This document shows positions 1 through 64,000 of a DNA stretch of 64,000 bases, in pieces; within the stretch, counting starts at the first letter, position 1; each line of letters opens with the position of its first letter. A program made the translations under genes and the position numbers. The stretch lies in the NCBI GenBank assembly GCA_021234155.1, contig JAJEKV010000092.1, positions 3,854,561 to 3,918,560 of the forward strand, given 5' to 3'. The stretch comes from Isoetes taiwanensis (lineage: Eukaryota > Streptophyta > Lycopodiopsida > Isoetales > Isoetaceae). The notes beneath the pieces were generated by a model that saw nothing but the letters and a program-made list of their open reading frames with translations, did no database searches and had not been told where the DNA came from.

Positions 1-45
<45 letters not shown>
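1..45. repeat. (GA)n microsatellite
   Basis: Pure GA dinucleotide run that begins before the window edge. It abuts the 3' end of a LINE fragment on the minus strand, so it may be one half of a GA tract that the LINE inserted into; the other half would be the run at 473-558. Confidence 0.95.
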
Positions 46-49
<4 letters not shown>

Positions 50-465
50 AATGAAATGAAATCTTTATTATTACGTCTGTGAGACCATCAGGTCTAGAAG
101 ACGTTCAAGAAATACATTCAACATTATAAATTATATCATCTAATATGTCTTCGGGTAAGAACATATTAGTGCTCTCCTCCTCAAAGTCAAACTCACTAAC
201 TCCTATCATTGATTTTAAACTTTGAATGTTGGTGTTTCGTACCTGCATAACCTCTACTAGAAAATGCCCAATTGTGACTGAAGGTAGGTCAAAGAAGCTT
301 ACCCAGTTTGTTACGTGTATACCAAACTTCATGCGAATGAATTGATATGCCGGACAGGTCAGAATGATATGTGTCTCATCTTCCACTTCATTTGATCCAC
401 AAACCTTACAGCATCTCAATGCATGTGGTATTTTGGCCCAACGTCCAACCTCCACCCCCAGATGG

Positions 466-472
<7 letters not shown>
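46..472 (-). mobile_element. LINE 3'-terminal fragment (copy 1)
   Basis: Read on the minus strand, this encodes the C-terminal end of a non-LTR retrotransposon polyprotein. It shows HLGVEVGRW, then a Cys/His cluster CKVCGS..EDETHIILTCPAY. The same motif order occurs in the second copy at about 11.1-11.4 kb (HLGVEVGRW, CKVCGT, EDEAHLILECTAY). The element is 5'-truncated exactly where the GA run 473-558 starts. Its 3' end has the hairpin AGACC-ATCA-GGTCT (82-95) and a short tail of repeated GAAAT units (46-61, plus-strand view). About 0.4 kb remains, so it cannot be autonomous. The family assignment rests on the terminal zinc-finger pattern common in plant and invertebrate LINEs. Confidence 0.75.

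Positions 473-558
<86 letters not shown>
473..558. repeat. (GA)43 microsatellite
   Basis: Uninterrupted GA repeat of 86 bases, followed by 559-660 of GA-rich imperfect sequence. It marks the truncated 5' side of LINE copy 1. Long Ser-Leu and Arg-Glu reading frames across it are an artefact of the repeat. Confidence 0.97.
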
Positions 559-559
<1 letters not shown>

Positions 560-561
<2 letters not shown>

Positions 562-573
562 GTTGGCCACATG
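560..573. repeat. Candidate left terminal repeat of the Harbinger element
   Basis: GCGTTGGCCACATG here is matched, with one mismatch, by the reverse complement of 10961-10974 (GCGTCGGCCACATG). The two sites bracket both Harbinger genes. The match is short and I see no clear 3-bp TTA/TAA target duplication, so this is only a candidate. Confidence 0.3.
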
Positions 574-688
574 AGGACTTAGAGATTACGAGAGAGAATA
601 CAAGAGAATACGAGAGATGAGAGATGGGGGAGAGATGGGAGAGATGGGTGAGAGTGGCAAAACCCAACTCTCACCTTGAGGGATGATT

Positions 689-712
689 CGCCCCTAACAG
701 CCGTTAGGGGCG
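689..712. repeat. Short perfect hairpin
   Basis: CGCCCCTAAC / GTTAGGGGCG forms a 10-bp stem with a 4-base loop, just upstream of the Myb/SANT-like gene. The role is unknown; it could be a subterminal element feature. Confidence 0.6.
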
Positions 713-1007
713 TTTTCATTGCCCACTAACCATACAATTAGGCTTAATTTTCGCTGCCTGAAAAAACTGGCCGAAATGTTTCCCACACCGAAAACCAGGG
801 CGCCATTCCCCCTGCTTCTTGATCTTCAAGACCGCCTAATTCTTGCAAAAGTATCCAATTTCTCGAAGCAATTAGCCGATTACGATCCAGGTATTCGTCA
901 GATTTTGCACGCATTTGCATTCCGTTTTTTGAGCATTCATACATTAAGTTTTGAACCTCAATTTCGTTTTATGTCTTCCTTATTCCCCTACAATTATTTG
1001 GATTCAG

Positions 1008-2113
1008 ATGTCTAAGGCCTCTCGATCTGCTTTGCCAGCAAGCATCAAGCCTTTCGTGCCTCCCTGGGTTGAAAAAATGGCACCAAGAAGGACCCGGAAA
1101 ATGAAAGGCCAGATCTCCATGGATGTGCATTTGGAGACAAATTCTGAGCCAATTCCATCACCAAGACAGCCAAAGGAAAAGAGATCCAAACGAGTATTGA
1201 GCGAAATTCAGGCATCCTCTGATATTGTGAGTGAATCTTTTGAATCTAAAGCTGCCTTGGCTCTTGTTGTGCATGAGAAGGAAAATTCAAAAGTGATAGA
1301 CACAAAGAATAGAAAGTCTCCTGTGCAATGGACAGATCAAGGTGTCTCCACTTTCCTCAATCTCTTAAACGAGATGAAATTAGTAACTAATGGCACCCTC
1401 AATCTCTCTAACACACAATGGAGGAAAATTATGATCAAATTGCAGCCTATAGTTGGGGGTTTAGTGGAGCTGAGACAACTAAAGAACAAATGGGATAAGC
1501 CCCAAGCTAAAATGTGACCTCAGATAATCCAATTCCAGGGGTTGGTGACGATGGTGAATTTGGGAATGAAGCTTTTGAGGCTGCAGACTTGCATACAAAT
1601 TTCTCAGAATCATTCATGAATGACACTTTCTTTGAAACTGTTGGAACAGATGCAGCATATGAGGACCACTTCGAAAGCATTCCACCCAATTCAAATAATA
1701 ATGTAAACACGGGAAATCCGAGCAGTCCATTCATGCCCGACATTCCAAGCAATAGGACACCAACAGGAAACCAGACAGACTCTCCAAGTCCTAGATCAGC
1801 TGCATGTAACCAGCCTGGAGTTTGTGGAAAACCTACAAGTAGAAAGAAGTCCAGGTTGCAGATAGATGAGGACATTGCAATGGGAATATCACAAATGGCA
1901 AGCACATTTGGGGACACTGGGGTAAAGAAATTGGATTTCCTGAAAGAAGAAAGTGCAAGAAAAATTGAGTTGGTTAGGGAATTGGAAACAATAAGGTCTG
2001 CCAACAGTTTGAAAATTGCCGAGTCCATGGCTGCAATGACTCAAAGCATTTGTGAAATGACAAAGGAGACATTGCTCGAAATTGCAAAACTGGCTGCCAA
2101 GAACAAGGACTAG
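1008..2113 (+). pseudogene. PIF/Harbinger Myb/SANT-like DNA-binding protein (frame-broken)
   Basis: PIF/Harbinger elements encode, besides the transposase, a Myb/SANT-like protein that binds the element ends and helps bring transposase to the nucleus. The first frame runs from ATG 1008 (MSKASRSALPAS...) to 1517 and holds a trihelix/SANT-like segment that starts at VQWTDQGVSTFLNLL and ends at LRQLKNKWDK. A second frame (1514-2113) continues with a Ser/Asn/Pro-rich linker, a basic patch (TSRKKSRLQ) and a C-terminal helical stretch (KLDFLKEESARKIELVRELE). The two overlap by 4 bases at 1514-1517 in different frames, which fits a one-base shift in what was one ORF of about 365 codons. A short intron is possible, but I see no good donor/acceptor pair. 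The orientation converges on the split transposase at 3.4-10.6 kb. Confidence 0.6.
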
Positions 2114-2309
2114 AGGTTCATTTTCAGTTTTCTGCTTTTTAGAAATTCTATTTTGGAACTATCTCAAACCCACTAGTAATCCTAAATATTGAATGACTTG
2201 TACTGGCCTATTTTTTTAGTATTAATTATTGTCTTCTAGTCGCAATCACCCAAATTCATAAAGGCTATTTAAGCTTTCTGAATTCCTTGCATGCAAGCCG
2301 CTCCTCAAC

Positions 2310-2732
2310 ATGGAGAGAATCGTGAACCGTAAACGCCCTCGTTCTCCAAGCTCATCTTCGTCTTCCTCCAAGACCTCTTCCTCTTTCTTGACTCCGGATT
2401 TTTCTGCTTCCTCTTCCAGTGGGCTTTCTTATTACTCTGAGTATTCTTCATGGCCTACTACTAGTGAAGAAATTCTTCCTGATAGTAGTGCAGAAGCGCC
2501 AGAGTTCAGTGATCCAGTGAGCTTAGAAAACCTATTTCAGGAGAACCAGGTGCAGGATGAAGACTCTTCTGACGAGCAGGAAGAAAGCCAATACTCCTCC
2601 CCCTCGGTCGAGCCAGCAAACCCTGAAGTGGAAATCTTGTCCCACAAGATTATCCATTGCAGCTTCTCCAAGCAGACCATTACAGCTTTTCTGGAAATGG
2701 AGGTGAATATAGAAGCTGAGATTTTGGAATAG
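2310..2732 (+). CDS. Unrecognised Ser-rich, acidic 140-residue protein
   Basis: An open frame starts at the first ATG after an AT-rich stretch. It begins MERIVNRKRPRSP, a basic, nuclear-signal-like N-terminus, followed by a run of serines. The middle is acidic and Glu/Ser-rich (DEDSSDEQEESQ), and the end is hydrophobic (KQTITAFLEMEVNIEAEILE). I recognise no domain. It lies in the same orientation just after the Myb/SANT-like gene, so it may be an accessory Harbinger gene or a chance ORF. Composition gives no clear signal either way. Confidence 0.35.
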   Translation: MERIVNRKRPRSPSSSSSSSKTSSSFLTPDFSASSSSGLSYYSEYSSWPTTSEEILPDSSAEAPEFSDPVSLENLFQENQVQDEDSSDEQEESQYSSPSVEPANPEVEILSHKIIHCSFSKQTITAFLEMEVNIEAEILE

Positions 2733-3429
2733 GCCTCAAATTCTGCCAAGAACCGGACAGGCCATATGGGATGTGTGTACGTTAGGCATGAAGAAAAATG
2801 GTGCCTACATGAAATACGAAGTGTAACCTTTCAGTGCGAGCTATGCCCCCAGCTTTGAATAAAAAAATCATGATTTGTCTCACTTTTTTTTTCTGTTGTC
2901 CATTTTCTTTTTGTAACAGGCTTTTGTTATATATAAAATGGGATGTGATTGCTCGGGATCTGACAAATGAAAAACATTGTGTCCATCTATTCATGCAGAT
3001 TACCTATGCTCATTGGAAGGCGTGCATTTTTTTTTGTTTTGTATTGTGAAGTCATTTGACTCAATTAGATTGTAACAGGCTGCTCTGATGCTAAACTGTT
3101 TTGAACAGGGCAGCATGTGCCCATGTAATGAAATCTTATGAATATAAACTTGGTTTATCCTACTTGTACCTGTACTCTTGATTTCTTATAGGCTTTTTTG
3201 TTCTTTAGTGTGAAGTCATTTGACTCACAATGTCCGTAACAGGCTGCTCAGTATTTTTTATGAAATGTTTTGAGCTCTAAACTATATGTTGGAAATTAAG
3301 CTCTAAACTTATGCTTCAAACATATTTATTTTTTCATCATTCTGTAAAAATGCAGGACAAAGAATTAAAGAGGTCAAATCGAATAGAATTGAATTATGGA
3401 TTTCATTTTTTTTTGTCTACAAAATTCAT
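2733..3429. other. Non-coding stretch with an imperfect direct repeat
   Basis: I see no gene. The phrase GTGAAGTCATTTGACTCA followed by GTAACAGGCTGCTC occurs at about 3048-3096 and again at about 3210-3252, so about 160 bp of the spacer appears duplicated imperfectly. Confidence 0.6.
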
Positions 3430-3760
3430 TCAGAGGATCACATGTCCATCCAGATTCTCAAATAACACGTGCCTCATTTGATCACCTTGTTTTTTCAAGG
3501 ACCTGTTCATGGCTTCTGTTTCATAGTAATATATTGGTGGAGGATCGTCTTCAATTGGCAGCATGTCCCAGCCAAAAGTTCCAAAGAACACAACATGCAT
3601 GTATGATCTTGGAGGCTTTGGCAACATGTACGAGCAAGTGTTTCAGAATTCTGAATTTTTCCTTGACAATGCCAAATCCATTTTCTACACACACTCTGTC
3701 CCTACAAATCCTTTTGTTAAACTTACCATAAGCACCCTGATTTTGAGGAAAGACTTTAAA
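3430..3760 (-). pseudogene. PIF/Harbinger transposase, C-terminal part (split gene)
   Basis: Reading the minus strand downward from about 3755 gives FPQNQGAYGKFNKR, then RVCVENGFGIVKEKFRIL, then KIIHACCVLWNF. This is the end of a DDE_4 (PIF/Harbinger) nuclease domain: the third catalytic acidic residue (E of VENGFG) and the usual ACCVLHN-like end with W for H. Stops follow after HAAN, so the very C-terminus is degraded. The missing N-terminal part lies at 9.63-10.62 kb, separated by the GC-rich LINE. Confidence 0.75.
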
Positions 3761-4851
3761 GGAAGGAAGGAAGGAAGGAAGGTACTTTTATCGTCCACGG
3801 AGACCAATCGGTCTATGGGACCCAATACAAAAACGCAAACATGCGGACATTGCCGGATTAAAAACCCCCCCCAGAAGGGTTTTCGAGGAAAAACCATGGC
3901 AAACAATCGGCCTGGCCGACAAACCGTAGGCTAATCATATAAAATGCGAAACATCCCAATATATACGGTCATGCACCACCCGTAGTGCCTAGTCGGTGGA
4001 TGACCCGGTGGGGGCAAAGGTGACCTCGCAGGTCCGGTACCTCTGGATGTATGACCCCGTGGCACGCATCTTGGCGGTGTGTTCATCGGCAAATGCAAGG
4101 GCACGTCCGCCGCATTACTAAGGGAGCGTGACCGCCCGGATCCGAGCGGGCAACTTCCGGAAAGTGTGAGACTCATCCTCAATGGCACCCGTTTGACAAA
4201 GACCGAGCGAGCTGTCTGGCGGGCTCCCCAATCCACCGCCTCTCGATCGCGAAGATGGTGGGCACTGTCGCGAATGGAGGCAATGAGTCTGCGCTTTTTG
4301 GGGGCATTTGGGAAGCAGCGGTAGATTTGGGCCCCAGGGCTAACACGGGGTTGATGTGCTCCTTGTAATGGGCCATTTTGACCTGCTCTAGAGCAATGGG
4401 GTCCCGAGCTTGCCAAGGAAACAAGCATCTAGGTACTCCCTCAAGCAGTCGCCACGATCGGGCCATTGCGCCCCAACAGACGCATCAGGTGCTCTGACGT
4501 TCCATCGGGCGAACCATCGATCTCTCTTACCCCTCCAACAGGCCCTAAGCGCTGCGGACTCATGGCCACGGTGTAAGCAGTCGCGGGGAGCCGAGCATCA
4601 CCCATAGTAACCACTTTTCGAAAATAGATGATGTGTCTATCAAGGGCTGCCGGTGAAGCGCAAGAATCCATTTCGCCCGAGAATCGATAGGGGACTGAAG
4701 GTTTCACCCCAAGTGCGTGCCAAAATGCCTTCTCGCGACTGCTCCAAGTCATTCCAGTCGCCAAAGAGGCGGCCAGGGCCCCAAACCTCGACCCCGCATT
4801 GAAGGACAGGGGCTCGACCGGATTAGGAGCAGATGTGACCGATGGCCCCAA

Positions 4852-6230
4852 TCATATAGCTCGCCGGTGACTGTTGTTACGCATGGCATAAAAGCTTATT
4901 CCGGCCTTTGTCACCCACCATAGCGGATAGACGCCCCCGCCAGGCGAGGAGGGGAACTCCACCCCTAGGTACTTGTAGGTGGGCGTGGCGCCCACAGCCG
5001 CCCCCGATATGTGAGTGCAGGAGGCATGGGGTGACGTGAAGAGGATATGAGAACCACCCGGTCTTGGCGGATTGACGCAGCGCATGTCGTAGCGACAAAA
5101 TGTGTCTAGGGCATCCGGGTGAGATCGCATAGCCGGGGTGTGGGCAAGAAGGCCAACATCGCCCGCATAGATGAGTCGGGCGGATGACACGGGTGCAAAA
5201 GGCGTGATGCCATCCCCCCATGCTCGAAGCCGGGGCTCTAACTGATCAATGTAGAGGCCAAAAAAGTGTTGGCGAGAGGGGGCAACCTGGGACCCCGATA
5301 CTCTTTGGTGAATGCTTGGCCCGGCTTGGCCGCATCCACGCCAAAACAACTCTCATACAACATGTTATGGCATAAAAAATTACCAAAAAGGAGAGCCCCA
5401 GCTGACCATAATTCTAGCCTGACCTTTTCTCGGGACAAGATTGACTATCAAAGCCTTTTGCGAAGTCCACAAAAGCAAACAATACAAGTGTCGGCCCGAT
5501 GATTCAAAGAAGATGTTAAGAACTCTTCAATCATCCCCCAGTGTTAAAGATATGGTCAATCGTTGAGTGGCGGGTCGAAGCCCTTTACTGTGTGAGGGCT
5601 CGCGACATCCGTTGCCTACGCCCGGGTCAAGTCTGCCGCTTTCGAGAATGCCGATAGCAGTTTGGCAAATCTTGAAGCTCGACCATGATCGTCCGGTAGT
5701 GGCGACAAACGGTGGGTCGCCCAGCCTTGTGAATGGGAACAACCACGCTTGGGTCCATCGTCGGGGAAACCCCGCAATGCTCGTTGAGCGGGGAGGGTAG
5801 TGAGGACCCGGCACAAGCGGTTGCCACGCCCACTTGAGTAACTTCGGCCCACGCATACCATCGAGGTCACCGCCTTCCCATTAGCTAGCCGTTGCGGGCC
5901 CTCCTCAACATCCTCGTCCACGAGAACCAATGGGGGGCCATCTGTGGGGGTATGGGCGTCTGGCGTCCTCGGGCGGGTCATAGAGCTGCTTTGCAAAGTC
6001 GCATTCCCCACCGCCGGGTGTGATGTCCCCCGTGGCCGGGCTGGCCTTGAAGCACTCTGGCCAAAAGGTTGAGGATGAGTGTTCAGCGGGCGAACATCTC
6101 CCTCGATGCTTGGCAAGGTACCGCCTTTGTGTCCTTGGATGGGCGCCATGCGATGCGGTGGTGGCCTCGCAAGCGGGTACTGGATCCGAATGTGCCGGGC
6201 TGCCGCTGCGTTCTTTTCTGATCGCATCAA
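4852..6230 (-). pseudogene. LINE reverse transcriptase, multiply frame-shifted
   Basis: RT motifs can be followed on the minus strand only by changing frame. EEGPQRLANGKA (fingers entry) comes first, then GDPPF/PTVCRHYRTIMV, resembling the usual GDP...NYRPI block. After that come FGLYIDQLE and the palm motif as IYAGDVGLLA, where the YADD core has become YAGD, losing one catalytic aspartate. TPTYKYLGVEF follows. In a live LINE this enzyme copies its own RNA onto nicked target DNA. Here the active-site loss and the frame breaks make it inactive. Confidence 0.65.
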
Positions 6231-6685
6231 ACCATGATTCTACGAGGGAATGTTGTCGACCCCCGAGCGGCGAAGTGGCCCCGCTTAAAGCACTGGCCCG
6301 GGCCGCATCCGTAATAGCGAAGTCGGTGGTCCATCTGGCGCTCTAGTGTGGAGGTCTCGCAGAATTACCGGGAGGGCGTCCATGAGCATCGGGCAGTAGT
6401 CCTGCCGCTTCTGCTCATAATCGAAGTCTCAACCGAGGACGGCGAGGGGTGGCATAGTGGGGGTTTCGGGCTTTCGCCAAACCAGGTCCAAATAAAGTGG
6501 GAGGTGATCGAGTCGACCTCCTCATCCCGACCGTATCTGTGCCCAGGAAACGGCCCGATGAGATGCATATCTTAGCGCTAACTACAAGCACATAGTCCAC
6601 CACACTAGACCCTCCCCACGATTGTCATGCGCATGTGCACTTGCGAGAATCGACCCACCGTGAAAGGCCATTGCAAATTATCAAG

Positions 6686-7294
6686 TCAAAAATGCCATAT
6701 AGCAGAGTAAACCGCCAAAGCGAAGTGACTGGCGTCATCCGACCAGCGTGGCGGGCTACTTGCGAGGGCGTAGGCTGCGGGACATCGTCGTGAGGGGTCA
6801 AGTCGCATGGGCTGCTCTACTCCTGTCCGTGCATTGAAATCTCCAAGAAGGACGACCCTACCCAACTGCTGATGCTGCTGTATGTCATCATATAGATCGA
6901 CATACGGGTCCATCCTATCCGCATCGGGGTGGCTGCGATAGAAGGTGCTGTCTGCGTGAGGGAAATAACAGGCGGCCAGAAAAAGAGGGTTGCCACTGGT
7001 ATTATGCACACGAACCCAGAAGTACCGGTTGTGTCTGTCTGTCTTCTGGAGGGTAACCGAATGTGCCAAGGTTGTCCGGTAGTAGCAAGCCACTCCACCA
7101 TGACCCCGCTGTCCTGTACAGGTATTGAAGACCGAGAAATGTTGGTAACCCGGCAAATCAGGTAGCCTGTGCCCAGCATGCTCCCATGTCTCCATGAGGA
7201 AGATGAGATCCATACCGGCTGCCACGGAGTTCAGACTGTCCCCCTTCTGCCAAGGGAAGCCTCGACAATTCCATGAGACCACCCGGAGGCACAA
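6686..7294 (-). pseudogene. LINE apurinic-like endonuclease domain
   Basis: The 202-codon minus frame starts MCLRVVSWNCRG, the typical N-terminal strand of an exonuclease/endonuclease/phosphatase fold. It shows LIFLMETW (the catalytic Glu), GHGGVACYYR, and VVLLGDFNARTG (the GDFN metal/nucleophile motif). The frame is lost before the final SDH motif. A VDYVLV strand appears in another frame at about 6.6 kb, and SDH itself is not seen. In its family this domain nicks target DNA to prime reverse transcription. Confidence 0.75.
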
Positions 7295-9486
7295 TTCCTA
7301 TTTGTCAGCAGGGATGGTAAGGCGCACCGAGTCAGCTGGGAGGGATCGGGAAGCAGAGGGCCGAAAGTGAGAAGTAGATGGAGCGGAGGGGCGATGTGGT
7401 CGAGAGGGCGGGCCGCGAGGGAGCAGGAGTAGGAGCAGGAGAAGGGGGGGCCGTGGTAGTAGAAGGCATGTGGCCGGGTGCCGGTTAGGGTTGGGGCTGG
7501 TCCCGCAGCAGAAAGTGTGTCGTCGGAAAATGTGCATCCCGCCAACCAATCCCCGCAAAGACTTCGCTGGGCGTAATGCCTCTCGACCCCTCGACAAGCT
7601 CCCCGTCTGCGTGCCTCCCGCTGCAGACGGGTGTGAGGTCCCTGGCCCACGTACAGGGATGTCCCTTCAACATCCGCCCGGGCGCAATATGGCATCACGC
7701 ACTGCGCATCCGCAACCGCGAATATGACAATGCAAAGCCACGCCGGGGCCGAGCCCCATGCCGCCGCTCGAGAAATGTGAATCGCCTCGAATGTCATCCG
7801 ATCGAGAATGTGTGTTCGGATGTTGTGGGCGCAGACTCTCCCCGGGCTGTTCGCATGCCTCAACTACCGGGGATAGGGCTCTCTCCGCCAAGGCCTCGAG
7901 TTCTCAAGGGCTCAGCGGGTCCAAGGTGGGCTAAGGCCGGGTCCCCGTGGCCGGGGTGGTGGTGGTGGCCGGGATGGCGTGGAGTGACCGGAGTGTGGCC
8001 GGGATGGCGTGGAGTGGCCGGAGAGCGGGGCAGCGGGGGCGGGGCGGGCCGCTGCTGGGAGGCCGTGGGCGGGATAGCTGCCCGAGCCGCTCGCCCCCCG
8101 CGGAAGTCCGGGAGCACAGCCTCTGCGTGAGCCTCGCCGCCGCTTGGCCATCTCCTGCCGCCGCACCGGCCGCAGTGACTATGAACCTCGGTAGGGAGAC
8201 CCTCGCTCGCCTCTGCGGGATGGTTGCCCGCGAACCCCGGGAGCTCCGTGCCTCGAGTAGCGAGAGCGTGCTCGAGCCCCAAAGACACGGGCGCCGAGGG
8301 TGGCTTGTTGTTCCGGATCTTACTCACGAAGATCACGAAGGCGTAATGCAGGCATGCGCAAGAAGCGGCACTGTGCTCCCGTGCCATGGTGGTGGGCTGC
8401 CTCTACCTCGGCCGGAAGCCCGGCGTGACCATCGTCTCTGCATTGCGCTCCCTCTCGTGTCATGGTGTCAGTGATGAACCACGAGTCTAGGCGGGACCCG
8501 CATGTCCGTGACCTCTGCACGGCTTCTTTGCCTTTCGAAGTGTGCAAGGCCAAGGCCATCTTCCACATCGGCGTGCGGGTCTCCAAGCTGTGATCACGGT
8601 TCTTTCGACCCCAATTTGCCTTTTGAGCACATGGGATGCAGGGACTCCATCTCCAACGCCATGCCGGCCCGGGAACGCTGTTAGCCTCAATACGAACACT
8701 TGTTAGCCTCCATTCCCGCTTTGGCGTGTCTCCAATTCTGTAGAAGGCGGGGAGTTCCTATGTGGTGCGAGCAATTAATCCCTTCCCGTCCGGGCTGGCC
8801 TCACCGGGGGGGGCCTTAGCCTTAGCCCGAGCCTCCTTCTTCATGGAGGATGACTCTCCCCGGCCCATGATGGCTGATCGTGGACTGTTTGTGGGCGGGC
8901 CCTCCTTGGGTTTCCCCGGGCCGGCCCATCTTCCGTGGCCATGACTCCCCAAAGTTTGAGGGGTCTCCGGCTGCGGAAAGGGTGCCTAGAATTGAATTTG
9001 GGGACTCAAGAACGCGGGCAGAGCACCTTTTGGGCTAGTCAACGGAAACCCTAAGTGGTGGGGTGGGGGGTGTGGGGTGCGTTTCTAGCGAGCCCAAAGA
9101 ACAGGGTAGGGGTGCCCACCACCTTTGACTTTGACTTTGACCCTCGCCACTTTGCTTCTCATAGGTCTTTCCAAAGCTTTGTACAACACGACACCATTTA
9201 ACATGCTAACGCTGCTCTAATCACGCCAACGCTTCTCATAGATTAGAATAGAACATCACTCACAATTATTGCATGCCAACTACCGCGGTGTGGGGGGTTC
9301 GAGGGCTCCAAAGTCCGAGGGGTCTCGGCTGCCTCAAGGGTGCTTAGAATCCGGTTTGGGGGCTCGGAAAGGCGGGTGGTGGAGCCTTTTGGGGGTTTGG
9401 GGGTTTTGGGTCTAGAGAGAGATTGTAAAACCCTAGAGAGAGAAAGCCAGAAAGGGGTAAATCAAGGGGGTCTATGCAAGGGGAGT

Positions 9487-9578
9487 GAGGGCGCTAGAGA
9501 GAGGGAGCTGGGCGCTGTGAGGGCGCTAGAGAGAGGGAAAGAGAGGGAGCTGGGCGCTGTGAGGGCGCTAGAGGCTGT
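9487..9578. repeat. Tandem repeats in the LINE 5' leader
   Basis: Units beginning GAGGGCGCTAGAGAGAGGG and ending GAGCTGGGCGCTGT occur twice, then a third partial unit begins. The region lies at the presumed 5' (minus-strand) end of the GC-rich LINE, where repeated promoter or UTR units are common. Confidence 0.6.
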
Positions 9579-9611
9579 GACAGAAGGGGACATATACAAT
9601 AACCTAGTACA

Positions 9612-10622
9612 AAGGGCGAGGCAGTTTCAACAGTAATCCCTGGGCCTGCTAGAATAAGCTGAATCACCTAATAATAGTGGTGGAATAGTTACCTGAACCT
9701 CTTGGTCAGTAGGCTGCCCCTTCTTCAGTTTTCTGCCACTCAGAGTCACCACTGGTTCTTGCAAAATTTGTTTGGAAGCAATTTTATTATAGATGGAGCT
9801 CTTCTTGAACTGGTTGGAATCATGGACTTAACCTGTTCTTGTTACACAAACATTTATAAACAATCTGCTATGTGTCACAATTCCTTGCATGAGACATGAG
9901 TGCCTCTTATGTCTGCTGTAATAGTCATCCCCATTATCCTTTTTTTTGGGTTTCCTCCATAAGAAGATGTGGGAACCGTCAACTGCACCATATATATTGG
10001 GCAACCCAGTTGCATCATGGAATTCCTTAATACACTGAGTTAATCTTGCTCCTGTAGGCATAGCAACAAACCGTTTGTATAGCATTGCCTTCGAGGTCAA
10101 TACAATAGTGACTTTCTTGGTATATTTTTGCACTGTTGCTTTCCCAACATAAAATCTTTGTCCCACATGTAAGGGCATATCCCCGCGTGCTAGAAAATAC
10201 AGAACCATAGCAACTGCTTTCCTTGGATCAACATGGGGCCTTACTTTAATCCCGGGCCTGACGAGATAAGGCACAATTAAAGCTACCAGTCTCTCAAATG
10301 TGGCCCTTTTCATCCTGTAAAATTGGTGCCACATATCGTCTTCAAAGGATGGCAGACAATTCCAAGCATGGTTATCGATATTATCCCACTGTGTTCTTTG
10401 CCTTGGAGCAATCCAAAATCTTCTTGGTGGTCTTCTAACCCTACTGGAACCCGATACCATTAAAACTGCAGATGCGCAAAAAAGCAAACCATTGTTATCT
10501 TCTAAAACTTCATCATCGAACAGGGTCATTGGGTCTTCGAGCTCGTTGAGTGCAAGTAGCTGCAAACAGTATCTCTGGAATGTAAATCCGAGTGTCAAAG
10601 CCCGAAAAAGCATAGCAATCAT
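9612..10622 (-). pseudogene. PIF/Harbinger transposase, N-terminal and catalytic part
   Basis: The minus frame starts MIAMLFRALTLGF (10622). It carries the usual helical N-terminal region and then the DDE_4 nuclease core: IYGAVDGSHI (first catalytic Asp), and after an in-frame TAA at about 9828, VHDSNQF and LLLGDSAYSS (second Asp). The final segment reads LLLKLPRPLY in a shifted frame and then meets the GC-rich LINE. The enzyme would cut and paste the element with a 3-bp target duplication. The remaining C-terminal part, including the third acidic residue, is at 3430-3760. Inactive because of the stop, a frame shift and a 5.85-kb insertion. Confidence 0.85.
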
Positions 10623-10960
10623 GCCAAGAATGACCGGATCGATGGTTTAGCGGCCGGAATTGAAAGCGTAGAGAGGCAAAACTAGAAATGAAATATCCCA
10701 CATAGGCTGCCGAACCAAGAAAAAATAGACTTGAATATCCCACAATTTGGCGTCCGAATGGAACGTTACGGTCAAATTATCCCACAAAGAACTCGTCGGC
10801 CGGAATGGATGCAGGATCGAAAATCCGGCAAACAGCAAAAATTGTGCCCATAACCGAGGCTGTTAAGCTTCGAGAGACAATTGTCTCTCCTCTCCTCCCA
10901 AAAAAATACGTACATTTAGGGGAGGAGCCGTATGTGACGAGAGATGGGTTTTTAAACACG

Positions 10961-10974
10961 CATGTGGCCGACGC
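10961..10974. repeat. Candidate right terminal repeat of the Harbinger element
   Basis: CATGTGGCCGACGC is the reverse complement, with one mismatch, of 560-573. The 10.63-10.96 kb stretch between the transposase start and this site holds no gene that I can see. Confidence 0.3.
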
Positions 10975-10984
10975 GAGAGATATG

Positions 10985-12333
<1,349 letters not shown>

Positions 12334-12639
12334 CACCACAATAGAAGACACGTTTATTCAATGATGTAGCATCATATATAGGTACCATAAAGGTATTAGA
12401 AAGAGGAAACATAAAGGTGAACAATAAAGGTTTCATAAAGGCATCATAAACACCCAGTGCTAACGCCACCCCTGCGACTTTCTGGTCCTTCACCAAATAA
12501 GATATAGAAAATGTCATGTCTCTAAAAGAAAGAAGGCCTGAAAAGAAGGAAGACAAATTATTGTAACGTATAGATGACCTCCCCACCTGTGAATTTTGTC
12601 TCGCACTCGGATGGAAAAAGTCTTTGGTGGTCATAAAGG

Positions 12640-13090
12640 ACAAAACCCGAGTGCTAATATTTTCTAATGTCTATTCTTATTCCCAGGAATATCAACAGCT
12701 TTAATATTGTCTTGATGTCGCTTTTCACCTAGTGATTTAGTAAAAATATCTACAATCATAACCATAGTTGGTCAAAATTCCAACCTAAGTACACGCTTTA
12801 CAACTTCAAGCTTGACATAGTGATGTAACTCGATGTTCTTGGATTTGGAATGCAAGACTTCAACTTTCGATAATGCAATAGCACTTTGATTATCACACAT
12901 GAGCACACATGATCCATCTTGAACTTGCCTTACATACTCTAACAAATGTCGTAACCAAACAAGCTCATGGCTTGCTAAAGATGCAGCAACATATTTTGCT
13001 TCAACGGTGGAAAGCGAAACACATTGCTATTTCTTACTCATCCAAGACACCAAAGAGTTTCCAAAGAAAAAACAACCACCAGCTCATTGA
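12640..13090 (-). pseudogene. Copia retrotransposon RNase H relic
   Basis: The minus strand reads GNSLVSWMSKK, then a stop, then SLSTVEAKYVAASLASHELVW, CDNQSAIALSK, then HYVKLEVVKRVL and IVDIFTKSL. This is the classic Ty1/Copia RNase H tail (SRSTAEAEY, CDNxSAIxLA, DxxTKxL). Two in-frame stops and no preceding RT show it is a fragment. It ends next to the fold-back repeat at 13.1 kb. No LTR could be paired with it. Confidence 0.85.
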
Positions 13091-13100
13091 TGTATATGCA

Positions 13101-13562
13101 TACACATTCCCCACACATTATGTACACATTCCCTACAAATACAACACATTAAACCATTGGAATGGCCATTAAGAAACTAAACCATTGAATTAAACCCCCC
13201 AAACCCCCCAATTGTTTTTGATGATATTCATACAGGGCGTCCAACGGAAGGCTCGGACCGTAGGATGACGATTTCGGGCGATCTTGGCCATTGTTAGGTG
13301 TGGCTCATTTTTTAGCAGGTTTTAGTTAACTGTTAGTTAGGAATACGGAATTATTGGAAAGGTTGTAAAGCGCATTATACACATATACTAGCATATGTAT
13401 TGGAGCTCCTTGCCTCCGTTGGACGCCTTGTACGAATATAAGCAAAAACAATTGGGGGGTTTGAGGAGTTTAATTCAATGGTTTAGTTTCTTAATGCCCA
13501 TTTCAATGGTTTAATGTGTTGTATTTGTATGGAATATGTACAAAATGTGTGGGGAATGTGTA
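13101..13562. mobile_element. Fold-back (MITE-like) inverted repeat
   Basis: Two arms of about 150 bp (13101-13250 and 13413-13562) are imperfect reverse complements around a spacer of about 162 bp. Shared blocks include the AATTCAATGGTTTAGTTTCTTAATG and CCCCCCAATTGTTTTT types and GGCGTCCAAC. There is no coding capacity. It lies at the edge of the Copia RNase H relic. I could not define a clean target duplication. Confidence 0.75.
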
Positions 13563-14327
13563 CGGGAAAATTTTGGGGCCACTTCGGGGCCAAATATAAG
13601 ACTTCACAGCATGGAAAGCAATGTATTATAAATGATTTTGCTAAAAAGAGAACAACGTTCAAAGCTTTAGTTTCGTATTGTATTAGTTTTGCAATATTTA
13701 GAGACAATAAAAATTAAATTTGAAATAAGAAACATAGCATTAGATGTGCATAATCAATAGCTATGTTCTTGCATTTGTTTTATAGGAAGACGCTCATTTC
13801 ATAGTTATGTATGGAATATGTATGGATCCTATTCTAAACGTTGCTGCGATGCTCTATCTCGAAGTATCTCATTGACTTGGGCGTTCACTTTATGGTGGAA
13901 GAGACGACACAGTGCAAGTGCACAATTCTCTTGGGCTCGTAAACACCTTCGTTGGTCGGCATCAAGTCTTAAATCCATGTCTTTGGGCCAATCATCAATC
14001 CTGTCTAGTGTATGTATTACCTTATGTATAGCTTCTGTCATTTCAGTGGTGAAGGCAAGGAGTCACTCTACCATTTCGTCGACTGGATCGGTGCCGTATC
14101 TGTGCAGCTCTTGTCGCGTGGATTCTGGTTGTATGACAACTTCAACATGAGGGCTTTCTGGATGATCGCTTGGCTCAGCTTTTGGAGTCAGAAGGGGTGT
14201 TGATTGGCTCGTTCATGGTGCGCTTGAACAATGTCGGATGTAATATCGGATATTTGAACAATGTGGCTCTGAAAAGACAGCAAGGAGAAAGATATTAGTG
14301 GAAAATATTACAAAAATGTAAATACCC

Positions 14328-14353
14328 AAAAAAAAAAAAAAAAAAAAAAAAAA
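14328..14353. repeat. Poly(A) run
   Basis: 26 adenines in a row on the plus strand. No retroposed gene could be recognised upstream of it. Confidence 0.9.
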
Positions 14354-15133
14354 CATTGGACGCAAACGTAAAAGTAATGTGTGAAGCAAAGAGAATATGG
14401 CATTGCACCTTTTTTTTTTATAATTTTAAACAACAATGGAAGATAAAATATAACATTCTTGTTTATTTACGTTGGATACAGGCGGTTCTATTCAGCCCAT
14501 AGAGGTGGTTTTATGTTCGTAAGTCTAATGACGTCATTGCCTCCAGTGCCCGCTACTTGTGTATTCTGTAGCCTGTTCATATAGTGTGTGCAGTCCACGC
14601 CTGGAAGGCACTCTCATTAACAGGGTTTGGATCATCGAAATACCTAAACCTGTTTGAGAATGGGTTGGAGTTGCCTCTGCTTGGCACTCTAGATGGGTTG
14701 TTTGGTTGCTCTCCAAAGAGAACCAAGGAAACATTTTCCCTAGTTGCATTTGAAGGGTCCATCATCAATTTATAAGCAGCTTCAACTCTTCTAGGGCTAG
14801 CATTTTGACCATTAGCTGGAATAGACCATTGTGTGCTAAGATAGAATTTCCCTATCCTAATCATCTATGTGATCACAAATGTTAAGGACGGTTGCAAATG
14901 TCCTTTCAATTGGTACAAGACGAAGTGTCTTACCTTGAATAGTAAGTTTCGTGGATCAAGACAAATCTCATGTTTCAACTCACCTGCACCATATGGTGCG
15001 TACTTCTCTTGTCCCCTGTTTATATCATCGACTATAATATTATGCATCCTTTGAGCGTAATGGGATTTTCCAAAATCTTTCATATAGTAAGCTATCATAC
15101 CATCAAAGGTGTGCAATTTTGTACCACTTAGTG

Positions 15134-15564
15134 GGGCGCCCGTATATCGAGTCCGGGATGTGGTGTTTCCGGACAATTTGCCTATGGTGTTTCTGGACGT
15201 CCAGAAACACCCAATGCTTCTGGAAGTGGTGTTTCTGACCAAAAAGTGGTATTTCTGGCCAAAAACCAAGCGCGAAACTGCGCGGCGGAGCCAAAATCTT
15301 TGGTCGGATCCTTCTTGCAGCTCCCTGGACGGCTTGAAATGCTTCAAAAGCCCTTCCAATCGCTTTGCCTTCCTCTTTAACACTAGTTTGATGAAGAGAG
15401 GAAGTGATTTGAGCTCAGATAGAGCCGGATCAAGCAAAAAATGACCTAAAACCGTTGATTCTGGGCTTAAAACTGTGAAGTGCACAGTGGCTGATAACGG
15501 CGTCCAGAAACACCACAAAAAAAGTCCGGAAACACCACATCCCGGACTCGATATACGGGCGCCC
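15134..15564. mobile_element. 431-bp MITE with perfect terminal inverted repeats
   Basis: The ends GGGCGCCCGTATATCGAG... are perfect inverted repeats for about 41 bases and then continue with lower identity, both containing copies of GGTGTTTCTGGACG. CACTTAGTG at 15125-15133 is repeated at 15565-15573, a 9-bp target duplication; because the flanking bases are similar, 8 bp is also possible. It interrupts the possible Rep gene: removing it joins ICRTLSG to TKLHTFDGMIAYY. It codes for nothing and would depend on a helper, perhaps a Mutator- or hAT-like transposase judging by duplication length. Confidence 0.9.
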
Positions 15565-16037
15565 CACTTAGTGTACGGCATATAACTTTTGCTCCTGCAG
15601 GCTTTGTGGTATCCCACAACATCGCTTTCTTTATAAGTGCTACTGCACCCCTAAGCCCAATTGTGCTAAGCTTACACACAGCTTTGAAATGGAGGTGATC
15701 CAAGTTTGATTCTCGTTCAGTTGCAACCATCCCCGCAGAGCAATGTTCCTGTAGGAATGTAGGAATTGATAGACGTTGTCTATCAACGTAGGGTCAATGT
15801 CTGTCCCTCCTATGCCAATGCTTACGGAGATCTCCCCTCCAACTGGGCCTTGGGTCTTGCGTACTTTCTTCCCTCGTCTAGCCCTCGGCCTTGTCGCTTG
15901 AACATCCTCGTTGCTAGAAGCATCTCTGCTTGCCCCTGAAGACGAGAAGATTGTGCCCTCTGACGTTTGGTAAACCATGGGTCTTTTATCTCACTGTCGC
16001 CCTTGTCGATGACAAGTGCTTGGGCTGCCATGCTCAT

Positions 16038-17206
16038 TCCTATTTATCTGTTTGAAAACCATTGAATTCAATGGTCTATGGGCGTCAAAATGTAGAGTAT
16101 TAGAATACCTCAGCTGCATTTTTGGCGTCTAGCTCTATCGAGGCCGTATCCACATTGTATGTGACTCCATCTGCTTACAAGATGCCTTCACGATTTGGCT
16201 GCCTCCTCTTCGCTGAGTTACGAAGCATCATTGTGCCTTTAGTCATTTGCCAAGGCAATTTACATTGACATTAATAATTTGAGACTTGAAGATGCAAAAT
16301 AAGGACAAAGGAAAAAACGTTGAGAATAATAAAGGCGGACTTAAAAAATGGCCATTCCTTCATTACAATAGAAAAACTTTTGATGTCTATTTTTGGCTTT
16401 AGGTTTGTTGAAGGAACTCTATCTGGTTACTTTTTCTGCAAAACAACAAAGATTTGCATGCCATTTTGATGGGTTTATATGGAATTCAGAGTGTAATTAC
16501 ATTTACATGCCCTGCCAACAGATTATACAGGGGCTTGGAGTTTCATATGCTCAGCATATAGTAAGGGAATGCCTTGCTCAAATAAGCCACAGACTTGCAA
16601 AAACCCCGGGGGGTTCACGTATGTATTCCGTAGAATACATGTGCGTGGACGGGAGAGGGGTTTTTTCGAAAAAAAATAGTACGTATACATGCGGGCGCTC
16701 ATACGTTTTGGCGCCCAGATGTATGCATTTTCCACGGTCCGGGGATGGATTTCTTGGAGCTGCTGAGCCGTAAGAGTACGTTTTAGGGGTTTGAATCCGA
16801 AGCGCACATGCCAGAAAAACGTTTTAGGATTTGGTGTTTCGGAGGTAATGTTTTGAAGTTTTTTCGTCCCTGCCACATAAAAATCTAGCACAGAGTTTAG
16901 TCATGAACGGATTAGGAAGTAGTTAGACTAGCAGCATAAACCATTGTTGATGCATTTGATTTTAAAGTCCATTTGCATTGTTGATGCTCTGTTTTTTTTG
17001 CAGGCCAAGCTTCCCCTTTCTCCATTTCGGCCTCCATTCTGTGAGATTCGTGGTGGAAATCTGGTTCTTAGAGGGTTTTTGCATCTAAGTAAGGTGCATT
17101 AAGATCAGTTTTGTGCATGAATGTCGGTAGAACGCTATACATTGAATTGAAGCGACTCTCTCTAATATTACTTTGTTGTTTCCTTGCTTGTGTCAGGCTG
17201 AAAAAA
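16038..17206. other. Spacer without a recognisable gene
   Basis: No supported coding region. It contains a C/G-rich motif (CCCCGGGGGG, about 16605) that reappears in opposite orientation near 23.6 kb, and an AT-rich stretch leading to the gene at 17.2 kb. Confidence 0.5.
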
Positions 17207-20200
17207 ATGGAAAGGACGATAGTTGTTAAGGTGAATGAAGGTTGTGGAATCGTGGCTGACCTTGGCCTCGTGATGGTGTCCCAAGAATGCACTTACTTGG
17301 ATGTCCGCAATGAAATAAGACAGGACGGGCTACTGGAGGATGAGAAAGAATTTGTATTTCTTGGAGATAGGGAAGTGGCCTTCACGTCAAGGCAGGAGGT
17401 AAGGTTTAAGGTTTGTGGTGACGAGGTTACTATCAAGGTGGTTGGAGAGCCTGCACAAAAAAGGCAGAGGACTGTTGTTGAGAGCATTTCATCTCAAAAT
17501 CTCCAATTTGAGATGGTAGACCAGACTGTCATAGCCGAGGAGCAGACCAATGAAGAGGTAAATCATGATGATGAACTTGTTCTCGTTGAAGATACCGCCT
17601 TTTTAGATGATGTATCAGATTTGAATTTTTCAAAGAATAGGTTGCTATCCAAGTTAGCAACAAGGTTTGATGTTGCCAAATGGCAAGTTGCTTTGAAGAA
17701 GTTAAGTTCAAAGCTGCAGCGAAAGAATCGAAAAGACAGGTTTGAATTGTGTTCTTATGATGCCCATGGTAAACCAGTATTTGCTATTTGGTGTCTTGAA
17801 TGTGAGAAACGTTATGGTAAAGGTGGAGATGACACCTTGTGTAACTTTGAACGCAGCCACTTGAAGTCCAAGGGTCATGCCGATAATTACGAGCGCAACC
17901 TCAAGTGTGAGGAGAAGGGAGAGCAGGGTGTGGAGAAGGAGGATCAGTCTTGCAATGTTGAGGAGGAGCTGGACATTTGCAAGGAGAATCAAACTCTAGT
18001 AGAAAGTACATTAGCTGCTGCCATTGCAAAGTTTCAAGAAGAAACTAGAATTTTTGATGTTGTGTTCAAGCTATACGAGAGCAGCATTGGTGGATATGCT
18101 AAACTTGATGACATTCGTGTTGTTTGTGCCATGTGTGAAAGGCTTCTCGAACTGTTTCCAAGAAGTGGATGTCTTAATGGCCACATGAAAGATCACATTC
18201 TATCTAAGAGACACGTGCATGCTGTCATGAATTCAGGTAAGGAGTCAAGTGACCAAGCAGCAAGAGGTGGCAGGCCGAAGAAATGGGCTGAAGCAGACCC
18301 GCAACAAGGAAAATTGCATTCTTTTTTTGCAAGAGGTAACCTCTATTTTATTTTTTAGAAGTAGTGTTCACGTTTTACGTTTTAGCTGCTATAATGTTGA
18401 ATAATCTCAGTTGATTCGGACTGATTTTGACATGAGCAGCAAATCCTCCGTGCCCTCCTCCAAGCTCGAGCAGCCAAGCTTCATCAAGTAACAGTTCACG
18501 TGAGTACTCTTAGTGGCTTCATAAGTGGTTTGTATTTTAAGTTTGTAGGGTATCTAGGGTTTCATTGTCGTATTTCGGTAACAGAAACGTCCTTGGGTCT
18601 ACTATGCTGGGGCTATTGGCAGAACAAATATAGGTATGGAGATAAAGTTAAGGATTTAAGACCCTTTCTGCATGAGCTGAAAGAAGGGACACATTGGTAT
18701 TGTGAACCTGCATTGCGACATACATTTGTAGTTAGGCGGGGTTTAATAGAGATTAGTGGCTCGTTTAGGCATAAGAAATGCAAGAGGGTCGGGTCTTAAA
18801 GGTGAACCCTTTGAAAATTATCAATGTTCTTTATGTCTTTGCTATTCAAAAAGAGAGGGATTTTTACATGAGAGTGCATAGACAGACCGATGACAAGGTG
18901 GCAAGGGGCTTTAGAACCACAAAATTATGTATTAGATCAGATTACTTGAATGCAATTGAGATGAAGAAGATGGCGTGTCTGCAGTTCATGAGGTAAGGAA
19001 GTTACATAAGGAATTAATGTTTTCCAAAATGAGAGTTCTTGCATTATCCATGAAAGAAAGGTCGCTAAGAGGGAGTCTAGAGGAGTCAATGAACAGGAAA
19101 GATGTCAGCAGATTCTGCCAGGACATAGTGGAGGCACATCGGCAAGGTAAATTTAGTGGAAAACCAGCTCTTTGGGATTTTCTAAGGGACATAGCTCAAA
19201 ACATAATCAGACCCGGGGCATAAAAGAAGATCTGAGAGAAACCACAAAGGCGTTGTTTGAAACAATTAAGATATGGGGAGGGAGAAGAATGCACAATTTT
19301 CTTTCTCTCAATTTTGCAGGTCCAGTATGTCCACCACTATCGCTCCACACGAAAGCTTCTTTTTACAAGGTCGGTCTTAGGGAAGAAACATTCAAGCATC
19401 TTGCTCAGGTCTACACTCGACACATGCAATGCCAGCACTTGGATTTGGGGGGGGTTCCAGCAATTGTGGCTGAGGACGAGACCGTCATAAAGCGGGCTGT
19501 ACGTTGGATTCCCAGAGATGACTGCTTGCTCGGCTTTTGTGGAAAGAAAGAAGGCCATGCTTGTAATGGCCAATTTGAGGTGTTAGTTGGCTCCGATGAA
19601 GAGGGCTACAACATAATTATCAATGCCTTCGAGGAGAATGTCATTTCGCACTATGCAAGAGTTCTTATCGTGAATCCCTTGCATAGGAAGCTGCCCAGAC
19701 TCGTTCTTGCCATTATTCTGACATGTAATGCATTTGATCACACGGAGGTTAGACGTCGATTGGCAAAGCAAATCCAAGACTTGTGGAATGTGCACCGAGA
19801 ATGGTTGTGGGCCCTCTAATAAACCCCGGCTTCGGATGGAGACTCGAGGAGAAGGGCGTGCATGTTTGCAGATTATACATCCAGGTCTGCACCAGACAGC
19901 ACATTCAAGGTTTCATGGGACGGTTGGCCACTAAGTGCCTCGAGAAATAAGGATGTTTATGGGCTTCATGACCAAGATTTCGTGCACAACGGTAAGAAGC
20001 TTGTTAATCCCATGGATAGTGCCTCTAGAAGGTTGTACTTAGGGAACGAGTTAGTGACTCTCAATGACATACACCATGTCTTTGAGTTATGCCAAGGGAA
20101 GCATGGGCTGCAACTTGGAGACGTGAAGCGCCGGGGATCGGCAAAAACCGGAGGGTCTGCATAACGCCTTGCTTCTAGAAAGGTTCAAGCAATGCTTGGA

Positions 20201-21874
20201 CGAACTAAGCAATGGTTCTGCAGGCCCACCAACGCGGAATTTGGGCACCAAAGTTTATTTGGAAGTCGTGGCATCATATATTGACATCTTCCTCTCACCT
20301 ACTTTGGACTTGAGGGCTCGGATTAAAGCTGCTGCAACGGTGTCCTTCTTCTTTAGGTGAGCTGGAATCCTGTTTGCTACTTTCAATCTGGTACTATCTT
20401 TAAAACTTTAGGTGCATAACAGGCTTTGGAGGTCGTGGTTGTAAGCACAAAGACGCATTCGTTGAGTAAGAACTTCATTAGTCGGGGAAACCTTTATAGG
20501 CGTGCAATTGTCATGCCATTTTGTTTGTCTTTGCTAATAAAGTATTTTAGTTCGGAATTCGGGCATTTAGAGTTGCCCTTACAAAGGCACCCGGGATCGA
20601 GGCGTATGTGAGAACTTCTTTCTAAAGTCGGTGGCATGGTGCGAAACTAAAGAGCCTATGACGGGCAGACTTGTTGGAGAGTGCCTCTGCTCTCAATCAT
20701 ATTTCGAGTTTCAGCAGCCACCACTACCCTCCTGTTTCCCTGCGGCACATGCTAAGCAAGAACACATTTGGGAAGAGTTAGAAAAGAAGGTAGATACCAA
20801 TGGGGATGTGCTCACCCTGTAACCTTGCGGTCTGATGGCGTGGATAATGGATGACAAGATTATCGAGGCCTTAAAGGAAGGGCTTGCTGCTTGCACAAGC
20901 ATTGTGTACAAGCGTTGGCATTACAATTGAGGAGAATGATGGCTGGTTTAGTGAGCCATGGAAGGTCAAGATTGGTTTCATAGTAGTCGTGGTGGTAGAC
21001 CCGAGCTCTACCACATTGGGAGATGAGACCCGATGCCACGGAAGAGAACATGGAGATTGAAGGTGAAGATCAAAGGAACGAGGTAGTTAGTGAGGATGAT
21101 GTGGCCGTGTCTGAATTACGACATGTGTTTGACTAAATGTTAGATGAATGCTAGAGGAGGAAGCCATCTCATGTTTCTTGGCATGTTGTTATGGAAGGTA
21201 AGAAAATCTTCAAGTCAACTATAGTGAGTCATTTGAATGGGAACTGTGGCTATCGAAGGACAGGTTGACGAGGGTTAAGACTATTGTATATTCTATTGAA
21301 GAAAGTAATGTTGATGCACAAACTCGCTTTCGGCATTGGGGACAGATTGTGCAAAGTGTACTTCAAGAACCAAAGTGGAATCAATGGTGGCACCACAAAC
21401 CGGACAAGCTCAAATGAAAAAAGGAACAAATCTGGCGCAATTCATAAGGTTTGGTATCTTGGTAGGGTACTTAGCATGAGGAGGAAAAACGGCGGTGCAT
21501 GGAAAGAGAGTAGGGAGCCCGTGGACTTAGTTAAACGCCCGCCTTTTGAAGTTCAATTAAATCGGCATATTACAAGTAAAACATTGCGGCAAGGACGGCA
21601 AGTCCACTTGGTTTACTTATGATCCGCCGATAATCGAATTTATAGACCTCGAAGTCTATCATATCTCTTGCATCTTTAAGATATGAACTGCCAAAAACAT
21701 TTACCATCCGCATGATAATGACAGAGTACAATTTGAATAAGTTTGTCCGTGAAAACGAGAACATTGGTAGGGTAATATTAAATTAGACGTCTTCAAATGG
21801 TTGAATTACGCTACTAACCGTCTCTTCTCTTTCATTCTTTTTGTAGGTGACAAGGGCAAGCGTAAGGTCTAGGG
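17207..21874 (+). pseudogene. Zinc-finger plus transposase-like gene, many frame breaks
   Basis: The first exon starts at ATG 17207 (MERTIVVKVNEGCG) and stays open to about 18335, where a donor (AGAG|GTAACC) joins a Ser/Pro-rich exon at 18440-18499. It holds two Cys/His fingers, CLECEKRY...HLKSKGH and CAMCERLL...HMKDHILSKRH, and a basic GRPKKW patch. Downstream (18.6-20.4 kb) the protein continues in fragments: LHKELMFSKMRVLALSMKER, IVAEDETVIKRAVRWIPRDD, GFCGKKEGHAC, PASDGDSRRRACMFADYT and LQLGDVKRR. The acidic EDET and DGDSRRR motifs look like parts of a transposase-type nuclease, but I cannot name the family. Traces reach 21.87 kb (GDKGKRKV then stop). Frame shifts at about 19.2, 19.8 and 20.15 kb show decay. 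Confidence 0.5.
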
Positions 21875-22200
21875 AGTTCATAAGGTTCAGCCCGGAACAA
21901 TGTGAACTACTTTATCAATGATCATTTATGATTAAAGCTACCATTTCAACAGTTTAAGTTTAAGAGCACTTTTCTGCTTTGTATAAATCTTTGTATAAAT
22001 CTTGTTTAAACTTTACTTTGAATGCAATAAACAGTGGCTACTGGTTGCCTGTGGAACTAGTTAGTTAGGTGTGCTTTAAGCCTTTTTGATTCCATTACTC
22101 CATGATTTATTTCTGCAGCATTTACAGAAGCATAATAAAATGCTTCCAAAACAGCAGATACTGTTACCCTACAATCTACTTTAAGGGCATGACGTGAAGA

Positions 22201-22316
22201 CAATAAGACATAATCAAAATCATACTTTAGAAAGAACAAAGCATACAATGTTTGAAGTCAATAAGACATAATCAAAATCATACTTTAGAAAGAACAAAGC
22301 ATACAATGTTTGAAGT
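22201..22316. repeat. 58-bp tandem duplication
   Basis: CAATAAGACATAATCAAAAT... is repeated at a period of 58 bases (22201-22258, 22259-22316), nearly identical. No coding function is seen around it. Confidence 0.9.
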
Positions 22317-22714
22317 CTGATTTCGGTTAATAACATTACATAAAAGAAACATATTAAGAGACAAAGTTAAACACAAGAACAATGTCTGAAACTGCTTCAT
22401 ATTCATATTATAATAATATACTTTACAAAAAGGAAGGTTCACACCTGCGCATGGCAGTTTACATCCCTGTTTTCATGGCCATTTACAAAACAAAGCAGTC
22501 CTAAACAGGGAGCTTTACAAAAAAAAAACAGATCAGGAGCTTTACAAAACAAGTTCAGGGATATTTCGTATGGCAAATAAAAAAACCTAAGCTATCATTG
22601 ATGACGTCCTGGAGGCATAACCCGGGGCACAACTTAGCGGATATCAGAATAACGGAGGCGGGAACGGAGGTCAGACTAACGGAGGCGCTTCACCGACTGC
22701 CCGGAGGTGGCATC

Positions 22715-23035
22715 CTAAGCGCAAAGATCTGGATCGTTCCCTCTTGCACGGATTTTCATTTCCAAAAGCCGCTCATCTGCAGGAGTCACCCCGATCAACC
22801 CATTCTTTGAACTTTTTCGATTGATATGAGCTCCATGATCTTGCATGTGCACCACTTCCATGCAGGAAAATTTCGCGACAACCTTGACTTTAGTGCCCTT
22901 TGCCTCTTCCTCAAAAAGTGCGGCCTCTTCCTCGGTAGCGGCCTCTTCCTCGTAGCGCGGCCTCTTCCTTCGGTGGAGCAGAGCCCACGGATTCTTGATG
23001 GGCAACTTTGGAGGTGGTCTTAATCCGCGCCATTG
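22715..23035 (-). pseudogene. Small decayed ORF with EEEAA repeats
   Basis: The minus strand begins MARIKTTSKVAHQESVGS at about 23033 and, after a frame change inside a GAGGAAGAGGCCGC tandem repeat, continues EEEAATEEEAALFEEE and then LIGVTPADERLLEMKI. I do not recognise the family. The frame change in a repeat suggests slippage. Low confidence that it is a gene. Confidence 0.3.
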
Positions 23036-24247
23036 TCGAATGTGGGAGAGGAATAGGCGGATCGAGAGTGTCGGATCGGAGAAGGAGAGGAATAGGCGCT
23101 AGAGGGATGAGCCGATCATTGGCGGCATTTGCATGGCGAAGTTCACCATAATGGCGTCCTTAAAAGGCGTGCCGAAAAATAAAATCATGACCAATAATTA
23201 ATTTAAATTCATTATTCAATAATCAATAATGAATTTCGTTATGATGTCATCCTAAAATCGATTTAATTAAAATAAATAAAATTCAGCGTATTTCTTTCTT
23301 ATTTTTCTCGGAGTGACCATTGAACTCAAATGGCCCACGAAGAACCCTAAATCTTATTTGGATGCAACATTTCTTGATTTGGATGTAAAAATACGGTAGA
23401 GGGTAGGATACATGAATGAAATTCGGACGTAAAAATAAGGTTGAGGGTAGGGCAAGAAGAGCTTAGACTGGGTGTAAAAGTATGGAATCGGGTATGATTC
23501 TTCGACAGTATGGGACCGTATACATAGGGGTTTCTATGGAGGGTCAGCTGTATACAGAGGGGTTTCTCCTGACTTGATGCACGCACATGCCATATGCCCC
23601 TTATATAGAGGTGAACCCCCCGGGGCAAAAACCAATTGAATGCACCAAAGACAGACCTGTGAAAACCGATTGAATATACTATGCAAACAATACAACATGG
23701 ATTGAAAGGCTCCGAACCATACCTAATACTGTCTGCACACAAAGAATTAGCATGATTGTCGTCGCGATGAAAAACTCCGTGATCAGAAAACTTCGAATAT
23801 CACACACACAAGAGAGGGTTGGGGCCAAAGAACAACATGCCGCATGCATGTCCAAGAACACGCATGCACCAAACCAAACATGCCATATGAAGATACTATG
23901 CACGCATGCAGGGCGGGAAGGATCCAGAAAGATCCCCAATATGCTCTTGAGGAATAACTGATCTGTCACCCATTTTGTCCTTTTTGTTAGACCTTGGTCC
24001 CTTTCGCAGTCACTAGAAAATTAGGGCAGGAGGGCTTCTATAGGTTTGCCACATAGGCCGGATATTTCGCCAGGCTGGACGGTAGGTAACATTCCCCAAC
24101 GCATCATTGAGGTTAGCCTAATGGTGTGCTGCTTTTGGCGGGACAGAAAGACACATCAGCAGAATTATGTGGCCACGTCAGCAGAATTGAAATTCTCAGA
24201 TTTTACGATTTACAAGACCCCGGGAGCATTGATTCGTTTTCGGAACC
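23036..24247. other. Spacer upstream of MAT1
   Basis: No coding region could be supported. In particular I saw no C3HC4 RING exon that would extend MAT1 at its N-terminus. Confidence 0.5.
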
Positions 24248-25879
24248 ATGAACAAGGAGCTTCCTATCCGCCGTAAAATCAAATCTATGTAAGTCCCTGT
24301 GGAAACATGTCCAGTTAATGCTTTCTTTATAGATTTTGCGAAGGTTTCTTATTTCTTATTTGTATGCCACTGATTATTATTTCTTATTTCTTATTTGTAT
24401 GCCACTGATTATTGTGTAGATACAACAAAAGGGAGGAAGATTTTGAATCGTTACGGGAGTACAATGACTACCTAGAAGAGGTTGAAGATATAAGTATGAG
24501 TTTTTTTTACATTACTTTCTCCATACGTTTATATCTGACTAATTCTGGCGTCTTTAGTTTTCAATTTGGTATCGGGAATTGACGTTAAGGCGATAGAAGC
24601 AAAGGTTGAAAGGTACAAAGAGGAGAATGCAGATCAAATAGCTGCTTCAAGTGCTAAAAGAGTAATTACAACGTCCTTTACTCTTTGCTTAGGTATACAT
24701 ATTTTGGAACTCTATATGCCTAGCCACACAACAGGTTGTGATTTAATGTGGAGGCAGGGCCTAAGAACACCTTATGCCTATATATTTTACATTTGAGAGC
24801 TTTTAAGTCATCATCTCGACTTCTTCAATCAATGTCTTTGTTCATATAGCAGTTAAATGACCCTGATTCCGCATCTTTTGCATCCATATAAAACTGCATT
24901 AGTCTGCATCATTAAGAATCAACAATGTGTGAATGGTTTTAGAAAGCGTTTTATTAATCCTAGTGATGATTTTCATATATGGAATTTTGAAGTTCTAGTT
25001 TATATTACCTCTTCAATGTTGCTTTTCTCATAATACGCACCTGCTCATTTACTCCTTTTGCATGTTTTAAGCTAAGCATGCGTTCAGCTATCATGTTGTT
25101 CATACTTAGTGCACAGTTGCTCTTTTAATATTTGCCTCATTATGATATTTTCTATTTGCTATTAGTAATCAAGGTATTGTGACGTGATATGCATTGATGT
25201 ATAATCTGCATACCTTTTAGCCATTGGATAGCTAGTGGTGTCTCTTTGACTACCTTTCTTTAGGGTATCATGACGGTAGCTCTTTCCTGGTTCAGCTATC
25301 ATTTTAGACCCTGAAATGATGCATTTATGCTTTGCAAAGCTGGAGCAGGCATTCTTATCCAGTAGTTTTGAAAGAATGTTATTGCCATTAATGACATTTT
25401 TTGGTGTGCTGTATCTGGCCAGAACCTTAGCAATTATGTGTCATACTTCAACATAATGTGTACTTATTTATTTCATACAGGTTGAGGAACTAGCTGCAGC
25501 ACTTCGGCAAGAGCAAGGACATGCAGACATCAAGCCAGTCCACGAGCAGGCGAGTTATTTGAAAACCCGTCTATTCCTTTGTATTTTAGACTGAATCATG
25601 ACATTAACTCCATAATGATTGATTCAGGAAATAGATTCAACTGGCCAACTAGGTGACAATCTGTATGCACCAAATCTTGGAGCATATACACAATCAATGC
25701 TACCAGCTGTTGCTGCTCAACCCATGCCCATAAGTGGAACAGCTTTTAATGAATCCCATGAAGATGAGCAAGCATTGAAAATACGTCAAGAGCGTGCAGC
25801 CAGCGCAGGTGGTTGGACTCGGGATTTTGTTTGGAGAAGAGCTTTGCAAGAAGCTATGAGCAGTTTGTGGGTGGACTAA
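24248..25879 (+). CDS. MAT1: MAT1-like CAK assembly factor (TFIIH subunit), five exons
   Basis: MAT1 bridges cyclin H and the CDK-activating kinase and anchors CAK to TFIIH in the nucleus. Exons: 24248-24288, 24420-24493, 24558-24661, 25481-25549 and 25628-25879, 540 nt in all, giving 179 residues. The start reads MNKELPIRRKIKS. Then come YNKREEDFESLREYNDYLEE, FNLVSGIDVKAIEAK, VEELAAALRQEQG and the conserved end GGW...RRALQEAMSSLWV. As I remember, flowering-plant MAT1 is also short and lacks the N-terminal RING of animal MAT1; this gene agrees. Exon junctions keep frame throughout. Intron 4 has a GC donor (CAG|GCGAGT). An 82-bp tandem duplication begins right after the stop, so it lies in the 3' UTR. 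Confidence 0.9.
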
Positions 25880-25881
25880 TC

Positions 25882-26045
25882 ATGAAGACAGCATATAGAC
25901 TCAAGTAACAAGTGTGCTGTTTGAACAATTTTACTGCCAGAGAATAGTTTCATCAATCAGGCTATGAAGACAGCATATAGACTCAAGTAACAAGTGTGCT
26001 GTTTGAACAATTTTACTGCCAGAGAATAGTTTCATCAATCAGGCT
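25882..26045. repeat. 82-bp tandem duplication in the MAT1 3' region
   Basis: ATGAAGACAGCATATAGACT... occurs twice in a row at 25882-25963 and 25964-26045 with no visible difference. It starts two bases after the MAT1 stop codon, so transcripts would probably carry it. Confidence 0.95.
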
Positions 26046-26334
26046 CAGAATGCAAGACAAGGAAGCAAATACAGGTTAAAAGATATCTCAAAAGCTTTAT
26101 AGCGACTTAGATGAGTTAATTCTTTATTTTGCCTGAAACTTTTTTTTTTTTTGTTCTTTTCAAGAATTTGTGTTTACTGCTTTCAACATTTATTTTCTAG
26201 AACAAGCATCTAGACCAAATCCTTGCATGAAAATTTCGAGAATGGATGAACTTGCAAGAATGATGAGAGGAAAATGCATGCACAGACGATGGCTCAATAT
26301 TAGCGATTCTTATAAGCTCTGAAACACTTGAAAA

Positions 26335-26484
26335 GATGCAAAGACAGGAAAGAAAAGCTTTAGTAGCATCTTGAATGCCTTGAGGATCTCCTTCGTGCGA
26401 GGGTAAAAGGATGCAAAGACAGGAAAGAAAAGCTTCAGTAGTATGTTGAATGCCTTGAGGATCTCCCTCGTGCAAGGATAAAAG
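26335..26484. repeat. 75-bp tandem duplication
   Basis: GATGCAAAGACAGGAAAGAA... is repeated at a 75-base period (26335-26409, 26410-26484) with a few differences. The length is a multiple of three, so it creates a repeated minus-strand frame (HEGDPQGIQ), but nothing else supports a gene. Confidence 0.85.
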
Positions 26485-27277
26485 GTTGGAAGGGCTTGAG
26501 GCAGTACATGGTTGGTAGATTATACATAATGAAGTCACTAAGGCATATAAAGCATAGTGGATCCGCCTTTCTTTGTCATTGCATTTCTAAATATTTCAGA
26601 TGTAAAGGAATCTACAACAGATGCATAAACATATCATGTTGTTATGTGGTGTAGATGGATAAGAACAAGTTAAGATCTTGACTCAGTTGGACAGAGTCTA
26701 TATAAATCTTTGAGGCATACTAATGTACCACTTCATGTGCATTCCTAAGAATTTTACATATATGTTTATAAAATCTGAAGCCTGTCCTGGTATTTAGTTA
26801 TCATAGAACTGTCCTGGTATTTAGTTGGCATAAACTCTTGTGGATTTTCACAGGCATTTTTGCCATAACAGGTCTGGTTCATTTGTAATCTCAGATCACA
26901 CTAAATTCAAGCCATTGATACCTTTCCCATGTCACATTTCTATATCTCAACTATGATCAGAAGATTATTTACCAGTCTTGGATCTTTACATAAGCACTGC
27001 AGATTTCGCTATCATAGTGATTACCAATGTACAAACGGAATATCTTTAATGGGGGTATCTTTGTTTCCACTGGTACAGTAGTCTACATTTTTTGTTGTGT
27101 CCACTTTGGACGGCGCCATCAAGAGAGGTCATCAGGGCTGCCAATGTTGAGGAGGTAAATGCTTTAGGATACACTAACTTCTCTTTTTACTGATGATAGT
27201 AACCATGCCAGTTATCCAGATGACAGTATACTCCAAATATGTGTACCATTTGTTATCTAGAAAAGTGTATCGCTTGT
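26485..27277. other. Spacer, nothing recognised
   Basis: AT-rich, with no supported ORF, RNA gene or repeat beyond short echoes such as CTGTCCTGGTATTTAGTT occurring twice at about 26786 and 26811. Confidence 0.5.
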
Positions 27278-27958
27278 TCAGGACTTGAAGAATGACCTAG
27301 AGATGTCTTGGTACTTCATCCATGAATAAGCCCGACGTCTATAGAGATTTGTTGCACAAATACTGAGTAGACATAAAGAATGGTTGACATTGGTGGGAGA
27401 AACCCATAGCATTCCTGGGTTCCAGTGCATGCTGAAACTGTTTCTTTCAGGCTCAAGTATAGGATGCTGGTGTCTGTGATATATAGGTCCCATCCACTGT
27501 GTCTTAAGGTAAGGCAAAATTCTCTTGGCTGTTACCCTAGGATTTTGCATGAATCTACTGACCTGCCCTACTGCAAAAGTGATTGTCAGGGTGTGTGATG
27601 GTAAGGTAAATTTATGAATGAACACGTTGCCTGTAGAGAGTTGTGTCACATGATTATCCTTCTGAATGCATTATAATTTTAGTACCCTGTTTGTAGGGAG
27701 TGATAGATGGTCTGCAGTCATGCGTATAAAATCTGTCTAACAGCTCCTTAATATATTTAATCGAAGTCAACTGGACAGATAACGGAATGTTGTAACATCT
27801 CAAAACCAAGACAGAAGCGAAGCAGTCCAAGATCACAAATGTTGCATCGACTTGTGTTTTAATATTATTAATCTCATGATATCCTAATAACATTGTATCC
27901 TTAGTATTTGTTTGGTGAAGCATAAGATTATAGGTAAAAGCATCTTTGGTGTCAAGTG
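27278..27958 (-). pseudogene. Copia reverse transcriptase relic
   Basis: Minus-strand frames give LTSIKYIKELLDRF, then HDCRPSITPYKQGTK, then YLTIT..PD, FAVGQVSRFMQNP and AAKRILPYLKT-like sequence. This is the end of the Ty1/Copia RT and the start of the connection to RNase H (KYxxDLLxKF, VxTPxxxG, RPDIxFAV, KRILRYLKGT). Frame shifts and stops occur throughout. Its upstream end is cut by the MITE at 27967. Confidence 0.8.
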
Positions 27959-27966
27959 AGACTAAG

Positions 27967-28259
27967 GGCTAGTTTGAATAATCCGCCCCCCTTGTAGTAT
28001 CCGGCCTGTGCAGCGGTTGAAGCAGATGCCCCCGCCTTTGAACAAATCTGGCCCCCCTTTGAGCGAATCCAACCCCTTTGCCGCCGATTTAGCACGGTAA
28101 AAATTACCAAACATAAGTCTTTTTGAACAAATCTTGGGCGATCATGAGTAGAGTGGGGGTCGGATTTGGGAGGATTAGTTCAATGGAGAGGGCCGGATAA
28201 TATAGTAGCGGCACAGGCCGGATACTACAGTAGGGGGGGCCGGATTATTCAACTATCCC
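27967..28259. mobile_element. 293-bp MITE with 8-bp target duplication
   Basis: The terminal inverted repeats are about 42 bp, GGCTAGTTTGAATAATCCG at one end and GGGATAGTTGAATAATCCGG at the other. Flanks AGACTAAG (27959-27966 and 28260-28267) are identical, an 8-bp duplication as in hAT-type elements. It is inserted in the Copia RT relic. Confidence 0.85.
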
Positions 28260-28260
28260 A

Positions 28261-28372
28261 GACTAAGGTGATAGCATTAGAGTATATACAAAATCTTGTA
28301 AGCATTAGAGTATATAGACTAAGGTGATAGCATTAGAGTATACACAAAATCTTGTAAGCATTAGAGTATATA
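28261..28372. repeat. 56-bp tandem duplication
   Basis: GACTAAGGTGATAGCATTAG... occurs at 28261-28316 and 28317-28372 with one or two changes. It includes the right target duplication of the neighbouring MITE. Confidence 0.85.
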
Positions 28373-28989
28373 TACCTAACTCCTGGCCACAATTTAATCC
28401 TGAAATTCCCATTTGGTACAACATGATCCTATGTTGCTAATGCCAATGGAGACCATGCTCCTTTGGTGTTTATTATGCATTCTCATGTACTTGCTATAAA
28501 TTCTCCATGAATCCTTGCAGAAATGCAGCTAAATGATCAATGATGGACCTCCATTTTCAGTTTGATCAGTCTATGGATTTGGATTTGCTGGGACAACAAC
28601 GTTGATTTGCAAAACGTATTCAAAGTTGGACAACTTAGAAGGTAAGCAATGCATCTGTATAACATCGAAGCCCAATAGGTTCGGTAACTCTAGAGGTCGT
28701 AAAGAACAGTTAAGTGTTGTTCTGCCCTCTCGTCCAATCCTATGCCGCCATGTGGCGATTTTCACATTCATTTCCAAGAAGTACAGTAACAAAATAGTCT
28801 TTTTTGGCGATTCTCTGCTCTAGCCATTGGATGGCTGACACGTGGCGCAGAACAACACCTAACTGGGGCTCCGTGCTACCGCGCGTCGCCCTGTTTCCAC
28901 AGCAGGAAAGCCCACTAGTGGGTTTTCCTATATACATATATCCCGTTTCCAAGTCGCTTGGTCTTGGTTCATTCGAGTTGCATGCATTC

Positions 28990-29840
28990 GGATGATAGAC
29001 ATAAAGTGTAGAAACAAAGAAGCAGCTTCTTAGGATCACACACCTTAATCTATCTAATAACAACTCCTTAATATATTTAAGGAAAATTTACCAAAATAAC
29101 CTTAATTGTTGACTTAATTCCCAAAAAGCCCTTTGTATTTTTGAGATTCCCAAAATGTCCTTAATTCTTAAGTATTTTTCCAAATAGCCCTTTGTATCTA
29201 AAAAATCACCAAAAAGCACGTATTTACATAGAGGATCATTTTTTGTAGAGGAAGTGTTTCTTAGACAATAATTTGAAAAATAAATTTAGAAAATCATTAT
29301 GACAAAAATATGCAACAGAAATGTCAAATAGGATTTCTGCAACTGCATTCATTATATCCCGGCATTACCACGTGTGCACTTGTACACACACTTTTCTCTA
29401 TCCACGTCTTTTGTCTTATCCCGTTTTCTTTTAGGCATGTCAGGACGACATGTTGCAGGAGATAGCGTTTTATTATTTAAATTTCAAAATTTGGAGGATA
29501 AATAGCTCCAGCATATGAATAGCAAAATGAGCTCTTCAAGTAACCTGGATGGGTATGAAGCAGCTTTTCTACAAGATGCCCACAAAGCTTCTCCTTCAAT
29601 ACGATTTTTGTAAAAGCATTAGATTAGTTGTCCCATCATTTTTAGTATGATAGGCTTATCTCTAGTGATTTTTAAATTACAAAGGGCTATTTGGGAAAAT
29701 ACTTAAGAATTAAGGGCATTTTAAGAATTTCAAAAATACAAAGGGCTTTTTAGGAATTAAGTCAATAATAGGGTTATTTTGGTAAATTTTCCTATATTTA
29801 ATCAGAGTCAACTAGACAGATATGGAATGTCTATACCTTT
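28990..29840 (-). pseudogene. Second Copia RT relic, split by a MITE
   Basis: Joining 28990-29079 and 29801-29840 on the minus strand gives LTLIKYIKELL...DRLRCV, clearly related to the LTSIKYIKELLDRF segment at 27.75 kb. It is too short to be anything but a relic. Its main value is as proof of the MITE insertion between the two halves. Confidence 0.65.
29080..29793. mobile_element. 714-bp MITE with long inverted repeats
   Basis: The ends AGGAAAATTTACC...GGTAAATTTTCCT continue as inverted repeats of about 130 bp (29080-29210 and about 29660-29793), each rich in CAAAGGGCT and TTAAGAATTAAGG phrases. ATATTTA is repeated at 29073-29079 and 29794-29800. A paralogous Copia sequence at 27741-27785 has the uninterrupted site CCTTAATATATTTAATCGAAG. 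There is no coding capacity. Confidence 0.92.
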
Positions 29841-30990
29841 TTTTTTTGTTATACTTAACATTTTGTTATTATGATTTTGTTATACTTATTATTTTGTTAT
29901 TAATTTTTTGTGTCTATACTTATGTCTCTTTTACATTAGAAAACATGGTTATTATTTTTTGTGTCTATACTTATGTCTCTTTTACATTCTCACAGTGGCC
30001 ATATCTAAGAAACAAGGGTTGTCAAGATAGCCGCAGTTGTGCTTAGAACAGATGAGACAATTAGAAAATTGCTTTGCCAGATTTCAATGCTTGTAAATGT
30101 TCTCCAGGTTATAGATTTAAGACAACAATCATCGATAAATCTATTTTCTTTCATGCTTTTTCTGTAAATTATCTACAGATTGTGCTTTCTTAGCAGATGA
30201 TAAAGCCTAAAATGAGAGCCAGACATAAATCATCTGTCCATGCATTCACAAGTAAATAATCAAACACATGCATTCAGCCTGATTATGACTCTCAATACCA
30301 CCATACTGATGTAAATACTGAATATCCAAACCAGCCCTTCAAAAAACTGTTTTCCTTATATATTAAACGCAGATCCTATTAGTGTCATAAGCTATTGAAT
30401 CTTTATGTAAAGTGTATCTTCTCAAAATGCAGCCAGCATTTTTGTATAAAAAATAAGCATATTGTTTACTGCTTATACCTTAAAGATCCAGAAATGAGAG
30501 GAAGCAGAATAAAACAAAGTCATTGGAACCCTTTACCATGATGACTTCTAAATATAATCACATGCACAACTTGGACATAATAGTAGCTTTGCAATCTTCC
30601 TCTTCATGTTCTTAACCCTCAAGTTCATCACAAAACTCTTAGACAACAGAAAGCACAAAGGGAAGAGATTACCCGTACCTGGAGCCATTCAATACAATGT
30701 TAGCCAAGAACATGGGTGACATTGCAAGGGCCAAAAGGTACATAGGGTAATATCGGCTTATGGCCTGTTACCTTTTGTACCTTTTGTCCAAGCACAACAA
30801 TAATGCAAACTATATACAATAACCATAAAAAAAAACTCAAAAACTATTTGTATATGATAGCTCAGACCCGTGTAGAGAGGCACTAGACCTCACAAATGCT
30901 ATAGCCTTATGAAACCTCATTCATATGGCACTAATATTATTCACAAAGCATCTTCCTTTTGGATATATTGAACAGAGAATTTAAAAGTTT
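29841..30990. other. Spacer, nothing recognised
   Basis: AT-rich sequence with a short repeated phrase (TTTTGTGTCTATACTTATGTCTCTTTTACATT, about 29907 and 29957). No gene could be supported. Confidence 0.5.
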
Positions 30991-30996
30991 TTTACC

Positions 30997-31275
30997 TGTA
31001 TTTCGTCCTGACCAGACTCAAACTCTTCATCAGGTTGTGTTTCAGGCACAAATCCGTCAGGTCCTCCTTTAGGATAATTGTTACTACATCTGGGCAATAT
31101 TTCTACCTTGGGTGGCTCTGTCTTTCGCAGTCTTTTTCTTTTCTTTGTAACTCCTTTACCTTTCTAAGGTTGCTGGAAAGGCCATTCTGGAATCTCCTCT
31201 ACTGAATTTGATGCATTATCTTGTCTCAGACACCTTATGAACTTACATTGCAACTTTCTAGTTTTTTCGGGTCCT
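30997..31275 (-). other. Exon-like minus-strand stretch of unknown function
   Basis: One minus frame is open except for a single TAG. It starts near GPEKTRKLQCKFIRCLRQDN, continues VEEIPEWPFQQP, then the stop, a basic KKRKRLRKTEPPKV patch, NNYPKGGPDGFV and an acidic PDEEFESGQDE end. It finishes at a good donor (ATACAG|GTAAAA). Composition looks like protein, not noise. I do not recognise it and could not find partner exons with confidence. Confidence 0.35.
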
Positions 31276-32566
31276 CGGGTCTATAAGTTTTAATATTATT
31301 ATATGTATGGAAATTTTTGTACATAAGTGCCGCTCTCACATTGAAAAGATGCTTCCAACAATTTGCATCCTTCGGGAGAAACGAGTAAGCAACTTAATAT
31401 GTTGAAGCCTAATTTCTATAGAACGTTTGGGTGGTTTGTTTCTTGTACCGTTTTTCCAATGATCTTTTTTGCAGAGTTATGAAATTTGCATGTTTTTGGG
31501 GGCCGTCTGATAGCTACTGAATGGACACAGATGAAAAGATAGATGTATTTTTGTTTAGGAATTGTCCACAAGAACATGCAATTCGTAAATTTTATCATTG
31601 AAGCAGTTTAACCATGGCAGTGAAACTGGTTTAGTTGGTCTTTCATCTGTTTTAAGAATGTGAAGGTGTTAATGCTGCAAAAAGCACCAAGCGAGTGCAA
31701 TATAGAATTCTGCGAGACCAGATTGCTAAGCCTCTGCGGACAAGTTTTACATGCATTTGGAAAACCAGTTTTCTTCAAAACCACTAGCACCATTAATCTT
31801 ACTGCTTTTTCCACTCACTTCTGAAGGTCTCTAGCAGAAATCCTATTGGTGTGAGTGAGAAACCTGGGATGGACCGACTGAGTATAAAGTGCACATCTTT
31901 TTTGAGTACAGATACTTTCATAATCACTTGCAAAGTCACTAGTCAAGGAGGGATTCAAATAACATTTTAACATAAGTTGTTGATGCATCTTTATCGTCCA
32001 AATCTTTTGTTGTTATAACACTGTACTCCTCTGTTAACTTGTTGGCCCGATAGGGTATACTTCTGTACTGCTGCACAGTCTGAAATTTCCTCCATAAATA
32101 ACAAATATTAATGCAGTAAATTAGTTTGTTGTTCTCATTCTATTACATTCTTTTTACAGAGAATGTGGTTGCCTAGGATATTTTTCTCATAGCTTGCATG
32201 GCATGCAAATAAGAAATCCCTTCTTTATATCTCCACCCCCTTCATATAATCCATCACTATATGTTTTTACTCTTAGGTATTGCTGAAGCTGTGATAGAGG
32301 CTCAGAGACTGGAGGTGACATGCATCACCAGGTATAAAGCATGAATTAATTAATTAGAGAAATTTGGAATTCTCGTTTAGCATGAAATAGGTTCTTGGTT
32401 AGCCATATAGTGCAGAAACTACTAGCAACTGAGTAAAAGTTGGCATTTTTTAGTACAAATTCTACCAATGATTCGGCGTTGTTCAGAAATACAGTTTTTA
32501 CTGCTCATGTAAAGGTCCATCGTGAGTAGAATGCAGTAGTATGGAATGCTCTATGTTATCGCAAGA
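31276..32566. other. Spacer
   Basis: No gene supported. A short open stretch at about 32276-32332 (IAEAVIEAQRLEVTCI) ending in a donor-like CAG|GTATAA could be an isolated exon, but nothing else supports it. Confidence 0.4.
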
Positions 32567-32846
32567 ATCGCGAACGCGATCTTTCGCAGTTGAAAAGAGA
32601 CAAAATAATGAGCCTTTTATTAACACCATATGAGAGCATTACGTACTGGAAAGGTGCAGTGGAGTAGGCATAGCACAAACATTTCACTATTTAAAGCTTT
32701 GTATTTGCCATAGAGGATCGCGGCCGCGATTATTTTCAACATTAAACATGCACCAAGTAATAGTAAAGACAAAAAGATACGGTAAAACATATTCCTGAAA
32801 CAAAAATTTCCATTGAAGGATGTAATGTACAATAGGGATGCAATTA

Positions 32847-35800
32847 TCATTCTTGTGATTGTGTTTCAGATACACTATCAGGTATCACACCCAATTCATT
32901 GGCAATGCGGATGACATGCGCTCTACCCAATTCCATAGCTTGTGTTGTGTCCATCTCTGAATAACCTGTGACCTTTGGAATCTCAACGCCCATGGCATTT
33001 GCGATGTGCTCCACATGTGAATCAGGCTCCACATTTTCACTATCGCCTGCACTAATCACGCCTATAAATTCCTTCTCCGACTCAGTAGCAATCTCGTGTG
33101 GATGAAAGATCTTCGGCTTCTTGCAGGGTACCTGATGCTCTTGTGTCCCAACAGACTCATCTTGGTCTGTTTCCATGTGCTGTACGCCCACGTATTCAAA
33201 CCTAGATTCGCCTGTCAAGAATGGCATATACACATCAAGCTTCTGGTTTAGTGCCCCTAGTTTTTGGAAAGTAGGTTCGAGGGCTTCAATACCTTTTTCA
33301 GTCGCTTCCAGCAATCGCTTTGTTTCTTGCATTCTCTCCTCGTAGCCTTGAGCATCGAGGTTATCCAAAATGACATCCAACCCTGATATATCTGTCTTTT
33401 GGGTAATACTGATGTCGGGCAGCAAAGGATTAGCCTCTGCATTCTCTGCTTTCTCCTCTTCTTAAGATTCCCCAGTAGTTTGACTGGCCATTTTCTCAAG
33501 CGTTTCCAAGAAGGACCTCAAGAAACGGCACACTTTACCTGAACTTTCAAAGGCTACGCTCTTTTTGCCTTGCATAAGAGCGACACGAGAAGCTGTCCCA
33601 GCCGAAAAGAAATCCAGGACGCAACCGTCAGTGGGCACCAGCTGATCAACAATATAATAGGCATATGAGGTTTTCAGCTGGCATTTCAATACAAGATCTC
33701 CTTCCATTGCTGCCCATTTGTATCTTGGTTTGCCTGTAAAAAGAGTTTGAAACTTCTTTTTTATCTTGTCATCGGCATCCTCATTACCTGTTAGCAGCAT
33801 TGGAGGCAATGGTGTTTGCTTAGGAGCCTTGCTGTGTGGAGATAGACGAAGCTCCAGCTCAGGTTGCAGAGGTGCTACACGAACGTCACTCCTGTTAATG
33901 CACATATGACTAATATAATACTGATATTCTTTCACCCTTCGTTTGCTCTCCCAACCCATTTCTTCATAAGAACCCAAAGACATGTGGCCACCTCCCTAAA
34001 TTTGTTTCCGACTGTACAAGCAATTGGGCAAATTCACAGAGCGCATAATAATAACCAAGTGATAAACTTTTGCAGTAGTCATGGTAGCTATCCTTGTAAA
34101 AAGGTCTGTGTATTTCTTGCAATCCCACACCTTGTTCATCCCTCGGATGTCAATAAATATCAATGTGGCATTCTCTGACACTGGGGAGGAAGTAGGGATG
34201 CCATCCTTTGTCACTGCTATGACAATATTTTTCTTTTCTTTTCTTTTCTTTTTCTAGCCTCTTCTGGCTTTAGAATATTTCTGATTGGCTCCAGAAAGGC
34301 TACAGGTAGGTTACCTAGTGTATGATCCTTGTTATAGTTAGCCTTCACATACTCTGTATCAGTATCTGATATATCAAGTATTCTCTGTTCAGTCAAATCA
34401 GAAAAAGCCTGAAGCAATTCCTCGAAGCTATCGACATCCTTTTGCAGCAAATTTGTGGCATAAGATAAAATTTCGCGCCTCATAAAAGTGAGGGTTCTGA
34501 TGTCAGTTGCCCGTTGTTTGCAATCAAATCTCCCGCTATACCCTGCCTGCACCTTTAAATACGTCTTGCCTTCTATTATTTCATCGAGCAGCTGTGACAT
34601 CTCTGCATTCGACATACCTCGTAGCAAACGAAGCCAGGTCTTGTTAAAGAAGTCTTTGGACGGCTTGTCCGGAAACTCACCATGGTCGTCACTGAGCTTA
34701 CGGTTCACCCACAGTCCGGCAACTTCCATTAACTTCTTGAAAACCTTCTCGTCCATAAAGATGAATTGTTTTTCATCTGCACTTTCAAAGTGGTGGTTGC
34801 AATTTCATGGAAATCCTGCAGAAACAAAGGTCATCAAGATCGCGGCCGCGATGTTGGTGAGTAGAAAATGAAGAAATACCTTCCAAGCTGAACTCGTAGC
34901 AGTCCCTATCGGTCCTTGTGGAGGACAGCCATAAGCCTTGTGCTGACGACGAAGTTGTTGCAGTTTTTCAATTAGTGGCTCTCTGTAGACGGTATTTGCA
35001 ATTACTTCGTTGCATTGAATGCTCAATTCTATATATTCCTTGTATGTAAGATTTCCGTTGAGCACTCTCGATCTTCTTCTAGCATATACTTTAGCAAATT
35101 CTAGTTGCTGCTCCAACTGGCCAACGACCGAACAAAGGAGTTGTGCCGCGCAAATACTGTGGTTGCCAGAAATAATGTAAAATTTCTTGCCCTTTAAATC
35201 CTCTGGATTGCTCCATGTCACCCTCCTCCTGAAAAAATGGACAACCATCAAGTCATATCTAAACAACGAATGTCCAAAAGATAAAGAATCAGTTACCTGG
35301 TAATGGGGTCAAATGGCACGACGTCAGCAGGCGTGAGGACCTCTGTTGGGTATGTCTTGAAGCTTTTAACCAGAGTTTGAACATGGTCATTTGAGCGCAT
35401 TCGGTGTGTCAGGTTTGCTGGTGCAGGTTCACAATCAAAAATAGAAATCTTGGTAAACCAGTTAACCCCTAAGGGGTAAAACCGTTTAAACTGTTCAAGC
35501 TTTTGAGTGGTCTGCTCTGCCATCTGCTTCCGGATTGAACTTCAACTCGATTGGAATGGCAGGTGCGTTTGGCCATGTCAACAACTTAGTAGAAGAGGCT
35601 TCCGTAATAGATGGGGGGGTTTGAGAATTGCTGGACTGCGGGCTATCGTCAGTGCTCAGATTTCGAAGGTTTATTTTGAAAGTAGTAAATTTTTTTGGAA
35701 TAAATCCACCACAGGTAGTGCTATCTGGGGCCTTTAAAGCAAGAGGAAGAGTAGGGTTAATAATACCGGAGGGGTTTATGGTGGATTGTGGTTCTTCAAC

Positions 35801-36843
35801 AACTTTTTTTGATGCTGAAGGCTCTCCCAATGTAGCAATTGGCTTCACACTTCTTTTCTTGGCCACGGCTCTGAGCCAATTGGTGTCCATCACCGACGGC
35901 ATTTTCTCGTCCCGAACTGCTTTCAAAGCACCGCTCGGAGGCTCCTTGTCTGTGGACAAACCATTTCTGCATGCCGAGAACCCTACCAAGATGTCTCTGT
36001 TTCCCTTTATACCTGACAAAGAGAGAGATTCGTAAGATGGCAACACCCAGCCATAACCCTTAGCTGATGTTGGGACGTTTTTCCCTGTGGCTGGCTTATT
36101 CATTTTGCTGGCTGTCATCATAGATGGGTCATAGTTGCGCCATTTCAGAATGTATTCCAGGAACTGCAATTGATGTGTGTCCTCGATGCTGCATATGATA
36201 GCATCTTGCACATTGTTCTTCGTGCCTTCCCACATTGCCACCACTATGCCAACTTGTTCAACGTCCTCAGCTTTCTTTCCAGTGCGCAGGAACAGGCACA
36301 GATCCTTTCTGCGGTCGCCACGAATGTGTGGTATTGCTTGTGCAATCTCTATACACCATTTCCTTTCGTTAGAGGGGGTTATAATACGGATGGGTTCGAC
36401 ATCCGGTCCACGAAACAGAGCGAGGGCTGTAAACAAAAGCCTCTGGTGAGTGCCTGATAGGCTGCATAATGTTATACAACGAAAAATATAAACTACTCAA
36501 GAGGACCGCGACCGCGATCCTTCAAGCAACTATACTACTACTCCACACTATCGCGGCCGCGATGTTTTGTAGCAGCTAAGCAGGGCAAGAAAACAAAATC
36601 ACTGCTCACGAACACCGGGGTCGCGATCCTACCGAGCTACTATACTACTACTCCACACCATCGCGGCCGCGTTGTTGTGTGGCAGCTAAGCAGGGCAAGA
36701 CTCAGCAAGACCGCGGCCGCGATCTTGATGAGCAGCTACAACAATCAAAACATAACAAAATCTAATAAGCAAGATCGCGGCCGCTATCTTGCTGAGCTGA
36801 AATGTCAGGATTTACCTTCTCTGAGGGAGTCCTTAGGTGCCAT
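32847..36843 (-). pseudogene. ParB-like domain fused to a DNA methyltransferase, frame-broken
   Basis: Exon 1 (36816-36843, MAPKDSLRE) splices in phase to 36426 (ALALFRGPDVEP). The N-terminal region runs to about 35.5 kb. Next comes a ParB/sulfiredoxin-like segment: EVLTPADVVPFDP, a 68-bp intron (35229-35296), then KFYIISGNHSICAAQLL. After a 64-bp intron (34816-34879) and a helical part, ATLIFIDIRGMNKVWD may be motif IV, with DIRG in place of DPPY. VLDFFSAGTASRVALMQG (about 33.57-33.62 kb) fits the FxGxGT S-adenosylmethionine motif of N6A/N4C methyltransferases. Order IV before I recalls beta-class enzymes. Frame shifts fall near 35.52, 34.79 and 34.24 kb; in-frame stops lie at 33996 and 33462. 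Coiled C-terminal sequence follows to 32847. Protein activity is unproven and this copy looks dead unless the breaks are sequence errors. Confidence 0.6.
34839..34852. promoter_or_regulatory. Perfect palindrome inside a 64-bp intron
   Basis: ATCGCGGCCGCGAT lies wholly in the intron 34816-34879 of the methyltransferase gene, so it escapes coding constraint. It contains a NotI recognition sequence. Confidence 0.6.
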
Positions 36844-36846
36844 GGG

Positions 36847-36860
36847 ATCGCGGGCGCTGG
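36847..36860. promoter_or_regulatory. Motif copy just upstream of the methyltransferase start codon
   Basis: ATCGCGGGCGCTGG, a variant, begins 4 bases upstream of the ATG at 36841-36843 on the minus strand. Occupancy there could repress the gene itself. That is inference from position only. Confidence 0.4.
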
Positions 36861-38061
36861 CTGAATACGAAAATCGGGTTGTTTAAGGGAGGTTCTTTAA
36901 GCCGCTGAAAGCTCGAAGGCGCTAGGCGCTTGAAGAATTCGCGGGCGCTGGAAATTCTCTGAGATGATATGGCCGGCCGTAAATTTATATAGAAACGCGG
37001 GCGCGGAAATTAAATGCCCACTAATCATAATGATGCGTTGATTATCGTGCCAGCCGTGATGACGCCGTACGTGCGGGCGCATTAATTTCACGCCGGCTGT
37101 ATTAATTACCGGCTGGCCGGCTGTATTGATTGCCGGCCATAAATGCGTCCGTGCGAAAATACCCAACAAAAAAAACACGCAATTCGTACGAGAGCTCTTT
37201 ATCGACTTGGACGTCCGCGTTCAAATTTCTCGCGTACAGTCAGTTAATTAAATGAACCTGACATGTTAAGCAGCCATAAAGGCCTGAAAAAGACACTAGA
37301 TTACGGATGGACAGCGACATGAAAATTTGAATTTGGTAACAAACATTTAGAGTGAAAGCGGGAATAGCCAATTCAAATTTGTTTGTTTTACAAGTCCTCG
37401 GAGACGCTCGAGCTGCGCCTACGCTGTGCCATGTTCTCCCAAGGTTTTGCTGCAGAATCCCGCATCAATTGAAGGCGCTGACAAGGGCGCTGATAATCCG
37501 CTTGCACTGCGCCACTATACATTTCGATTTCTTCCACTGCATCGAATTTAGTCTTTTGGCCGAGGTAAAAGGGCTATCCTGATGCCTATCTCTCAGTGAA
37601 GTGATCCAATAAATTTCATTGATAACTACTACCTGTTAAGAATGTGCTGATAGTTGATGATCAATAATACATAATTCATCCTTCAAGAATGTTTCCTTAC
37701 AGGGTTCTCGGCATTGAATTGATTCTACTGAAACAACACTATTTAATATATGGATTGATAAGATACCTGCTGATAATTTGGATTAGAATATTTAAAAATA
37801 GATGTTCTCAGCAAACCTGTGCACTCTGTTGTGTTTATTATACAATGTTCACGTGTTTCAAATACATGCTTTCTTTCTGCTTGTGGATGATACAAAACAT
37901 GTTTTGGTGGCACTACAGCTTCTGACGGGTCATTGGCTACAAGAAGACGTTGACGCCACCATTTCGAGACCTGTGAGGTAAGAGTAATGCTTTAGTGTAG
38001 AAGTCACTGCTTTAAGTCTTGTGCTCGACGAGATTGCGGTCGCGAAGTCTTCAACCATCTA

Positions 38062-38188
38062 CACTTGCTATTTACTTAAGAACTCCGATATATTTATCAA
38101 TATGAGTCGAAACCACATGCTAATCTCGACATGTGTTTTCGACTCCGAGAGAACGATATATCCGAGTTCTTAACTAAACAGCTAGTGT
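38062..38188. repeat. Inverted repeat able to form a long hairpin or cruciform
   Basis: Two arms of about 58 bp (38062-38119 and 38130-38188) are imperfect reverse complements around about 10 bases. Shared blocks are TTAAGAACTC, GATATAT, GAGTCGAAA and CACATG. It lies between the two divergent genes, within the palindrome array. Confidence 0.8.
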
Positions 38189-38364
38189 GGATGCTTGCAG
38201 AAAGCGCGACCGCGTTCTTGCCAATGCTCGATAAGATCGCGGTGGCGATAGTCCTTAGCATTTTTTTAGCTCCCAATTGTCGTTTTGTACTATAACTTTT
38301 AAAACAGAGCTCTATTTGCTTACAAACATCGCGGCCACGATGTTCACGATGTCTTGTTTGTAGG

Positions 38365-40646
38365 ATGGCGGATGTAATCTCGCTTTATCTGCTGGGGAAA
38401 AAGGTGGCCGAAGGAAGAGTCCACAACTTCGAGCGCCATCACAATTCGATTGTCCCGGAGGGTATGGTGGTTGTTTCGGTTGTGAATGTTTTGGATGGAC
38501 AGCTGCCACTACCAATTCCCGAGCAGGAAATAGAAAAACTTGGTGAAGCTGTGGGGAGTTTTGTGTTGTGGTACAAGGACATTGCTGGTCAGCTTATGAG
38601 AGAGGAAGAAGTTTGCACGCCACCAGGACAAATTAAACGCATAAACTGGCAGGTCGGAGGCAATGAGAGATTAGGCAATAATGAGACGAATCATGTGCAA
38701 GGGCTTTATAGAGATGAGTTAATTGAGAAGGCTTGCACACTCATGCATGAATGCTGCCACATGGCTTACGGGTGTGGTGTTATCGTTTTTGTCGATCCAA
38801 ACCATGCTGTTGCTGACGTGAAGTTAGGGGAAGGCTCGATAGCTGCTACTATCATGAGCCTATTTCCAATGCCTGAAAAGATCTCTATGTGCTGCCAAGC
38901 CTGTGCAGAAATGCCCCAGCTGCATGACCTTGTAAGATGGCCCATAGCCTTCGTGCTCGTTGATAACATTCCAGTTTCTACTCTCGTGGTTGCAGTGAAG
39001 GAGAAGGATGTGGAGAATAAACCTTATTCCATTAGACCAGAAATTGACATCACAAAAAAGAGACCTTACCACATGGTCAATCGGAGACCCAGGACACGTC
39101 CAGCACAGACCAAATGTGAAAGAAAAACTAGTGCTGAGGCTATTTTAGACTTCAGGTCATCACTGTGCTGCATGAAAAGATGTTGTGCAAATTTTACATC
39201 CAAGGAGATAGCTTGCATGAGAACCTTTTACTGGAACATGAAGTCCTCGGAGTGCACAACCTTTGCATATAACATGCTAGATCTTTGCTCTGAAAATGGT
39301 GTAGTCCGCAACCTGATGTTGAATAACAAACAGGTGTGCGTGAAAGCATGGCATAAATTTCCACTTTTTACAAGTGGAAGAAGCTCTTCAATGATGGCCA
39401 TAGAATTGCTGAGCACGAAAATAGTGGTTCTAAGAAGCCAAGATCTCATACTTTGGCTGGCAATGCTGTGCTATCTATGTTCATAGATGAAAACGCAGAG
39501 ACGATGCCACACCGCTCAAAAATTACGAGCGAGGGTAGCAGACAAAATGTTAAGAGGCTACCTTCAGTCTTGACTAAGAAGGATATACACCAAGAAGTAG
39601 ATGTTACCATTACAGAGATGACAGGCAAGGATATTTCTCCTTCGTCCTTTCTGTCTGCTTGGAAAGAGAATCATTCAGAGGTGGCAATAGCTACGAGGAT
39701 AGCATTTTCTAAGTGTAACACCTGTATTGTCATAAAGGAAAAGCTTGCTAAGACCAGAGATCCAAATGAAAGAAGGGTACTTGCAATGGAGAGAAAATCA
39801 CATATGACGGCCCAGATTTCATGTAGGAGCCTTTACTGGTCCTGGAGAGCTTTGTCTCATAGATCTCCTGAGCACGCTTTAACCATTATACATGACAAGA
39901 TGGATCAAAATAAGACCATGGTCCCTCGTCTAGAAAAGCTAGCAAAGTCTGTGTGGAGGGGTGAACGACTGAAGGTGAGTGTTACAGGTGCTCTCATGCA
40001 CGAGCATGGTATAGGTGCCTTGGGCCACTTCTCATTGGACCTCTGGCCTGATGATTCTAATTTTCATGTGGGATCCTTGAATCATACCTTGAAGACACTG
40101 GAGAATAAATCTGAGGATAATTGGGGCCATTTGAGAGATCTGAGATCGTCCCCGAAAAGCTGGCTTTGGGGTGGAGCAATTTTAAACACAGATGCCCTTA
40201 GGACAAAAATGGTAAATGGCAGTAGAAATGATTTTATGCCTCCTGCCAAGGGCCCTATGGTACCGAACAAGTTGCTTAGGAGGCTTTACTTGCAGCTAGA
40301 TAATTGCTCAGGTCAAAATAAGAATAGATATCTTTTCTCTTACTTGTCATACTTGGTTTGGTTAGGTGTCTTTGATCAAGTGCAGCTGGGATTCATGATG
40401 GTCGGACACACCCACGATGACATAGATGCCCTCTTTGGAAACTACTCTACTCTAATGAGAAGATTAGATGCATTGACTATTCCAGAGCTTATGCAACTCT
40501 TCAGGCAGTGTAGTTCAAAGTCTCCGTCACCTTACCTTGTGTCAGAGGTTCCTAATTGGAAGGAATTCGTGAAAGGTTTTATCCCTGATAAGAAGGACCG
40601 TTTATGTGGTCATTTGGAACCTCTACTCTTCATGGATCAAGATTAA
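38365..40646 (+). pseudogene. DUF8039/DUF7869-like element protein, one frame shift
   Basis: The start ATG (38365) follows a motif copy at 38328-38341. The first frame opens with a DUF8039-like region, LGKKVAEGRVHNFE...PLPIPEQEIE...GSFVLWYKD, as in plant transposon-associated proteins. It continues through Cys-rich CCMKRCCANF to 39486. The correct frame after about 39365 is the other one: YKWKKLFNDGHR, EHENSGSKKP, then the DUF7869 core LQLDNCSGQNKNRY, FMMVGHTHDDIDALF and a conserved C-terminus, ending at 40646. The shift lies at a CTTTTT run. DUF7869 proteins occur in multicopy families of seed-free plants and some animals and look nuclease-like (D...H.HDD), but their function is not known to me. 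The gene diverges from the methyltransferase gene. Confidence 0.7.
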
Positions 40647-42314
40647 CACCATTTCTATAGCATTCACACAGATCGTTGTAGCTCAAGTAGCACTTGAAGG
40701 ATCGGATGTGCTCCGGACGAGGAGGCAAGGAAGCCATGGAAGATGAATGACCTCTACCACCGAATGGAGCTGCTTTTATAGTGAAGTAAAATTATTGATG
40801 TTCATTATTGGTGTAGATTGTAAGGTCATTATTGAGCTTGTACAAGTATCACGTACACGTACAAGTATAACACATAATTTGTATGGATATGTGTATGTTT
40901 GTGACCTCATGTATCTTGGGCTCGAGAACTAGGTGAAAGTATTGGTGCTTGAGCAAATTAGGTGTGCTTAAAATTCTCAAAATTGCGTTATTTTCTCCAA
41001 TTAATGAAATCATGCTTTATATATGTATATTTTTTTAAAACCTTTGGAGTAACCCAATTCAATTCCTAGGAGGTCTTCAACAACTATATATTTTACTAAA
41101 TATTTTTCTCTAATATGTACACCACCTTTTCCTAGGCACCGAAGGGGCCGAAAAAGTTTTGAGCTAACGCAAACCATTACATTCAACACTTTAAAATTAA
41201 ATTCCTCCTGAAACCCCCTTTGATTTGGGTGCATATTCACACGGGAAGTGACATAGGGCAGCGAGAGCCCCTTTTGTACTCCCTAAAACCGTATAAAACA
41301 TGTATGAAATTAACACCATTTAGTACATTGCCGCAAATGTTATAGTATTTTGCAAGCCTCGCTATGCAATATACCAAAACATGTATGAGAATACCCCACA
41401 AACAAGGAATGCAATTATGGTCCAAATTTTGCTGAATATCTCATTTGTTATTTCATCCTTGTTTTGTATAATTGATAGATTTTCAGCCTCCCAATGAGCA
41501 GGGCATGGTTGAGCAGGGTCTGGCCGTGGCTCCAGTTGCAGTAGCTCCACTTCTAGTAAAAGTAGTAGATTTTCTAAAACTGTATAATATATGTGTGAAA
41601 TCAGCACCATTTAGTACATTGCCTCAAACCTTACAATATTTTGCAAACCTCGCTATACAGTATACCCAAACTTGTATGAGCATATCTCTCAAATGAGGAT
41701 TGTTATCTATGGTCCAATCGAGGAATAACTTGCAAATATACCCATACAACAGCTCTCGATGCCCTAAGTCAACCCCCATGTAGCATAACACAGGGGGTTT
41801 CTTTGTATTTCTATACGGTTTTTGCTATGGCTTTGCTATGGTTTGGAGGGCGTATTTTGAGATCTACTAATCAGTACATCTAGAGTGCGCACCATATTTT
41901 CTTGTGAGTTTTGCAGGTGTTTTCCAAAGGTTTGGCTGGATATATATTTTCTTGTGTGTATGTATTTATTAAAACCCATCCAAACATCGATATTTGTATT
42001 TTAGAGCAATGAAAGAAAAATTTCCGTAACGGAAAGCCTGTCGGGCTTGTCATGTTTGCAAGCATCTGCCTGTGTATCTGCTAAGATATGCTTTATATGT
42101 CATTAACCAACAACCACATATTAGGTTATTGGCTTTCTGGATTTCAGCCAAAAACTCAACAGCCAGAGATTAGATTACTGGCTTTCTAAATTTCGGCCAA
42201 GAACCTAACGGCGACAAATTAGATTATTGGCTTCCATAAGCAACATCAAAATAAACCAAAAATCCCTTAATCCAAAAATGGATAGCAAAACCATTACAAA
42301 AACACCAACACGAA
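40647..42314. other. Spacer with duplicated segments
   Basis: No gene. A segment of about 150 bp beginning CTAAAACCGTATAA...CACCATTTAGTACATTGCC at 41283 is repeated at 41575 with about 85 percent identity by eye. Three short tandem units with ATTAGATTATTGGCTTTCT-type phrases lie at about 42120-42240. Confidence 0.6.
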
Positions 42315-44566
42315 ATGTTTCAAACTGAGAACTACATGTTGGGCTTAATTCAGTGCCCTTGCTTGCCTCCTAGGTCGAGCCATTTAGGCTACGCTGTAGC
42401 TTTGAACAAATTTAACTTGGGTAGATGTAGTTTCCGATTTTCCGCAGCGGCAGAACCTGCTGAGACTGCACACATTCAAGAAGAAAGCGCAGCAAACAAG
42501 GAATTGAAAAGGAGGGGAAGCACGCAGCTATTGAGATGGGCTAGGGCGCGCAGAAAATCTGCAAGGCGTTTGGAATTGAGATTTAATGAGGAAAATGGAA
42601 CTGCGGATTCAGACCAAACAAATGATGAATCTGAAGACGAAGGAGATTTTGGTAAAGATGGGGTGGATATGCCTGGTAAGGCAGTCTTTTTGGTGTCTGA
42701 TGGAACTGGATGGACTGTTAGTCATTCTGTGCAGGCTGCCTTGGGCCAATTTGAACACTGTCTTGTTGACAGAAACTGCTCAGTTAGTACTCATTTGTTC
42801 TCAGAGGTATGTTAAAAGTCTAGTTGGAATGTAATATTTGGCTTCATCTTAGTACACTTTTGTTCTCAAAATTCATAGTATCCTAAATATGGTTCATTAT
42901 TTATTAGCACTTATTTTTTCTCAGATGTATCTATAGTCATCTTTAAGTATAAAGATGTGTTGTTTAAGGAATGAAAGTGTGCTTGTTTGAATAAGTACTC
43001 AGTTATCCCCACACTATATATCTTGACTATAGAAGTGTTGAAATGTAATTGTTTGGCTCATTTTTTGCTCAGCATTTTTGTATTGTTATGACTGCAGGTG
43101 AATGAGATTGATAAATTGATGGAGATAGTCCGCCAAGCAGGAGAAGAATCTGCTTTGTTGATCTATACATTGGCTGATCCTGCCATGGCTGATGCTGCCA
43201 AGAAGGCTTGCCAAATGATGGCTGTGCCATATTTGGATATCCTTGGGCCCATCACAGAGGTCCTTTCAGCTCAGATAGGTGTCACTCCACTTGGACTTCC
43301 TCGAAATGCACCTGGAAGAAAGAGAGTTCTGTCCAGGGAATACTTTAAGCGGATCGAGGCAGTTGATTTTACAATAAAGCACGATGATGGAGCTTTGCCA
43401 AAAAATCTACACAAGGCAGACATAATATTGACTGGGGTATCCAGAACTAGCAAAACTCCGTTATCTACGTATATGGCACAGATGGGGTATAAGGTTGCAA
43501 ACGTGCCTCTTGTCCTTGGAATTGAACCTCCCAAGGAGCTATTTGAGGTTTCTCAAGATAAAATTTATGGATTGACTATAGATCCCAATTTCTTGAAATC
43601 CATTAGAACTTCTAGATACCTGCATCTTGGTCTTGCTAGAGATTCCAGGAGTTCTTATTTTGACATGGACTACATCAAGAAAGAGTTGGAATATAGTGGC
43701 GACCTCTTTAAAAAGAATCCTACCTGGCCTGTGATTGGTAAGTCCTTTTATCATGAAACTTTATCATTGCAACTTTCCTTAATTCTAACTCCACCTGCCA
43801 TAAACAATCAATTTTTAGCGTCTTTTCTTCTTTCTTGGACTTAAATGATATAGGTGATATGACATGTTTTTCCCCAACTGTTTCGATCTACTTCCTGTGA
43901 ACACAATTGATTCTGGACAGCGTTGAGGCCTATATTTAATGGACATTTTAGTGATAGGACACAATTGATCATAAATAGCACCTTAATTATCATAGTTTTT
44001 CAACTCCAAATTGAAAGTTTGGCATCCTTTTCCAATTATGATGACCACACAGTTATTATGTCATAGAATTCAAGGATAATCGCATCTTATGTAAGCGAGG
44101 CAGCTGCAGAAGCAACAAGCTGGGGTACAGCAGTAAGACTAACGTTATTGAAACTTCTATGGCGACTTCTAACTTGTTTTTGGACATCCATAACATTATC
44201 TTCTCTCTTGAGCAGAGCGAAGGCACGCTTCACCTTCCGCCATCCACTGAATGTTGAAAAGATTTTCAATTCTTTGCCCTTTGAGCCCAACACTCACCTG
44301 AATGAATGACATGATATATTTTATTATCACTGCCAAACTGGCTAGATCTTGAAAAGTTTTGACCAATTTGATTATGAGATTTTGACCAATTTGATTATGA
44401 GTTTTAGATGATGTTACTTCTACCTACCTTTTCATTTTACTAAATTGTATGATTTTTTGCAGAGGTCACAGGAAAAGCAATTGAAGAAACTGCGGCTGTA
44501 ATTCTCCGCATATTTCATGAGCGGAAAACCAAGCACGTAATGCCGCGCATCTCAAAACGATATTAG
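42315..44566 (+). CDS. RP1: PPDK regulatory protein, plastid, three exons
   Basis: This bifunctional enzyme phosphorylates (ADP-dependent) and dephosphorylates (Pi-dependent) the active-site threonine of pyruvate, orthophosphate dikinase in the chloroplast stroma. Exons: 42315-42806, 43098-43737 and 44463-44566, 411 residues, close to the usual plant length of about 400. The first 50 residues, without acidic residues after the second Met at 42336, look like a transit peptide; that Met may be the true start. A Lys/Arg-rich linker is followed by [46 protein letters not shown] and the P-loop [15 protein letters not shown] (residues about 277-291). [17 protein letters not shown] and the end MPRISKRY are as in the Kinase-PPPase (DUF299) family. 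All splice junctions keep frame. It is complete and probably active. Confidence 0.95.
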
Positions 44567-45437
44567 ACTTTATAACGTTGTGAAATTATTTTTGTATATA
44601 GCTGGGCAGAATGAACATACACAATCCATACATCTAAAGCTTCATTTAACTTTCCGGGTAGGGTGTAATTGTTAATATGTACACGTTAACTTTCCGGGTA
44701 GGGTACTTCACACTGAATCTGATATAATTGTTAATATGTACACCACATTGTTGATTTAGATATTGGTCCATCTATGTTTTTAAGATGTATAGGTTTCTCT
44801 CGAATAGGTCAATTTGGACAATAAAAATACATTTTATTTTATTCTGTTCTCTCTCGTTCCTTCCTTACTTTCGTTCTTTTTAAACATTTAGATTGCTGAA
44901 GATTCTTTGAAATCTTTCAATAATTTAAGGGTATTACATGCCGAAAACAATTGTGCAAAAAAACAATTGCTTTTTTCCTCTTATCAAAAATCGTAGTCTA
45001 TTAGAAGCAAGCAATGGGGCTGCTTGCTATCCCCGCTGGACCTATCCAAAAATTTTGAATGCTTTGAGCCTATCCAAAAATTCTAAACGCTCTGAGCTTC
45101 TGAGCGGAGTTTCTAAACAGGCTGAAGGAACAAACATAGGATTCAAACACATAGTTGGATGCAAACACATATTTGTTTGAAGTTGAAAACCTCCAGGGCA
45201 TGCTCGGAAATTTCCTATGGTTTCAGGTCCCTTTGGGTAACTTTTGTGTCTCAATTTCTGGTGGCGCCGCCAAGGTTTACATTTTCAGTGGCAAAAATCT
45301 GAGGACCATTGCAGAGTACCATCGCAAAGCTTAGGAGCTTCGCCAGAACAGAGTTTCCACTACAGAGATCTCGCCTGAGCTTCTCCAGAACTGGGCTTTC
45401 TTGCTGTTAAATCTCGCTTTTCCTTTCTTTAGTACGG
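44567..45437. other. Spacer downstream of RP1
   Basis: No gene recognised. A motif TTTCAGGTCCC...GGCGCCGCC at 45221-45272 recurs at 45773-45817 in the same orientation, so the ORF between may lie in a duplicated or repeat-bounded segment. Confidence 0.5.
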
Positions 45438-45719
45438 TTGCTTGAATCCGTGTCAAGCCAAGTATATACTTTTCCCATCTTCGAAGATTTTGAATTGGTT
45501 TTGGGTCCTAAAAAGGAAAGATCAGTCGATTTAAACTGTAAACTGCTCTCAGACAGACGAAGCACACAAGGTTGCTTATACAACTCTTTAAAACGCTGCT
45601 ACAATGAAGAATCGACAAACATCCCTTTAAAATGCGGCTGTAGCAAAGAATTGGCAGCCACAAGGTCTGTCTCTCCATTTTATATAAGGGAATGCACCAC
45701 AGATCAAGAACAAGAATAA
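45438..45719 (+). CDS. Unrecognised 93-residue ORF
   Basis: It starts MLESVSSQVYTFPIFEDFEL and ends ECTTDQEQE. It has five Cys in the second half but no motif that I recognise. It is bounded by the TTTCAGGTCCC/GGCGCCGCC direct repeats. It could be part of a repeat or a chance frame. Confidence 0.2.
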   Translation: MLESVSSQVYTFPIFEDFELVLGPKKERSVDLNCKLLSDRRSTQGCLYNSLKRCYNEESTNIPLKCGCSKELAATRSVSPFYIRECTTDQEQE

Positions 45720-45899
45720 GGACGGATCTTTTACTTTAAAAAATGGTCAAGCTTAACCCAGATTTCAGGTCCCAAAGGTTACGGGGGGAAGAAATTGGCT
45801 GGGTGGCGGCGCCGCCACAGGCCAGTTTTTTCACCGCGAGCGGCACCGCCACCAGGTCAGTTTTCCCGAAACCGGACCAAGCCTTAAAATTGAATGGTG

Positions 45900-47600
45900 G
45901 TATCTCCGTTTTTTTTTAGGCCAACTTTTTAGAGTTGCCATGTTGAATGGCAATTTTGTCAAGATGCCATTCTTTTGAAGGTTAAATTCTTTCTTAGCCA
46001 TTCATTAGAGCTGCAATAAACAAGCACAAAAACACACCATCATATATAATTCACACATAAAGCTTAAAGGCCTTCCTATTATAATTCAATAGCCCAAAGT
46101 TTACAATTGCACCATGCGGCATTGCTTATGATCCATCCAATTAGCATAGATCATCTCATAGTCTGCATCTGCCATGTCAGGCGATGATAATGATAAGAAC
46201 ATCAACATTTCAAGAGTTTTCAGATTCAAAGATTCTCGATCATCATCCTTTATCAAGTTTTGCCTTCGAAATCTGCATTCACATTCTACAGAAGATGCTG
46301 GAAGAACTAGAACTTGGAATGGAATAACCCAACTTGGTTTCCAAACTCTTTTAAACTTTTTTGTAACGGTAGTTCCATCACACTCTTGAAATTCATCAAA
46401 TTCCTCATCTGACATATCATCTTCCTCGTCTATGTCTGGTTCTGCATTAAGATCTAAGGCATCATTAGATGCTTCAATGTCAACAATGCTAGAGGTAGTG
46501 CTTCTTGCTCCTCTTTTTGCTTGAGACTTATGAAAAGCTTTGAATATATCTTGTTGTAGAGGATCTTTTTTGGGTCTTACCATCCGCACCAAAAAGAATT
46601 GGTAAAACAAAGGAGACAACATATGAAATAAAACTAATACAATACCTTTCACTATCTCTGGAAACAAGCGTAGAGCATAATCCGAAGGAAAAAATGATCA
46701 CGAGCATAATCCCAAGGAAAAAATCTCTGTTTTTAGAGTCTGGCAAAACTGGTAAGATTATTCTATTTATGCGGTTTGGGAGGAAAAAGTTGACAGATAG
46801 ATGACAGCCAACCGATTGTGAAGAATCGGTTGCATTTGGCTTTTTGCACATGACACTTTCTAGTGCAAATTGTGGAATAGTTTGCAAAATAGGAAGAAAA
46901 GAAGAAGAATTGATGGCAAATGGCAGTAATACATTTACATGAAGAAGAATTGATGGCAATAACACAGTCTGATCATTACCTTTTCCTTAAAGTTTGATCC
47001 AAATTCCAAAACCGATTTTAGAATCCGAGTTCACAGGCCAATCCAATCCGAGTTTGGCAATCTTCTGAGTTTACAGTCCGATTTTTTGGCCGATTCTTCA
47101 GAATTACATCATTAATCTGGACTTGTCTGGTCTAGAATGCGGAGGCATGAAGAAGATTTCGGAACTCTGGCCTAACCGAAGAGCAGAAGACTTAGGATCG
47201 TCCGGCAGCAGCGGGGGCAATTGGAAAAGAGCGGCAACTTGGCAAGACTTGAGCTCATCAACAATTTTTTCAAGATTCCCCCTTTCTTTTTAATGTTTAA
47301 TGTTGGTTGGTTTGCTATTAATTTCGTAGTATCTCATTAATTACAAATTAGTAATGGTATTTTGTTCCAATTGGGGTAGGGAAATAAATGAATAATAGAA
47401 AATATATGTACTAGAAAATAATTTTTTTTTTAACCTTGCCATTCAATTGAAGGGTTACATTTGCCAAAGCCGTTCAAGCTGAATGGCATTATTTTCTCTT
47501 GCCGTTCATTCGCATGGCCGAAATAAAAACCGCCGTTCTTTGAAGGGCCAAAGGCCTCTTGAATGGCATTGCCATGTTCAAATTTAAGGCCTGCAAAGGA
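45900..47600 (-). mobile_element. hAT-type transposon relic
   Basis: A minus-strand hAT dimerisation domain (46101-46350) lies between two AT-rich flanks (45915-46015 and 47430-47590), both crowded with TTGAATGGCA / TGCCATTCAA-type motifs. Such clustered subterminal motifs are the transposase-binding sites of hAT elements (known for Ac/Ds). An AGGCC...GGCCT pair could be the ends, but I could not define a target duplication. Most of the transposase is missing. Confidence 0.55.
46101..46667 (-). pseudogene. hAT transposase C-terminal dimerisation domain
   Basis: The minus frame carries an acidic linker (DEEDDMSDEEFDEFQ) and then FQVLVLPASSVECECRFRR, LNLKTLEMLMFLSLSS and a trailing acidic/Trp segment (YEMIYANWMDHK). 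This matches the end of hAT transposases (PVSSAxCERxFS...LRN RL..E.LD.LM). It normally mediates multimerisation. The catalytic core is absent. Confidence 0.65.
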
Positions 47601-47758
47601 CCCAGAAAACAAAATTTGAACAGAAATCATCTCATTGCACCTTAAGCCGGAAGCCCTCAACCAATAGATTCAAATTTGCTTCTTGCCCTTATCACGAGAA
47701 TCTATTTTATTTGATTCGTACCTCCAGACCATGTCTGCCTCACCAGAGCCCTGCCCTA

Positions 47759-47940
47759 TTTTGGATATGACAAAAGATGACTGGCAGTTCTAGCCGTTAA
47801 GAGTAAATAAGATTTTGGTAGAGCATTTACTAAGTTGTTCCTAACTTTAAGGAACTCGTATTTTTGCATTTCATTTTGATAATGAATCAAGATCATTGCT
47901 TCTTTGTTGGTAGCACTTTGAAAACTCCTGTTTCTTAATA
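47759..47940 (+). repeat. 5' LTR
   Basis: Begins TTTTGGATATGACAAAAG (the 3' LTR has TGTTGG, so one base has changed here) and ends TTTCTTAATA. The primer-binding site starts at 47941. Confidence 0.93.
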
Positions 47941-48543
47941 TGATATCAGAGCAGGTGGCTCTTAAGCCCAAGAGCTTTTGGAGATGAAGGAATGAGGAGC
48001 AGTCTATATAAATGTCAAAATTTGTTGTGCAGCCTTGGCGGGTTGCTCGTGACAGGAGCATGGAAATGCTCAAGAACCATCTGGGACATGTCATTATTTG
48101 GTATGTCGTGTGGGGCTTTGGGCGCTCACTAAGAAACACCACAGATATGGCATGGAGGCTCTGGATGCTTGTAGCATGGCAAGCTGCAGGAACAGGAAAA
48201 GATCCCATGAAGAGGATAATGGCAGCAAGAAGGCTAGAGACACTGTTGATGGATTCTTCCAGTGCATGGCAAGTCTGCAAGCAGGTGCTTGAGAGTATGG
48301 GCAAAGACGAATTTAGCTTAAGGGGAGAACTGCTTGAGATTATAGGTAGAGAATGCATGAAGAAGCTAATGACAGCAAGAAAGCTAGAGATACTATTGAT
48401 GGATTCTTCCAGTGCATGGCAAGTCTGCCAGGTGCCTGAGAGTATGGACAAAGATGAATTTAGCTTAAGGGGAGAACTGAACAGCAAGAAGTGGGAACAT
48501 GTCGTGGCATCTAGAATTATTGTGGTCGTAAGCAATGGATGGC

Positions 48544-49210
48544 CATATTGTATTAGATTGCTTAAAAGTGGAAGCTGGGTGGAGGCAGTCAATGTCATTC
48601 TGAAGTTATGGATTGAGGATGATTGCCTATTATTGCTGAAGTTCATAGTATCACAGACTTTCAGGTTCACCTCTCGAGATTTACAAGAACTTGCTGCAGA
48701 TGCTGGCACATTTGCAATAAGTAGAGGCATATTGTTGTAAAAGACCTCAGTAAAAAAAAAAAAAAAGCAACTAAAACTGCTATTATTGCAGCTGAAGAAG
48801 CACAATGGCATGGCAAGGCAGGGATGGCTAATGGAGTTATTGGGAGACTCCAGGACATTAAGAAAGTTTTTGATTGTGCAAAGTTGAGGACGGGGCTTGC
48901 TATAGGGACTCCAAAGATGCCAGATGTCAAATGGGAGGATGTTGGAAGACTAGAGGATGTAAAGAAAGCTATATTTGATATTGTGCAGAAAGTTCCAATA
49001 GCACATGGCTGTAAGGATGTTTTGGTCTTAGTGGTTGTTGCAGTTGAGGATGAAGATTCTGTTGTACTTTCTCTGCAACATTGCTTTCCTCATAAGATTG
49101 CTTTGGGGACACCCAATAAGAATGATCAGCTTGAGTGTCTTCGCCACTACATTAGAATTGAGAGAGTTGATTCTAATATCTCAGCTCTAGTGAAGGATGT
49201 TCTTGGTCGT
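48544..49210 (+). pseudogene. Captured PEX6 (peroxin-6 AAA-ATPase) cDNA fragments
   Basis: PEX6 is an AAA-ATPase that recycles the peroxisomal import receptor. Here its pieces lie inside an LTR element. QTFRFTSRDLQELAADAG (about 48652) corresponds to the end of its first AAA domain (SGFMPRDLRALVADAG). It runs on without introns, after a stop, through KTSVKKKKK and AAEEAQWHG to LAIGTPKMPDVKWEDVGRLED (about 48898), the entry of the second AAA domain. A block that should come earlier, HCFPHKIALGTPN and NISALVKDV, follows at 49078-49200, so the order is permuted. The lack of introns points to capture through RNA. Not functional: stops, frame changes and no Walker motifs. Confidence 0.75.
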
Positions 49211-49829
49211 GTAGAAGCATTTATTCGTAAGGATGATAGTGCATCAAGTGCATTGACTCCCACGGATGACAAAGAAATACTAGTTTCTGAAGGAGTTCGA
49301 AGTGAAGTTATTGGTGTAGAGGCAATTGTTCTTGCGAATGACGTAGAAATGCGAGTTGCGCATGGTCAAGTTTCCGCTTTTTATTCTAGCAACTCGAATA
49401 GATGCAAAAGGTATCTTATTTTTGTTGCATGCATGTTTGTTTTTGATGTGTTGATGACTCTATGTGAGGGGAGTGTAAAAGGAGTTTGTGGAAGAAATGT
49501 GGTAACAAACCTTGTAGTCCAAACAGCCTGGTATGATGCACATCTGGAAGGTAGATTCCTACACATATCTGTTCCTAAGAAATGGAGGGCGCAAGAAGTT
49601 GCTCCAATGAAGGTATCTCTTTCCATTCATTTAATAATTGAGCACTTACAGAATAGATATTATTCGTATGCACAAGAGAAGACACTGGCTGTTCCAAATT
49701 TGTTAGTGAAATGTCAAAATGTTCCCTAACCAAACAAGATGCAGATACAGAATTGATTATGATTTACACAAATGATTCATCTTACAACAGTTTTACAGCT
49801 CTCAAACGTAGAATCAGAGAGATGGCAAA

Positions 49830-50918
49830 GTGAAGGTGTACAATAGCCAATTATTTCGGAAAATGAAGAGGGGGCATGGCCTTAAGATTGGGTGTTTCAT
49901 GTGGAGTAGGATTGAGTGCTTCATGTGGAATCAGGTGCTGTTCAGATGCGTCTGGTTCATGTTGAACAGAGAAGAGGTGATGCAGGAGATACATGTGCTT
50001 AGTTTGGCTAAGAAGCTAATAATAGTCTCAGATGCAGTAAGATGTTTGGCAAATCTTGCCAAGGTGAAGGCGTACCTTAGAAAACGTGGAAGTTTATGGC
50101 AGGAGAAGAGGGTGCAAGGCCTTAGGATCATCGAGCAAGGGTTATGCACAAGGCCTATGTCAAATCACAAGAAAAAAATTTCAACTTTGGCTTTAGAGTT
50201 TTTGGGAAGAATTGGGTCGACATTGCAGAGCCAAGTTCTAAGTTTCAGACGCATGTCCAGGAACTTTTACCTTGAGAAGATTGTTGATGGGAAGATGCCA
50301 TTGGTATTCTTTTTCAAGATGCAGGGGGAGAGCATATGGTTTTGGTTCAACAATTGGATATTGGGTCCACCTGATCTTTTGCATCATGAAATAGAATATA
50401 TGAACTTGATGCTTATGCAAAGAATTCATACGTTCAGAATTCATCCAGGTTATGGTGTTGCAGTGGCATATGGAGCGATGAATAGATTTGATGCTGACAG
50501 TTATGATGCCAATGCAAGGTATGGAGCAGCACCGTCTGGATATGGTAGTAGTTATGATCGTGCACTAGTGGTGCATATGGAAGTGGACCTGGAACATGTA
50601 GTTATGGCACAGCATTGGAGCCAGAAGTGCAAAGGGATAATAAAGAATCCTCTGATGGTTTTGAATGGAGCAGCACCATCTGGATATGGTAGTAGTTATG
50701 ATCGTGCACTAGTGGTGCATATGGAAATGGTCCTGGAACAGGTAGTTATGGCGCAGCATTGGAGCCAGAAGTGCAAATGGATAATAAAGAATCCTCTGAT
50801 GGTTTTGACTCAACTCAAAAGGGAAAGAAACATTCAATGGCAGATGGTGCATCAATTTGGAGACCAGGCAGAACAACAGGCGTATCATCTTGCCAAGATA
50901 CGGGTAGGCTGGCTATAG
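49830..50918 (+). pseudogene. Long ORF with GYG-rich segment and in-frame 144-bp duplication
   Basis: A 362-codon frame inside the LTR element. Its middle has YGAAPSGYGSSYDRA twice, because 50522-50665 is duplicated as 50666-50809. In another frame the same DNA reads GAYGSGPGT and SYG(T/A)ALEPEVQ, which looks more natural for a glycine-rich RNA-binding protein, so this frame may not be the original. I cannot name the source gene. Confidence 0.4.
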
Positions 50919-51598
50919 AGCATCAAGTGGGGCTACATGCTCTAGAGGTTACGCCGGAGGCTTTACAGACTGTTATAAAAGTACATGATACCCTGATAAC
51001 ACTTGGGGTTCTGAAACCTGTAATGCTAATTCTACTGTTGGAGCTGGACTAGGAAAATCATTTTTCTGTAATGCTGAAATCGTGTATTTGATCATGTCCT
51101 TTCTGCCAAAGCCATTAAGGCAAAAAGAGCAGAAAAAGGGCATGAGTGAGCGTAAGGTAGGACCTGGGAGATGATCACCTGGAAGCAGGTCCATATGGTC
51201 TACAACTTTCTGCCTTAATGAATTTGTACACTTCAAAGGGATCATCCCGTTTCTACTGAACCCCTAAAATGCTTTTGGAACATAAGACAATTATAAGAAA
51301 AATTGGTTTAGAGTTAATAAGTTAGAAGGGTAATTCCCACATAGGCCATGAACTTTAGAAACATTTAAAGTATTCTAATAGGGAGTAGATACAGTGGTCA
51401 AGTTTATCTTCAATCTAATAAGAGCCATACACTGGTAAAGCATTATGATATTGTTAATAAAAAAACCCTGCCTTGTCCGTAGATCAGGGGGCCAGTGCAT
51501 AAACATAGTTCAAATAAAATCATTCCGAACTAAAATAGTTGCAGCAAGGAGAGTAGGATGTTGCAGCAACTAGCAGGCCCTACCCTCACTATGCACTA

Positions 51599-53180
51599 TG
51601 TGACGCTCCCAGAACATATACGACGCTCGGGCGTATACATACGGGGACTTCCCCCTCCCATGGCACCCGTCTAACTCCGGCCATCTATGGTAAGATGCTC
51701 GAGTGAAGGACACAGAGGGGTCATTCGGCCCACGCCTTCAATGGGGCTCCTATGTCGCGGAAGCGTGAATACAAGGTCAGCATACAGCATAATCATATCA
51801 TAAATACCACCACGAAGGGTGGCACATCCATCCAACTGATAATAACAGAGAAGATACATTTAATACTAGAGAAAACAACCCAAACCCATGGTTCTACCCC
51901 GGCTCAGACTCCAGTGAGGATCGACTGACGGCTAGGTCTCAAGAGATCAGCAGACCAAATCTTGGCATGGCGTTGGCTGGCATAGAACATCGGCTAGGGT
52001 TGTCCACTCCATCCGCCCCTCCTGTGCACACTTTGCAGATGAGTCAAGTCATGCCATGGCATCACTATAGCCTTCCGGAGACGCAGACTCAAGGTACCAC
52101 CCTTCGAGCCTACTCCAGGTTTCATGAAGATCTGTCCGATGAGGCAGGTCGGGGAAGCGTCCCCTTCTATCACAGCGGTTCCATGGGTGAGTTAGAGAAT
52201 ACGTGCCGCATCAGCGACCCTCGCATCCGTACCCGACCTACTCCCTTAACTTTATCTTCAAAGTGCAGGATGCCCCATACGGGTCACACCTCTGCACCCA
52301 GGGAGTGTCAGACCCATACGCGGCCCTATACGTGACCGGCTATCAGGCCTAGCCCAATGTAGGAGTCCCAGGAGCCTTTTATGTTCGTGCAAGACCCCAC
52401 CCCCACTTCACCACTGCGTCCCGTCTCTGGTGCTAAGCAATTCCATAGCATCCACGACTCGGTGGTCCCTTGTGCACATGCCGCATCTAATGGGAATAAT
52501 ACAGGGCTCTATCTAGGAGCATACTACAATACATGGGCTCAGAGGTCTCTACCCCCCTTTAATCCCTGCTTTACGGAAGCTGACAGAGATACTTTCATAG
52601 ATTCATCCATCCTTACTTAACAAAGCATAATCCATAATTGAAATATAATCCTAAATATCAAAGAAGGGTTAATCCTAACAAAGATAACCAGAGAAGACTA
52701 ACTGAGGCACTATCCTAGAAGCTCAAGCTAGACTACCCACTAACCCGAGTTTCTGCTAGAACCGTTATCATGGGGCACCTCCATCTTTCAGCAACTTGGG
52801 TGTTCAGCAACAACTTCAGCAACTTGGGTGTTCAGCAACAGCTTCAGCAGCTTGGGCGCTCAGCAACAACTCCTCCTGGCTCGATTTTGGGGCCAAATGG
52901 GACAAGGGTTCAATTTGATGCCCCAAGTTAGCATTCCCATGCTGGCCAATCGAATTTGGCCAAGTGGCACCTTCCTAATTAATCTATTATCCTAATTAAG
53001 TCAATTAGATATTATTTCCTTAATTATAGGTGATTAACCTTTAATAATTAATTTAGCATAGCTAAATTAATCCCTTTTAGGTCAACCCCCTAGGTTAAAA
53101 TACCCCATGGTGGCGTATCTTTACTGGGTGACGTGTCAGTATATTTATACGTATACCGTATAAATACTTGAAACGTCACA
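51599..53180 (+). mobile_element. Solo-LTR-like repeat A, nested in the LTR element
   Basis: It begins TGTGACGCTCCC and ends AACGTCACA, so it has TG...CA ends and 7-bp inverted termini TGTGACG/CGTCACA. It is about 1.58 kb and has a close copy in opposite orientation at 62081-63554. Flanks CACTA and CAATA (4 of 5 bases) may be a decayed target duplication. The open frame 51967-52335 has no recognisable protein. I interpret it as a solo LTR of a Gypsy-type element. Confidence 0.6.
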
Positions 53181-53409
53181 CAATACAAAATGGCTACTCA
53201 AATATGTAAATAACTTTTAAGAATGGTGATCATATCTCTAAGGGGATAGAGAAGAAGTGGAGTCAGTTTTGAATTGGCTAAGGGGGAGTGCCTCACAAAG
53301 TCTTTTTACATAAATTGTCAACATTCGTATGGACAGTGTAGACAGATGCAGAAAGTTTTTAGTTCCATATTTCTTCTAGCATTCTAGCAGTCATCTTCTT
53401 GAGGGGGAG

Positions 53410-53591
53410 TGTTGGATATGACAAAAGATGACTGGCAGTTCTAGCCGTTAAGAGTAGAGAAGATTTTGGTAGAGCATTCACTAAGTTGTTCCTAAGTTTA
53501 AGAAACTCGTATATTTGTATTTCATTTTGATAATGAATCAAGATCATCGCTTCTTTGTTGCTAGCGCTTTGAAAACTTCCGTTTCTTAATA
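53410..53591 (+). repeat. 3' LTR
   Basis: Begins TGTTGGATATGACAAAAG, just after a purine tract. Differs from the 5' LTR at few positions by eye, so insertion is fairly recent. Followed by CCCTA. Confidence 0.93.
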
Positions 53592-53596
53592 CCCTA

Positions 53597-55212
53597 TACA
53601 AGGGCAAATAAAAGAACAAAATCTAACACCAAAAACCTCTGCAGCCAAGCCTCTGTCACCGCAACAATTCTAAAAAGGAAATATTGGACATCATGCCTCT
53701 TCCTGGCTACTAATAGGTAGTTGCAGACCAAAACCACTAGGAAGAAAAATAATTCTCCCAAAAGATTCAAAGGAAAAACTCTGCCCAACACTAAGAAGAA
53801 AAAATACTTCTCCCAAAGAAAATCAAAGGAGAAACTCCTGCCCACAGCGAGCCTGCCAGTGTCAACAATATATGAATCCAGATACATACAAAAAGGGAAA
53901 TTTTTAACCTTCGATTTCATTTGTTGAAAACTCGAAAATAGGATTGTGGAAACTTACATGAAGATCTACAAAGCTTTGTAGGTAGAGCATCTATTACTTC
54001 TAATTTCGATGTGATTCTCATAGATGTGAATCATTATCGAGTCAAAGAACTTCAAACAGCGGATAGAACTTTGGAAGTAAGATAATAAATTAGTGAAAGA
54101 TGAAGAAGAAGAAGGAATAGGAATGAGAAAAAGTTGGGCTAAGATCACCTATTTTTCAAGAGGGAAGATTAAACAAAACCTTAGCTGTTGAGGGAGCCCC
54201 TCGTATTCTATGGAAGTTAGGAAATGTCAGAGGCTCTTTCAAGTTCAACCATATATTCTAGGGAAGGTGAATGTGTGTGATGGTATATTCTAGGGAAGGT
54301 GCATGTGTGTGATGGTCTACTGTTGCATCTTATAATTTGGACAAGGCCACCAACAACATTTATTATGTCATGCACAATTTGGACAAGGCCACCAACAACA
54401 TTTATTACGTCATGTATGCATCGCTCGAAACCATATAAGACTCCCTACCAACTAACCTTCATTCCCATAAACTAACCTTCATTCCCTAGTCGATCTCAAA
54501 TTTGCTCTCACCTTTTGAAGCTAGTCTAAATTGAAGCTTAGATATTGCATACCCTTAGATCACAACTCTCATAAGTTCCATGTGTTTGCTTCCTCCACGG
54601 TCCTACATGCTGCTTCTCGAAAACATATTATTCATTGTGCAGGAAAAGGGTGGAGGCAATGTCATCGTGGTCTAGAGCCATGGCAAAACATTTACAAGTG
54701 ACATTTGCCACATAACTTTGCAAAATTGAACTTTACAAATAATGCCTGTACCATGGCACACGTTTGCCCCATGTCAAAAATTGCAACAGCAAGAATGCGT
54801 AGCTCAATAAAGAACTAAGCATATCTAAGCATACAAAACACAGGATTACGAGAAGTGAGCAATTTTTTTCTCTCCAGATCTGGAATAAAGTCATTTCAGG
54901 AACTCTGTTTTTATGTATTTAATCCCGTCCAGGGTATGGTACAAGTAATGCATACCTAGCATATCATGCATCTCTGAGCTTACAATGTGATATGCTAGTG
55001 AACATCAACATTAGCATTTATTTGTAAAATTGGGAGTTCTATGAGATTGTCCATTACACAACAACCATGTCTGGCCACTGCATTTTCTGGAATACGCCAC
55101 CTTTTTTTATCTGTCGTGTGCATGTGCTAGTATAAACAATGTAAGCATGCTTCCAAATCCATAGCATGCTCTTTCCAAATCACCACGTAGAATGATGCAC
55201 CATTCAGCTCCA
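53597..55212. other. Spacer with small tandem duplications
   Basis: No gene. TATTCTAGGGAAGGTG(A/C)ATGTGTGTGATGGT-type units are doubled at about 54253-54317, and an ACAATTTGGACAAGGCC-type unit of 41 bases is doubled at about 54334-54415. Confidence 0.6.
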
Positions 55213-58200
55213 TTAACTTGGGTCTGGATGAGCAGCTTGCTTTACAGAGTTCAACTTTGTCAGGTCAGGTATCCAGAAGGCAAGAACAACAGATGCACTT
55301 GCAAACATTAGTCGCCGAGGTGCCCACTTCACAACTGCTGGTATGCCACAGTTATTTGTCCAACATGCAACCTGCAGTTTCCAAGAACAAGGTATAATCG
55401 ACAGAAACAAAAATGTTACAACTTTTATACCAGTACTCACTTCGACACCCGTGATTGCACTCCATACCCGTAGGCTCCCATCACCAGAACCTAATTCAGG
55501 AACATGCCAAAAAATAGAACATGTAAATTTTCTGAACAGAACAAGTGTACCATGTGACAATGAGTGAATCTCATCTTCTTTTAGCTCATAGTTTGTTTTA
55601 CTAAAAGATGTTTCATGAGAGGATAAATAGTAATAAAGCCTATTGTCAATCTGGGAATAGAGAGAGCTGTTGGAGGACTCTTATGGGCCACAAGAATTGG
55701 TAGCCAACTTGTACAACTTAACTTGGCAAATGTGGTGCCTGGGCTTTTTACAACAACAGCAAATCAACTTCTTCCTAAACTGTTTGCCGTATCCTACCAG
55801 TGTTTGGTACTTAGCATACATGTCTTGACTAGTTGAATCTTGCAGAGCTACCTGCCGTCCTGCATCTTTAGGTGAGTGTACGCCTCGTAGTCCTGGCATA
55901 AGCCCGAACAATACAGCCACTACCTTGTGGAAGTTGATTGATGAGCTATATGGCAGAAATCCAAGGAAAATCAAGTCTAAGGGCCTTTTAGAGCATTGAA
56001 TTGCCATATCAAAGGTCTCTCACTCCCTCCTCCTACCTAATTCTATATAGCATTCCATCTCCATAGACAATAAAACACGAGGCAATTCAATTCTCTGAGT
56101 CACACAGATACATTCTTCATTCCCAACCTGTTGACTATACTTTGGTTCAATGAAGATGGCAAAGATGATCGAGTGACTGAGGTAAGAACAGCTAGTCCCC
56201 ATGACTCATATAGAGGACACACCAAAATTTGCGACTCTTTGTGCTGGGGATATGTCCAAGTTCATTCTGACATTGCTACTCAATTAAGATGCACCTCCAG
56301 GGCATCTTAGTTACTATATCCTTCGACTCAAGCCAAGACCAGCTAAGGCCAACCCAGTATGAGACAACAACTGTCCTGCGCATGTCCAAAAGACAGCCAA
56401 TGTCTCAGGCACCTGTTTGGAATATATCCATGACCTTCCAGTTTCGATTTGCATCAGCTCATCAATAAAAATATCTCCCATCTATCTGAAAAGTACGTTC
56501 CAAACTGACCTGAAATTACAAATTGCCCATCAGGACTGAAAGATGCTTCCAATGTACCCCCATCACGATTAGGCTTCAGGGTAAAACCATGCAGCTGAAA
56601 AAAATATCACAACTTATTGTCAAATATGCAGAACTTTTAACCACTGACATATTGCCAAATATAGGTACATTAATAAGTATGTTTGCTCAACCTAGAGAGA
56701 CAATCTCAAACAATATCCAGATAATCAATGACCAATGCTTTAAACGGATCCAACGACGCCTAAATTGAAGGAAAATTGGACCAAGCAGATACACCCAATC
56801 GTTGCTACAAAACAATTCAAATTGTTGCTATAAAACAATTCAGATGTCATTTAATCAATCGTCAGAACTTAGAATCATCCGGCTCATTACATTTTAAACA
56901 CCCACCAAACCATGGAAGTGCATGTTGTTTACTTTTGGGCTTTATTAAATCCTATAAATTGGCTGTTTCATGGCCACTCGATGATCGATCTCAAACACTT
57001 GATCCAGCATCTGACATACATGTTATGGCACGCCTGGACATCATCTTTCCAGCACCCAACATACATGTTATGGCATGCCTGGACATCACCCTTCCATCTT
57101 TAAGTTGTCGAATCTTGACCTGGGACTGCTCATGCCCATTTGCAAGCATTTTATGGGATATTTGGACCATTCCTAAGAACAAGTCCTCTCTGTATGGAAA
57201 CTGACTTAGGTTCATAGGAAAAATAAATGCTTGACCTGCCTAAGATCTCTAAACTGTTTATTGTAGATCTTCAATTTAGCAAGCAAATACAAGATTGTCC
57301 ACTCTTCTATGTGAGGGTACAATTCATATTACAATTAGTCCAGATTGAAAAACACAGTTTACCTTTTTGCCAACATATGCATCGACAACATATACATGGC
57401 TATTTGTAGTTGAGAGTAGCATGAGCTTTCCGTCGTTACTGAATTTCATCCCTGATACTTCTATAGTATCACCCCCTACAAGAAATGTGTCAAATGGTCC
57501 CTGTCAAAATCCAAAAATTCCATGAGTGGAATGCTTCGAATATTGCTTAGCAAAAGCATGCTCTCATATGTACCTTTTCAAATGATCGCACATCAAATAA
57601 TTTAATAGCTCCCCCTTCCATAGCAACAGAAAACACTAGGCCTTGCTGATCGTATGCTACTGCTGGCCGGCCACGTACATTGAGAAGACCCTGCTACCAT
57701 AAACAGAATTTTAGTTTGATACAATCTGCATTGAAACAAGGTGATAAATCCCAATTCATAATTTTCCCATATACCTGGCATACATTGCTTCTGAGGTCCC
57801 AAAGACGGACAGTGTGGTCCAGAGACCCTGACATAAAGCTGTCATTCTTGGGAGACATGCAAAGGGAGACAACCCTGCCCAAAGTTTTAGAAATTTTAAA
57901 AGCTTAGATGCCAATTATCAGGTAAAGCATGTTACAAGAAAGTACCTGTCCTTATGGCCCTTGAAGTAACGCAAATATCGATTATCATATAGGGACAAAT
58001 AACGTAAAGAATCTAAAACGCAATATACAATGTCAATTTGCAAACTTGGTAGAGCTGTGCCATTCAATGCTTACCATCATAATTGTTCTTTGATGAATAA
58101 ATGACAGAGCTTGTATGATGAGTGAAACATATTTGATCTGCCCCATATTTCTTACTGTTTACTGTCTTCACAAGCCTGCAGCCTTTTATTAATTAAAAGC

Positions 58201-58461
58201 GTCCCAAGTATCTATCAGTAATAAACTTACGTCGCACTTGCAGTGTCGTAAAGGCGGATTGATGCATCATCGCAGGCAGTCACCAATAGATCATCAGTTC
58301 GATGAAAATCCAACGAATTAATCTTCCCTCCCTACAAAGAAGCCTCTTACTTAAGATATGTTTTTCCTAAAATATTTTTTGAAGGCGGATATCAAACTCA
58401 CATAATCCTTGAAAATGGCTGCTATAGACATATGCTTTACCGTGTCCTCGCTTATTTCCAT
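55213..58461 (-). CDS. APRF1: SWD2/APRF1-like WD40 protein, ten exons
   Basis: The Swd2 family are WD40 subunits of COMPASS-like H3K4 methyltransferase complexes and, in yeast, of the cleavage/polyadenylation factor. In Arabidopsis APRF1/S2L members affect flowering and H3K4me3. Exons on the minus strand: 58402-58461, 58231-58331, 58075-58175, 57946-58012, 57775-57874, 57574-57690, 57363-57500, 56510-56594, 55441-55490 and 55213-55371. Together they give 978 nt, 325 residues, with every junction in phase and standard GT-AG ends. Readable blocks include [90 protein letters not shown] and FWIPDL. Length matches the plant family (about 330). It is complete. An inverted pair of solo-LTR-like repeats flanks it. 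Confidence 0.95.
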
Positions 58462-59166
58462 ATCTGCTTTTCAATTATCCATGACCGCCTATTTAAGGAT
58501 GAAGACTTAGATGGCCTGCTGGATGTCTCCAATTTCTGACTAAAACCCCAAAGAACGTGATTCTTTGCGAAGGTTTAGGTTTCAAATTCCACACTGCGTT
58601 CTTTTGTAGCCTATTTGTACGTTCTAATATTGTCAAAATACGGTTTTGGTGTGCAACAAAGTCCTAGGTGAATCAAATAATCCCGTTCAAATTAAAAAGT
58701 TCTGGTCCATATGATAATGTGGCCCCGGTCAGAAATGGTAGTTTTTGTTACATATGATTGTGTAAGGTTAGGCCAGGTATTCGCATGCAAATACGTATGT
58801 TGGTGATGCTGGCATCTGGGATGCATTTTGGAAACCTGCGTGGCAGGAGGAGCCTGTGTTTTGTCCAGAGATCTGGATTGGGTCAGGCGTGGAGGCCGCT
58901 GCAGGTGTGCGTGACCGAGGAGGATGCTAAATCCGGCTGCGTGAGGTGTCCTTTCGCTTAATCCGGCTGCATCAGGTGTCGGATGGGTTAGTTTAGGTGT
59001 CGCCAGCACAAACTTGGCCGTTTTTGCAGATGATGTCTTGTGAGTGTTGTTCTGTGGTATACCAGGCTTGCGTGAGCGGCAAGGGTGGAGCGATCTGCAC
59101 AGACCAGAGGTTAGCATCCTGGCCATGTTTCTTGTCTGTTTTCATTTGTTCATCCTTTGTTCATCA
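58462..59166. other. Spacer upstream of SWD2/APRF1
   Basis: No gene supported. This is the likely promoter side of the SWD2/APRF1 gene. CTAAATCCGGCTGC(G/A)T-type phrases occur twice at about 58927 and 58960. Confidence 0.5.
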
Positions 59167-59349
59167 TGTCTTCTATGAGGAGGGCTGCTAAAAAGGCTAA
59201 AGCTAGTGGGCGTCTGCCTCCTTCTATGCCATTGACTACCATTCCAAGCTTCAGTTGTCAATGGCATGCATTCGATGATCCTATGTGTGGTTTTATTCGT
59301 TCCCTGGAAGCCAACAAACATGATTTGTTAGTGAGCTTGGGGAATTGAA
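59167..59349 (+). CDS. Unrecognised 60-residue ORF
   Basis: Starts MSSMRRAAKKAKASGRLPP and ends NKHDLLVSLGN. A basic N-terminus and no known motif. Its end runs into a tRNA-T-arm-like hairpin, so it could be repeat sequence. Confidence 0.2.
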
Positions 59350-59366
59350 CCCCAAGCTCACAAAGG
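59332..59366 (-). repeat. T-arm-like hairpin (possible SINE B box)
   Basis: GTGAGCTTGGGGAATTGAACCCCAAGCTCAC is a near-perfect hairpin. Its reverse strand contains GGTTCAATTCC, close to the polymerase III B-box consensus GGTTCGANTCC. No full tRNA cloverleaf could be built. Confidence 0.35.
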
Positions 59367-59899
59367 GAGATCCCAGTGTAGGGGGTCTCCATTATGCCCA
59401 GGGGCCAAAGCCCTCTGCAAGCCTGCAGATGTTAGTAAGGAAATGCAATGAACAAAGCATGAGCAAGACATAGCATCAAGCAATAGAATATCGCATATTC
59501 ATAGGCTTTAATCATAATACATGAACATCAAGACAGGCAAGACCATTAAGTAACCTTAGCTAAGGAATTGGTAATCCCTTTTAGAGGATGATGTGGCATC
59601 GTTGGGTAAAATCCCAAAAGGAGGCAACGAAGCTATGCGGCGACCGAATGGCCTTCCAGGCCATCGATCTTATCCTTCAGGGATCTGATTTGACCTACAG
59701 AGGGCACAATTTCTAAGTTCGGCCCTTGGACTTCAAGGGGAGCCCATCAGTTTGCCAGATGATGAAGTATTTAAGAATCCAAGATTGTAGAGCCATCACA
59801 ACCCTGTGCAAGATCAGGAATGGCATGAGAGGGCATGGCCGAATGTGTTCGATGGCTCCTATGCATGGTCCGACCGCGACATTGAGGTAAGCCATAAGC

Positions 59900-59935
59900 T
59901 TTGGAATTATCTGGGGTTCGATTCCCCAGGCTCTT
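59900..59935 (+). repeat. T-arm-like hairpin with exact B-box
   Basis: CTGGGGTTCGATTCCCCAG has a perfect 5-bp stem and exactly matches GGTTCGANTCC. An A-box-like TGGCCGAATGTG lies about 70 bases upstream. It suggests a tRNA-derived SINE head, not an intact tRNA. Confidence 0.35.
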
Positions 59936-59969
59936 GTCATAATGTGTCCTTCTGTGGTGTTCTTCATGC

Positions 59970-62080
59970 TCTTGGCTCATGGAATGTTGCCATACAATGA
60001 TTGATCATGTTGTTTTTATACTATACTGTATTGTAGCGAAAATACTTCTTTATCCAATGGTCTCTGATGCCTTAATAATGTCCCCTTGAAAGTCGGGTCA
60101 ACAGGGGCCAGTTTGACCTGCAAAAGACCCGCTTTGCACGCTCTGGATTTATGGAGAGGGAATATGCTGCCAGATGTGCCCTTATCCAATGGTTGAGAAG
60201 CCATAATACAAGCTTTAACCATAATACAACCATAAAATAGTGTAGGATATACGGCCGGTCCAAAAAATGGCGTATAAGGATTTAGGCTAATTAACCATAG
60301 ATCCTAGGGTTTTTTTTGTTATATGTTATACTAGTAGGATTTTCTTACTAAGCTACTTATCTATAGGGAATGCCAATATTATATTTAATATACGCCTACA
60401 ATATTAAATGATGTTAAACAACCATCTCCCAAACATTTTTCATCATTAGAGTACATGCATTATAGGTTGTGCAATGTGTACTACAACATTTGATGAGCTC
60501 GTAGAATGGCCTGAAATAGAAAAGTTTGACTTTGTTTCTATTTGACGTGCTTGTAAAGAGAGTTCTCATTACATACAAGTCTAATACATGATTCTTTGTA
60601 AATTTTGTTAAAGAAAACATTCCATGCTGACCATTTTCTAAATACTTGTTACAGGAAAGTTCCTAATGGATTTCGTAACAAAGGGGCCAATCCGGTTCAA
60701 ATTAATATAATCCTATTAGTTTTGTAAACAAAATATTTTTTTCCTAGTGGGAAAAAAAGGTTCGTTATACATTGGTTTTGGGTTGCTCGAAGTGCAAATA
60801 GGGGAGGGTGCCCATAAAGCGCCCACCTATTTAATTTTTTTAATCTCTATCTTGATAGAACATAATGAAATCTCAAAGTAGCTTTCAAAAAATGATACTA
60901 AACATGAGTCGTCCCAATAGACCACCAAATGCCCTTCAATGGACCACTGAAAGCCCTTTAAAAAACCACCAAATTCTCACAATTGACATTCATTGGCTCA
61001 TAAGTGCCCATTAATAGAGTATGTATCTAGTTCAATTTCAATTACTTCTTAAAGTGGGCTATTAAATTGCGTAAAGGTGGGATCTCAAAGGGTAAAAAGT
61101 GGGCAATTAGGGGCCAAAAAGTGGGCGATTGAAGGGGAGTGGATGGAAGAAAGGCATCCTCTCTGACCCTAGGGATGTAGGAAAGACCCTTTTTCAAACC
61201 CATCGATCTTGGCATATGAATTTGGTCCAGGTTATTTGGCTTGTCAATTTGCAGAAACTTTGTTGGATATAATCAGGTTGCATACACCTTAGACTTCACC
61301 AAACAGTAGTGATGAACATGAAAAGAATAGAGTATAAAGGGTTCTCGAAATCAAGCATCTGCTAAATCATCTTAGTAATCTGATTCATAAGCATCGAATA
61401 TATAATTTCTTCATGAGTTTAATTTTTTCATGAGTTTAATGGTGGGTATTTCGAAATTTCTCAATGTTACGGCTAAATCTCCTGTAGGTTCTCGTCAAAG
61501 GAGGCATATTAGCAATGGAATACGAGTTTAACTAGTATTGCTATCACTATAATGCTTAAAGAAACCAAGTTATGTAATGGGCTTCAAGAGTGGTGCAAAC
61601 CTTGCAACTCAGATATTCTGACTCCTCGCAGGATGTTCGATATCCTGGTCAAACATATTCCTCCTTCCTCAACCATAGTGGCCGCATTCCAACTTCTCAT
61701 TGCTTTTCAATAACTTAAGATGGATGAACCCTCCACCTCCAACTCTTAGCATACCAATATGGTCTCCCATGTTCTCAGGCAATTTCTTTCAGATGATGCA
61801 CCGACTCTCACTCCACTTCTGTCCACTGCCGCATGATATCATTTTTGCACATTGATCTGTTTACATTCCACATCCCCCTCCCCCACCAAAGGACCGCAAT
61901 CCTCCATCCATTATGGATGTTTTGGCAGTCGTTAGAGGAAATTTTGAACATATTTTGCAGGATCAATCTTTTTATCCACTTCAAAGCCACAACCCAGAGC
62001 TCACAAACATACTTACCTTGATCTTGACAAAAAGGCCTAGATTTTCTATACGTAGCTGATGACCTTACACCCCATAACTT
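59970..62080. other. Spacer, nothing recognised
   Basis: AT-rich, no supported ORF or RNA gene. Some phrases (GTGGGC...AATTAGGGGCCAAAAAGTGGGCGATT near 61.1 kb) look like decayed repeats. Confidence 0.5.
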
Positions 62081-63554
62081 TGTGACGTTCCACGTATTTA
62101 TACGGTATATGTATAAATATGCTGACACGTCACGCAGTAAGAATACGCCACCATGGGGTATGTTAACCTAGGGGGTTGACCTAAAAGGGATTAATTTAGC
62201 TATGCTAAATTAATAAGGGGTTAATTAAGGGAAAGACACCTAGCCAAATTCGATTGGCCAGCAGGAAACTGCTAATTTGAGCCAGCAAATTGGATCCCAA
62301 TTCCCATTTGCCCCAAATCGATTTCAAGGAGAGGAGCTGCTGGGCGCCCAGATTGATTGAAGATGGAGATGCCACATGACAATGGATCTAGCAGGAATTC
62401 GGGTTAGTGGATAGATTAGCTTGACATTCTAGGGCTAGCGCCTCTGTCAGTCTTCTCTGGGTGTCTTTGATTATGATTAACCCTTGTTTGATAGTTAGAA
62501 CTATTCTGAACTATGGATTATGTTCTGTGATATATGGATGGATGTATCTTTGGTAGTATCTTTGTTAGTTCTTCCGAAAAAGCAGGGTTTAAGGGGGGTA
62601 GAGACCTCTGCGACCTATGTTCGTTAGTATGCTCCTAGTATCTCCCCTAGTACCCAGTAATTGCGGCCTGTGTACAAGATCCCACCGAGCTGTGGAATCT
62701 ATGGTATCATTGAAGCACCAGACAAGGGGCCGTAGTGATGAAGTGTGGGGTGGGGTCTCGCCTGAGCATAAAAGGCTAACGGGACTCCTTCAGTGAGCTA
62801 GGCCTAATAGCTGGCCAATGAACCCGGCCGGGTATGGGTCTGACACTCCCTGGGTACAGTTGTGTGAGCACCCTGTACTTTGAGTAGACTTAGGGGAGTA
62901 AGTCGGGTATGGGTGCGGGGATCGCTGATGCGACACGCATTCTCTAGCTCACCCATGGATTCACTGCGACTCTGGGAAGGGACACTTCCCTGACCTGCCT
63001 CATCGGACCGGGGAGTAGTTCCGAAGGGTGATGCCTTGGAATTGCGTCTCCTGAAGGCTACAATGACGCCATAGCTTGAATCAGCTCATCTGCAAAGTGT
63101 GCACAGGAGGGGCGGATGGAGTGGACAACCCTAGCCAATGTTCTATGCCAGCCAACGCCATGTCAAGATTCGGTCTGCTGTTCTCCTGAGACCTAGCCGT
63201 CAGTCGAACCTCACTGGAGTCTGAGCCGGGGTAGAACCTTGGGTTTGGGGAGTTTTCTCTAGTATTAAATGTGTTCCCTCTGTTATTATCTGTTGGATGG
63301 ATGTGCCGCCCTTCATGGTGGCTATTTATGATATGATTATATTGTATGCTAACTTGTATTCACGCTTCCGCGACATAGGAGTCCCATCGAAGGCGTGGGC
63401 CGAATGACACCTCTGTGTCCTTCACCCGGGCATCTCTCTATAGATGGTCCGAGTTAGACGGAGGGCCCTGCTCATGGCGAGTTGGTTGCCATGGGAGGGG
63501 AAGGTCCCCGTATGTATACGTCCGGAGCGCCGTATATGTTCAGGGAGCGTCACA
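62081..63554 (-). mobile_element. Solo-LTR-like repeat B (inverted copy of repeat A)
   Basis: The reverse complement begins TGTGACGCTCCCTGAAC and ends GAACGTCACA. It follows repeat A through most of its length, e.g. GCCATGGCGTTGGCTGGC-type and TTGTCCACTCCATCCGCCC-type blocks. About 1.47 kb. Flanks (AACTT / GTAGT) do not match, so the copy may be rearranged or older. No internal element sequence is recognisable beside it. Confidence 0.6.
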
Positions 63555-64000
63555 GTAGTATGAGAGCATGATTTTGGTGGACCAGATCATTGCACTGGCC
63601 TGGCCATGCTCTAACCCGATAGAATGTTAAGTAGTTGGGGACTTTAACATAGAAAGACTCCTCTAGAGCCTTGTAGTTAGTTGTTTGAGGCCAAGAATGT
63701 TGTTAGTAGGTCTTTGTGAAGGAGATTTAGTGGTATAAAGGTAGAAAGTCTGTGCAGTTAGACAGGGCAGGGTCCCTTCAAAATGCCATAACTTTATCTA
63801 GGAAGCTCGGAATTGGAAAATGTTTATTCCATTGCGTCGGGGACCCTCGAATTAGCTTAGGACGCCCTTCAGTTGGCTGGAAATGGTAAACATATGGCCA
63901 CAAACCCAAAATTGGCGCACTTGGGTAAAAACGAGTTTCTTTTGCGATTTAAAACGTCAAAATACCCAAGTCCGCCGGTTTGACCAGGCGTTGACCTTTT
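63555..64000. other. Window end, nothing recognised
   Basis: No gene. It may continue a repeat beyond the window. Confidence 0.5.

Follow-up and report, generated by a model that had tools for sequence, protein, structure and literature searches.

A two-gene, putatively Sola-1-like transposon of Isoetes taiwanensis with a possible former DNA methyltransferase and a conserved palindrome

Introduction

What might a gene resembling a bacterial ParB/DNA-methyltransferase fusion be doing beside a DUF7869 gene in the genome of a vascular plant? The question is raised by a locus of Isoetes taiwanensis lying within the window, by which we mean the whole stretch of 64,000 nucleotides that was analysed. 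A preliminary description, made from the letters alone, proposed a transposable element that had acquired a modification protein from bacteria or phages. Transposons carrying ParB and methyltransferase genes are already known from algae. According to PMC12477816, the Ectocarpus element Sola1-1_Ec32 bears, on the strand opposite its transposase, an accessory gene coding for a ParB-like part and an N4C/N6A methyltransferase; similar proteins have been reported in green and red algal transposons (Iyer 2011; Petroll 2025, cited in PMC12477816), and it has been proposed in print that in these relatives such proteins place 6mA or 4mC marks on the transposon's own sequence sites. The element described here is a further form. 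Compared by description, it is likewise a DNA transposon with an accessory gene opposite the transposase, but it comes from a plant and is 8.7-8.8 kb long, whereas Sola1-1_Ec32 comes from a brown alga and measures 21.5 kb. No land-plant report of such an element appeared among the matches listed (PMC12477816, PMC3627910, PMC9033089 and PMC8566536 included) in a search made mostly of openly available literature, and DUF7869 gave no literature match by name.

Anatomy of the element

The features of the window copy are as follows.

32333..32336, target site duplication on the left, 4 bp, TATA
32337..41017, full extent of the transposon copy (8,681 bp), with an internal deletion at 40631/40632
32337..32364, plus strand, left terminal inverted repeat, beginning AAGCATGA; 24 of 28 bases match the right repeat
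32567..32730, pair of palindrome sites close to the left end (32567, 32717)
32847..34815, minus strand, last exon of gene B: helical part, methyltransferase-like domain and tail; interrupted by one or more frameshifts and by two in-frame stops
34816..34879, minus strand, intron of gene B, holding a conserved palindrome at 34839-34852
34880..35228, minus strand, exon of gene B; carries the GNH motif (IISGNHSICAAQLL) and the latter half of the ParB-like stretch
35297..36426, minus strand, exon of gene B; codes for the N-terminal part and the opening half of the ParB-like stretch; one frameshift near 35520
36505..36787, six-site palindrome array between the genes (36505, 36550, 36614, 36660, 36710, 36774)
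38033..38341, four more palindrome sites, preceding gene A (38033, 38203, 38236, 38328; up to 3 mismatches)
38365..40632, plus strand, gene A, DUF7869 protein, presumed transposase; frameshift near 39350, 3' end lost to the internal deletion
40990..41017, minus strand, right terminal inverted repeat
41018..41021, target site duplication on the right, TATA

The inverted repeats and the TATA duplication replace the limits first given to the element, 32567 and 40646, by 32337 and 41017, and bear out its reading as a transposable element. Other copies have an identical or near-identical start at the left end, and both copies that could be read at both ends, that of the window (TATA) and that of locus L028 (GAGC), are 8.7-8.8 kb long and combine terminal repeats with a 4-bp duplication, a criterion of the Sola-1 superfamily. 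Sola1 elements duplicate 4 bp of target sequence. The same length is given for Sola2 in PMC3627910. The locus is one broken copy of an abundant DNA transposon: both of its genes are damaged, as are many other copies, and the undeleted element would measure about 10.5 kb. The locus is best explained as a Sola-1-like DNA transposon with two genes, an account in which, taken as a whole, we have moderate confidence.

The divergent arrangement described earlier stands, with gene A on the plus and gene B on the minus strand, as do the GNH motif and the palindrome array, whose six sites between the genes belong to 13 in the whole element (up to 3 mismatches to ATCGCGGCCGCGAT; 2 more lie elsewhere in the window). 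The intergenic distance, earlier put at 1.5 kb, is about 1.9 kb when counted from the first located exon of gene B to the ATG of gene A (36427-38364); since the start exon of gene B is not among the located exons, the true gap is shorter. Gene A had been called DUF8039/DUF7869-like. The DUF7869 part of that name is secure (PF25273, E 1.6e-39, 135.9 bits against a curated Pfam cut-off of 26), whereas DUF8039 is absent from the profile matches obtained for the window and for locus L041, and we do not treat it as shown. Gene A is presumably the transposase.

Linkage of the two genes, and a second DUF7869 lineage

Across the genome, an exon of gene B lies within 15 kb of 42 of the 98 DUF7869 places, where 0.40 would be expected, and all 42 are divergent, with the accessory gene opposite the presumed transposase gene as in the algal elements. 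Because this linkage far exceeds chance, the pairing is not accidental, and the possibility entertained at the outset, that homologues of the two genes never lie side by side elsewhere, is contradicted.

The genome also holds a second DUF7869 lineage, which resembles that of the window in having a methyltransferase gene divergent from DUF7869, with the two genes 5-6 kb apart in 17 places. It differs from the window lineage in that its methyltransferase domain is clear to Pfam, being over the cut-off in 150 of 150 scored places, and in that its motif IV, where seen, reads D-x-P-Y (56 sites, against 0 in the control; DLPY in locus L045). It differs further in its surroundings: an exact palindrome lies within 7 kb in 7 of 7 places of the window lineage and in 0 of 10 of the second (contigs C1-C346).

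The methyltransferase-like and ParB-like parts of gene B

In a profile comparison with 15 bacterial and phage methyltransferases, the C-terminal part of gene B scored 35.4, with motif I in register, while the best of 100 column shuffles reached 25.2; the order of motifs is IV before I. The hhalign probability of the match was 42-43%, and in another run a reversed-query control scored 18.7 against 25.2 for the true query. With seven phage fusions alone as reference the score was 24.4 against 24.0 for shuffles, and the register broke after motif I. A small hidden Markov model of the 15 enzymes matched four window-lineage sequences at E 0.0004-0.0045 in a nine-sequence search, and Pfam N6_N4_Mtase matched the window piece weakly (E 0.18) but at the expected place. 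Pfam gave no methyltransferase match in gene B of L041 at E up to 1, the gene-B pieces found nothing over the cut-off in Pfam, NCBIfam or PHROGs, and neither tblastn against phages nor three viral-contig scans found relatives of the gene. Two AlphaFold models of gene-B parts (mean pLDDT 40.3 and 34.2) offered no usable fold. A PDB sequence match of the methyltransferase part to a cytochrome c555 trimer (E 0.00024, via short repeated segments) was taken as chance, as were two weak rows for cytochrome peroxidase. The profile comparison supports a relation of this domain to the beta-class N6/N4 DNA methyltransferases of bacteria and phages; the match of single sequences is weak.

The motifs themselves depart from those of the enzymes. 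In the last exon of the window copy, motif IV reads FIDIRG and motif I VLDFFSAGTAS. Motif IV has the form FID[IM][RE] in all 21 readable copies (19 from the 23 oriented loci and 2 more); each of the 15 reference enzymes carries [DS]PPY instead. The SAM loop, FSAGT, is one residue shorter than FxGxGT, the longer version being that of the reference enzymes; the motif I announced earlier is therefore methyltransferase-like, but not in the FxGxGT form. By the description of Sola1-1_Ec32, the changed motif IV, the shortened motif I and the conserved palindrome all set the window lineage apart from that element. The phage protein L058 (Streptococcus phage phi-SsuNJ2_rum) resembles gene B in its layout: its ParB-like part, which at 24.9 bits falls just below the ParB_N cut-off of 26.3, precedes a beta-class methyltransferase that scores 96.6 bits with N6_N4_Mtase. 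It differs in having 417 aa, with DPPY and FLGSGS; the protein of the window lacks that motif IV, has a shorter loop and contains long additional regions. Because the catalytic motif IV is lost, gene B of the window lineage probably no longer methylates and is probably non-catalytic, the missing DPPY not being strict proof of lost activity. Of the acquired modification protein, then, the kinship to beta-class methyltransferases holds, in that 0 of 100 shuffles reached the score, whereas a modifying activity finds no support in this lineage.

The ParB-like stretch is only suggestive of ParB. A five-row query aligned the GNH motif with the ParB profile, yet 5 of 100 shuffles equalled its score; for a longer query (three of the five rows) 41 of 60 shuffles did so, and its reversed form scored 12.3 against 13.6. 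A phage ParB model reached a best E of 0.16 against gene B in the nine-sequence search, Pfam ParB had no match in gene B of L041, and PDB sequences had none to the ParB-like part. Across the plant's own genome Pfam ParB gave nothing over the cut-off; a single match below it fell in a frame of 57 aa. This search is weakened because an exon boundary falls inside the stretch. With similarity at or near chance in shuffles, we do not take the stretch as proven ParB.

Selection on gene B and conservation of the palindrome

Eight between-lineage pairs were compared after hits below 55% identity and stop-containing codons had been dropped. Synonymous differences, at 0.72-0.93 per site, come close to saturation, and non-synonymous ones stay low, at 0.08-0.31 per site; the gene-B protein is under selection, with its motif IV changed. 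For the recent pair of L009 and the window, dN/dS in the ParB-like exons is 0.74.

The palindrome is conserved, and its exact sites follow the lineage. Its 20-bp word occurs at 961 exact sites in the genome and the reversed word at none; when up to 2 mismatches are allowed, the 23 loci contain 164 sites for the word itself and 2 for its reverse. Among 23 copies of the gene-B intron the palindrome is exact in 19, has 1-2 mismatches in 2 and is lost in 2, and in L041 it is exact though the remainder of the intron hardly aligns.

Discussion

We propose, as a reading about as likely to be right as wrong, that gene B is a retired methyltransferase acting on the palindromes of its own Sola-1-like two-gene transposon. 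It would descend from a protein with a ParB-like part and a beta-class DNA methyltransferase; in the window lineage the motif I region is still recognisable, with the catalytic motif IV lost and methylation probably gone. Selection has retained the protein, most likely for DNA binding or as a scaffold, and its predicted targets are the palindromes between the genes, in the intron and near the left end, where putative binding might control how the element is expressed or its nucleoprotein complex.

One could instead suppose that gene B, its unusual motif IV notwithstanding, codes for an active enzyme that marks the element's sites with 6mA or 4mC. The protein is after all under selection, and the second lineage carries, in the same divergent place, a methyltransferase clear to Pfam and with D-x-P-Y. 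However, none of the 21 window-lineage copies that could be read has the proline-tyrosine of motif IV, and the SAM loop lacks one residue; the two changes lead us to reject an intact methyltransferase in this lineage and speak against the earlier suggestion that the element marks its own sites there, and we consider an active enzyme rather improbable. Whether the palindromes are bound by gene B or by gene A is a separate matter. Subterminal transposase sites are often placed near the ends in arrays, and the arrays near one end and between the genes, like the way exact palindromes follow the lineage, would suit sites of the DUF7869 transposase, leaving gene B to other work such as countering host silencing. 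This is possible, if on the unlikely side: one palindrome sits inside the gene-B intron, and the right-hand 4 kb of L028, the one copy examined with an undeleted right end, has no site at up to 2 mismatches. We infer that gene B is the more likely binding partner.

The broken state of many copies, together with the dN/dS of the L009/window pair, could also be read as the mark of a recent spread, with palindromes and gene B as leftovers and the apparent selection due to descent from a few active masters. Selection is nevertheless visible between lineages near synonymous saturation, and the intron palindrome outlasts its surrounding sequence, which makes such an origin very improbable indeed.

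Returning to the proposal of a retired methyltransferase, one could speculate, quite tentatively and with the chances against it, that land-plant transposons turned a captured DNA methyltransferase of bacterial type into a non-catalytic ParB-like reader of a lineage-specific 20-bp palindrome repeated within the element. This would amount to a parS/ParB-like system carried by a transposon, with the enzyme kept in a sister lineage of the genome. Bacterial-type methyltransferase genes in transposons, until now an algal oddity, are extended here to a vascular plant, and at high copy number. A single genome offers a natural comparison between an apparently intact enzyme lineage and a changed, selected lineage tied to a conserved DNA site, and this comparison makes the role of the accessory protein, DNA marking or DNA binding, testable.

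Structure of the element

The transposon copy in the window occupies the following interval.

32337-41017, transposon copy with inverted repeats and flanking TATA

The inverted repeats start AAGCATGA, with 24 of 28 bases alike between the two ends, and TATA stands on either side. Both ends were also read in copy L028, which is 8,823 bp long and has GAGC on its two flanks. Because each of these copies is without parts present in the other, about 1.8 kb being deleted from the window copy at 40631/40632 relative to L028 and other segments of the window copy being absent from L028, we infer a full element of roughly 10.5 kb. The length of the duplication and a parallel with Ectocarpus suggest membership of Sola-1. 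Directly before the element, 32278-32336 reads like the end of a host exon (GIAEAVIEAQRLEVTCITR, then GTATAA), so that the insertion point may be the splice donor of a host gene.

Gene A, the presumed transposase gene on the plus strand, matches DUF7869 in a profile search, and its longest open frame among four fuller copies translated is 945 amino acids. Gene B, the accessory gene, lies on the minus strand and consists of three or more exons separated by GT-AG introns, as seen in the window copy, L027 and L041. Both genes are broken in the window copy.

Linkage of the two genes

The expectation in the preliminary description that the two genes lie side by side elsewhere was borne out. Using two gene-B exon searches (150 and 100 matches) and one gene-A search (98 places used), we found a gene-B exon within 15 kb of 42 of the 98 gene-A places, against 0.40 expected, and all 42 were divergent. 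The count of 42 is a minimum, because each list was taken from the top-scoring end of thousands of first-look candidates. Copy numbers are counts of candidates.

A methyltransferase-like protein with an altered motif IV

The C-terminal half of gene B is laid out in beta-class order: the position of motif IV comes first and, after a long intervening stretch, motif I and the acidic end of a strand. In a profile comparison with 15 bacterial and phage methyltransferases it scored 35.4 (probability 42%), the best of 100 column-shuffled queries reaching 25.2, and VLDFFSA-GTAS of gene B aligned opposite VLDPFAGSFTT of the reference enzymes at motif I. The match to seven phage fusions alone was weaker, at 24.4 versus a shuffled maximum of 24.0 (another run: 0 of 60 shuffles). 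Single-sequence Pfam searches for the domain gave E 0.18 in the window piece and no match in L041. Motif IV is DPPY or SPPY in all 15 reference enzymes; the position reads FIDIRG, FIDMRA or FIDIEG in 19 of 23 oriented loci, those readable there, and similarly in two further loci, L043 and L044, so that proline-tyrosine occurs in 0 of 21 readable copies, which were picked by similarity to the window copy and are mostly close to it.

The ParB identity of the N-terminal stretch is a lead, not a result: its GNH falls opposite the GxH motif of ParB, but 5 of 100 shuffled queries score as high, and a longer ParB-like query scored no better than shuffles in the profile comparison.

Selection was assessed in 13 pairs of gene-B copies. 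The eight between-lineage pairs show 0.72-0.93 synonymous and 0.08-0.31 non-synonymous differences per site, and since both sides already carry the changed motif IV, the protein was maintained while motif IV was gone. The closer pair L027/L042 gave dN/dS of 0.064 in the ParB-like exons and 0.176 in the methyltransferase exon; the recent pair L009/window gave 0.74 and 0.29, ratios such as decaying copies might give.

A second lineage with a Pfam-clear methyltransferase

A genome search with the Pfam N6/N4 methyltransferase model, a bacterial-type domain, returned 1,443 candidate places in this plant genome, and all 150 that were scored exceeded the cut-off. The 150 all lie more than 10 kb from the 151 window-lineage places used for comparison. 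For 24 of them one of 150 DUF7869 places is no more than 15 kb away (0.41 expected); 22 of these 24 were divergent, as were 17 of 17 within 6.1 kb. One such place, where 106 bases were read, carries VVADLPYGF at motif IV. Genome-wide, the pattern VADxPYGF has 56 matches (control matches, 0). Thirteen of these sites have one of the 150 motif I places no more than 3 kb away, the listed starts being 455-733 bases apart, and 0 of 56 come as close as 10 kb to any of the 151 window-lineage places. As the second-lineage gene has the same place and orientation in the element as gene B, the two are probably of common descent.

The palindrome

Exact copies of the conserved palindrome ATCGCGGCCGCGAT number 961 genome-wide, against 0 for the reversed word. 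When up to two mismatches are allowed, the 23 oriented loci contain 164 sites (reversed word, 2), and the consensus extends to AAGATCGCGGCCGCGATCTT, with A at -3 in 149 and T at +16 in 146 of the 164. Of 23 copies, 19 carry the gene-B intron site unaltered, two carry it with one or two mismatches and two (L022, L028) have lost it; in L041 it is exact although the remainder of the intron differs. On contigs C1-C346, the part of the genome compared, 7 of 7 window-lineage places have an exact palindrome no more than 7 kb away; counting exact sites only, the same holds for 0 of 10 Pfam places of the second lineage and 0 of 4 VADxPYGF sites.

Other features of the window

9828-10646, minus strand, frame presumably resembling a PIF/Harbinger nuclease, judged by eye
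42255-43844, frames that we take to be like plant pyruvate phosphate dikinase regulatory protein
48725-49729, frame with what we take to be an AAA-type stretch (DVKWEDVGRLEDVKKAI)

The last frame is degraded and adjoins a tandem repeat of 150-bp units. GC content is 0.57-0.59 at 4001-10000 versus 0.36-0.48 in the remaining 2-kb blocks.

Relation to known elements

This kind of element, a transposon with a ParB-like and methyltransferase gene, is already known from algae, among them Sola1-1_Ec32 of the brown alga Ectocarpus, whose accessory gene lies on the opposite strand to the transposase (PMC12477816). Within the literature searched, what is new is the vascular plant host, a palindrome specific to one lineage, a lineage maintained by selection yet altered at motif IV, and the coexistence of that lineage with an apparently intact one.
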